Positions 1 through 33,657 of a stretch of DNA of 33,657 bases are shown here, one piece after another. The position numbers and the translations under genes were made by a program. How positions within the stretch are numbered: the stretch's first letter is position 1; each line of letters opens with the position of its first letter. The notes under the pieces were generated by a model. That model ran no database searches. It saw nothing but the letters and a program-made list of their open reading frames with translations, and was not told the origin of the DNA. The DNA comes from a virus. The stretch is from positions 1-33,657 of the IMG/VR virus record IMGVR_UViG_3300035698_009525; one strand, written 5' to 3'.

Positions 1-607
1 ATGTACCTCCACTATTAGGTTTAAGTTCAGTTTCTCCGTAGACCTGTCCGCCATCTGGAGGATAAATTGAGTTTGTAAAAGTATTGCTATTATACGTAGT
101 TGAATAATATCTTATATCCCCAGTCGCACCTGTTTTTTCTGAATACAATGTCCACACATGGGCAACGCCGTTACTTTTAATTAGGTATAATGAACCCTCT
201 TCACTTATGTCTTGTATATATCTATTTGTGCCATCCCAAGTCATTGTTATGTTGGTGTTAATTCCTCCGTAAGTAGTTGCAAATTCATTATAATATGTAG
301 GTGAATTAGTAAAATCCATATAAACCGCTCCCATATTGGTAGTAACAGAACCAATATAAGCAAACAAATTAGTAGTAAAGCTATAACCTGTCATGCTCCT
401 AGCCTTGAAAAAACTCTGCGTTGTATCCCTTGAATATGTGTTGTCTGCTGCCAAAACAGCACTTGGTTCGTTTGTTGTACCCACGTTGTGGCGGGTGAAG
501 AATGATGGATCTGTGACCATTCCGTCATCGTCTAGTGTTAGCGTTTTGTAACCGAACGCTGATATTCCCATTGCCATTATTGCTAAAATTATTAATTGTC
601 TTTTCAT
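1..607 (-). CDS. Secreted late protein with signal peptide, 3' end beyond window
   Basis: An open frame of 202 codons that runs off the left end of the window, so the C-terminus is missing. The start at 607 is supported by an AAAGG ribosome binding site a few bases upstream. The first 19 or so residues (MKRQLIILAIMAMGISAFG) form a typical Sec signal peptide: basic start, hydrophobic core, small residues at the end. The rest is rich in Thr, Asn, Tyr and Ser and looks like a beta-rich extracellular or fibre-type protein. It is the most distal gene seen in the leftward late operon, after tail genes. I do not recognise the family. If the two window ends are joined, the frame would end two codons later (TAT TAG), which fits a circular molecule but does not prove it. 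Confidence 0.75.
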   Translation of the reverse strand, partial: MKRQLIILAIMAMGISAFGYKTLTLDDDGMVTDPSFFTRHNVGTTNEPSAVLAADNTYSRDTTQSFFKARSMTGYSFTTNLFAYIGSVTTNMGAVYMDFTNSPTYYNEFATTYGGINTNITMTWDGTNRYIQDISEEGSLYLIKSNGVAHVWTLYSEKTGATGDIRYYSTTYNSNTFTNSIYPPDGGQVYGETELKPNSGGT

Positions 608-622
608 TTGTAACCTTTCTTT

Positions 623-1573
623 TTATACAAAATCATATTTGAGAGTTGGTGCATCGTTTTCAATTATAAACCACATTGCAATTTTTTCACCTGTGGGCGT
701 TGTTGTTATTATTCTGCCGTTAATGTCAATTGTTATTGGCGAGCTTGATAGTTGTCTGTCTGCATCAAATGTCGCTATTGAATGTTCTACAGCTCCCTCT
801 GTTCTGTCGAGTTTGCCGTTATCTATTGCATCCTGATCTTCTGCAGTCCTGTAAAGTGATGGCGTTATAGGGTCGGGTGCGGGTAAGTTGTTGTTTCTTA
901 AATTGTAAAAGTCTACCGGATATTCCAAAGAATCTATGATGTGTCCATCGTCATCTTTGAATTGTATTTCGAGATAGCAACCTGTCAAACCTGACTTACC
1001 ATAGATTTCATCATGCAATCTTCTTGATTCTGCATCAATTGATATTGTAAACACGCCTGTGGCTTGCTGTGACATATCTATTTCAGTTGCTTTTGCAAAA
1101 GGTATATCAGCGAGAGTGATGTCATCGTTCGCATCATAATCATGCTCTAGCGTTGCATCTACTGTAAAAGTGTAGACGTTGTCAACATTGTCAAACTCTG
1201 TATATTCAATTGTTTCAGTTTCATCTGCATCATTAATAAGAGCAAGTTCGCCTTGTGCATTCAAGTATGCACCCGTTTCAAGTGTTGCAATAATCTCTGT
1301 AACTGCACCAGTTAGGGCAGTGTTAATCGTACCCTCTTCTTTCCAGTCGTAATCATTCTTAATTACTGCGGAAGCTAATACATTGTACCCTGCAAAGCCC
1401 GTGTATGCATCTGTAAGGGTTTGTGAATTGATTATGTGTAGTTCTTGCTGTATGAACTCATTCAGCTTCATATAAGGTCTTAGAGCCATCATTGTACCCC
1501 TCGACACTCCTTGCGAGTTATATATACGCCGTGAAGATGTATCAAAATATATTATGTCTTTTCTTCTGTTCAT
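623..1573 (-). CDS. Putative baseplate or tail-fibre-associated protein
   Basis: Product of 316 aa with no signal peptide, in the distal tail part of the leftward operon, 15 bases upstream of the secreted gene at 607. The sequence alternates short beta-type segments with acidic loops (around residues 110-160) and ends in a compact beta-rich domain. It has no catalytic motif that I can see. Its position after the tape measure and tail-tip genes, and its composition, fit an upper baseplate or receptor-binding accessory role. The ribosome binding site before the start is weak (AAAGAAAG). The family is not recognised; the functional call is inference from gene order only. Confidence 0.6.
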   Translation of the reverse strand: MNRRKDIIYFDTSSRRIYNSQGVSRGTMMALRPYMKLNEFIQQELHIINSQTLTDAYTGFAGYNVLASAVIKNDYDWKEEGTINTALTGAVTEIIATLETGAYLNAQGELALINDADETETIEYTEFDNVDNVYTFTVDATLEHDYDANDDITLADIPFAKATEIDMSQQATGVFTISIDAESRRLHDEIYGKSGLTGCYLEIQFKDDDGHIIDSLEYPVDFYNLRNNNLPAPDPITPSLYRTAEDQDAIDNGKLDRTEGAVEHSIATFDADRQLSSSPITIDINGRIITTTPTGEKIAMWFIIENDAPTLKYDFV

Positions 1574-1575
1574 AT

Positions 1576-3351
1576 TTATTCTTTCTTTTTGCGGGTAAAA
1601 TACACCCCTATACTTTCAAAATGTGATTCTACACTAATATACGAAGAATCATCCGTAATACTCAAATAATCATTAATCCATGTAGGCTGTTTTAAAGATG
1701 AATCCAAAGTATTAGTATGTGTCGACCCATACCAAATTCCTGCATCCAGATTTGTTATAGATGTATCAAGTTGATATACACGGTTATCAAGTAAATTGTA
1801 CCAAATACCGTCTGGGTTTTTATAATCACCTGAACTACTTGAATTGTTATTATAAAAGAACACATCTACATCATAAACATAATCATTCAACATATTTGTG
1901 TATGAAGATGGATACCATGGATTTAATTTTACAGTCATATCCTCTGTTACAGTACAATCTATTGATGCATAACAATTTTCATCTTCCCCACCGAATGGGT
2001 TTAAACGAATTAAATAATTCATTTGCACACCATATTGATTGTTAACAGTAAAATTTGTAGATGCAACTGAAAAAGCCTTTGCCCAGGCTTCTGATACTGT
2101 TGCACCTCTACCTTCTCCATAATATTTTTTTGATGTCAAGGAGGTAATATTGTGATAATAGTGAGGGTACATTCGTGTCCTTGAAAAAGGTTGTGAGCCT
2201 GCTGGTACTTTGTAATAAGCAAGACTTGTTTTCATGTTTTGTGCAATTACATTAAGATTACTATAAACCAAAGCTTCATCGATTATATTTGCTGAATTAT
2301 CAAAACCAAATGATGAATCAGACAGGTTCAAACATAAAAACTTATTTGTTGTTGTTGTTTTGTATTTCAAATAATAACTTTCAACATCACCACTTATCAA
2401 ATGAACATCGTCAAAGTAAAGCATTTCAGAACCATCTATTATCGTACCATCTGTCACATCATAATTTATGTTTGTTCTGTGACTAAAGTTATATAGTCCA
2501 GAATATGGAAACGTATAATAATCAACAACGTTTGTATCTACTGCATAGGGTGTTTTACACAAAGCATAAAGCAATGTATCACCAACCAAATATGTATAAC
2601 TCATCTGCATATCAACCTTGTCATAAAATTTAATGTTAAGAATTCCAGATTGTTCTAATTTATTTGTTTTTATGTTTGAAAATTCAAGCGAGTAATCATC
2701 ATTTGTGGATACGATTGAAAATGCTTTATTGTTGGCATAATTTGCAAATAATTTAAAATAATGGGTAAAACTTGTACCATAAGAGTTTTTAAAGCCCTCT
2801 TGCCAGAAAATTACAGGATTGGGAATTGGACAAAGTTTCAGATAGACAATAGGTGCATTTGTCTGAATTGATGTAAGTGGATAAGTCGGCCATATTTCTG
2901 TTGCAGGTACATCTCTAAAAAGAAAGAATTCTTCTGCATCTTCAAAAAGTGTTTCTGGGTCATCATAAAACTGACTACCACTTGTTATTTTAGAATTTAC
3001 ATAATGTCCACCCGAATAAACATTATCATTTCTACCTGCTTTATTAATCACTACAATAATTGCATTCAGATAATGATATAAGCTAAATTTATCCCAATAT
3101 CTTTTGTGGCCATTCTTTTCTTTTTCAAAATATTTGAAGCTTTCCACAACATTTGTTTGAATCAGAAAACCATTGCTTACAGTAGTATAATAAAATGGTT
3201 GCTCAACAAAAGTGTCACTTGTTGAGTACGGATAAATCCATCCGAAGTCCATCAATAAATCATCCCATTTGTCAACTTTGCTTTGGACATCAGCACTATA
3301 TGACAAGTATGTTGCGAAGGTCAAAAATAACAGAATAATATTTTTTTTCAT
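1576..3351 (-). CDS. Large secreted protein of the late operon, signal peptide
   Basis: Product of 591 aa. The start chosen is ATG 3351, because GGGGAG lies just upstream and the first 20 or so residues (MKKNIILLFLTFATYLSYSA) then form a clear Sec signal peptide, with likely cleavage after Tyr-Ser-Ala. A longer frame opens further upstream but would bury the signal peptide. The mature part is Tyr-, Asn- and Ser-rich without obvious repeats, transmembrane segments or enzymatic motifs, as in large extracellular beta-sheet proteins. It overlaps the end of the 172-aa gene by 56 bases, an unusually long overlap. It could be an adhesin or surface protein exported by the infected or lysogenic cell, or a fibre with an unusual assembly route. 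I do not recognise the family. Confidence 0.65.
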   Translation of the reverse strand: MKKNIILLFLTFATYLSYSADVQSKVDKWDDLLMDFGWIYPYSTSDTFVEQPFYYTTVSNGFLIQTNVVESFKYFEKEKNGHKRYWDKFSLYHYLNAIIVVINKAGRNDNVYSGGHYVNSKITSGSQFYDDPETLFEDAEEFFLFRDVPATEIWPTYPLTSIQTNAPIVYLKLCPIPNPVIFWQEGFKNSYGTSFTHYFKLFANYANNKAFSIVSTNDDYSLEFSNIKTNKLEQSGILNIKFYDKVDMQMSYTYLVGDTLLYALCKTPYAVDTNVVDYYTFPYSGLYNFSHRTNINYDVTDGTIIDGSEMLYFDDVHLISGDVESYYLKYKTTTTNKFLCLNLSDSSFGFDNSANIIDEALVYSNLNVIAQNMKTSLAYYKVPAGSQPFSRTRMYPHYYHNITSLTSKKYYGEGRGATVSEAWAKAFSVASTNFTVNNQYGVQMNYLIRLNPFGGEDENCYASIDCTVTEDMTVKLNPWYPSSYTNMLNDYVYDVDVFFYNNNSSSSGDYKNPDGIWYNLLDNRVYQLDTSITNLDAGIWYGSTHTNTLDSSLKQPTWINDYLSITDDSSYISVESHFESIGVYFTRKKKE

Positions 3352-3814
3352 CTTCTCCCCTTTCTTGACATAAAATTTTATAAAGTGGCATATAGTAAAT
3401 TCCCTCTGATGTGTTATCTGCTGGTAAATTAGTCCCAAAAAACAAAGCAATATTCCAGAATGCCCCTGCTTCTGTATCCCCCTCTGGCTCATATTCTGAA
3501 ATGCCTGTATCAGTTGATGCTATTATATAAACTTCCTCATTATTACTTAATTCTGGAATAGTAAGTTCATACGTTTCAGTTGGATTATCCACATAAAAAC
3601 CACGACCTCTTATTTTAAGATATCCTGCCGAAAGTTCAATTTCTCTCTTTTCTGAATCAAATTTTAAGATCTGAAAAGGGGAGCATAATAATTGTTTAGC
3701 ACTTAACCCCTTGCCCTTGTATTCAACACCTTGCAAAGATGCATTAGATGATTGAGAAGCAGCCGATCTAATAGCATTTGCTGTTCTTTCCGTGTATTGA
3801 ATCACTTTTGCCAT
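3296..3814 (-). CDS. Small distal tail or baseplate protein, hypothetical
   Basis: Product of 172 aa beginning MAKVIQYTERTANAIRSAA. The N-terminal 40 residues look helical and Ser/Ala-rich; the remainder is predicted beta-rich. It sits between the 402-aa tail protein and the secreted 591-aa protein, two bases after the former. Its small size and position are like those of phage tail-tip or fibre-connector proteins, where an N-terminal helix attaches and a beta-domain follows. No family is recognised. Its 3' end overlaps the next gene by 56 bases, so translation of the two is probably coupled or the overlap is functionally tolerated. Confidence 0.55.
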   Translation of the reverse strand: MAKVIQYTERTANAIRSAASQSSNASLQGVEYKGKGLSAKQLLCSPFQILKFDSEKREIELSAGYLKIRGRGFYVDNPTETYELTIPELSNNEEVYIIASTDTGISEYEPEGDTEAGAFWNIALFFGTNLPADNTSEGIYYMPLYKILCQERGEDEKKYYSVIFDLRNILVI

Positions 3815-3816
3815 TA

Positions 3817-5025
3817 TTAAATACCTTTTCGCTCTGGTAGGTTTATGACACTCCAGTCTTCCGCAAATATCTGCGGGAATTTTCCGTAATAATCATCTGT
3901 CACTGCTGCCCCTTGCTGTAGAATCTCTCCAGTTTTCCCGTTTATCCACTGTGGGGTTGTAACGTCTAGAGAATGGTCTTCCGAATTGAATATACCATAT
4001 TCTCCTTCCTGTATCTGTGCATAGCCGAAAGCATTTCTTTCCAAATCTCTACATAAATATCCTCTATAAGCCAATTTATAGTCAAGCGCACTTTGAGGCA
4101 AGCGTTCAATTGCAACATGTACTTGATACTTAATCTTTTCAGTACCAGTATCTGAAACCTCTATTTTTTGTTCTGCTGATATTTCATCTATAACAGCAAA
4201 ACCAGCAGGAAAGTGTTTGTTTAGAACCCAAAGCCCGGCTTTATTTGTCGTACCCTCCAGGCCTACACCTATAGCCGAATCAAATTCTCTGACTTCATAA
4301 GAAAAATGTTCAATAATATGTTTCTCTGTTGTTTCTGCAATAATCTTTTCGCCTGTATAAGGATGTATTACATCAAGTGTAGGGAAACCTTTTTTATCAC
4401 CATCTTGATAAGCTTTCAAAAACGGCACAGTCACATATTTACTGGTCGACCATGTCTTAACGTTCTTGCCGCCGCCAAGGCGAAAGAAATCACTTTCAAG
4501 GGCATCCTCGGCGTCCTCTTCATCTTGAGCAGCCCTTTCAGCCCTTCTAGTTTCAAGTTCACTTTCAACTGCCGAATCTGCCAAAGAATCTTTTATGTCC
4601 GCAAGTTCAAGCTCATTCTTTAAAGCGGCTATTTTAGCATCATCATCCTTAGGATTAGCATCCCGATATTCCTGACTTGTTGCTATCTTCTTTTTGCTCA
4701 AAGCAATATCAGCTTCATTCGGATTATCGACAGAATATGAAACACCTACCTCCCATGTAGCTCTGTCCTCTTCGCCAGAAATCATCGCAAAACTAGCATC
4801 ACCGGCATAGAGTTCACAATACCAATTGTTTTTAGATAAACCTACAATTGGGTGCACTGTACCTGGTTCAGGAACATTCGCCCAAGCTGTAGATATAACT
4901 ATCTGCTCAGGTCCGCAATCATCAACGTAAAATCTGAATACTCTTGACAACGTAAGCTTGTGCCCCGAACGGCCCGCCGATCCTGTATATTCAGCTATAT
5001 ATTCAACTAGTGGTGTTTTACTCAT
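3817..5025 (-). CDS. Putative distal tail / tail-tip protein with internal coiled coil
   Basis: Product of 402 aa directly downstream of the tape-measure gene, the usual place for distal tail or hub proteins. The N-terminal about 115 residues and the C-terminal about 200 look like beta-rich globular domains. Between them, at residues 120-185, is a highly charged Ala/Glu/Asp/Lys/Arg-rich helix that should form a coiled coil, probably for trimerisation. The start has a strong AAGGAG site. No peptidase, glycosidase or lipase motif is visible. The assignment rests on gene order and architecture; a receptor-binding or baseplate protein is the main alternative. Confidence 0.6.
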   Translation of the reverse strand: MSKTPLVEYIAEYTGSAGRSGHKLTLSRVFRFYVDDCGPEQIVISTAWANVPEPGTVHPIVGLSKNNWYCELYAGDASFAMISGEEDRATWEVGVSYSVDNPNEADIALSKKKIATSQEYRDANPKDDDAKIAALKNELELADIKDSLADSAVESELETRRAERAAQDEEDAEDALESDFFRLGGGKNVKTWSTSKYVTVPFLKAYQDGDKKGFPTLDVIHPYTGEKIIAETTEKHIIEHFSYEVREFDSAIGVGLEGTTNKAGLWVLNKHFPAGFAVIDEISAEQKIEVSDTGTEKIKYQVHVAIERLPQSALDYKLAYRGYLCRDLERNAFGYAQIQEGEYGIFNSEDHSLDVTTPQWINGKTGEILQQGAAVTDDYYGKFPQIFAEDWSVINLPERKGI

Positions 5026-5036
5026 AAATTATCTCC

Positions 5037-6968
5037 TTAAAGAACAAATACTGCTTCAAAAAATTCCGTGCCGGCAACGCCTGCATTAACAGAAGAACTT
5101 TGTTTTCCCATGCCAGAGAGCTTCTCGTTTGTTTTCTCCTGCTGTTTAACCATCTTCTCTTGCACAGCAACGCTCTTTTCTGCCGCTTTCATTGCTCTGT
5201 CTGCCACGGGCATACTCTGCTGTGCTTCCGCTCTATAAGCTGCCATTGTACCTTGCACAAGAGCGTTCTCCATGTTTCTCTGAACATTAACAAAGCCATC
5301 TTTAACTACTTTAGCAGTATCACTATTTGCATCTGCGGAATCTTTAGCCGCTTTCGATTGTTTATCCGCAGCATCACTAACATCCTTTGCTGCATTGCCC
5401 AAGTCAAGAGATGCATTTGCAAGGTTATAGATTTTGTCATTCATATCCGTGACAACTTGACCAATACCATCAATCATCCCCGTGAAAATATCTTTGCTTT
5501 CCGCAAAAGGATTACGTAATTGAATATCTTCAATGCCAGCTTCTTTTAAAGCTTTCTTAAAATTCGCCGCAACGCTATCTGTAATTGCTGACAGGTCAAA
5601 GCCATCACCTTTCAAAGCACTCCATAGCTGTTTGCCAATTTCTTTTGCAACGCCGATAACATCCTTGCCAAATGCGACAAGCAAATCAAAAGAGTTACTC
5701 CAAAGTGCTGACCAATTATCACCAATCCACTTAAAAGTATCTCGGGCGTTTTCCCATAAGCTCCCATAAAAAGAAACATTCATTTTTATTATTGCAATCA
5801 ATACTTTTGCGAATATTTTACCAAACGCTTCAATAACAACCATTACACTTTTAATTATCGGGATAATATCCCCGAAGCTAAGCCCCAGCTTGTCACCAAA
5901 CCCTTTAGCTGTTTCAGATCCCCCAGATATAAGATGTATTAGTTTTTCAAACAGCTCATCAAGCTTAAACTCTGCAACAATTTCATCAAACATGCCTTTA
6001 AGGAAAAAGAATGCTCCAGCAAGCGCTGCAACAATTGGAATAGCTGTACCCAAAAAACCAATGAAGGGAAGTATTACTGATTGAATTGTTGAGATGGCAA
6101 AAGCAACTCCAGAGAATCCTAGAATCAGGGGTCCAACTACAGCAACAACCAAAGCAATTTTAACCGCCATCTTTTTTATTGGCTCGCTCAATTCGTTGAT
6201 CTTATTAATAAGCTCCTTACCCTTCTCGAACATAGGCTTCATATACTCATTAAGCAACTTGCCGAATGGTTCCATCATGTCGTTAAATGAATTGGTTAAT
6301 TGTATGAAAGGATTTTCTTCAGCAATTGCAGCGGCTGCACCGCCATACTGTTCTTCAATTGATTTTAAAACTAATGCCTGGGCTTCCCCCATGCGATTAC
6401 TTTCTGCAAGAATCTTGATTTGCTCTTTTTGCTGATCAGTAAACTGAATGCCTGATCTTGCCAGCAATCCCAATTGACTTACAGGATCATTCAATGCCTT
6501 ACCAAGCATTATGCTTGTGCTCTTCAAGTCTGATGCACTTGCGTTTACGCCTCCGATTTTTACAGCAACATCAAGAACAGCCTGACTTGTCCGATCAAAA
6601 GCAGTATCAGCAATGTTTGTGAAAGTAAGAAGTTGAGTTTGAACATTCTGAATGATGTCTTCGTCACCGAAAAGACTATTTTCCTGCATCTTAGCAGCCG
6701 CCGCCGTAATCTGCTCAAAAGACCGTTCAGCAACACCCGCAGAGCTTTCAAGACCAGCTCGCAAGTTGGCCAATGCTGATTCTTGCTGGCGGGAATTGGA
6801 AAAAGCTTTTTTCAGGCCCATCATAACAGGAACACCAATAGCAGTAAAAACAGCACCAATCTTCATGCCTTTCATTGCCAAACCCTCAAGTTGGCCACTC
6901 AAAGTGTTAACCTTTGACTGAAACTGGGAGTCTTGCATCTTGATCCATACTGTGGCTGTCTGATCCAT
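5037..6968 (-). CDS. Tail tape measure protein
   Basis: Product of 643 aa, directly after the frameshifted chaperone pair and before tail-tip genes, exactly where tape measures lie in siphophages. The N-terminal half is helical and Ala/Gln/Ser-rich. A long hydrophobic region at residues 263-324 holds several membrane-type segments, as expected for the part inserted in the host membrane on DNA entry. The C-terminal region (about 530-625) is Ala/Lys/Asp-rich coiled coil. With the usual ruler relation of about 0.15 nm per residue, the tail would be roughly 95 nm (inference). The AGGA site upstream of ATG 6968 supports the start. No lysozyme or peptidase domain is seen. Confidence 0.9.
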   Translation of the reverse strand: MDQTATVWIKMQDSQFQSKVNTLSGQLEGLAMKGMKIGAVFTAIGVPVMMGLKKAFSNSRQQESALANLRAGLESSAGVAERSFEQITAAAAKMQENSLFGDEDIIQNVQTQLLTFTNIADTAFDRTSQAVLDVAVKIGGVNASASDLKSTSIMLGKALNDPVSQLGLLARSGIQFTDQQKEQIKILAESNRMGEAQALVLKSIEEQYGGAAAAIAEENPFIQLTNSFNDMMEPFGKLLNEYMKPMFEKGKELINKINELSEPIKKMAVKIALVVAVVGPLILGFSGVAFAISTIQSVILPFIGFLGTAIPIVAALAGAFFFLKGMFDEIVAEFKLDELFEKLIHLISGGSETAKGFGDKLGLSFGDIIPIIKSVMVVIEAFGKIFAKVLIAIIKMNVSFYGSLWENARDTFKWIGDNWSALWSNSFDLLVAFGKDVIGVAKEIGKQLWSALKGDGFDLSAITDSVAANFKKALKEAGIEDIQLRNPFAESKDIFTGMIDGIGQVVTDMNDKIYNLANASLDLGNAAKDVSDAADKQSKAAKDSADANSDTAKVVKDGFVNVQRNMENALVQGTMAAYRAEAQQSMPVADRAMKAAEKSVAVQEKMVKQQEKTNEKLSGMGKQSSSVNAGVAGTEFFEAVFVL

Positions 6969-6971
6969 TTC

Positions 6972-7367
6972 TTAATTCCTTTTTATGATTCTTCTTTGAA
7001 CGATCTTTGTTTTAGATGGCTCAATTGCCTTTATCTTTTGCGATTCCGCCTTTGCTGAATAATAACCAAAAGCAAGTTTATTACTGTCATCGTCAATAAC
7101 TGTCTCTTGCTTTCCAGTTATCTTTTTCCAGTCAAGTATCATGTCTTTTCCGTCAACTCTACGCCCATGCATTCGCCACATATTAGCCAGCAAGTTTGCC
7201 TGTCTAATATCTGTCTTGTCACGATCGAGAATCACATAATCCTTGTAAAGCAAAAGCTCAATCATATCATGAGCAGTAAACCGACTACGAATAACACGAG
7301 CAGGTAACCCAGAGTTTAAAGCAAGTTCACAACTTAAGCGTCGGAACTTGCTTTTTTTGAGTTTTTT
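6972..7367 (-). CDS. Tail chaperone C-terminal frame, made by -1 frameshift (gpGT-like)
   Basis: This frame has no good start of its own near the slippery sites. It is open, in the -1 frame, from the A-AAA-AAC heptamer in the end of the preceding chaperone gene down to 6972. Read this way it continues through Ser-Cys-Glu-Leu-Ala-Leu and then the ATG at 7265, giving a fusion of about 262 aa with the 141-aa chaperone. This is the classical gpG/gpGT layout, in which the longer minor form recruits the tape measure to the tail-tube protein. A 97-aa product from ATG 7265 could be made instead, but the protein-like sequence upstream of that ATG argues for the fusion. It lies three bases before the tape-measure gene. 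Confidence 0.8.
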   Translation of the reverse strand, partial: KKLKKSKFRRLSCELALNSGLPARVIRSRFTAHDMIELLLYKDYVILDRDKTDIRQANLLANMWRMHGRRVDGKDMILDWKKITGKQETVIDDDSNKLAFGYYSAKAESQKIKAIEPSKTKIVQRRIIKRN

Positions 7368-7759
7368 TCCGTCACGCCAATCTTATCAAAGCCCATAAGC
7401 CTTAATGCTTCCATTCCGCCCTTAACTCGTTCGCCAAACTCGAAACTCCGAAGAAAAACAATTTTTAACTTTTTACGCCCGGACTTGCTCAAATGTTCGC
7501 CCTTGTCATCAACAACACTATCAACGAATGCATCAATGAGCATATCAGAGCCAATCTTGACCTTGTCATCATTGTTTGATTTGTCCCCGTCAAGCATCCC
7601 CATTAATGCCGAACCGGTAGGAGATTGCAAGAGTGATTCCATGTCAAGCTCTTTTAACTCAAAATCAACAACAACACCCTTGCGATTTTTGAGCGAAACC
7701 ACGCAAATATCAACATCACAATCCATGATCTCAATGTCTTTTAATCCAGTAAATTTCAT
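7334..7759 (-). CDS. Tail assembly chaperone (gpG-like)
   Basis: Product of 141 aa, between the tail-tube gene and the tape measure. The N-terminal half is a compact beta-rich domain; the C-terminal half is helical and ends in a Lys/Ser-rich tail encoded by two A-runs that serve as slippery sites. The start is supported by AAGGA nine bases upstream. In the lambda paradigm the short form coats the tape measure while the frameshifted form binds the tail-tube protein. Length, place and frameshift all agree, although the sequence itself is not obviously similar to gpG. Confidence 0.8.
   Translation of the reverse strand: MKFTGLKDIEIMDCDVDICVVSLKNRKGVVVDFELKELDMESLLQSPTGSALMGMLDGDKSNNDDKVKIGSDMLIDAFVDSVVDDKGEHLSKSGRKKLKIVFLRSFEFGERVKGGMEALRLMGFDKIGVTEKNSKKASSDA
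7361..7367 (-). promoter_or_regulatory. -1 ribosomal frameshift heptamer A AAA AAC
   Basis: In the zero frame of the chaperone the codons are GAA AAA AAC, which place the canonical X XXY YYZ heptamer A-AAA-AAC at 7367-7361. A second stretch, A AAA AAA followed by G, lies at 7358-7352 and could also slip. The zero-frame stop is at 7336-7334, and the -1 frame is open into the next gene. This matches the conserved tail-chaperone frameshift of long-tailed phages. Confidence 0.8.
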
Positions 7760-7772
7760 ATAAGATTAATCC

Positions 7773-8240
7773 TTATCCTGTTGGGGCTGCTGCATAAATA
7801 CCTTTAGCATTTATGAAAACCTCATAGTCCGCAACAAACTGCTCTTCACCATCAACAACAGATTTCCCTTGTGGGGTGAACTTAACCAGCCAAGCACTTG
7901 AATAGCTTACTGATTCTCCAGTATTAAACGTAACCTTAAGACTACCCTCAATCTGCAATATGCTCTGAATTGAAACTTCATCACCTGGATCATAACTAGC
8001 CACGCCACTAATTGGAGTAACCTCAACAAACTTTCCTGGTTTGTATTCATGCAAATAAACTTTACCGCTAGCAACTAGAGGCGTTGCATCGTTATTCGTA
8101 ACTTTAACCGCATTACTACCCTGATACCCCGGAGGGTTTGCATTCAGTGATATAAAGTTATATGTATCAGTTCCAACAGTCATTTCAATCTGAGTCATCC
8201 CAGATGTGTATTTGTCTTCACCTATCTTTTTTTCTGTCAT
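7773..8240 (-). CDS. Probable major tail (tube) protein
   Basis: Product of 155 aa, rich in beta-type sequence, placed between the tail terminator-like gene and the chaperone pair, which is the standard position of the tube protein. The start has an AAGGAT site. Length is within the range of small tube proteins (about 140-250 aa). It has no added Ig-like domain. Abundant expression would be expected. Assignment is by gene order and composition, since I do not recognise the family from sequence alone. Confidence 0.7.
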   Translation of the reverse strand: MTEKKIGEDKYTSGMTQIEMTVGTDTYNFISLNANPPGYQGSNAVKVTNNDATPLVASGKVYLHEYKPGKFVEVTPISGVASYDPGDEVSIQSILQIEGSLKVTFNTGESVSYSSAWLVKFTPQGKSVVDGEEQFVADYEVFINAKGIYAAAPTG

Positions 8241-8250
8241 CTTTTTATCC

Positions 8251-8655
8251 TTAATTTATACCGTTAACATAAACATCCAGGAATAACCTGTATGAACCAT
8301 TGTCAATAAACCCACCAGGGCTTTCCTTAGCTCTGTAAACTGAAAATCTATTTGTGCCCACAACACCACGCTCCCCCTGTAACGCAACCGCAATACTTTT
8401 TGCTACCACCCGACCTGCATAAGTTCCTGCACCCTTAGGACAGTCAATCCGCCACTGTATGTACCAGTCCGACATTTGAGAATCTCCCCCAATCCCCCTA
8501 TCATTAAGAGGGATTAACACCACACTCACAGCAAGACCGTCCGAACGTGCAACGCCAGCAGCAGCATTTTCATAGCCAACTTGCGTAGCTGTAACAACCC
8601 CTGCACTCACCGCCAAGCCCACAACAGCCTGCGAAATTGTATCTTTATTTATCAT
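8251..8655 (-). CDS. Putative tail terminator / minor tail protein
   Basis: Product of 134 aa. Overlaps the previous gene by four bases (ATGA), so translation is coupled. The sequence begins with a helical segment (MINKDTISQAVVGLAV), then beta strands including a region around residues 60-75 with Trp-Tyr-Ile-Gln-Trp. Terminator proteins that cap the tail tube have this size and helix-then-sheet pattern and are encoded between the HK97 gp10-like gene and the tube gene, as here. The call is inference from position and size. Confidence 0.6.
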   Translation of the reverse strand: MINKDTISQAVVGLAVSAGVVTATQVGYENAAAGVARSDGLAVSVVLIPLNDRGIGGDSQMSDWYIQWRIDCPKGAGTYAGRVVAKSIAVALQGERGVVGTNRFSVYRAKESPGGFIDNGSYRLFLDVYVNGIN

Positions 8656-9047
8656 GCCTTAAACTTCTTTCCAATTTCCGCCATAACATTCTCAATCATA
8701 TGATCCTCGTCATTCAGCTTTGAAATATAAGGCAACGCATTACTAATCCAAACCGCCCCAATTGCACCAGCCTTTAGCTTAAGCGTAACCCCCCCAACAT
8801 CCGACTTCGCCCACTCGTTACCATTTGCCGGCGCACCCTTAGCCGGTTTAGGTTGTGGGTCCGCTTTACCGGGTGCAAGAGGTCCTGCCATACTCACATG
8901 CCAGTTTAACCTTGCTGTGCCATTATCAACCCTTGTTTCAACAACAACTCCCTGATAAGCTGCAATCGTAATTCCACGCATCAAACTATTACCAAGTTCA
9001 GCAACACCTTTGCTAAAATCCTTCAAATCCTGTTTGAACGTATCCAT
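8652..9047 (-). CDS. Putative tail completion protein, HK97 gp10-like position
   Basis: Product of 131 aa with an amphipathic N-terminal helix (residues 1-30), a beta-rich middle with a Pro/Lys/Ala linker (about 60-75) and a helical C-terminus ending in Lys-Lys-Phe-Lys-Ala. Helix, sheet, then an internal helix is the general layout of HK97 gp10-type proteins that join head and tail. It follows a neck-like gene by four bases and overlaps the next gene by four. A similar protein could instead be a head-closure component. Moderate confidence from order only. Confidence 0.55.
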   Translation of the reverse strand: MDTFKQDLKDFSKGVAELGNSLMRGITIAAYQGVVVETRVDNGTARLNWHVSMAGPLAPGKADPQPKPAKGAPANGNEWAKSDVGGVTLKLKAGAIGAVWISNALPYISKLNDEDHMIENVMAEIGKKFKA

Positions 9048-9051
9048 GTTG

Positions 9052-9426
9052 CTATCCTTCGCAAATCAACGTATACCCCGCAACCGACAATCCCCCCGGC
9101 AACGGCATAACCTTTTCAACAAGATAACTTTCACCATTATACTCAACCCTGCAAAGCCTGTTTTTAGGAATCAAAACCCCGAACTTAGCAGCCGCCACAA
9201 AAAACTCAAATCCAGTTGCTGGTGTAGAATCATTAGAAATGGTAGCAGCCGTCCAGTTGGAAACCGCCACGGGAACAGCCTCAATCTTCGTTTCCGTACG
9301 AACCGCAGCCGCCCCAAACGTCCCCGGCGTTTCAACGATCACAACAATATCAACCGTTGCATTTGTTCCCATCTCCACAGCATCATCAACCAATCCACCC
9401 AACCCAATATCATCCAATATGCTCAT
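9052..9426 (-). CDS. Putative head-tail joining protein
   Basis: Product of 124 aa. The start chosen is ATG 9426, which overlaps the stop of the preceding membrane-protein gene as ATGA and has GGGG six bases upstream; an upstream ATG in the same frame lacks these signals. The sequence is mostly beta-type (many Val/Thr/Ala) with a short N-terminal helix, and contains the phrase Asn-Arg-Leu-Cys-Arg-Val-Glu-Tyr, common in small neck or head-closure proteins with an SH3-like barrel. The family is not firmly recognised. Confidence 0.5.
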   Translation of the reverse strand: MSILDDIGLGGLVDDAVEMGTNATVDIVVIVETPGTFGAAAVRTETKIEAVPVAVSNWTAATISNDSTPATGFEFFVAAAKFGVLIPKNRLCRVEYNGESYLVEKVMPLPGGLSVAGYTLICEG

Positions 9427-9671
9427 AATTTCCCCGCAAGTTGCAAAATCGTCAAGCAAATCATGCCCACACTGCCAACAATTGCCACCATTGAAGTAAA
9501 ACTAAGTCTTCTTGCATTCATCATCTGCAACTTTTGCCCCTCAAGAAGACACACAACAGAATCCCTAAGGAGTGGAGCGAATCCATTACAATGTTCAGGC
9601 GTTTTCTCCTTCTTCAATCCACTAATAAGATCGTCATATCTCTTGCACTGTTGAGCTTCAATCCAGTCCAT
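9423..9671 (-). CDS. Small protein with C-terminal membrane segment, inside neck gene block
   Basis: Product of 82 aa. Residues 1-55 are soluble and charged; residues about 59-78 form one hydrophobic helix, followed by Gly-Lys-Leu. This is a tail-anchored type topology. AAAGGA lies upstream of the start and the 3' end overlaps the next gene as ATGA. A membrane protein among neck genes is unusual; it might act in holin-like membrane disruption, in exclusion, or with the signal-peptide protein encoded just upstream. No family recognised. Confidence 0.55.
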   Translation of the reverse strand: MDWIEAQQCKRYDDLISGLKKEKTPEHCNGFAPLLRDSVVCLLEGQKLQMMNARRLSFTSMVAIVGSVGMICLTILQLAGKL

Positions 9672-9735
9672 CGTCGCAATCCTTTCTTTTCTCTATCTTT
9701 ACAATCATGCAATGATAGTCACTTGATCGCTGGAC

Positions 9736-10356
9736 TTACAAAGACTCTAGCGTTATCTTTTTCCACGTAGTTGGAGTGTTTCTTATATAGAGAAAACCGC
9801 TAGAAATAAGCATATCCGCTGCCGTTGATGGAACCATATCCACCCCACCAGTCATGGTTGCATATGTTAACTTGTTTGTTCCAACTGCTGTAAAATCAGA
9901 AGTGGTTGCAACATCAGTTCCAACACCACCAGAAACAATTGTCAATAAAGAAACGTTGTTAGTCCCAAAAGCACCCGCAACAACCAAACCATCAGCGTTT
10001 ATTTCAGCAACAACATTAGTCTGTGTGCTTGCTACACTCGAACCAATCACAATATCATTACCATCAACAATATTAGTGACAAACGTATATGTATCATCTC
10101 CGATAGTAAACGTGTCATTCGTAGTAGGATTAACCGCAATCGTAAGCATGTTAGTTGCCGACACCTGGTCGACCGGAGCATTAGTCTCATAATAAGGACC
10201 CAGCTCATCTGCCAACTGTAATTCCAGTCTAGCAAACGCATCATTAATCAACGCAGTACCATTCTCAAACGTTCCTAAACGTCCTAGCCTTTCACTATCA
10301 CCATGAACCATGGTAATCGCCAACATCACAAATAAACCAATTATTAATATTCTCAT
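9736..10356 (-). CDS. Signal-peptide protein in the head-tail gene block
   Basis: Product of 206 aa starting with a clear Sec signal peptide (residues 1-19, hydrophobic core ILIIGLFVMLAITMV, likely cleavage after Val-His-Gly). The mature part begins with a 35-residue helical stretch, then has a beta-rich module with Asp-Thr-Phe-Thr-Ile-Gly and Thr-Tyr-Thr-Phe-Val phrases. This pattern is common in phage capsid-decoration or surface-module domains. The gene lies between the DnaT-like neck protein and other neck genes, where exported proteins are not expected. It may decorate the cell surface or be an unusual virion protein. Function unknown. Confidence 0.65.
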   Translation of the reverse strand: MRILIIGLFVMLAITMVHGDSERLGRLGTFENGTALINDAFARLELQLADELGPYYETNAPVDQVSATNMLTIAVNPTTNDTFTIGDDTYTFVTNIVDGNDIVIGSSVASTQTNVVAEINADGLVVAGAFGTNNVSLLTIVSGGVGTDVATTSDFTAVGTNKLTYATMTGGVDMVPSTAADMLISSGFLYIRNTPTTWKKITLESL

Positions 10357-10371
10357 CTTATCACCTTTTTT

Positions 10372-10893
10372 TTAATTACTATAAACATCATGAACATTCA
10401 TACCACCAACGCTACCGCCAACATCAATAGAACCCAAGTCTTTTAACAAACCCGGCACAAGTTCAGCTATACGCTTTGCAATCATATACTTATCGAATGT
10501 CAAAGAAACTGGACCAGCAGACATACTAGATAAACCTTTAGCAATTGCCGATGGTAGTTTTGTAGTATCTTGCTGGGTTAGATATAATGCTTGCTCACAA
10601 ACAGCCTTTACAACATTTGGAGGTATAACAGAATCGTATAATGCTTGCCCGAAAGTGTTATAAAATCCAGTAGCCGGGAAATGTAACAATTGTGTAGAAT
10701 TCGACGGTTGACCATACCAATCAGCGGCCGTTTCAAGCATCATCGTTGCAGTAACAAGATAAGCCTCTTTTTTGCTTTCAGTAAGATCATCCCAATCATC
10801 AGAACCAATACGCAAAATAAAATAAGCATCTGCATCATCAACTGAAGCATAACTATTTGAACCTGTACCACCAATTGTTGCGTCAAATGCCAT
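10372..10893 (-). CDS. Head completion / DnaT-like neck protein
   Basis: Product of 173 aa. The N-terminal part contains Ser-Tyr-Ala-Ser-Val-Asp-Asp-Ala-Asp-Ala-Tyr-Phe, followed by helices with Lys-Glu-Ala-Tyr-Leu-Val-Thr-Ala-Thr and a Leu-His-Phe-Pro-Ala-Thr-Gly segment. This is the pattern of the phage DnaT-like family (often found right after the coat gene) that forms the first ring below the portal. It starts on the stop of the preceding gene (one base shared at 10893). Family membership is from remembered motif pattern; fairly confident on role as a head-tail connector. Confidence 0.7.
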   Translation of the reverse strand: MAFDATIGGTGSNSYASVDDADAYFILRIGSDDWDDLTESKKEAYLVTATMMLETAADWYGQPSNSTQLLHFPATGFYNTFGQALYDSVIPPNVVKAVCEQALYLTQQDTTKLPSAIAKGLSSMSAGPVSLTFDKYMIAKRIAELVPGLLKDLGSIDVGGSVGGMNVHDVYSN

Positions 10894-11183
10894 TATTTTT
10901 TAGCTTTCAATTTCCCAACTAAAGTTTTATTAGCTTCCGCCATTGTGGCATTATCTGCCTTTAGCTTTTTGTTTTCGCTTTGCAAAACGTCAAGAGTCTG
11001 TTTGATGTTTTCCAGCTCTTTAGCTTCCGCAATAGCAACCGCTGCCTTAGCTTCACTATCAAGCACAATGTTAAAATGCCTTTTAATTTCAGCATCAGAC
11101 ATAGTAACTGGATATTCAACAGTAACACCGTCTGCCGTAGCAACAACCTTTTTAACATCTCTTGTGATTTTAATATCAGTCAT
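10893..11183 (-). CDS. Small coiled-coil protein after coat gene
   Basis: Product of 96 aa from ATG 11183. The frame is open further up, but upstream Met codons fall in or beside the post-coat hairpin, and GGAAG lies eight bases before ATG 11183. Residues 1-40 look beta-type, with Asp-Gly-Val-Thr-Val-Glu-Tyr-Pro-Val; residues 45-96 form a Lys/Glu/Ala/Leu coiled coil. Small proteins in this place in P22-coat phages may be capsid accessory or neck proteins. Function not recognised. Confidence 0.6.
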   Translation of the reverse strand: MTDIKITRDVKKVVATADGVTVEYPVTMSDAEIKRHFNIVLDSEAKAAVAIAEAKELENIKQTLDVLQSENKKLKADNATMAEANKTLVGKLKAKK

Positions 11184-11206
11184 GTTTTCTACTTCCATAA
11201 AATAAT

Positions 11207-11238
11207 AGTACATGTGATGGTTAAACACCACATGTACT
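11207..11238 (-). terminator. Hairpin just after coat gene, attenuator or processing site
   Basis: Perfect 10-base inverted repeat AGTACATGTG / CACATGTACT with a 12-base loop that can pair further (TGG with CCA-like bases). It starts eight bases after the coat stop codon. On the minus strand it is followed by ATTATTTTA, which is T-rich but not a full U-tract. It could be a leaky terminator, or an RNA end-stabiliser that sets high coat relative to downstream genes. Confidence 0.6.
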
Positions 11239-11245
11239 CGGTAAT

Positions 11246-12409
11246 TTATCCCTTAAGAATAAGTAATTCCCTTTGATTCCAAACCTTATAACCAGCAAAC
11301 ATTTCAACACGAAGAACCTGCATGCCTCTACCAGGATAGATTGAATAGCACCAGTTAAGATCTGCAAGATCATCTTTAATGTCTGAACGGAATATAGCCT
11401 TATCCTGTCCTAGATCAGGAGCACGTGAAGCAAATTCAGCAGCACTTGATGTGTACATCAAGTTAGCTGTAAAACTATCACTAATAGTAACCGCAGCACC
11501 ATCAGCAACAGCATTCACAAGACCATCACCACCAAGAACAATGTCACCATCTCCGTCACCGGCAAAACCAGTAACAACAACATACTCTGTTGTGTCTGAA
11601 CCAAACTTCACAACATCACCTGCTAGAATTGCACCCGTGCCTGTGTCAACATGAATTGTCTTTGAACCAACTGCATAATCTTCTGCAAGGTCCACAAGAT
11701 ATCCATCAGCATCACCCTTTGTATGAGAAGCAATCTGACTTGATTCTCTGATATCGCAACCAAAGAGAGATCCAAGACTACCACGTCTAAGCAAATCAGC
11801 TGTTCCAGCTTCATTGACTTTCTGTAACCCTGTTAGCTTACGCATCTTTGTACCAGCTGCCGAATTCAGACAAGCTGAAATATCGCCTTGATATCTGTTG
11901 ATACCACTATCAACCATAATCTTCATACCATCTTCAATCAAATCTGCATTTGATGCAAAAGGAGTAGTGCCAGCTGTTCCAATCGCTCTTGAAGCTGATT
12001 GATACATTGCTGCAGCAAGATGCCCCTCAATAGTGTTTCTTCCTGCTCGTAGACCTTTCAAAAGTCTGCGATTAAGTTGAGTTTTCCACCCAATAGTGTT
12101 GTTAGCATGTCTCTGTTGTTCAGGCAGAATGCTCACATCAAAAAAGATGTGGTTTGTCAACTTGAATGTGTCATTGCCGTCTGAATCTTCTGGACCGTCA
12201 ATATCACCCATTTGAGGAGTGAAACTTGAAGCAGAGTTAATTGTCACATCTCCGGTAACAAGAGATTCGATCTCTTTACCAAAAGAAGCTTTTGTAACGT
12301 CACTAACGTTTCTTTGTACACTCTGTAGAATTCCAACAGGCTCAGCCTGCAGTGATTCCATTGTTCCATAGAGAACTTCCGTAATTGTATCTGTATATTT
12401 ATTAGCCAT
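11246..12409 (-). CDS. Major capsid protein, P22 coat-like
   Basis: Product of 387 aa, directly after the scaffold gene. Sequence pattern fits the P22 gp5 coat family (HK97 fold): an N-terminal helix-rich arm, a conserved-looking segment around residues 80-100 with Phe-Phe-Asp-Val, helices with Ala/Arg around 120-150, and a beta-rich domain at about 240-310 with Gly-Ser-Lys-Thr-Ile-His-Val-Asp-Thr and Thr-Glu-Tyr-Val-Val-Val, resembling the inserted domain of this family. Followed by a strong hairpin. The position between scaffold and neck genes supports the call. Confidence 0.85.
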   Translation of the reverse strand: MANKYTDTITEVLYGTMESLQAEPVGILQSVQRNVSDVTKASFGKEIESLVTGDVTINSASSFTPQMGDIDGPEDSDGNDTFKLTNHIFFDVSILPEQQRHANNTIGWKTQLNRRLLKGLRAGRNTIEGHLAAAMYQSASRAIGTAGTTPFASNADLIEDGMKIMVDSGINRYQGDISACLNSAAGTKMRKLTGLQKVNEAGTADLLRRGSLGSLFGCDIRESSQIASHTKGDADGYLVDLAEDYAVGSKTIHVDTGTGAILAGDVVKFGSDTTEYVVVTGFAGDGDGDIVLGGDGLVNAVADGAAVTISDSFTANLMYTSSAAEFASRAPDLGQDKAIFRSDIKDDLADLNWCYSIYPGRGMQVLRVEMFAGYKVWNQRELLILKG

Positions 12410-12423
12410 TGTATTATTCCTTT

Positions 12424-13152
12424 TTAATCAACTATACTATATCCGCCTTGCATAAGCTGCCGTCTTTCAGCCTCGGGCTTATTGTAGAAATCATCACGAG
12501 AAACAGTCTTTGTTCCCTTGTTTTCACCACCGCCACCAGGAACATCCGCACTTGTCGAATTTTCCAGCCAATGAGGAGAATCTTTAATTTTCTTGTCTAG
12601 CCAGTCTGAAACTTCCAAACCAGTATCAGCCTGAACAAAACCACCCTTGTTGTCATTCAACTTATCAGAAAACACAAGATCACGTTCAGCATGTAACAAA
12701 ACATCAGCTTTCGCACTCTTACGTAGAGTATCAGGTAACAGACCGTCAACAGTTCTTACAAGCAAATCTGCACGATGCTTAGCAGTCAAATCATTTGCAA
12801 CAGATGTTAAATCTGTTATCTGCTTATCTCGCTTTTCAATCTCTGCTTGTAGATTCTTTGTAACAATCTCTGAACCCTTACCAGCTCCCGCCGCTTCAAG
12901 TTCTTTTACCTTTGCAGTAAGTGTCTTGTTTAATTCGCTTGAATCACCAACATCAGCAAGTGACTTCTCAGCAGAATTAGCTCTTAATCGTTCTTTGTTC
13001 AAAGCACTTTTAAGACCAACAATATTCTCGCTACTCTCTCCATCACAATCTAAACTAAAGAATCCATCTTCATTTTCGACCGCTTTATATTCTTTCTGAA
13101 CATCCTCCGACAAACTACCAAGCTCATCTTTAGACAATTTGAACTTCAACAT
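12424..13152 (-). CDS. Scaffolding protein
   Basis: Product of 242 aa, highly charged and mostly helical, with a long coiled-coil region from about residue 50 to 125 rich in Lys/Glu/Leu/Ala, a Gly/Asn-rich linker near 205, and a short basic-polar C-terminal part that in other phages binds the coat protein. It is the first gene of the second late transcription unit and precedes the coat gene by 14 bases. AAAGGATAT lies upstream of the start. Expected to be an internal assembly core, removed after capsid formation. No protease gene is seen nearby. Confidence 0.8.
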   Translation of the reverse strand: MLKFKLSKDELGSLSEDVQKEYKAVENEDGFFSLDCDGESSENIVGLKSALNKERLRANSAEKSLADVGDSSELNKTLTAKVKELEAAGAGKGSEIVTKNLQAEIEKRDKQITDLTSVANDLTAKHRADLLVRTVDGLLPDTLRKSAKADVLLHAERDLVFSDKLNDNKGGFVQADTGLEVSDWLDKKIKDSPHWLENSTSADVPGGGGENKGTKTVSRDDFYNKPEAERRQLMQGGYSIVD

Positions 13153-13212
13153 TTCTATATCCTTTCAATTGGCATCTCGCCATTAAATCAATAGCATCTC
13201 GCTTTAGTGCCA

Positions 13213-13241
13213 CTTATACGAAAAAAAAGAATAAAATGCAA
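13213..13241 (-). promoter_or_regulatory. Candidate sigma70-type promoter for scaffold/coat
   Basis: On the minus strand TTGCAT (13241-13236) and TATAAG (13218-13213) are separated by 17 bases, giving a good -10 and a weak -35. It lies about 60 bases before the scaffold start. The leader between them has two direct copies of GCGAGATGC (minus strand), at 13194-13202 and 13172-13180. Weaker than the phage-specific motif upstream, so treat as candidate. Confidence 0.4.
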
Positions 13242-13284
13242 GATGTTTTTTCGTGTAAATCGTTGATTATTAACACCTTAACAG

Positions 13285-13311
13285 TCTAGTGTAATCTATT
13301 ATAACCTACTG
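13285..13311 (-). promoter_or_regulatory. Putative late promoter element, TATAAT plus TTACACTAG
   Basis: Minus-strand 27-base element containing GGTTATAAT followed by AGATTACACTAGA. It matches the element at 18147-18174 at 22 of 27 positions. Both lie upstream of late gene blocks and lack a recognisable -35, as for activator-dependent late promoters. It lies just after the terminator of the terminase-portal block and about 135 bases upstream of scaffold. Confidence 0.6.
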
Positions 13312-13327
13312 TAATAAAAATAAAATC

Positions 13328-13369
13328 AAAAAAAATGGCTGATAATGCGGTTAAGCACTATCAGCCATT
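13328..13369 (-). terminator. Rho-independent terminator after MuF gene
   Basis: Perfect 11-base stem AATGGCTGATA / TATCAGCCATT with a 14-base loop in which TGC and GCA can also pair. On the minus strand it is followed directly by eight T (13335-13328). It ends the tRNA-terminase-portal-MuF transcript 29 bases after the MuF stop. Confidence 0.88.
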
Positions 13370-13397
13370 CAACAAACAACAACAATATTAAATTATA

Positions 13398-14597
13398 CTA
13401 TTCAAACATCTTTTTTAATTCACCAACACTCATCACTTTATTTGTACCAGTCTTAATAAGTTCTTCTGAACTTACACCACTCTTGAAAAGATCCGCTTGA
13501 TACTTTCCGCCCAAAACTTCCTTTTGGATATCATAAGTCTGATTTTTAAGCCAAGCATCACCACTCATCTTAGCCGGCACCTTACCAAACACATCGCCAG
13601 CATAACTACTCTTCTGATCATTCATCAACCGATTCTTATAACCAGACGTCAAATTATTCCACTTACCACGAGCATCCTTATCATTCAAACCCTTAGCCTT
13701 TTGCCCCTTCAAATAATCACTCTTAGCATCTTTCATAAAGTTTCGACCACCAACGCTCGGCTGTTCACCAATCAAACCAATTCCACTAACCTGTGGCACA
13801 AGTTGACTTCTACAATTTGGGTGTAACGGCGGTATAGGTGTGCTTGCATCATCAATCTTATACAAATTCCCATGCAAAGAATTACATATTGCAGAGACCC
13901 TACCATCACGGACAGCAGAAAAAACAACACCATCCAGAACATCAGAGTTTGCTTTTAAAAATTCTAAATGAGATTGATTGCTTGTACCATTGGTTATAGT
14001 TCTTGCAAGCCTAGTTCCTACATTGCGTGAAACCTGTAACGCCCCATCTTTATAGCCCTGTGCCCTTGTACCGTAAAGAACTCGCTCAATATCGCCCATA
14101 GTGTTACCCTGTGCAAGGTTCATCCTAACAATGCCTGATATCCGCTGTAAATCGCCTTGTTGCCAATTGTGAAACCACTGGTCGAATGTACCGCCGGAAA
14201 AATTACCCAACGCAACAATGTTTTTTAATACAAATGGTTTGACTTGATTTAAATCAACATCAAAAGGAACCGCTTTTTTAATTGACCCTTGTAAAATATC
14301 GTGTTCAACCTGAACCAATTTGTTAAAGTCCTCAAGTGCATTTTGTTTTGCGGTTGCAAACCCCGGGGCGCGAATTGCTGCAATGCTCTTGTCTAGTTTA
14401 TTAAGTTCGGCTGCATACTCTTTGGTGAGTTTTCCCATACCCTCAAGTTTGGTCTTGTCTGCCAAAAGTGCTTGCAACTTCTTTTCAGTCTTTGCAACTT
14501 CTTTATTTACTTTGACAGCAATACCATTACCCACCTTTTCCAGTGCGTAATTATACCGAATCAACTCATCATGTACTTGTTCATTGACCGTTTTCAT
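13398..14597 (-). CDS. Phage head morphogenesis protein, MuF-like
   Basis: Product of 399 aa, directly downstream of and overlapping the portal gene by 17 bases. The N-terminal about 180 residues are helical. The Mu-F domain lies at about residues 200-265, with Thr-Arg-Leu-Ala-Arg-Thr, then Arg-Asp-Gly-Arg-Val-Ser-Ala-Ile-Cys, Gly-Asn-Leu-Tyr, and Pro-Pro-Leu-His-Pro-Asn-Cys-Arg-Ser, the family signature of minor head proteins. The last about 130 residues are Lys-rich with no clear toxin or enzymatic motif. The protein is usually carried in the virion near the portal. Followed by a terminator. Confidence 0.88.
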   Translation of the reverse strand: MKTVNEQVHDELIRYNYALEKVGNGIAVKVNKEVAKTEKKLQALLADKTKLEGMGKLTKEYAAELNKLDKSIAAIRAPGFATAKQNALEDFNKLVQVEHDILQGSIKKAVPFDVDLNQVKPFVLKNIVALGNFSGGTFDQWFHNWQQGDLQRISGIVRMNLAQGNTMGDIERVLYGTRAQGYKDGALQVSRNVGTRLARTITNGTSNQSHLEFLKANSDVLDGVVFSAVRDGRVSAICNSLHGNLYKIDDASTPIPPLHPNCRSQLVPQVSGIGLIGEQPSVGGRNFMKDAKSDYLKGQKAKGLNDKDARGKWNNLTSGYKNRLMNDQKSSYAGDVFGKVPAKMSGDAWLKNQTYDIQKEVLGGKYQADLFKSGVSSEELIKTGTNKVMSVGELKKMFE

Positions 14598-16011
14598 TTA
14601 CATTCACTCCAGAAACTAATCCAAACTCATCTGTATGTGCACTCCATTCCTCAAAAGTCTCAAACTGTGTCCGCTTAGCTTTTTTCAAACAAAAGAAAAC
14701 ATCTTTTTTCGCCATCAATCCCATATTTACAAGAGTGGCCAATTGTACAAGGTCTTGTGTTAATAAATCATCTTTCCTGAAATCTGTATTAACCAACACT
14801 ACAATTCCCGAACCATCAACAGCCATCCACGTTGCAGCCATACGAAGCAATCTAACCATAGACTCTTGAAGTGCTAAAGCAACATTCTGCAATGATGCTG
14901 TCTTAACTGATAGTCTAGTATTCAAAGCTACTCCAGCCTCCGCACCTTGCTCAATAAGCTCAATGTTCCGCCGTGCATCTTTTTTATGATCTGCAATTGC
15001 ATTACGCATAGCCTCAAAACTTATACCGGTTGTTTCAAGTATCCCAATCTCTGGTTTAGCTTCTGGATTCTCAACAGCCAAGGCTACAGATGATCCTAGT
15101 TGTATACTCTGACCCTTAGCTAATTTTGCGTTGATTGTGTAAAGTGTTGGCTGTCCAGTTATGTCAAGACTTTGTTCCAACCTTGCAGAATTGATATAAG
15201 ATCTCAAAGAACTCTCACTAATTCTAATTGTTACTGGTGTGCAAACATCCGCACCAATATTGACCGAGTTAACAATCAATCCTGGAATACCCCTAAATTT
15301 ACGCTTGCGAACATCCTCGTAAATAGCACCAGTCCCAGGGTAGTTAAAATCAAACATCTTAGTATCTTCAACCAAACATGTATAATAAAATCCAAAAGCA
15401 TCAATTGCGCACACCCTGAATTGTTCAACTTGCGACCATGTTCCATTAACAACCTTAGTTGTACTTTCATCCAAAACAATTGCTTTTAAGTTACCAAAAG
15501 CATCAACTCTCCAATCTACAATCTGTAACGCATCATAAGTTACTAACTTTAAATTATTAGCCTCTTTATCAACTGTCCAAAGACAAAAGCATCTCCCTGT
15601 AACAAGCTGACGCTCTAACAAATCTCTCTCAAACGTTGCAAGCTTTCGCCCATCACGTGTAGCACAATCTAACAAATATTTTAATTGCTCAGGCAATTCT
15701 ATTTTCCCGCTATCCTCAAATACTTGACCTTTCATCGAATCAACAGCATCCTCAAGTATCTCTGGGAAATCAGCTGACATCTTATAACCATCATAAAAAA
15801 GCCTTACAGATTCTGGACCATCTTTAATCTCTTTAAAAACTTTGCCAGATGGTAATGGCAAATACTTTCTACCTTGCTTTTTTACTGCATACTCACCTGC
15901 AAAACAATCTAATTGTAACTGCCACAAAATCTTAAACTCATCATATTTCGGATGCCTAACAATCTCATTCTTATTTTCAACTGTCATATCTAAATCCTTT
16001 ATTTTTACCAA
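14581..16011 (-). CDS. Portal protein (DUF4055-like)
   Basis: Product of 476 aa between the terminase large subunit (7-base overlap) and the MuF gene. The N-terminus carries His-Pro-Lys-Tyr-Asp-Glu-Phe, Trp-Gln-Leu-Gln-Leu-Asp-Cys-Phe-Ala-Gly-Glu-Tyr-Ala-Val-Lys and Lys-Tyr-Leu-Pro-Leu-Pro-Ser-Gly, phrases typical of the DUF4055 portal-like family. The long beta and helix alternation through residue 300 and a helical segment around 320-380 fit a portal wing and stem. It forms the dodecameric DNA channel. Place and pattern are consistent. Confidence 0.85.
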   Translation of the reverse strand: MVKIKDLDMTVENKNEIVRHPKYDEFKILWQLQLDCFAGEYAVKKQGRKYLPLPSGKVFKEIKDGPESVRLFYDGYKMSADFPEILEDAVDSMKGQVFEDSGKIELPEQLKYLLDCATRDGRKLATFERDLLERQLVTGRCFCLWTVDKEANNLKLVTYDALQIVDWRVDAFGNLKAIVLDESTTKVVNGTWSQVEQFRVCAIDAFGFYYTCLVEDTKMFDFNYPGTGAIYEDVRKRKFRGIPGLIVNSVNIGADVCTPVTIRISESSLRSYINSARLEQSLDITGQPTLYTINAKLAKGQSIQLGSSVALAVENPEAKPEIGILETTGISFEAMRNAIADHKKDARRNIELIEQGAEAGVALNTRLSVKTASLQNVALALQESMVRLLRMAATWMAVDGSGIVVLVNTDFRKDDLLTQDLVQLATLVNMGLMAKKDVFFCLKKAKRTQFETFEEWSAHTDEFGLVSGVNVNENGQ

Positions 16012-17438
16012 CCATCAACATCTAACTCTGAAACCGTATTCTCTCCACTATGTACAACATCTTTGTAAATTGCAACTACGCCACTATCAACTTGATCATC
16101 ATGCAAAGCATTAGGAAACATCAAATGCTCATCCGCCCATGTATCATTCCATTTGCCATCAACTACATAAACATTACCAGCCTCCATCGGAGCCTCAAGA
16201 ACACTCGCCGCCCTGGTGACTTTATCACCAGTACCCTGTGGCGTAAACTTCTCGACAACCTGTATCCCTGCAAGCATAGCTTTCATAATTATGAAAGTGT
16301 CTTTGCTTTGCCCAGTGCTCTCAATTATTGTCTTATTGCATCCCAAAACTTTATCAGCCTTAGCAACTGATAACATTATCTCATTACGCTTCAATGCAGT
16401 ATGCCTGAACCTTACAACATCACGATAATAAATCCTACCGCTTGGCTTGTCATAAGCAACTAAACTTCCTACTGTCCAGTCTGGATCATCTTTCTGTCTC
16501 TCGTCTTCACTTGATGCCAAATCCCAACCCCTGCGCCAATTTAAACCCGGGGGCAAATCTTCAACCTCAATCATCTTGCAATTGCCAATCTTTAGCAATG
16601 TGCCTTCTCGTGGCTTAGGGTCTTGCTGATAAAGTGAGTTCCAACCATATTCACTTACACTCGCTCTTGCCTCTTCATAAAATTCTTTTGAAAACCGCTC
16701 CGGAAACAAATAACTACCATCTTCATTTTGAGACTTCATAACTATTTGCTTAAACTTCGGAAACTTAGGGTTTTCTTTCATTGCCGCTATAATCCGACCG
16801 CATAAATCATCTACATGCCATCTTGTCGCAACAATTATCACTGCATGACCTGTAGGATCTCGCCTAGTCATCAAGTCTTGTGTAAAACTATTCCAAATAG
16901 CATCTCTAACCGTTTGACTCTCTGCCTCAATTCGATTCTTTACATAATCATCAATGATCATTATCTTTGCACCACGACCATTAATCGTACCACCAAGTCC
17001 CATCGCGTTTAATACGCCTATTTCATCCTGTGGTGACCAGCTCGCACGTTTATGCTTGTCTCGAGAAAGGCTAAGATTAAACACGCCACTTTTACAGCAT
17101 TCGTTAAAACAATCTCTTGCAGTACCAGATAACTCTTCCGCCAAACTTGCAGAATATGCTGCAAGTATCATTTCCCAATCTGGATGCTTACCCAATATCC
17201 ACGCTGGGGCTCGCTTTGAAAAAATATCACTCTTCCCATGCCTTGGTGCAATGTTTACGACCGCAAAGTAATTCTCGCCTCGCTCAACTGTATCTACTGC
17301 TTCCTGTACAACATCAATCATCACATTTGTGGGATTACCAAATGTATACTTGCGCCCTGGATGTGCTACACTAAAAAAACAACCGTAGTCTTGTCGCATA
17401 GATTCATAAAATAACTCTACATCATTTATGCTAGACAT
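16005..17438 (-). CDS. terL: Terminase large subunit
   Basis: Product of 477 aa, ATPase plus nuclease that packages DNA. The ATPase half has Walker A Ala-Pro-Arg-His-Gly-Lys-Ser-Asp at residues 64-71 and Walker B Ile-Met-Ile-Ile-Asp-Asp at 159-164, followed by the coupling motif Ala-Thr-Arg-Trp-His. The nuclease half shows Ser-Ser-Glu-Asp around 310, Ile-Ile-Glu-Ser-Thr-Gly-Gln-Ser-Lys-Asp around 370 and a Asn-Ala-Leu-His-Asp-Asp-Gln-Val-Asp motif near 445, giving the acidic metal-binding residues. It follows the small subunit by one base and overlaps portal by seven. Confidence 0.95.
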   Translation of the reverse strand: MSSINDVELFYESMRQDYGCFFSVAHPGRKYTFGNPTNVMIDVVQEAVDTVERGENYFAVVNIAPRHGKSDIFSKRAPAWILGKHPDWEMILAAYSASLAEELSGTARDCFNECCKSGVFNLSLSRDKHKRASWSPQDEIGVLNAMGLGGTINGRGAKIMIIDDYVKNRIEAESQTVRDAIWNSFTQDLMTRRDPTGHAVIIVATRWHVDDLCGRIIAAMKENPKFPKFKQIVMKSQNEDGSYLFPERFSKEFYEEARASVSEYGWNSLYQQDPKPREGTLLKIGNCKMIEVEDLPPGLNWRRGWDLASSEDERQKDDPDWTVGSLVAYDKPSGRIYYRDVVRFRHTALKRNEIMLSVAKADKVLGCNKTIIESTGQSKDTFIIMKAMLAGIQVVEKFTPQGTGDKVTRAASVLEAPMEAGNVYVVDGKWNDTWADEHLMFPNALHDDQVDSGVVAIYKDVVHSGENTVSELDVDGW

Positions 17439-17439
17439 A

Positions 17440-17942
17440 TCAATCGTCCTCGACTTCCTCTACATCAATAACCTCTGGACCATTCAACCGGCTAGCAATA
17501 CGCTCTTTCAAAACTTCAAAACTTAAATTGCCATAAATGTTAATCTCGTTATTGTTCCCGCCGCCCCTTACAGGTGCATCCAATCCAAACATCTTTCGCT
17601 GGGCTTCCAGTGTCTTCAATATCAAATTGCATCCAGCAACCTGCAACTTGGGATCGTCAAGCATCCCTTCTGCCTTTGATAAAAGCTTTGCGTACTGCTT
17701 GGATATCTTATGCTTTAATAAGTCCGAATCTTCCGCTGTGCTTTCCTGTAATAACCGCTTAACCCACTTATGAATAGTTGACTTAGACACGCCATCTCTA
17801 TCGGCTATCTCATCAAATGTCATCCCTGCTAGTCTATCCTCAACCCAACCTTTTGCATTGGCTCTTTGACTTATAGCATGCTCGCCGGTAATCCCACCGC
17901 GACAAACATCATTGTGGCTTATTGTTTTTTTTTTAATGTCAT
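17440..17942 (-). CDS. terS: Terminase small subunit, start split by A10 run
   Basis: DNA-recognition subunit with an N-terminal helix-turn-helix (Phe-Asp-Glu-Ile-Ala-Asp-Arg-Asp-Gly-Val-Ser-Lys-Ser-Thr-Ile-His-Lys-Trp) and a helical C-terminal part ending in an acidic tail. A continuous frame of 127 aa starts at ATG 17823, inside the HTH. Upstream of it the same frame is protein-like (Gly-Glu-His-Ala-Ile-Ser-Gln-Arg-Ala-Asn-Ala-Lys-Gly-Trp) but has no ATG, GTG or TTG. ATG 17942 lies in the other frame and leads into ten A; slipping back one base, or one added A in the RNA, joins the two into about 167 aa. Either transcript slippage or translational frameshifting occurs, or the base count of the run is wrong. 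Confidence 0.8.
17925..17934 (-). other. A10 homopolymer at the terS start, slippage site or sequencing indel
   Basis: On the minus strand ten A follow ATG ACA TT. In the zero frame the ATG at 17942 reads seven codons and stops. An RNA with eleven A, or a -1 ribosomal shift, gives the full small subunit. Runs of nine or more A are known substrates for RNA-polymerase slippage; homopolymer miscounts are also common in sequencing. Confidence 0.7.
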
Positions 17943-17960
17943 AGTATTCTAAATTGTTTA

Positions 17961-18047
17961 TGGCGGAAAGTTAAGGAATCGAACCTTCACGCAATTATAC
18001 GTGGCTACGGTATTCAACACCGATTGTTCCCTTGAACACAACTTTCC
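17961..18047 (-). tRNA. tRNA-Ser(UGA)
   Basis: 87-base cloverleaf on the minus strand. The seven-pair acceptor GGAAAGT / ACTTTCC is perfect, the discriminator is G, and CCA is encoded at 17963-17961. The long variable arm has CACG / CGTG pairing, which with the G discriminator indicates serine. The anticodon loop is GTTGAAT, giving UGA. The T arm is AAGG-TTCGATT-CCTT with the outermost pair mismatched. The D arm is short (TGTT / AACA with a six-base loop) and one anticodon-stem pair is mismatched, so it may be a weakened or phage-adapted tRNA. It ends 18 bases before the terS ATG and is probably cut from the late transcript. Confidence 0.85.
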
Positions 18048-18146
18048 AGTTATATCTAAACCTATTTCGCACACATAATAACAAATTATATCAATTAATC
18101 AACATAATATATCATGTAACATGCTATATATTAACAACTTATATAA

Positions 18147-18174
18147 CCTAGTGTAATCTATTGCAACCCACTAT
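18147..18174 (-). promoter_or_regulatory. Putative late promoter element upstream of tRNA-terS
   Basis: Minus-strand element with GGTTGCAAT followed by AGATTACACTAGG, about 100 bases upstream of the tRNA. It matches the element upstream of scaffold (13285-13311) at 22 of 27 positions. The -10-like part (TGCAAT) is poorer than its partner (TATAAT) and no -35 is visible, so an activator would be needed. The TTACACTAG core also flanks attP. Confidence 0.6.
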
Positions 18175-18357
18175 CAGCAAAATTTTTTATTTTTTTTTAT
18201 TTTCTAAATGCCGTTTTCAAAAAATGGTCCGTTTATTCGTGGGGTTAAACTCCCGAATATGGGTCTCTGGATCTCGGGTGGGGGTGGTCTTCGTGCTGTT
18301 TGTACCATGTTCGTAACTTAGATTTGATGGCTTTTGTACTGGAAAAAGGGTGGTTGT

Positions 18358-18378
18358 GGGATACTATCCCCCGGGGAT
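18358..18378. repeat. Two overlapping perfect palindromes
   Basis: GGGATA-C-TATCCC at 18358-18370 and ATCCCC-C-GGGGAT at 18366-18378 share five bases. As RNA only one of the two could form at a time; as DNA they could be adjacent dimer-binding sites. They are the most GC-rich spot of the region. Confidence 0.6.
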
Positions 18379-18431
18379 TAACAAACAATAGTCAATGTTT
18401 ATAGGCTTATCGTGTTTTAAAGGTGCGAATA

Positions 18432-18489
18432 CTTAGACAAAAATTAGACAATGGCAAAAGTTAGACAAAACGCAAATCGTCTAACTTTT
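18432..18489. repeat. TTAGACAA site cluster with 11-bp inverted repeat
   Basis: Three direct copies of nTTAGACAA (18432-18440, 18443-18451 exact ATTAGACAA, 18460-18468) and one inverted GTCTAA at 18479. The last two form the perfect stem AAAAGTTAGAC / GTCTAACTTTT (18456-18466 and 18479-18489, loop 12). ATTAGACAA is the reverse complement of the attP arm motif TTGTCTAAT, so the same protein may bind here. Confidence 0.6.
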
Positions 18490-18523
18490 AAACGCCCTCG
18501 ACCACGGACACTCTGGTTAACTT

Positions 18524-18555
18524 TAGCAAGATAGTACTATAACTAGCAAGATAGT
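18524..18555. repeat. Direct repeat TAGCAAGATAGT, two copies 20 bp apart
   Basis: Exact 12-base copies at 18524-18535 and 18544-18555, starting 20 bases (about two helical turns) apart. The first runs into ATAGTACTAT, a short palindrome. Looks like a pair of protein-binding sites; the protein is unknown. Confidence 0.5.
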
Positions 18556-18934
18556 TATATAATATCTAAGCTGTTTATTCTCAATTGTTTAGATACATTA
18601 GCATTAATTATATATGATTATTATGTATACGCTTTTAAACCACCGTAAACGCCCTTTAAATCAATTTGTTTGTGTTTTAGTACACAGACAAGCATAATAC
18701 AGAGTTATTCAACTTAAAGGCTATTGTGCTTCAATTTAATAACACATTACCACAACAATCATTTATCACATGTACAGGATATGTTTATATTGAATACCCT
18801 GGAGCCTTTTGATTATGTATTAGTTTTGTTTCCTGAAAGTAGTGGTTAGAGAAAGTGCTTACAGAGGATTTGATTTGATGATGTTAATTGCATTTGATTT
18901 GTTGAGTTGATTCTTTTGTTTCGATTTTGATTAG

Positions 18935-19003
18935 TTTGTTTGATAGCAAAAATAAAGTAAGTAGCGAAGCGTGAAGCTACTTTACTTTTTGACTATCACA
19001 AAC
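18935..19003. terminator. Long hairpin, probable bidirectional terminator
   Basis: Inner stem of 12 pairs with one bulge, AAAGTAAGTAGC against GCTACTTTACTTT (18954-18965 and 18976-18988), loop GAAGCGTGAA, with a T-run at 18986-18990. Outer arms GATAG / CTATC and GTTTG / CAAAC can extend it across 18935-19003. It would stop leftward transcription from the repressor operon as well as any rightward transcript. Confidence 0.55.
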
Positions 19004-19217
19004 AATCTTTATGTGTGTATCTGTATATATTTATATATGCAGGTTTGTTGCGGTCGCGTTTTTATTTGCAAGTTGTTTGTATTTAGTTGTTTACAAGAGA
19101 GAATTACAAAAAAATGTCATTTACTGCTTCAGATTGTTGTTAGTCAAGTACTTATGGCTTATATGGTGTAAAAACAGGCGGTTTTCTTTGAACATTTAAT
19201 TTTAGCTACCATTTACT

Positions 19218-19252
19218 TTTATAAAAGTCGTCATTACCAACGACTTAGAGAA
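19218..19252 (+). repeat. Hairpin repeat family, copy A (partial)
   Basis: Shares TTATAAAAGTCGTCA with copies B and C, then diverges. It forms the hairpin AAGTCGT / ACGACTT (19225-19231, 19240-19246) and is preceded by the palindrome ACTTTTATAAAAGT (19215-19228). Confidence 0.5.
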
Positions 19253-19322
19253 CTAAAAGAGGCTTAATTATAGCATATTCAAACAAAATGATTGATATTG
19301 TTTTAATTTCAAACATAAAAAA

Positions 19323-19365
19323 AGTTATAAAAGTCGTCACTGGTAAAGGCTTATGACTTTTTAAA
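19323..19365 (+). repeat. Hairpin repeat family, copy B
   Basis: 43-base unit identical to copy C at 35 positions. It contains the inverted repeat AAAAGTC / GACTTTT around a 19-base loop, ending in a T-run. Starts 95 bases before copy C. Confidence 0.6.
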
Positions 19366-19417
19366 TGTATTAGAAATGGTTAAATTAGACTATTCCAGTC
19401 AATATTTTACATTTTGA

Positions 19418-19460
19418 AGTTGTAAGAGTCGTCATTGATAAGGACTTATGACTATTTAAG
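19418..19460 (+). repeat. Hairpin repeat family, copy C
   Basis: 43-base unit, 35 of 43 identical to copy B; the inverted repeat is weaker here (AGAGTC against GACTAT). Lies just downstream of the small gene following the repressor. The spacing of about 100 bases is unlike CRISPR or tight iterons. Confidence 0.6.
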
Positions 19461-19595
19461 CTGTTTTGTAATACACATTAATAAAGCATAAATGATATAT
19501 CTTTGAAAAGATGCATAAAAAACAGTATAAAACTCACGTTAAAACTACTAGTAAGTTTGTTGTGATGATATAAGCCTTTTTCACTATAAATGTAA

Positions 19596-19760
19596 TCACA
19601 TTTTCTCCAGCCTATTTTTCCATGAATGTTTGACCGAATGTTTAGCCATTTCCTTATCAATATCATATTCATTTCTGATAGATTGAATGATGGGATATAT
19701 ATGAGCAACATCCTCGTTTATTTCAAAGTCCCTGCCATTGAATTTATTATTAATACTCAT
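19596..19760 (-). CDS. Small protein overlapping repressor 3' end
   Basis: Product of 54 aa from ATG 19760, which lies inside the last codons of the repressor (11-base overlap), so translation may be coupled by termination-reinitiation. The sequence is polar, with His-, Lys- and Glu-rich segments and no membrane segment. It has no obvious Shine-Dalgarno site. It could be a lysogeny-expressed accessory or immunity protein. A second frame covering 19478-19711 overlaps it on the same strand but is Phe/Ile/Leu-rich and less protein-like. Confidence 0.4.
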   Translation of the reverse strand: MSINNKFNGRDFEINEDVAHIYPIIQSIRNEYDIDKEMAKHSVKHSWKNRLEKM

Positions 19761-20289
19761 CAGGTAAAAGTTTATTGTCCTTTTGAGCAAAGACCTTAAA
19801 CAGTACCGTTCCGTCAGTCATCTGGACAACCACACGCTTCCCATGAGTTGGAAATATAGAACGGCACAAAACAATATTACCAGCTGGATACCAAGGCGAC
19901 ATACTATCGCCAGTGATCTTAATAGCGAAATCGGTATCTTTAGCGTTTGGAAAATAGACCACATCATCACTATAATTATCCACATAATCAGGTAATACAT
20001 TATTATCTATAGTATCAGCCGCTGCAATGCTAACAACCTTAACCGCTACCCATTCCTTAGAGTTTACTGGTCGGACGTTAGAGCGTTTAACCGCATCTAT
20101 ATAAGGGGCAAGTATAGGCTCTATGCGTTCCCATGTTTTATCTTCAAAGTATGATACTTTTTCATTCATGATTTTACTCATGTGACCTTTTGAAAGCTCT
20201 AATATCCGTCCCATTTCAGCGTTAGAACTATGGCATCTAGTTCTAAAATGATGTAAAGCAAGAAAAACATGTTCATCTATTATTTTCAT
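19750..20289 (-). CDS. CI-like phage repressor, S24 peptidase fold
   Basis: Product of 179 aa from ATG 20289. A GTG in frame at 20331 is excluded because it lies at the -10 box, upstream of the expected RNA start. An N-terminal helix-turn-helix lies at about residues 15-45. The C-terminal LexA/CI-type domain has Ile-Thr-Gly-Asp-Ser-Met with catalytic Ser129, and Lys165 in Leu-Phe-Lys-Val-Phe. No Ala-Gly or Cys-Gly pair is visible in the linker (70-115), where self-cleavage would occur, so induction by RecA-stimulated autocleavage is uncertain and an antirepressor is an alternative. It should bind the TGTCAAA operators upstream and keep the early promoter off. Confidence 0.88.
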   Translation of the reverse strand: MKIIDEHVFLALHHFRTRCHSSNAEMGRILELSKGHMSKIMNEKVSYFEDKTWERIEPILAPYIDAVKRSNVRPVNSKEWVAVKVVSIAAADTIDNNVLPDYVDNYSDDVVYFPNAKDTDFAIKITGDSMSPWYPAGNIVLCRSIFPTHGKRVVVQMTDGTVLFKVFAQKDNKLLPDEY

Positions 20290-20322
20290 TTTAGCCCCAT
20301 TTCTATTGGTTTTGTTTCCTGT

Positions 20323-20351
20323 ATTATACACTATTCTTTTTATTTTGTCAA
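20323..20351 (-). promoter_or_regulatory. Repressor promoter, full sigma70 consensus
   Basis: On the minus strand TTGACA (20351-20346) and TATAAT (20328-20323) with exactly 17 bases between. The RNA should start near 20316, giving a leader of about 27 bases before the repressor ATG. The -35 box contains one of the operator half-sites, so the repressor can regulate its own gene. Confidence 0.9.
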
Positions 20352-20385
20352 AAAAATGTCAAAAAAATGTCAAAACCATTTGACA
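20346..20385. promoter_or_regulatory. Repressor operator array
   Basis: TGTCAAA half-sites at 20346, 20357 and 20368, each 11 bp apart (same face of the helix), and an inverted TTTGACA at 20379-20385. The last two make the perfect 18-bp palindrome TGTCAAA-ACCA-TTTGACA (20368-20385). The array covers the -35 boxes of both divergent promoters. Confidence 0.85.
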
Positions 20386-20408
20386 AAGTTTCCAGTACGT
20401 GATACCAT
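20380..20408 (+). promoter_or_regulatory. Rightward early promoter
   Basis: TTGACA (20380-20385), 17-base spacer, TACCAT (20403-20408). The -35 lies within the operator palindrome, so repressor binding would block it. It drives the early operon, the first gene of which starts at 20440. Confidence 0.8.
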
Positions 20409-20439
20409 TCGGTTGTTTTTAAGTAAAGAAAGGTAAAAT

Positions 20440-20601
20440 ATGGCGAAGAAAAACAAGAGACCCGAGATACCGTTTTCATCACACAAACGTGTTAAAACGG
20501 TAGCAAAAAGGGATGGTCAAGGGAATTTACCCAATTTTTATAGTACTATTATAAATCTTGGGTTAGCTCAATACGAAGCTAACAAAAAATTTTTCTCGTA
20601 A
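20440..20601 (+). CDS. Small basic protein in Cro position
   Basis: Product of 53 aa, first gene after the rightward early promoter; AAAGG lies seven bases before ATG. The N-terminus is strongly basic (MAKKNKRPEI), followed by Lys-Arg-Val-Lys-Thr-Val and a helical end with Tyr-Ser-Thr-Ile-Ile-Asn-Leu-Gly-Leu. A short beta strand then helices would fit a ribbon-helix-helix regulator, and the position is that of Cro, but I cannot confirm the fold. Its stop codon lies in a hairpin. Confidence 0.6.
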   Translation: MAKKNKRPEIPFSSHKRVKTVAKRDGQGNLPNFYSTIINLGLAQYEANKKFFS

Positions 20602-20619
20602 GGTTTCGTGTACGAGAAA
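20592..20619 (+). promoter_or_regulatory. Hairpin overlapping stop of first early gene
   Basis: Nine-pair stem TTTCTCGTA / TACGAGAAA with a ten-base loop. An alternative weaker pairing GTTTC / GAAAC (20603-20620) uses the same 3' arm. No U-tract follows, so it is not an intrinsic terminator; attenuation, antitermination or a protein-binding role is possible. Confidence 0.45.
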
Positions 20620-20652
20620 CAATAATTAATAAAAAAGTATGGAGAAAAGATT

Positions 20653-21042
20653 ATGACAGAAGAAAAAGAAAAAGATAACAGTCCAATTTTAACAGAATTG
20701 ATTATGGAACGTGTTAGTTCTTTATCATTGTTTGAACAGGCTAACTTATTGGCTTGGATTGAAAGACCACCTAAAAAGGTTTATTCACCAGAAGAAAAGA
20801 TAGTTCGTTATGAAGAGTTAAAAAGACTTAGAAAAGTTGAAAGAGATAAAAGAAACGCATCAGTCCAGCAAGAGTTGATTGATACTTATGACACGATAAG
20901 AGAAAACGACCCAATTGTGACTATTGCAAAACTAGCAGATCATCTTGGAGTAAGTGATGCCAGCATCCGCACACGCCTAAAGAAGAATCGTGATTTCATC
21001 AATGAAAAGGGTGTAGTAGCAAAGAGGGTGCCATCATGCTAA
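20653..21042 (+). CDS. Early regulator with winged-helix domain duplicated in the primase
   Basis: Product of 129 aa with a GGAG site. Residues 1-70 are charged and helical. Residues 72-129 form a helix-turn-helix with Asp-Pro-Ile-Val-Thr-Ile-Ala-Lys-Leu-Ala-Asp-His-Leu-Gly-Val-Ser-Asp-Ala, nearly the same as the C-terminal 58 residues of the primase-helicase at 27544-29751. The two proteins probably recognise the same DNA, for example the origin. It may be an early transcription or replication regulator. Its 3' end overlaps the next gene by seven bases. Confidence 0.7.
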   Translation: MTEEKEKDNSPILTELIMERVSSLSLFEQANLLAWIERPPKKVYSPEEKIVRYEELKRLRKVERDKRNASVQQELIDTYDTIRENDPIVTIAKLADHLGVSDASIRTRLKKNRDFINEKGVVAKRVPSC

Positions 21043-21266
21043 GTCTCAATTTTTTAGAGTGCCAGCACAGAGCCAGACAGTTTGATGGGGGATTACTTCC
21101 TAAAGACTGTCTGGACATGATGAGCATGGTTTATGGTTCAGATGATCTTAGATCACTGAACAAGGCTAAGTTATGCGTAAAGGTTCAGATGCTTTTGCGT
21201 GCAGGAAATTCAGCCACAGATATTAAAGCTGTAAAATCAGCAGTAACAGAATGGAGAAAGTCATGA
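21036..21266 (+). CDS. Small early protein, unknown
   Basis: Product of 76 aa, overlapping the preceding regulator by 7 bases and the following 24-aa peptide by 3. Mostly helical, with two Cys (9 and 25) and a final Thr-Glu-Trp-Arg-Lys-Ser. No motif recognised. Likely real because it is locked between coupled genes in a compact operon. Confidence 0.5.
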   Translation: MLSLNFLECQHRARQFDGGLLPKDCLDMMSMVYGSDDLRSLNKAKLCVKVQMLLRAGNSATDIKAVKSAVTEWRKS

Positions 21267-21337
21267 AAATATTAGTAATAGCCTGGATCATCTTCGTGGT
21301 CTTGTTAATGGTTCTTATGCCAGAGGTGAGGATATGA
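21263..21337 (+). CDS. 24-aa membrane peptide
   Basis: ATG 21263 overlaps the previous stop as ATGA, and its own TGA overlaps the next start as ATGA. The product is one hydrophobic helix (MKILVIAWIIFVVLLMVLMP) followed by Glu-Val-Arg-Ile. The double ATGA coupling is the main evidence that it is translated. It may be a small membrane effector, or simply a translational link. Confidence 0.5.
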   Translation: MKILVIAWIIFVVLLMVLMPEVRI

Positions 21338-21573
21338 GAAAAACACCTAACATTAGCGTAAGTTATTATGAGGGCGATTTGCAAATAGATTATGACTGTC
21401 CAGAAAAGCATTGTAAATATGGATTCTACGACATAATGCCTAAACAGAAGGACGCTGTTTGTTGTTTCTATAATTATAAATGTGACAATCAACTAGCACA
21501 ATTTAATGCTTTAGATGAACTAAATAAGAAGCTAACTAAAGAACTAGACAAATTAATAATTGAGGAAGAATAA
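21334..21573 (+). CDS. Small cysteine-containing early protein
   Basis: Product of 79 aa. Cysteines at 22, 27, 43, 44 and 50, with His26, could bind a metal. The C-terminal 25 residues form a charged helix (Leu-Asn-Lys-Lys-Leu-Thr-Lys-Glu-Leu). It overlaps the genes on both sides. Family not recognised; a zinc-binding anti-host or regulatory peptide is possible. Confidence 0.5.
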   Translation: MRKTPNISVSYYEGDLQIDYDCPEKHCKYGFYDIMPKQKDAVCCFYNYKCDNQLAQFNALDELNKKLTKELDKLIIEEE

Positions 21574-21800
21574 TGGAATCAACGCACAGAATCAAGGGCG
21601 AGATATACGAGATAGGCGGTAAAGAAAATTGCACAATATGGATAATGTCTTTTGATGATGACATACCTGTTTATGCAAGTCCTCTACAGGTAAAAGAAGC
21701 TATTGAGCAAGGTATTCAACTTAGCCCCGGTGATAAGGTTCACATTCAAGCAGTAGTAATTTGTAACAAGTTCTGGGTAAAAGAATTCATAAAGGTGTAA
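21573..21800 (+). CDS. Small early protein, unknown
   Basis: Product of 75 aa, beta-rich in the first half and at the end (Val-His-Ile-Gln-Ala-Val-Val-Ile), with a central helix. The ATG shares one base with the previous stop. The Gly-Asp-Lys-Val-His-Ile phrase near residue 53 is typical of small OB- or SH3-like barrels, but I cannot name a family. Confidence 0.5.
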   Translation: MESTHRIKGEIYEIGGKENCTIWIMSFDDDIPVYASPLQVKEAIEQGIQLSPGDKVHIQAVVICNKFWVKEFIKV

Positions 21801-21802
21801 CT

Positions 21803-22321
21803 ATGAAAAAACAAAAATATAAAGGAGTAGAATACTTCTTAATCGACAAGTATGAAGCATATTCAATCATTGATGGGCGTGTTCCTGAAGGACTTTTCTT
21901 GGAAGATGCCGGCAACAGATGGGTTGCCATCGACAATCTATCAGGTAACGCTTACACAGAAGATTTTAGGCTCAAGACATCGGCGATGCTATGGCTGTGC
22001 GGGCGAATGATGGACGAATTGCCAGTATGTCCCCTATGTTTTCAGGAGTTCTATTCAACAATAGACATGGAGTTTGATTGGACATATACAACTCAATGGG
22101 CTCACTATGAATGCATAGATACACTCAACAGAATGAGCTCATCCGAACAAAACATTTTCAACACAGCAAGAAAGTCTCTCGTCAAAATAATGAAATTTGG
22201 AAGCCATGACAGTGACCAACCTTATGAGCTAAAACGGCAGATTTTCGACTACTTCAATGTAAAACTTGATGTATGCCAACCAAACAAAAACGAAAATAGA
22301 GGAAGGTTATCACTACAATGA
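21803..22321 (+). CDS. Early protein with zinc-finger-like motif
   Basis: Product of 172 aa. Cys76-X2-Cys79 and His101-X2-Cys104 suggest a treble-clef or similar zinc site in the middle, in a Trp/Tyr-rich context. The C-terminal about 60 residues are basic and helical. Its stop overlaps the next start (ATGA). It may bind DNA or RNA, or a host protein. Family not recognised. Confidence 0.55.
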   Translation: MKKQKYKGVEYFLIDKYEAYSIIDGRVPEGLFLEDAGNRWVAIDNLSGNAYTEDFRLKTSAMLWLCGRMMDELPVCPLCFQEFYSTIDMEFDWTYTTQWAHYECIDTLNRMSSSEQNIFNTARKSLVKIMKFGSHDSDQPYELKRQIFDYFNVKLDVCQPNKNENRGRLSLQ

Positions 22322-22488
22322 GAATTAAAAAATCAGGCACAAAAAAAACAGACTACTTAAGCGTAGTCCAGGGCGGACAAGGACGAGATGAAGATAACAT
22401 AGTAGAGGCTGCAATGGCTGTACTTTTAGTTATCACGGTGGGAGTGGTTGTTATGGTCGCTCACTATCTAATCAATTTAGTTAAATAA
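22318..22488 (+). CDS. Small single-pass membrane protein
   Basis: Product of 56 aa from ATG 22318, coupled to the previous gene through ATGA. A basic, soluble N-terminus of about 30 residues is followed by one transmembrane helix (about 33-54: Ala-Met-Ala-Val-Leu-Leu-Val-Ile-Thr-Val-Gly-Val-Val). Possible superinfection exclusion or host-takeover peptide, function unknown. Confidence 0.55.
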   Translation: MRIKKSGTKKTDYLSVVQGGQGRDEDNIVEAAMAVLLVITVGVVVMVAHYLINLVK

Positions 22489-22543
22489 TTTACAGTGTTC
22501 AACAATTAACCAGGAGAAGCCTATAAGAATGACAGACAAGTAA

Positions 22544-22561
22544 CTTAGACAAATTAGACAG
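22544..22561 (+). repeat. Tandem TTAGACA sites in the early operon
   Basis: CTTAGACAA (22544-22552) and ATTAGACAG (22553-22561) lie head to tail in the 121-base gap between early genes. They resemble the cluster at 18.43 kb and, inverted, the attP arm sites. The gap has no other feature apart from an AAGGA-type site before the next gene. Confidence 0.5.
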
Positions 22562-22609
22562 CCAAAGGTTAATCAATCAAACAAACGCATAAAGCGAAAG
22601 GAAAAGAAG

Positions 22610-22894
22610 ATGGAGACAATGGAAAGTTACGACAAAGAACGGGAAGGACAAAGACACCTACTGGAAACAATAGGTAACACCGCATCATCACATGTAAAAA
22701 GTCTACTAAGTGAAGAAGGCTTTAAGATGCTCTATAAGAATAAGAAAATCAGCATCACACTAACTTTATCAGTTAGTCAATTCTCAAGTAAAGAATATGG
22801 ATTTGATGGCTCTTGTAAGATTGATTCAAAAGAGACAGCAAAAGAGTTAGTTGAGTATGTCAGCGTAGATGATCAACTTGATTTAGGAATATAA
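22610..22894 (+). CDS. Hypothetical early protein
   Basis: Product of 94 aa with an AAGGAAAAG site. The N-terminal half is helical and charged; the C-terminal half contains two likely beta strands (Ile-Ser-Ile-Thr-Leu-Thr-Leu-Ser-Val) and a helix. It precedes the recombination genes and may be part of the same module. No family recognised. Confidence 0.5.
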   Translation: METMESYDKEREGQRHLLETIGNTASSHVKSLLSEEGFKMLYKNKKISITLTLSVSQFSSKEYGFDGSCKIDSKETAKELVEYVSVDDQLDLGI

Positions 22895-22908
22895 AAAAAT
22901 AAAACGCC

Positions 22909-22947
22909 GGGGCGTGCACTCTTGCCGACCCATAAAGGAAACAAACA
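22909..22947 (+). promoter_or_regulatory. Hairpin-RBS cassette 1 (before SMC-like ATPase)
   Basis: Stem GGG-CG-(T)-GCA / TGC-CG-(A)-CCC with loop CTCT, then ATAAAGGAAACAAA and the ATG. An overlapping upstream stem ACGCC / GGCGT is an alternative fold. One of five related cassettes. Confidence 0.7.
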
Positions 22948-24282
22948 ATGACAGTGAAAATAAATAGCTTACACATAGAGAATGTGAAAAAAGTTAAAGC
23001 AGTAGTACTTCAACCCGGGGCAAACGGCTTGACAGTTATAGGTGGCAACAATGGAGAAGGTAAGACAAGTATTCTTGATTCCATTGCTTGGGGATTAGGT
23101 GGCAATAGAAAAGCCCCAACCAATGCCCGGCGAGATGGATCAATGACACCGCCACTACTCAACATCACACTAAGCAACGGGATAAAAGTTGAACGCTCTG
23201 GTAAAAATTCAGCTCTCAAAGTAACAGATCCAGCTGGTGCAAAAGCTGGTCAAGCACTACTTGATAGTTTTATATCAGAACTAGCTTTAGACTTGCCAAA
23301 ATTCCTAAATCAGAATGCAGACAAGGCAAAAACTTTGTTGCAGATTATTGGTGTTGGTGATGAATTGGTTAGACTAGACCAGGAAGAAAAATCACTATTC
23401 CAGAAAAGACATTCTATTGGACAAATTGCAGACAGCAAAAAGAAACATGCAGCAGAAATGCAAGAGTTTCCTGATGTTCCAGAGCAACCAATTACAGCAA
23501 TGGAACTGATTAAGGAACAGCAATCTATATTAGCTAAGAATGGCGAGAATCAACGTAAGAGAAACAATGTTAATGAATTAATAAGAGAGCATGATGTTTC
23601 TGTTGATAGGGTTATAGAATTAGAATCTAAAATGACTGAACTAATTAAACAACTTGATACTGCAAAAGATAAAGTTAGTCATCTGTCCAAGGACATTGAG
23701 ACAGCAGAAAAAACAGCTGAGCAATTGCAAGACGAATCAACTACAGAAATAGAAAACAAGCTCAACGACATAGAAACAACAAACTCACAAATCAGAGCTA
23801 ACATAGATAAATCTAGAGCACTAGACGAAGCTAACGAATACAAACAACAATATGACGGCTACAGCAATGAACTTGAGGATGTTCGCAAGAAACGCCTAGA
23901 ACTGCTTTCAACAGCAAATCTTCCACTACCTGAACTAACTGTCAAGGATAGCACTTTACTCTACAAAGATAAAGCATGGGATTGTATGTCAGGAACTGAT
24001 CAATTAAAGGTTGCAGTTGCTATTGTTCGTAGACTTAACCCGAATTGTGGTTTTGTTCTGATTGATAAATTAGAGCAGATGGACCAAAAGACATTAACAG
24101 AGTTTGGCGAATGGCTAGAAACCGAAAAACTACAAGCAATCTGTACACGAGTTTCTACTGGTGAAGAATGTTCAATCATCATTGAAGACGGACTTCCACA
24201 AGGACAGTCATATTTAGACGTAACAAACACCCCTGAACCATCACCAACAGATGATGACCCTTGGGAACAATTTAAAAAATAA
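22948..24282 (+). CDS. SMC/RecF-like ATPase of phage recombination module
   Basis: Product of 444 aa. Walker A Gly-Gly-Asn-Asn-Gly-Glu-Gly-Lys-Thr-Ser at 32-41; a long coiled-coil middle (about 170-320); then the ABC signature-like Met-Ser-Gly-Thr-Asp-Gln near 347 and Walker B Phe-Val-Leu-Ile-Asp-Lys near 368-373. Lys follows the Walker B Asp where SMC proteins have Glu, and a Glu occurs two residues later. No SbcD/Mre11 nuclease partner is nearby. It is followed by Sak4-like, DUF669 and helicase genes, so a role in end processing or loading of the annealase is likely. Confidence 0.8.
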   Translation: MTVKINSLHIENVKKVKAVVLQPGANGLTVIGGNNGEGKTSILDSIAWGLGGNRKAPTNARRDGSMTPPLLNITLSNGIKVERSGKNSALKVTDPAGAKAGQALLDSFISELALDLPKFLNQNADKAKTLLQIIGVGDELVRLDQEEKSLFQKRHSIGQIADSKKKHAAEMQEFPDVPEQPITAMELIKEQQSILAKNGENQRKRNNVNELIREHDVSVDRVIELESKMTELIKQLDTAKDKVSHLSKDIETAEKTAEQLQDESTTEIENKLNDIETTNSQIRANIDKSRALDEANEYKQQYDGYSNELEDVRKKRLELLSTANLPLPELTVKDSTLLYKDKAWDCMSGTDQLKVAVAIVRRLNPNCGFVLIDKLEQMDQKTLTEFGEWLETEKLQAICTRVSTGEECSIIIEDGLPQGQSYLDVTNTPEPSPTDDDPWEQFKK

Positions 24283-24289
24283 AATGTAA

Positions 24290-24324
24290 GGGCGGCATTC
24301 TTGCCGCCCCATAAAGGAAACAAA
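24290..24324 (+). promoter_or_regulatory. Hairpin-RBS cassette 2 (before Sak4-like gene)
   Basis: Perfect eight-pair stem GGGCGGCA / TGCCGCCC with loop TTCT (24290-24309), then C and ATAAAGGAAACAAA before ATG 24325. Preceded by ATGTAA, as in copy 5. Confidence 0.75.
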
Positions 24325-25398
24325 ATGCAAGTAATAAGCGGAAAACAAGTCAAAGCACAAAGAGTAATTGTATATGGTCCAGAAGGAATTGGAAAGTCAA
24401 CAATGGGAAGTAAATTCCCTAATCCAATCTTTATTGACACAGAAGGATCAACAGCCGAACTAAATGTTAACAGATTGCAAACCCCCAACAGCTGGACAAT
24501 GTTAAAACAGCAAATACAATGGGCATCTAATCAGGGGTATCAAACAATTGTTATAGATACTATTGACTGGGCTGAAAGGCTCTGTATCATGCATATATGT
24601 GCATCACGTGGCATAGAATCACTTGGTGGAGGCAAAGACTACGGCAAGAGCTATAATCTACTAGCTCAAGAGTGGGGAGGACTTCTCAACTACCTAACAG
24701 ATATCACATCAAAAGGTATAAATGTTGTTTTGTTAGCACACGCTCAAATGAAAAGAACTGATTTGCCAAATGAAATGGATTCTTATGATAGATGGGAACT
24801 CAAACTAGAAAAGAAGACATCTGCATTATCTAAAGAATGGGCGGATATGGTTCTATTTGTCAACTACAAAACAATTGTAATTGAGAATGAAGACGGCAAG
24901 CCCAAAGCACAAGGTGGAAAAAGAATGATGTACACCTCTCATCACCCATGCTGGGATGCTAAAAACAGAGTTGGAATGCCTGAAGAATGTACTCTTGATT
25001 ATGCAAACATTGAAAAGTATATTCCAACAATTGCCACAGCTCAACCACAACAACAGCCACAAACACAGTCAACGCCTAAAACTCAAGACACTAAAAAAAA
25101 GGAGGTTAAACCACCGGTACAAGCTAAACAACTACCGCATCCCCAAAACAAACCAGTTGTAGAGTATGACGAAGAGCGTGCAGCAATTCAAGCTGAATGC
25201 ATTAACAACCAACAACTAGCCGACCTTATGGCTTTGGACGGTATAACAGAAATTCAAATAAGAAAAGTAGTATCAGGAAAGGGAATATATCCATTTGAGA
25301 TGGATATTAACGATTATGAGGATAAGTTTATCAACGGAATGTTAGTCGCTAACTGGGGCAAAGTAACAGCAGAAATCAAACAAAAAGGAATAGTATAA
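24325..25398 (+). CDS. Sak4-like RecA-fold single-strand annealing ATPase
   Basis: Product of 357 aa from ATG 24325, chosen for the AAAGGA site; a longer reading from a TTG would run through the cassette hairpin. Walker A Gly-Pro-Glu-Gly-Ile-Gly-Lys-Ser-Thr at 18-26, Phe-Ile-Asp-Thr-Glu-Gly at 36-41, and Walker B Thr-Ile-Val-Ile-Asp-Thr at 74-79. After the RecA-like core there is a Gln/Pro/Thr/Lys-rich linker (about 240-285) and a C-terminal helical part. Sak4 proteins are RecA-fold recombinases of phages that work with an SSB, and the following DUF669 gene fits. Start codon of the next gene overlaps its stop (TAATG). Confidence 0.82.
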   Translation: MQVISGKQVKAQRVIVYGPEGIGKSTMGSKFPNPIFIDTEGSTAELNVNRLQTPNSWTMLKQQIQWASNQGYQTIVIDTIDWAERLCIMHICASRGIESLGGGKDYGKSYNLLAQEWGGLLNYLTDITSKGINVVLLAHAQMKRTDLPNEMDSYDRWELKLEKKTSALSKEWADMVLFVNYKTIVIENEDGKPKAQGGKRMMYTSHHPCWDAKNRVGMPEECTLDYANIEKYIPTIATAQPQQQPQTQSTPKTQDTKKKEVKPPVQAKQLPHPQNKPVVEYDEERAAIQAECINNQQLADLMALDGITEIQIRKVVSGKGIYPFEMDINDYEDKFINGMLVANWGKVTAEIKQKGIV

Positions 25399-25928
25399 TG
25401 TCAGACTGGGATGATTACACAACGGGTACAGATCCACAAGAAGAAAATCAACAACAAACAACAGGAACAGATGAATCACTAGACTGGAACATGGATCTAA
25501 CAGAAGAAGATGCAACTCCGCCAGAAACTAAAGTGCTGCCAAAAGGTAGATATGCTTATATGATCACTCACTACAAGAGAGGCTTTCATGAAGCAAGTGC
25601 AAAGCTTCCTAAATGTCCACAAGCAATTGTTTCATTCAGAATCAGTCATGATGGGGAAAACGTAGAAGTTAACAAGTTCTTTTTTGTACACCCAAAAATG
25701 AAATGGCAAATTGCTCAACTCTGGACTTCCTGCGGACTACGCAAAAAAGGCGAAACTGTAAAAGCAGACTGGAATCAACTATCAGGCTCAACGGGAATGT
25801 GTGATATTGATATCAGAACATACAAAAAGAAAGATGGAACAGAATCTCAGTCTAACGACCTGACACTACTTCCACCTGACACACCGCAGACTACATCAAC
25901 AGATGATAAAGACGGATTGCCATTCTGA
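25398..25928 (+). CDS. DUF669-like, SSB-type protein
   Basis: Product of 176 aa. An acidic N-terminus (1-40) leads into a beta-rich domain starting Leu-Pro-Lys-Gly-Arg-Tyr-Ala-Tyr-Met-Ile, as in the DUF669 family. The end Asp-Lys-Asp-Gly-Leu-Pro-Phe is like the acidic DDxLPF tip of SSB proteins that recruits partner enzymes. It lies between Sak4 and the helicase. Probably covers single-stranded DNA for annealing and replication. Stop and next start overlap (TGATG). Confidence 0.8.
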   Translation: MSDWDDYTTGTDPQEENQQQTTGTDESLDWNMDLTEEDATPPETKVLPKGRYAYMITHYKRGFHEASAKLPKCPQAIVSFRISHDGENVEVNKFFFVHPKMKWQIAQLWTSCGLRKKGETVKADWNQLSGSTGMCDIDIRTYKKKDGTESQSNDLTLLPPDTPQTTSTDDKDGLPF

Positions 25929-27508
25929 TGCAACTTCGCCAATATCAACAAGAAGCCCATGACTCAATCATAGAGTCATGGGACCAATTCGACAAGGCTT
26001 TACTAGTCTTGCCGACTGGTACAGGTAAAACAATTGTATTCTGTAAAGTTTCAGAAACAATGGTAAGCCGAGGATCTAAAGTTCTAATACTTGCTCACCG
26101 TGGAGAATTACTTGAACAAGCAAGAGACAAGATGCAAAAATCAACTGGTTTAGGATGTTCACTGGAAAAAGCAGAATCATCTTGCCTTGATGATTGGTTC
26201 AGGATAACAGTTGGATCAGTTCAAACACTTATGAATCCATCAAGGTTGGCACAATTCAAAAGAGATCACTTTGATGTGATTATAGTAGACGAAGCTCATC
26301 ACGCACTTGCAGACAGTTACCAAAGAATATTTGACTACTTCATTAAAGCTAAAGTTCTTGGTGTAACAGCTACACCAGACCGTGGTGACATGAGAGAGCT
26401 TGGTAACTTCTTTGAATCACTAGCTTATGAGTACACACTACCGCAAGCAATTAGAGATGGTTTTCTTGTAAAAATGAAAGCATTAACAGTACCGCTGGAA
26501 ATAGACTTGACAGCTGTAGCTCAACAATCTGGTGACTTCAAAGCAAGCGATGTTGCAACAGCACTTGACCCATACTTACATCAAATAGTAGATGAGATTA
26601 TCAAGACTTGTTCAAACAGAAAAACAGTTGTATTTCTGCCACTAATAGCAACATCAGAAAAGATGCAATCAATGCTACTTGCAAAAGGTGTTTCATGTGC
26701 AGAAATAAACGGAAACTCAAAAGATAGAGCAGAAATACTTGAAGACTTTCACAATGACAAATACAAAGTCCTATGTAATTCAATGCTGCTAACAGAGGGA
26801 TGGGATGAGCCTAGTGTTGATTGCATCATTTGCCTAAGACCTACTAAGGTTAGAAGTCTCTACTGTCAAATGATTGGACGTGGTACACGCCTATATCCTG
26901 GCAAAGAGAATCTTCTGATACTTGACTTTCTTTGGCATACAGATAGGCATGAACTATGTAGACCTGCACACCTGATTGCAGATGATAGCTTTGTATCAAA
27001 CAAGATAACAGAGATACTAGCAGAATCAGGAACAGAACTTGACCTTGAAGATGTTGCAGAACAAGCAGCCGGAGATTGCATTGCTGACCGTGAAGAAGCG
27101 CTAGCCAAAAAACTAGAAGAAATGAGACGTAAAAAAGCCAAACTAGTAGACCCAGTTCAATTTGAAATGAGTGTACAATCAGAAGACCTGGCACACTACG
27201 AACCATCATTCGGTTGGGAAATGGCACCACCATCAGAAGACCAAAAGAAATACTTAGAAAAGGCTGGTATCTTCCCCGGTGACATCAACAACGCAGGCAA
27301 AGCAAGCAAAATCATTGATAGGCTCAAAAAGAGAAGCGACCTAAAACTAACAACTCCAAAACAAATAAGATTCCTCGAACAAAGAGGATTTATACACGTA
27401 GGCGGTTGGAAGTTTGAAGATGCTCGCAGAATGACAAACAGAATAGCCGGGAACAGCTGGAAAATACCAGCAGGAATAAACCCAAAACAATACAATCCAA
27501 ACAAATAG
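25928..27508 (+). CDS. SF2 DEAD/DEAH-type helicase
   Basis: Product of 526 aa. Q-like motif Leu-Arg-Gln-Tyr-Gln at the start, motif I Leu-Pro-Thr-Gly-Thr-Gly-Lys-Thr, motif Ia Ala-His-Arg-Gly-Glu-Leu, motif II Asp-Glu-Ala-His-His, motif III Thr-Ala-Thr-Pro, and motif VI Gln-Met-Ile-Gly-Arg-Gly-Thr-Arg. The C-terminal part (about 440-526) has Thr-Pro-Lys-Gln-Ile-Arg-Phe-Leu and Gly-Gly-Trp-Lys-Phe, a tail common in phage replication helicases of this type. Role in replication or recombination with the neighbouring genes. Confidence 0.93.
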   Translation: MQLRQYQQEAHDSIIESWDQFDKALLVLPTGTGKTIVFCKVSETMVSRGSKVLILAHRGELLEQARDKMQKSTGLGCSLEKAESSCLDDWFRITVGSVQTLMNPSRLAQFKRDHFDVIIVDEAHHALADSYQRIFDYFIKAKVLGVTATPDRGDMRELGNFFESLAYEYTLPQAIRDGFLVKMKALTVPLEIDLTAVAQQSGDFKASDVATALDPYLHQIVDEIIKTCSNRKTVVFLPLIATSEKMQSMLLAKGVSCAEINGNSKDRAEILEDFHNDKYKVLCNSMLLTEGWDEPSVDCIICLRPTKVRSLYCQMIGRGTRLYPGKENLLILDFLWHTDRHELCRPAHLIADDSFVSNKITEILAESGTELDLEDVAEQAAGDCIADREEALAKKLEEMRRKKAKLVDPVQFEMSVQSEDLAHYEPSFGWEMAPPSEDQKKYLEKAGIFPGDINNAGKASKIIDRLKKRSDLKLTTPKQIRFLEQRGFIHVGGWKFEDARRMTNRIAGNSWKIPAGINPKQYNPNK

Positions 27509-27509
27509 G

Positions 27510-27543
27510 GGCGTGCAATCTTGCCGCCTTTTAAAGGAAACAA
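27510..27543 (+). promoter_or_regulatory. Hairpin-RBS cassette 3 (before primase-helicase)
   Basis: Stem GGCG-(T)-GCA / TGC-CGCC with loop ATCT (27510-27528), then TTTTAAAGGAAACAA before ATG 27544. It starts right after the helicase stop. Confidence 0.7.
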
Positions 27544-29751
27544 ATGTTAGACATAATACAAAACATCAACCCATCATCATGCACTTATGAAGAATGGCTC
27601 ACAGTAGGAATGGCAATATGTCACGAAGGTGGCACAGCTTCAGACTGGGAATCATGGTCAATGGGTGATACTACCAGATACAAAGTTGGCGAATGTTCCA
27701 GAAAGTGGAACAGCTTCAGATCAACAACACAACCTGTAACAGCCGGCTCACTCATCCACATAGCCAAAAACCAAGGCTGGACACCAAAACACTATGACAA
27801 TAATGAAGTGTTAGAATGGGATAACTTAACAATAGATGCAGATGACGACTACGTCTTTATTGATTCCAACTGGTTAAAGACAGAAGAACACGAACTACAA
27901 GCACCAACAAACTGGAAACCAGCAAAAGAACTACAAAAATATCTAACAACACTATTCCAACCAACTGAATACGTAGGCTACGTAATTGACACATGGGAAA
28001 AAGAAGGATCATCACTACCAACAAAAGGAATATCAACACGCACAGCAGGAGAACTAACAAAACAACTCCAACAATGCAAAAACGATATAGGAGCGGTAAT
28101 AGGTGATCATGACGAACAAGTAGGGGCGTGGATACGCTTCAATCCCCTAGACGGTAAAGGAGTAACAGACAACAACGTAACCGCCTTTAGATACGCCCTA
28201 GTCGAATCTGATACAGTAGAAACAAACCAACAACTCGCAATAATCAAAGAACTAGAATTACCTTGTGCTGCAATAGTTCATTCAGGAAACAAATCAATCC
28301 ACGCAATTGTAAAAATAGAAGCCGATACATTTGAAGACTACAGAAAACGAGTAGATTTTTTATATAAAATTTGCAAAAAAAACGGCTTAGAAATCGACAG
28401 ACAAAACCGCAACCCCTCAAGACTATCAAGAATGCCAGGAATAACACGCAAAGGACAAAAACAATATCTCATTGACACAAACATAGGAAAGAAAAGATGG
28501 GAAGAATGGGAAGAATGGATAGAAGAATTGAACGATGATCTGCCAGACTTCCAAAACTTTGCTACAGCTTTAAAGAACATGCCAGAACTCGACCCCATTC
28601 TTATTGACGGCCTATTAAGAATTGGACACAAAATGCTTATGTCTGGACCATCAAAAGCTGGAAAAACATTTGACATGCTAGAATTAGCAGTTGACATTGC
28701 TGATGGTTTATTGTGGCACGAATTCCAATGTATAAAAGGACCTGTATTATATTGTAATTTAGAAATATCAGGTCCATCTTGTCTTTGGAGAGCATCATCA
28801 ATTGCAGATTGTGTAGGTTTAAAAAATCCTAAAAATATAGACTTTTGGAACCTAAGAGGAAACCAAATCAAAATGGACAAACTCGCACCTAAACTTATCA
28901 GAAGAGCAAAAGAAAAAGGATACGTAGCCATATTCATTGACCCACTTTACAAAGTAATTACCGGTGACGAAAACAGTGCAGAACAAATGGGCAAGTTCTT
29001 CAACATCTTTGACCATATATGTGCAGAACTTAAATGCTCAATGATCTACTGCCATCATCATAGTAAAGGTGATCAAGGCGGAAAGAAATCAATGGACAGA
29101 GCCAGTGGATCAGGAGTGTTTGGACGTGACCCAGATGCGGTACTTGACTACATAGAACTAAACATCGACAAAGACAGAAGAAAATCAATACTAAACGCCA
29201 GAGAATGTCAAGCCTTTACAGACTTCTTTGATAAAAATGCAAAAGGCTGGGATGAAGAAATCCCTATAGACGATCAACTCATATCAGATAAACTATTCAA
29301 ATGGGGGCAACCCAAATTTGACAAACAACTAAGAACAATCAGACTAGACCTAATCAATCGAACCTCCTACATATCAGCATGGAGACTAAGTGGCAACGTC
29401 CGAGAGTTCCCACCCTTTAAAGATAGAAAATTCTACTTCGATTATCCAATTCATACTGCCGATAAAGATGGCTTTTTAGATGATGCAAAAGCAGCAGGAG
29501 AAGAACCACCATGGAAAACACAACAAACAAGCAAAGCCAACGCACGCCAAGAAAGAAAAAAAGAACAAGAACAAGAAATAGAAACAACATATGAACTCAT
29601 CAAACAAAGCGACCCAATTGTAACCATCGCCAAATTAGCAGAACACCTCGGGGTTAGTGATGCAACAATAAGAACAAGAATTAAAAAGAATAACAAATAC
29701 ATAAATGAAAAAGGCGTAATAGCCAAAAAAGAAAGCAAAGCAAATGATTAA
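27544..29751 (+). CDS. Primase-helicase with C-terminal winged-helix domain
   Basis: Product of 735 aa. Residues 1-85 fit a PriCT-2-type domain (Tyr-Glu-Glu-Trp-Leu, Trp-Glu-Ser-Trp-Ser). Residues about 150-310 look like an archaeo-eukaryotic primase core (Val-Glu-Ser-Asp near 220; Val-His-Ser-Gly-Asn-Lys-Ser-Ile-His at about 245-253). Residues 360-580 are a RepA-type ATPase with Walker A Gly-Pro-Ser-Lys-Ala-Gly-Lys-Thr (368-375), Walker B Ala-Ile-Phe-Ile-Asp-Pro (about 462-467) and Tyr-Cys-His-His-His. The last 58 residues repeat the winged-helix domain of the 129-aa early regulator. It should start phage DNA synthesis. Third-base usage is strongly A/C biased. Confidence 0.87.
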   Translation: MLDIIQNINPSSCTYEEWLTVGMAICHEGGTASDWESWSMGDTTRYKVGECSRKWNSFRSTTQPVTAGSLIHIAKNQGWTPKHYDNNEVLEWDNLTIDADDDYVFIDSNWLKTEEHELQAPTNWKPAKELQKYLTTLFQPTEYVGYVIDTWEKEGSSLPTKGISTRTAGELTKQLQQCKNDIGAVIGDHDEQVGAWIRFNPLDGKGVTDNNVTAFRYALVESDTVETNQQLAIIKELELPCAAIVHSGNKSIHAIVKIEADTFEDYRKRVDFLYKICKKNGLEIDRQNRNPSRLSRMPGITRKGQKQYLIDTNIGKKRWEEWEEWIEELNDDLPDFQNFATALKNMPELDPILIDGLLRIGHKMLMSGPSKAGKTFDMLELAVDIADGLLWHEFQCIKGPVLYCNLEISGPSCLWRASSIADCVGLKNPKNIDFWNLRGNQIKMDKLAPKLIRRAKEKGYVAIFIDPLYKVITGDENSAEQMGKFFNIFDHICAELKCSMIYCHHHSKGDQGGKKSMDRASGSGVFGRDPDAVLDYIELNIDKDRRKSILNARECQAFTDFFDKNAKGWDEEIPIDDQLISDKLFKWGQPKFDKQLRTIRLDLINRTSYISAWRLSGNVREFPPFKDRKFYFDYPIHTADKDGFLDDAKAAGEEPPWKTQQTSKANARQERKKEQEQEIETTYELIKQSDPIVTIAKLAEHLGVSDATIRTRIKKNNKYINEKGVIAKKESKAND

Positions 29752-30142
29752 ATTCTTCATACCACTAAAAAAGATACCATCTAAAACAGCCCAACAAAAA
29801 GGAGTAAGAGTATGCCAAGGAAAACCAATATTCTACACCAAACCAGAAGTCAAAGCAGTAGAAAAACTATTCAGACACCACATGGCAAAACACAGACCAC
29901 TAAACCCACTAACAGGACCTATTCAACTAATTGTGAAATGGTGCTATATTCCAACAGGCAAACACCTACCAGGCGAATGGAAAGACACAAAGCCAGACAC
30001 AGACAACCTACTAAAACTATTCAAAGACAGCCTAGAAAAAGAAAACTTCTTCAACAACGACTCACAAGTAGCATCAGAAATCAACCAAAAATTCTACAAC
30101 GACATCTGTGGAGTATTTGTACAACTAGAAAAACTCACGTAA
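29744..30142 (+). CDS. rusA: RusA-like Holliday junction resolvase
   Basis: Product of 132 aa overlapping the primase-helicase by eight bases. The RusA motif Lys-Pro-Asp-Thr-Asp-Asn-Leu-Leu-Lys at 84-91 holds Asp85, Asp87 and Lys91, and Asp106 in Asn-Asn-Asp-Ser-Gln-Val is the third acidic residue. The first Asp of the usual Asp-Asp pair is Asn here, but the catalytic one is kept. It would resolve branched DNA before packaging. Confidence 0.88.
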   Translation: MIKFFIPLKKIPSKTAQQKGVRVCQGKPIFYTKPEVKAVEKLFRHHMAKHRPLNPLTGPIQLIVKWCYIPTGKHLPGEWKDTKPDTDNLLKLFKDSLEKENFFNNDSQVASEINQKFYNDICGVFVQLEKLT

Positions 30143-30179
30143 GGGCGACACTCATGTCGACCCATAAAGGAAACAAACA
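30143..30179 (+). promoter_or_regulatory. Hairpin-RBS cassette 4 (before excisionase-like gene)
   Basis: Stem GGG-CGACA / TGTCG-(A)-CCC with loop CTCA (30143-30163), then ATAAAGGAAACAAACA and the ATG. It starts immediately after the rusA stop TAA. Confidence 0.75.
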
Positions 30180-30584
30180 ATGACAGCAACCGAACTACTA
30201 ACAGACATCAGTAAAAAACTAAGCTCATTAACCCAACTTGAAAAAGTAAACAACCAAATATGGGCAAGTGCAAAAGTAATCACACACAAAACAGGACTGC
30301 ACCGCACGCAACTAGAAAAACTCTGGGCTTGTGGATCAATCCGCAAAACAACAGTAATGCCAAACAACCCAACCGCATGCATACGCTACAGCCTAAGCGA
30401 CCTACAAGAACTCCTAGAAAAACAAGCACTCAACCCAGAGCACGCAAACAAACTAGAAGAACTAACAGAGCCCGTACAGGATGCAGTATTGCCACCCAAA
30501 ATCAAAACAACAAAATGCCCAATATGCGACACCCAAAACACAACCACAGCCAAAATGTGCATAGGCTGCGGAAACAAAATGTAA
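30180..30584 (+). CDS. Excisionase-like DNA-binding protein with zinc ribbon
   Basis: Product of 134 aa. Residues about 25-80 resemble the MerR/excisionase-type helix-turn-helix (Val-Ile-Thr-His-Lys-Thr-Gly-Leu-His-Arg, Ile-Arg-Tyr-Ser-Leu-Ser-Asp-Leu-Gln-Glu-Leu-Leu). The C-terminal 22 residues are a zinc ribbon with Cys113, Cys116, Cys127 and Cys130. The gene is encoded on the same strand as the integrase, a little upstream, so it is the best candidate for the directionality factor and for the protein that binds sites shared by attP and late leaders (inference). Confidence 0.65.
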   Translation: MTATELLTDISKKLSSLTQLEKVNNQIWASAKVITHKTGLHRTQLEKLWACGSIRKTTVMPNNPTACIRYSLSDLQELLEKQALNPEHANKLEELTEPVQDAVLPPKIKTTKCPICDTQNTTTAKMCIGCGNKM

Positions 30585-30623
30585 GGGTTGCATTCTTGCA
30601 ACCCTCTTAAAAAGGAAAACAAA
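30584..30623 (+). promoter_or_regulatory. Hairpin-RBS cassette 5 (before membrane protein)
   Basis: Perfect nine-pair stem AGGGTTGCA / TGCAACCCT with loop TTCT (30584-30605), then CTTAAAAAGGAAAACAAA and the ATG. Relative to copy 2, two base pairs differ with both partners changed. Confidence 0.78.
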
Positions 30624-30806
30624 ATGAAAGTAAATAAAAACTACATAATTGGTGGATTAATAATTTCAATACCTCTCGATATAATGTTTATATTTTTATT
30701 ATTCAACGACATAGAATCACTTTTATTTATTGTTTTCACTGTATCAATAGTATTATTTTGTACAGTGAAAGGATTAAATTTTATATATAAGGAAATGGAT
30801 AAATAA
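30624..30806 (+). CDS. Small two-pass membrane protein
   Basis: Product of 60 aa from ATG 30624, which follows the cassette AAAGGAAAAC. Two hydrophobic helices (about 8-27 and 31-50) are joined by Asp-Ile-Glu-Ser, with a Lys-rich start and end. Its base composition is T-richer than its A/C-rich neighbours, which suggests a later acquisition. Could be a superinfection-exclusion protein. Its last base is the first of the next start codon. Confidence 0.6.
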   Translation: MKVNKNYIIGGLIISIPLDIMFIFLLFNDIESLLFIVFTVSIVLFCTVKGLNFIYKEMDK

Positions 30807-31219
30807 TGAAAGTAATAACACTAAGCAAGAAATTTCTACAAACCCACCCAAAAGCAGGAAAATCAACATACTTTGAGCAACAATTCCTCAATGGGTGTAA
30901 AATCCACACAATAAGAGCCAATGCGAAAGGATATTTCAAAGATGGAGACATAGTATCAATCAGGCAGTGGAGCGGCAAACCCTACAACAGCAAACAAGAA
31001 ATAATAAAAGACAATGTTAAAATATGCGTAGTTCCAATATTTGTTGAATTATTTAAATTTTACGCAACGGTAAATAATACTATAGATGTTGATTTAGAAA
31101 TCATAGCAAAGAATGACGGATTATCCAGTATAGACTTTCACAACTGGTTTAAACAAAAAAAGGACAAGTTTTGGTTTAGCGGTAGCCTAATTTACTTCAC
31201 AGATTTTAGATACAAATAA
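30806..31219 (+). CDS. ASCH-domain protein
   Basis: Product of 137 aa. The signature Lys-Ile-His-Thr-Ile-Arg (32-37) followed by Phe-Lys-Asp-Gly-Asp-Ile-Val-Ser-Ile-Arg-Gln-Trp fits the ASCH (PUA-like) beta-barrel fold, which binds RNA or modified nucleotides. Phages often encode such proteins beside replication genes. The start shares one base with the stop of the membrane protein gene. The role here is not known. Confidence 0.7.
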   Translation: MKVITLSKKFLQTHPKAGKSTYFEQQFLNGCKIHTIRANAKGYFKDGDIVSIRQWSGKPYNSKQEIIKDNVKICVVPIFVELFKFYATVNNTIDVDLEIIAKNDGLSSIDFHNWFKQKKDKFWFSGSLIYFTDFRYK

Positions 31220-31225
31220 AAACTC

Positions 31226-31254
31226 TTGACAGAAAAGCAACAACCGACTACAAT
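31226..31254 (+). promoter_or_regulatory. Near-consensus sigma70 promoter before small RNA/integrase
   Basis: TTGACA (31226-31231), 17-base spacer, TACAAT (31249-31254). Expected RNA start is about 31261. It lies right after the ASCH gene stop and no operator-like repeats overlap it. Confidence 0.88.
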
Positions 31255-31260
31255 TGTAGG

Positions 31261-31412
31261 CATCAAGAGAATCAATCTTGATAGTCGACTATTAAGAGTT
31301 TAACAAACTCTGACTTAAACAATATAAATATAGAGAAGTCTATATATGGATAGCTCATACAGGTGTTGCTGGTGAGTGAAAGGTTGATTCCCTTCCATAT
31401 ATAGACTTTTTT
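31261..31412 (+). ncRNA. Candidate structured small RNA or integrase leader
   Basis: About 150 bases between the consensus promoter and a strong terminator with no reading frame. Predicted hairpins: ATCAAGA / TCTTGAT (31262-31268, 31276-31282, loop 7); AGAGTTT / AAACTCT (31295-31301, 31305-31311, loop 3); then the 15-pair terminator stem, inside which CTCA-CAG / CTG-TGAG and AAGG-TTGATTC-CCTT can form. The last looks like a tRNA T arm. It may be a stand-alone small RNA or an attenuator deciding integrase expression. No match to a known RNA family could be tested. Confidence 0.65.
31336..31412 (+). terminator. Strong terminator with enclosed arms, upstream of integrase
   Basis: Perfect 15-base inverted repeat AAGTCTATATATGGA / TCCATATATAGACTT (31336-31350 and 31394-31408) followed by T to 31412. 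The 43-base interior has two small hairpins. It sits 15 bases before the integrase start, so most transcripts should stop before the gene. Confidence 0.85.
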
Positions 31413-31427
31413 ATTGTGAGGTACATC

Positions 31428-32579
31428 ATGCAAAATCAAAAAATAACAATCACATACTACCAAAACAAAAAAAACGGACGCTACTACTTCAAAACCTACC
31501 AAGGACAAAACAGCCACCGCAAATCAATCTCCCCACCAGAACCAATAACAACACAAGCCAGAGCAGCATTCTTCGCCGAAGAAACCGCCGCCTACCTAAA
31601 CGCCGACATAGCCGAAGACACATACCTATCAACCCTAAAACAAATCACACGCTCAACCCTCCACACAAAAACCAAACTCAAACCAACACAGATATGGGAA
31701 ACATACCAACAAATTACCCCCAAAGACACCAAAGAAAACCAACGTAAAAAACACGAAACCCAACAACTCATCAAATGGCTATACGCAACCCACCCAACAC
31801 TACAAACAACAGAAAAAATAACCCCCGAAATAGCCTACGACTACAGCCTACTACTAATCCAAACCAGCAACACCGGCAAAACAGCAAAAAACAAAATAGA
31901 CAGACTAAAGACAATCTTCAACAAAATACTACCCAAAACAGGACTAACAGAAAACCCATTCAACTACAGCGCCACCCCCGACACCACAGACAGCCGAAAC
32001 GGACGCCCATTCCACCCACACGAAATACCTAAACTACTCCAACAATGCAAAAACGCAGGCAACCAATGGTACGAAATAAGCATCCTAGCATGGTTATCAA
32101 TGCTAAGACTAATCGACCTATGCAACCTAGAAAAAACACAAATCAGAGGGAACAGCCTCATAAGCAAACCAAGCAAAACCCAACGCCACAAAATCAAAAC
32201 ACTATGCTACATACCCGACAGCATACTACAAATCATCCAACCACTACTACAAGCCAACCCCGACAGCCCCTACATATTCCCAACCAGACAACAATACTAC
32301 GGAATACACCGCCCACCATCAGACACATACTCAACATTCATAAAAAAAGCAGGAATCAACAAAGAAACAGACCAAGACCTAATATCATTCCACAGCTGGC
32401 GCCACACCGGCAACACCACCAGAGCCGAAAACAACATAGAACAAATCACAAGAATGATAGAAGGGGGCTGGACAGACATCAACACAGAAGGAATCTACAA
32501 CAGCTCAATCAGAAAAATAAAAGAATCAGGGCAAAAAATGGGCGAAGAGATCGACAAAGTAACATCACAAATCCAGTAG
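31428..32579 (+). CDS. int: Tyrosine integrase
   Basis: Product of 383 aa from ATG 31428; an in-frame GTG at 31416 is less likely because it is part of the GAGG ribosome binding site. N-terminal arm-binding and core-binding domains, then the catalytic domain: Arg227 in Leu-Arg-Leu-Ile-Asp-Leu, a Lys near 254, His322-Ser-Trp-Arg325-His326, Trp348 in the His/Trp position and nucleophile Tyr357. The stop lies just before attP. Codon third positions are almost all A or C, the extreme of a trend across the early operon. A terminator directly upstream suggests attenuated expression. Confidence 0.95.
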   Translation: MQNQKITITYYQNKKNGRYYFKTYQGQNSHRKSISPPEPITTQARAAFFAEETAAYLNADIAEDTYLSTLKQITRSTLHTKTKLKPTQIWETYQQITPKDTKENQRKKHETQQLIKWLYATHPTLQTTEKITPEIAYDYSLLLIQTSNTGKTAKNKIDRLKTIFNKILPKTGLTENPFNYSATPDTTDSRNGRPFHPHEIPKLLQQCKNAGNQWYEISILAWLSMLRLIDLCNLEKTQIRGNSLISKPSKTQRHKIKTLCYIPDSILQIIQPLLQANPDSPYIFPTRQQYYGIHRPPSDTYSTFIKKAGINKETDQDLISFHSWRHTGNTTRAENNIEQITRMIEGGWTDINTEGIYNSSIRKIKESGQKMGEEIDKVTSQIQ

Positions 32580-32580
32580 C

Positions 32581-32834
32581 TTACACTAGCCCACACCGCC
32601 CCAATTGTCTAATTTTTGTCTAATTTTAGACCCCCTAAAAACAGCTAACAATTTGACAATCAAAGACTTACAATGGGGGAGGGGGAGGGATTTGAACCCC
32701 GAGATTGCTTTTTTATACGGGCAACAATTTGAGCGTAAAGCTTTGATTACAAAGCACTTGTCTAATAGTTGTCGTAAAGGCTAAAATCACAGATTACACT
32801 AGAATACGGTGGTTTTGTCTAATTTTTGTCTAAT
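32581..32834 (+). other. attP: tRNA 3'-end-like core with duplicated arm sites
   Basis: The core at about 32673-32700 reads on the minus strand as a T arm and acceptor 3' side (GGGG-TTCAAAT-CCCT, then C/T-rich bases and CCA); the 5' two thirds of a tRNA are absent, as expected for an attP. Arm sites TTGTCTAAT lie at 32605, 32616, 32758, 32815 and 32826, the two pairs at exact 11-bp spacing. TTACACTAG precedes each pair (32581 and 32794). So a module of TTACACTAG plus two TTGTCTAAT is present in direct orientation on each side of the core. Strong evidence for a non-integrated phage form. Confidence 0.85.
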
Positions 32835-32842
32835 TTTTTTGG

Positions 32843-33289
32843 CTAGAATTTCATAAATGTTATTGACCGTTGTTCAGACGGCGAGATTGTTACAAATTTT
32901 GGGTCTTGTGGCTCTATGAATAATAGGTCGTGTTCGTTGACAAAGACTGCGTTGATTGCATGACGAGTGACGCTCATATCTGGTAGATAATGTATTTCTG
33001 CAACGGCTAGGCTTTCGGTGATCCTTGCGTTGCTTTGTGCATGACAGATGTTGCCGAACACTTGAAATGCGTTTGCATATTTGTCGCAATCCCACGAACC
33101 TCTGTAATTCCACACACGATAATGTTTAAGCTGTGTTTCAAACCAGGGAAAAAACTCTTTTTCATACCAACTTTTTGCAGGAACGAAAAAATTATCATCA
33201 CCTCTAAAACCTTTGTCGAACATCAGCAAATATTCAAAGTTTGAATTTTCTTTTAGTTTTTCTCTGATTTGTGTATATGTAATAATCAT
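32843..33289 (-). CDS. Papain/transglutaminase-like protein with C-H-E triad
   Basis: Product of 148 aa. Cys68 in Ser-Trp-Asp-Cys-Asp-Lys-Tyr-Ala-Asn, His110 in Arg-His-Ala-Ile-Asn and Glu126 in Phe-Ile-Glu-Pro-Gln have the order and context of papain-like enzymes, notably the C-terminal domain of the mushroom lectin MOA (agglutinin C domain, Cys-His-Glu). The short chain is only this domain. It is the last gene of the late strand before attP and is coupled by ATGA to a lipoprotein-like gene, so it could act in cell-wall or envelope breakdown, as a lysis enzyme, or as an injected effector. Family match is from memory. Confidence 0.6.
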   Translation of the reverse strand: MIITYTQIREKLKENSNFEYLLMFDKGFRGDDNFFVPAKSWYEKEFFPWFETQLKHYRVWNYRGSWDCDKYANAFQVFGNICHAQSNARITESLAVAEIHYLPDMSVTRHAINAVFVNEHDLLFIEPQDPKFVTISPSEQRSITFMKF

Positions 33290-33438
33290 TGTGGTTGGCT
33301 CCCGTCTACGCTGTAAGGCACTGGTATTGGTGTTAAGCTAGGGTTTGACACGCAACTACAGGTTAACGCAATTATTGCTGTTAAGGCTGCAATGATTGGC
33401 GTTAGAGTTATATATGTTTTTGCTTTTTGCTTTTTCAT
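33286..33438 (-). CDS. Small lipoprotein-like peptide, possible outer spanin
   Basis: Product of 50 aa. A Lys-rich start and hydrophobic helix (about 9-26) end in Leu-Thr-Cys-Ser-Cys; the lipobox is not a perfect consensus. The mature part is short and Pro-rich (Asn-Pro-Ser-Leu-Thr-Pro-Ile-Pro-Val-Pro). This resembles Rz1-type outer spanins, but no Rz partner is recognised. Linked by ATGA overlaps to genes on both sides. Confidence 0.55.
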   Translation of the reverse strand: MKKQKAKTYITLTPIIAALTAIIALTCSCVSNPSLTPIPVPYSVDGSQPQ

Positions 33439-33657
33439 TTTATTTTTATTAAATCGCTTCTCATTGTTCTAAAAGTCTCGTAATCATTCTTAGGTGAGAA
33501 ACTTCCTGCTCTGATATTATCTAAATTCACAATTATGTTCTTAATCTCTGAATCTGAAACAAATCTTCTATACTTCTTTCCTATGCTCAAAAGTACTAAG
33601 TGCTTGCAAGACGCTCTGAACTCATAATCCTTAAAAAACTTCGTCCACGCAACTAAT
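33435..33657 (-). CDS. Partial late gene at right end
   Basis: Open frame of 73 codons with no start inside the window; the stop overlaps the start of the lipoprotein-like gene (ATGA). The visible part is basic and helical (Phe-Phe-Lys-Asp-Tyr-Glu-Phe-Arg; Ile-Gly-Lys-Lys-Tyr-Arg-Arg-Phe) without membrane segments. If the window ends were joined, the frame would stay open a few codons more but no ordinary start codon would appear, so some sequence may be missing. Function not recognised. Confidence 0.6.
   Translation of the reverse strand, partial: LVAWTKFFKDYEFRASCKHLVLLSIGKKYRRFVSDSEIKNIIVNLDNIRAGSFSPKNDYETFRTMRSDLIKIK

Follow-up and report, generated by a model that had tools for sequence, protein, structure and literature searches.

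What are the five short hairpins found among the replication genes of the virus IMGVR_UViG_3300035698_009525, each directly ahead of a gene start? The window (the whole stretch of viral DNA analysed here, 33,657 nt) had a preliminary description, which read the hairpins as ribosome-binding-site (RBS) cassettes of early genes selected as structures. All five were recovered where they had been placed (22909-22931, 24290-24309, 27508-27529, 30143-30163 and 30585-30604), with the four-base loops CTCT, TTCT, ATCT, CTCA and TTCT in copies 1-5. Each hairpin has a stop codon ahead of it and a Shine-Dalgarno site behind it, with an ATG 15-19 nt downstream at nearly constant spacing. The features are as follows.

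22909..22931, + strand: hairpin copy 1, GGGGCGTGCA-CTCT-TGCCGACCC; bulged T, G/A mismatch, no recognisable tag (28.8 bits)
22934..22942, + strand: Shine-Dalgarno tail AAAGGAAAC of copy 1; ATG at 22948, SbcC/ATPase-like gene (phrog_1499)
24286..24289, + strand: foot tetranucleotide GTAA of copy 2
24290..24309, + strand: hairpin copy 2, GGGCGGCA-TTCT-TGCCGCCC; perfect 8-bp stem (42.8 bits)
24313..24321, + strand: Shine-Dalgarno tail AAAGGAAAC of copy 2; ATG at 24325, Sak4-like annealing protein (phrog_124)
27505..27508, + strand: tetranucleotide ATAG of copy 3, supplying the TAG stop of the helicase gene 25928-27508
27508..27529, + strand: hairpin copy 3, GGGGCGTGCA-ATCT-TGCCGCC; bulged T (30.7 bits)
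27533..27541, + strand: Shine-Dalgarno tail AAAGGAAAC of copy 3; ATG at 27544, DNA primase (phrog_2597)
30139..30142, + strand: tetranucleotide GTAA of copy 4, supplying the TAA stop of the RusA-like gene 29744-30142
30143..30163, + strand: hairpin copy 4, GGGCGACA-CTCA-TGTCGACCC; bulged A (34.2 bits)
30166..30174, + strand: Shine-Dalgarno tail AAAGGAAAC of copy 4; ATG at 30180
30581..30584, + strand: tetranucleotide GTAA of copy 5, supplying the TAA stop of the gene 30180-30584
30585..30604, + strand: hairpin copy 5, GGGTTGCA-TTCT-TGCAACCC; perfect stem, two pairs altered on both sides (36.6 bits)
30609..30620, + strand: diverged Shine-Dalgarno tail of copy 5, AAAAAGGAAAAC region; ATG at 30624

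A pattern scan of the window (loop A-NTC[T/A]-T, at least seven pairs) hit four of the hairpins and one other palindrome, at 25956; these five matches compare with a chance expectation of 0.005 on average (200 dinucleotide shuffles). The other palindrome (25956-25982), near-perfect, is situated inside the helicase coding sequence and does not belong to the family. A covariance model, partly built from the five window hairpins themselves, detected exactly these five in the window (E from 3e-8 to 6.5e-5; the next match had E 0.28). An Rfam search of the window produced no match above gathering score.

The RNA folding z-scores of copies 1-5 were -0.5, -3.5, -2.0, -4.0 and -4.3; copy 1 is a weak folder, no better than shuffles. 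Only copies 2 and 5 have perfect stems. The distance from stem to upstream stop is about 15, 7, 0, 0 and 0 nt in copies 1-5, and in three of the five the stop codon of the preceding gene (genes ending at 27508, 30142 and 30584) falls inside the hairpin tag. The tag reads GTAA in three copies and ATAG in one, and is not recognisable in copy 1. The expected common sequence after the hairpin, AAAGGAAAC, is exact in four copies; the fifth reads AAAAAGGAAAAC. Within the window the hairpins do precede only non-overlapped early genes and fill all five non-overlapping gaps at 22.9-30.6 kb, but three earlier gaps of this kind (before 20653, 21334 and 22610) are empty. In a near-identical contig, 3300031227_000841, all three copies within its span are unchanged, which is uninformative on constraint given the near-identity; across viral contigs, the exact RBS tail CCCATAAAGGAAACAAA occurs with a hairpin only there.

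Scanning with the hairpin pattern, independently of proteins, retrieved two phage contigs, L123 and later L336, that are relatives of the window virus in the structural module (capsid 69%, terminase 52%). They have seven and six matches, respectively, all on a single strand, with the same stem, an ATTCTT loop and a 5′ tag that is GTAA, GTAC or GTAG in the related phage clade and GTAC in L123 and L336. Copy density is about 400 per Mb in these contigs and about 150 per Mb in the window virus. The palindrome is kept in related phages, but there it lies inside the structural operon, antisense to transcription and without AAAGGAAAC, so that it is not an early-gene RBS cassette throughout the phage group. 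The initial interpretation is partly supported but too narrow.

One pair of sites bears on the movement of the repeat. A 54-nt unit of L123 (about 4851-4904) is missing in L336, which is 92% identical and has intact flanks; sequence related to the flank of this empty site is found at a different hairpin of L336. The empty site can be read as a deletion too. At the homologous site ahead of the scaffold gene, L123 and L336 differ by a C-G to G-C double change in the stem and one broken pair. The motif is absent from the replication-module relatives (L003-L087) and most terminase relatives. L009 has a homologous early module free of hairpins, with extra small genes at the junctions where the window has hairpins. 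Neither the window nor its phage relatives encode a Y1 transposase.

The same palindrome is found in bacterial chromosomes. Exact-core copies, mostly GTAG-tagged, number 82 in an Oscillospiraceae MAG (1.8 Mb) and 45 in a Melainabacteria MAG, with no control matches in either. In the Kiritimatiellae MAG GH19, palindrome versions with GTAG, GTAC and GTAA coexist; three cellular genes upstream of copies use the TAG of the tag as stop codon, and one copy is followed by CACATTAAAGGAGAAACAAAAGATG, a Shine-Dalgarno stretch close to the CCCATAAAGGAAACAAAATG of the window. PF01797 is present in both the Kiritimatiellae and the Verrucomicrobiales MAGs; only in the latter does a tagged copy, the GGAG-tagged GGGCGACATTCCTGTCGCCC, adjoin a Y1 transposase gene.

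Kiritimatiellota may be the host phylum. This would be deduced from the repeat alone, because capsid and terminase searches across the phylum to which the Kiritimatiellae MAG belongs gave only distant homologues (capsid 34% identity, best terminases about 38%); as the palindrome core is widespread, the likeness is no proof of host. The closest host-like genome has 15 model matches in 5.9 Mb (E<=0.1). With chromosomal density this low, the phage family is enriched locally and might be present for reasons of its own.

Pairwise variation of stem bases had been taken as a sign of selection for structure. The pairs do covary: both sides have changed at three pairs among 16 copies (covariation score 0.226 vs 0.073 in shuffles), and with chromosomal copies added the score is 0.260 vs 0.075. 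Complementary stem variants, however, are normal in REP palindromes, whose active form is a hairpin of single-stranded DNA (PMC3733652), and correction of one arm by the other or copying between repeats would yield the same pattern; paired changes alone therefore do not imply selection on RNA structure. More generally, phage intergenic hairpins with paired stem changes need not be RNA regulators.

We believe that the five hairpins belong to a REP-type family of tagged palindromes, shared with bacterial chromosomes and multiplied in the phage lineage (probability roughly 0.77). Directly observed are the match to the family in both sequence and structure, where the copies lie and how many there are, their reversed orientation in the relatives, one filled/empty site and the Kiritimatiellae architecture. 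Against this reading, the canonical GT[AG]G tag is missing from the window, a Y1 transposase is missing from the window and the phage relatives, the chromosomal density in the closest host-like genome is low, and the empty site may be a deletion.

Several other readings have to be weighed. The hairpins could be phage regulatory cassettes, with a structure-selected RNA hairpin and a Shine-Dalgarno site setting translation or mRNA processing of early cistrons in the manner of the start-associated repeats SAS/ESAS. Hairpin and tail copied as a unit at regular distance from the ATG, the complete occupancy of gaps at 22.9-30.6 kb, strong folding in three of five copies, stem covariation and the phage precedent of an inverted repeat ahead of an SD-type repeat (PMC3203893) all speak for such a function. 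We nevertheless consider it doubtful: the palindrome is a dispersed repeat in unrelated bacteria, the antisense copies in structural operons lack the tail, the three earlier gaps and the L009 early module do without hairpins, and copy 1 folds like its shuffles. Alternatively, a strand-specific DNA hairpin could serve phage replication, recombination or gene shuffling, with genes gained or lost at hairpin junctions. All copies within each phage contig share one strand, on a common map the window copies, among early genes, share their strand with the L123 and L336 copies, among structural genes, and the extra genes of L009 sit at hairpin junctions; we also counted in favor of this reading that HuH/Y1 elements favour lagging-strand template DNA (PMC6006769). 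With only two clades, though, the strand agreement has a one-in-two chance, the primase/RusA junction, which has no hairpin, differs in L009 too, and there is no known replication or recombination protein target, which makes this reading unlikely.

We rejected intrinsic terminators or attenuators as very improbable. The stems are GC-rich with tetraloops, and copies 2 and 5 are terminator-like on the minus strand; however, the U-tract is absent on the sense strand, as the preliminary description had correctly observed, the number of terminator-like sites is at shuffle level (9 vs 8.2), and the hairpins sit within a co-oriented operon.

Under the REP-type reading, the repeat unit combines a tetranucleotide resembling GTAA with a GGGCGNCA/TGNCGCCC stem and a tetraloop of NTCT type. 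The palindrome family is common to bacterial chromosomes, with Kiritimatiellota the nearest, and has multiplied within the phage lineage. Copies settle in intercistronic gaps right behind stop codons, the tag often providing the stop; in the window virus the Shine-Dalgarno tail is copied along, giving stop, hairpin, Shine-Dalgarno site and ATG at nearly fixed spacing. The repeat may spread as single-stranded DNA hairpins, driven either by a REP transposase (RAYT) of the host or through recombination of one copy with another. An mRNA hairpin separating or protecting adjacent cistrons might arise as a by-product. As hairpin and tail recur as a unit at almost the same distance from the ATG, the window hairpins might have a local role in translation or mRNA handling.

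A more specific version, rather unlikely in our estimate, is that a host REP family, carried by the phage lineage, has been amplified there to tens of times its chromosomal density, and that in the window virus repeat and tail together were domesticated into intercistronic start cassettes. If so, phages would spread REPs between hosts, and a route of origin for SAS/ESAS-like repeats would be visible. For the questions of how REPs move about and whether they are selfish or of use, a small phage with a dense REP-like family, a filled/empty site between close relatives and matching architecture on a bacterial chromosome offers a compact system for measuring both movement and the effect on operon expression. 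No relevant paper on REPs in phages came up in the literature searched, which is no proof of novelty.

Among known systems, GTAG REPs and REPtrons (PMC3733652; TnpA_REP: PMC8266576, PMC6006769) are similar in having a palindrome of 20-26 nt with a GC stem of 6-9 bp and a loop of 2-4 nt, a 5′ foot tetranucleotide, stem variants, post-stop intergenic sites, tag-supplied stops and many copies per genome. According to Di Nocera et al. (2013, PMC3733652), GTAG REPs supply TAG stops and are found less than 20 bp from where the upstream ORF ends; their 6-9 bp stems and 2-4 nt loops come in subfamilies with complementary stems (PMC3733652). As expected of REPs (multicopy palindromes of 20-40 bp with a short loop, intergenic and near the 3′ end of the upstream ORF, with complementary stem variants), there are five copies in the window and 6-7 in the relatives, the window copies lie 0-15 nt from the stop, and three pairs vary in complementary fashion. 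Unlike GTAG REPs, the present family is phage-resident, is tagged GTAA or GTAC, includes a Shine-Dalgarno tail in its unit in the window virus and has no phage RAYT.

The other relevant system is SAS/ESAS. In Cluster K mycobacteriophages a conserved SD-type repeat is immediately preceded by an inverted repeat, and only in the non-structural half of the genome (PMC3203893). The window elements resemble those of Cluster K and of Cluster EF Microbacterium phages (PMC3203893, PMC7302621): some of the non-structural genes start with an inverted repeat just upstream of a conserved SD-like repeat, mostly in one orientation, with presence/absence differences between homologues. The sequences are unrelated; SAS is a 13-bp GGGATAGGAGCCC and ESAS arms are 17 bp with a spacer of 4-13 bp, whereas the window has AAAGGAAAC with an 8-bp GGGCGNCA stem. 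SAS consensus copies are missing from the chromosomes of M. smegmatis and M. tuberculosis (PMC3203893, PMC7302621); the window palindrome, in contrast, occurs in bacterial chromosomes, and related phages carry antisense copies of it in structural genes.

In the window, an entire virus record of 33,657 bp, structural genes are encoded by the minus strand and the replication module by the plus strand. All five hairpins of the preliminary description are borne out within this module:

Hairpins of the window (position; location; what follows)
22909; replication module; hairpin 1, next gene SbcC/ATPase-like
24290; replication module; hairpin 2, next gene for a Sak4-like annealing protein
27508; replication module; hairpin 3, next gene for primase
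30143; replication module; hairpin 4, next gene without a PHROG match
30585; replication module; hairpin 5, next a small ORF

A motif scan of the window gave five matches (four hairpins and one coding palindrome) against 0.005 expected. A covariance model, built partly from the window's own five copies, recovered all five hairpins (E from 3e-8 to 6.5e-5), and beyond them no match in the window had E <0.28. Hairpins begin 0–15 nt behind a stop codon and end 15–19 nt before a start codon. The Shine-Dalgarno tail AAAGGAAAC, described earlier as shared by all five, is exact behind four copies but not behind the fifth. Two of the five stems are perfect, three have a bulge or mismatch, and hairpin 1 (22909) does not stand out in RNA folding. 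The tag, a tetranucleotide at the hairpin 5′ foot, supplies stop codons at 27508 (TAG), 30142 (TAA) and 30584 (TAA).

The window has other features. A near-perfect 10-bp coding palindrome near the helicase gene start (CCCATGACTC...GAGTCATGGG, 25956–25982) is retained with base changes in L009 (3841–3867), a relative of the replication module. At its 3′ end (29606–29726) the primase gene has ∼73% DNA identity to part of a small early gene (20653–21042), and by this similarity the two share a predicted terminal domain. The window differs at few positions from the near-identical contig 3300031227_000841, and five of these fall within eight bases (21046–21053). There is a tRNA-Ser gene (TGA anticodon; 17961–18047, minus strand), and a tRNA 3′-end-like sequence behind the integrase gene (32680–32710) may be an attachment site.

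Compensatory stem changes had been read as selection for structure. Among 16 copies (five in the window, the others in related phages), 92% of cells are paired, three pairs have changes in both partners and covariation scores 0.226 versus 0.073 in shuffles; stem pairing is therefore maintained or copied. The paired changes stand, but they separate neither selection from arm-to-arm copying nor RNA from single-stranded DNA structure.

A stem-loop-only scan of viral contigs, made without protein information, yielded L123, and a second scan yielded L336 and L299. L123 encodes relatives of the window structural proteins (capsid, 69%), and the terminases of L336 and the window share 52% identity. 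L123 and L336 have seven and six hairpin matches, respectively, on one strand only in each; every copy sits between a stop codon and the following start, with looser hairpin-to-start spacing than in the window. AAAGGAAAC was not found at these hairpins. The copies occupy gaps between structural genes, in antisense orientation, the GTAC + ATTCTT strand being the template strand; restriction to early genes thus holds in the window but not in these relatives. The palindrome is kept in both contigs. At the site 5′ of the scaffold gene, one pair is changed on both sides and another is broken between the two stems. The homologous replication module of L009 (best-matching proteins 63–71% identical) has no such hairpins. 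This phage comparison rests on two clades.

L123 and L336 share about 92% identity. L336 has intact flanks but lacks the 54-nt hairpin unit that in L123 follows a gene ending at 4850; a matching flank segment is found at a different L336 hairpin. This single filled/empty site points to movement or repeat-mediated recombination. Similar elsewhere, the two contigs differ in capsid-region genes (L123 893–3219, L336 6742–8321), apparently through an exchange of modules between junctions that bear hairpins. Compared with window 22.9–30.2 kb, L009 has extra small genes at hairpin junctions (e.g. five between helicase and primase), and two of three hairpin-free overlapping gene pairs retain their neighbours in L009. 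Hairpins may mark points of gene gain or loss.

The pattern GGGCGNCATTCTTGNCGCCC also occurs in many bacterial genomes among the matches listed, often directly preceded by GTAG, GGAG or GTAC. Exact-core copies number 82 in one Oscillospiraceae MAG and 45 in a Melainabacteria MAG; a reversed-pattern control gave no matches in this count. In the Kiritimatiellae MAG GH19, GTAG, GTAA and GTAC tags occur side by side. Three of its genes, called cellular from their translations, take their stop codon from the TAG of the tag, as at window 27508, and one copy has the order hairpin, CACATTAAAGGAGAAACAAAAG, ATG. In L412–L415 of this MAG, chromosomal genes in operons have the TAG of a GTAG-tagged palindrome as their stop codon, and the next gene starts close behind the tagged copy. 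One GGAG-tagged variant, from a Verrucomicrobiales MAG, adjoins a Y1 transposase gene. Hairpin density per Mb is about 150 in the window, 400 in L123/L336 and 2.5 in GH19, a comparison biased by a partly phage-built model.

Repetitive extragenic palindromes (REPs) tagged by GTAG are 20–40 bp palindromes with 6–9 bp stems, 2–4 nt loops and complementary stem subfamilies, located just 3′ of upstream ORFs whose stop codons the tag can supply (PMC3733652). The window hairpins resemble them in palindrome, stem, loop, stem variants, position behind ORFs and tag-supplied stops. Because these properties match, we conclude that the window probably harbours a family of REP type that has multiplied within the phage lineage. 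The repeat unit would have spread in the window together with its Shine-Dalgarno tail. REP-associated Y1 transposases (RAYTs) mobilise REPs via single-stranded DNA, guided by the tag (PMC3733652, PMC8266576, PMC6006769); unlike canonical REPs, the window hairpins have a degenerate tag, and no RAYT was found in the phage. No paper describing REP families in phages was found in the open-access literature searched.

A transcript would present, in order, a stop codon, a stem-loop, a Shine-Dalgarno site and an ATG at a set distance. The mRNA hairpin could hold the Shine-Dalgarno site free of base pairing, hinder coupling to the cistron upstream or protect processed ends; roles of such kinds have been proposed for REP hairpins in mRNA (PMC3733652). 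Among phages, the nearest anatomical counterpart is the SAS/ESAS system of Cluster K mycobacteriophages, which differs in sequence from the window hairpin and tail (PMC3203893).
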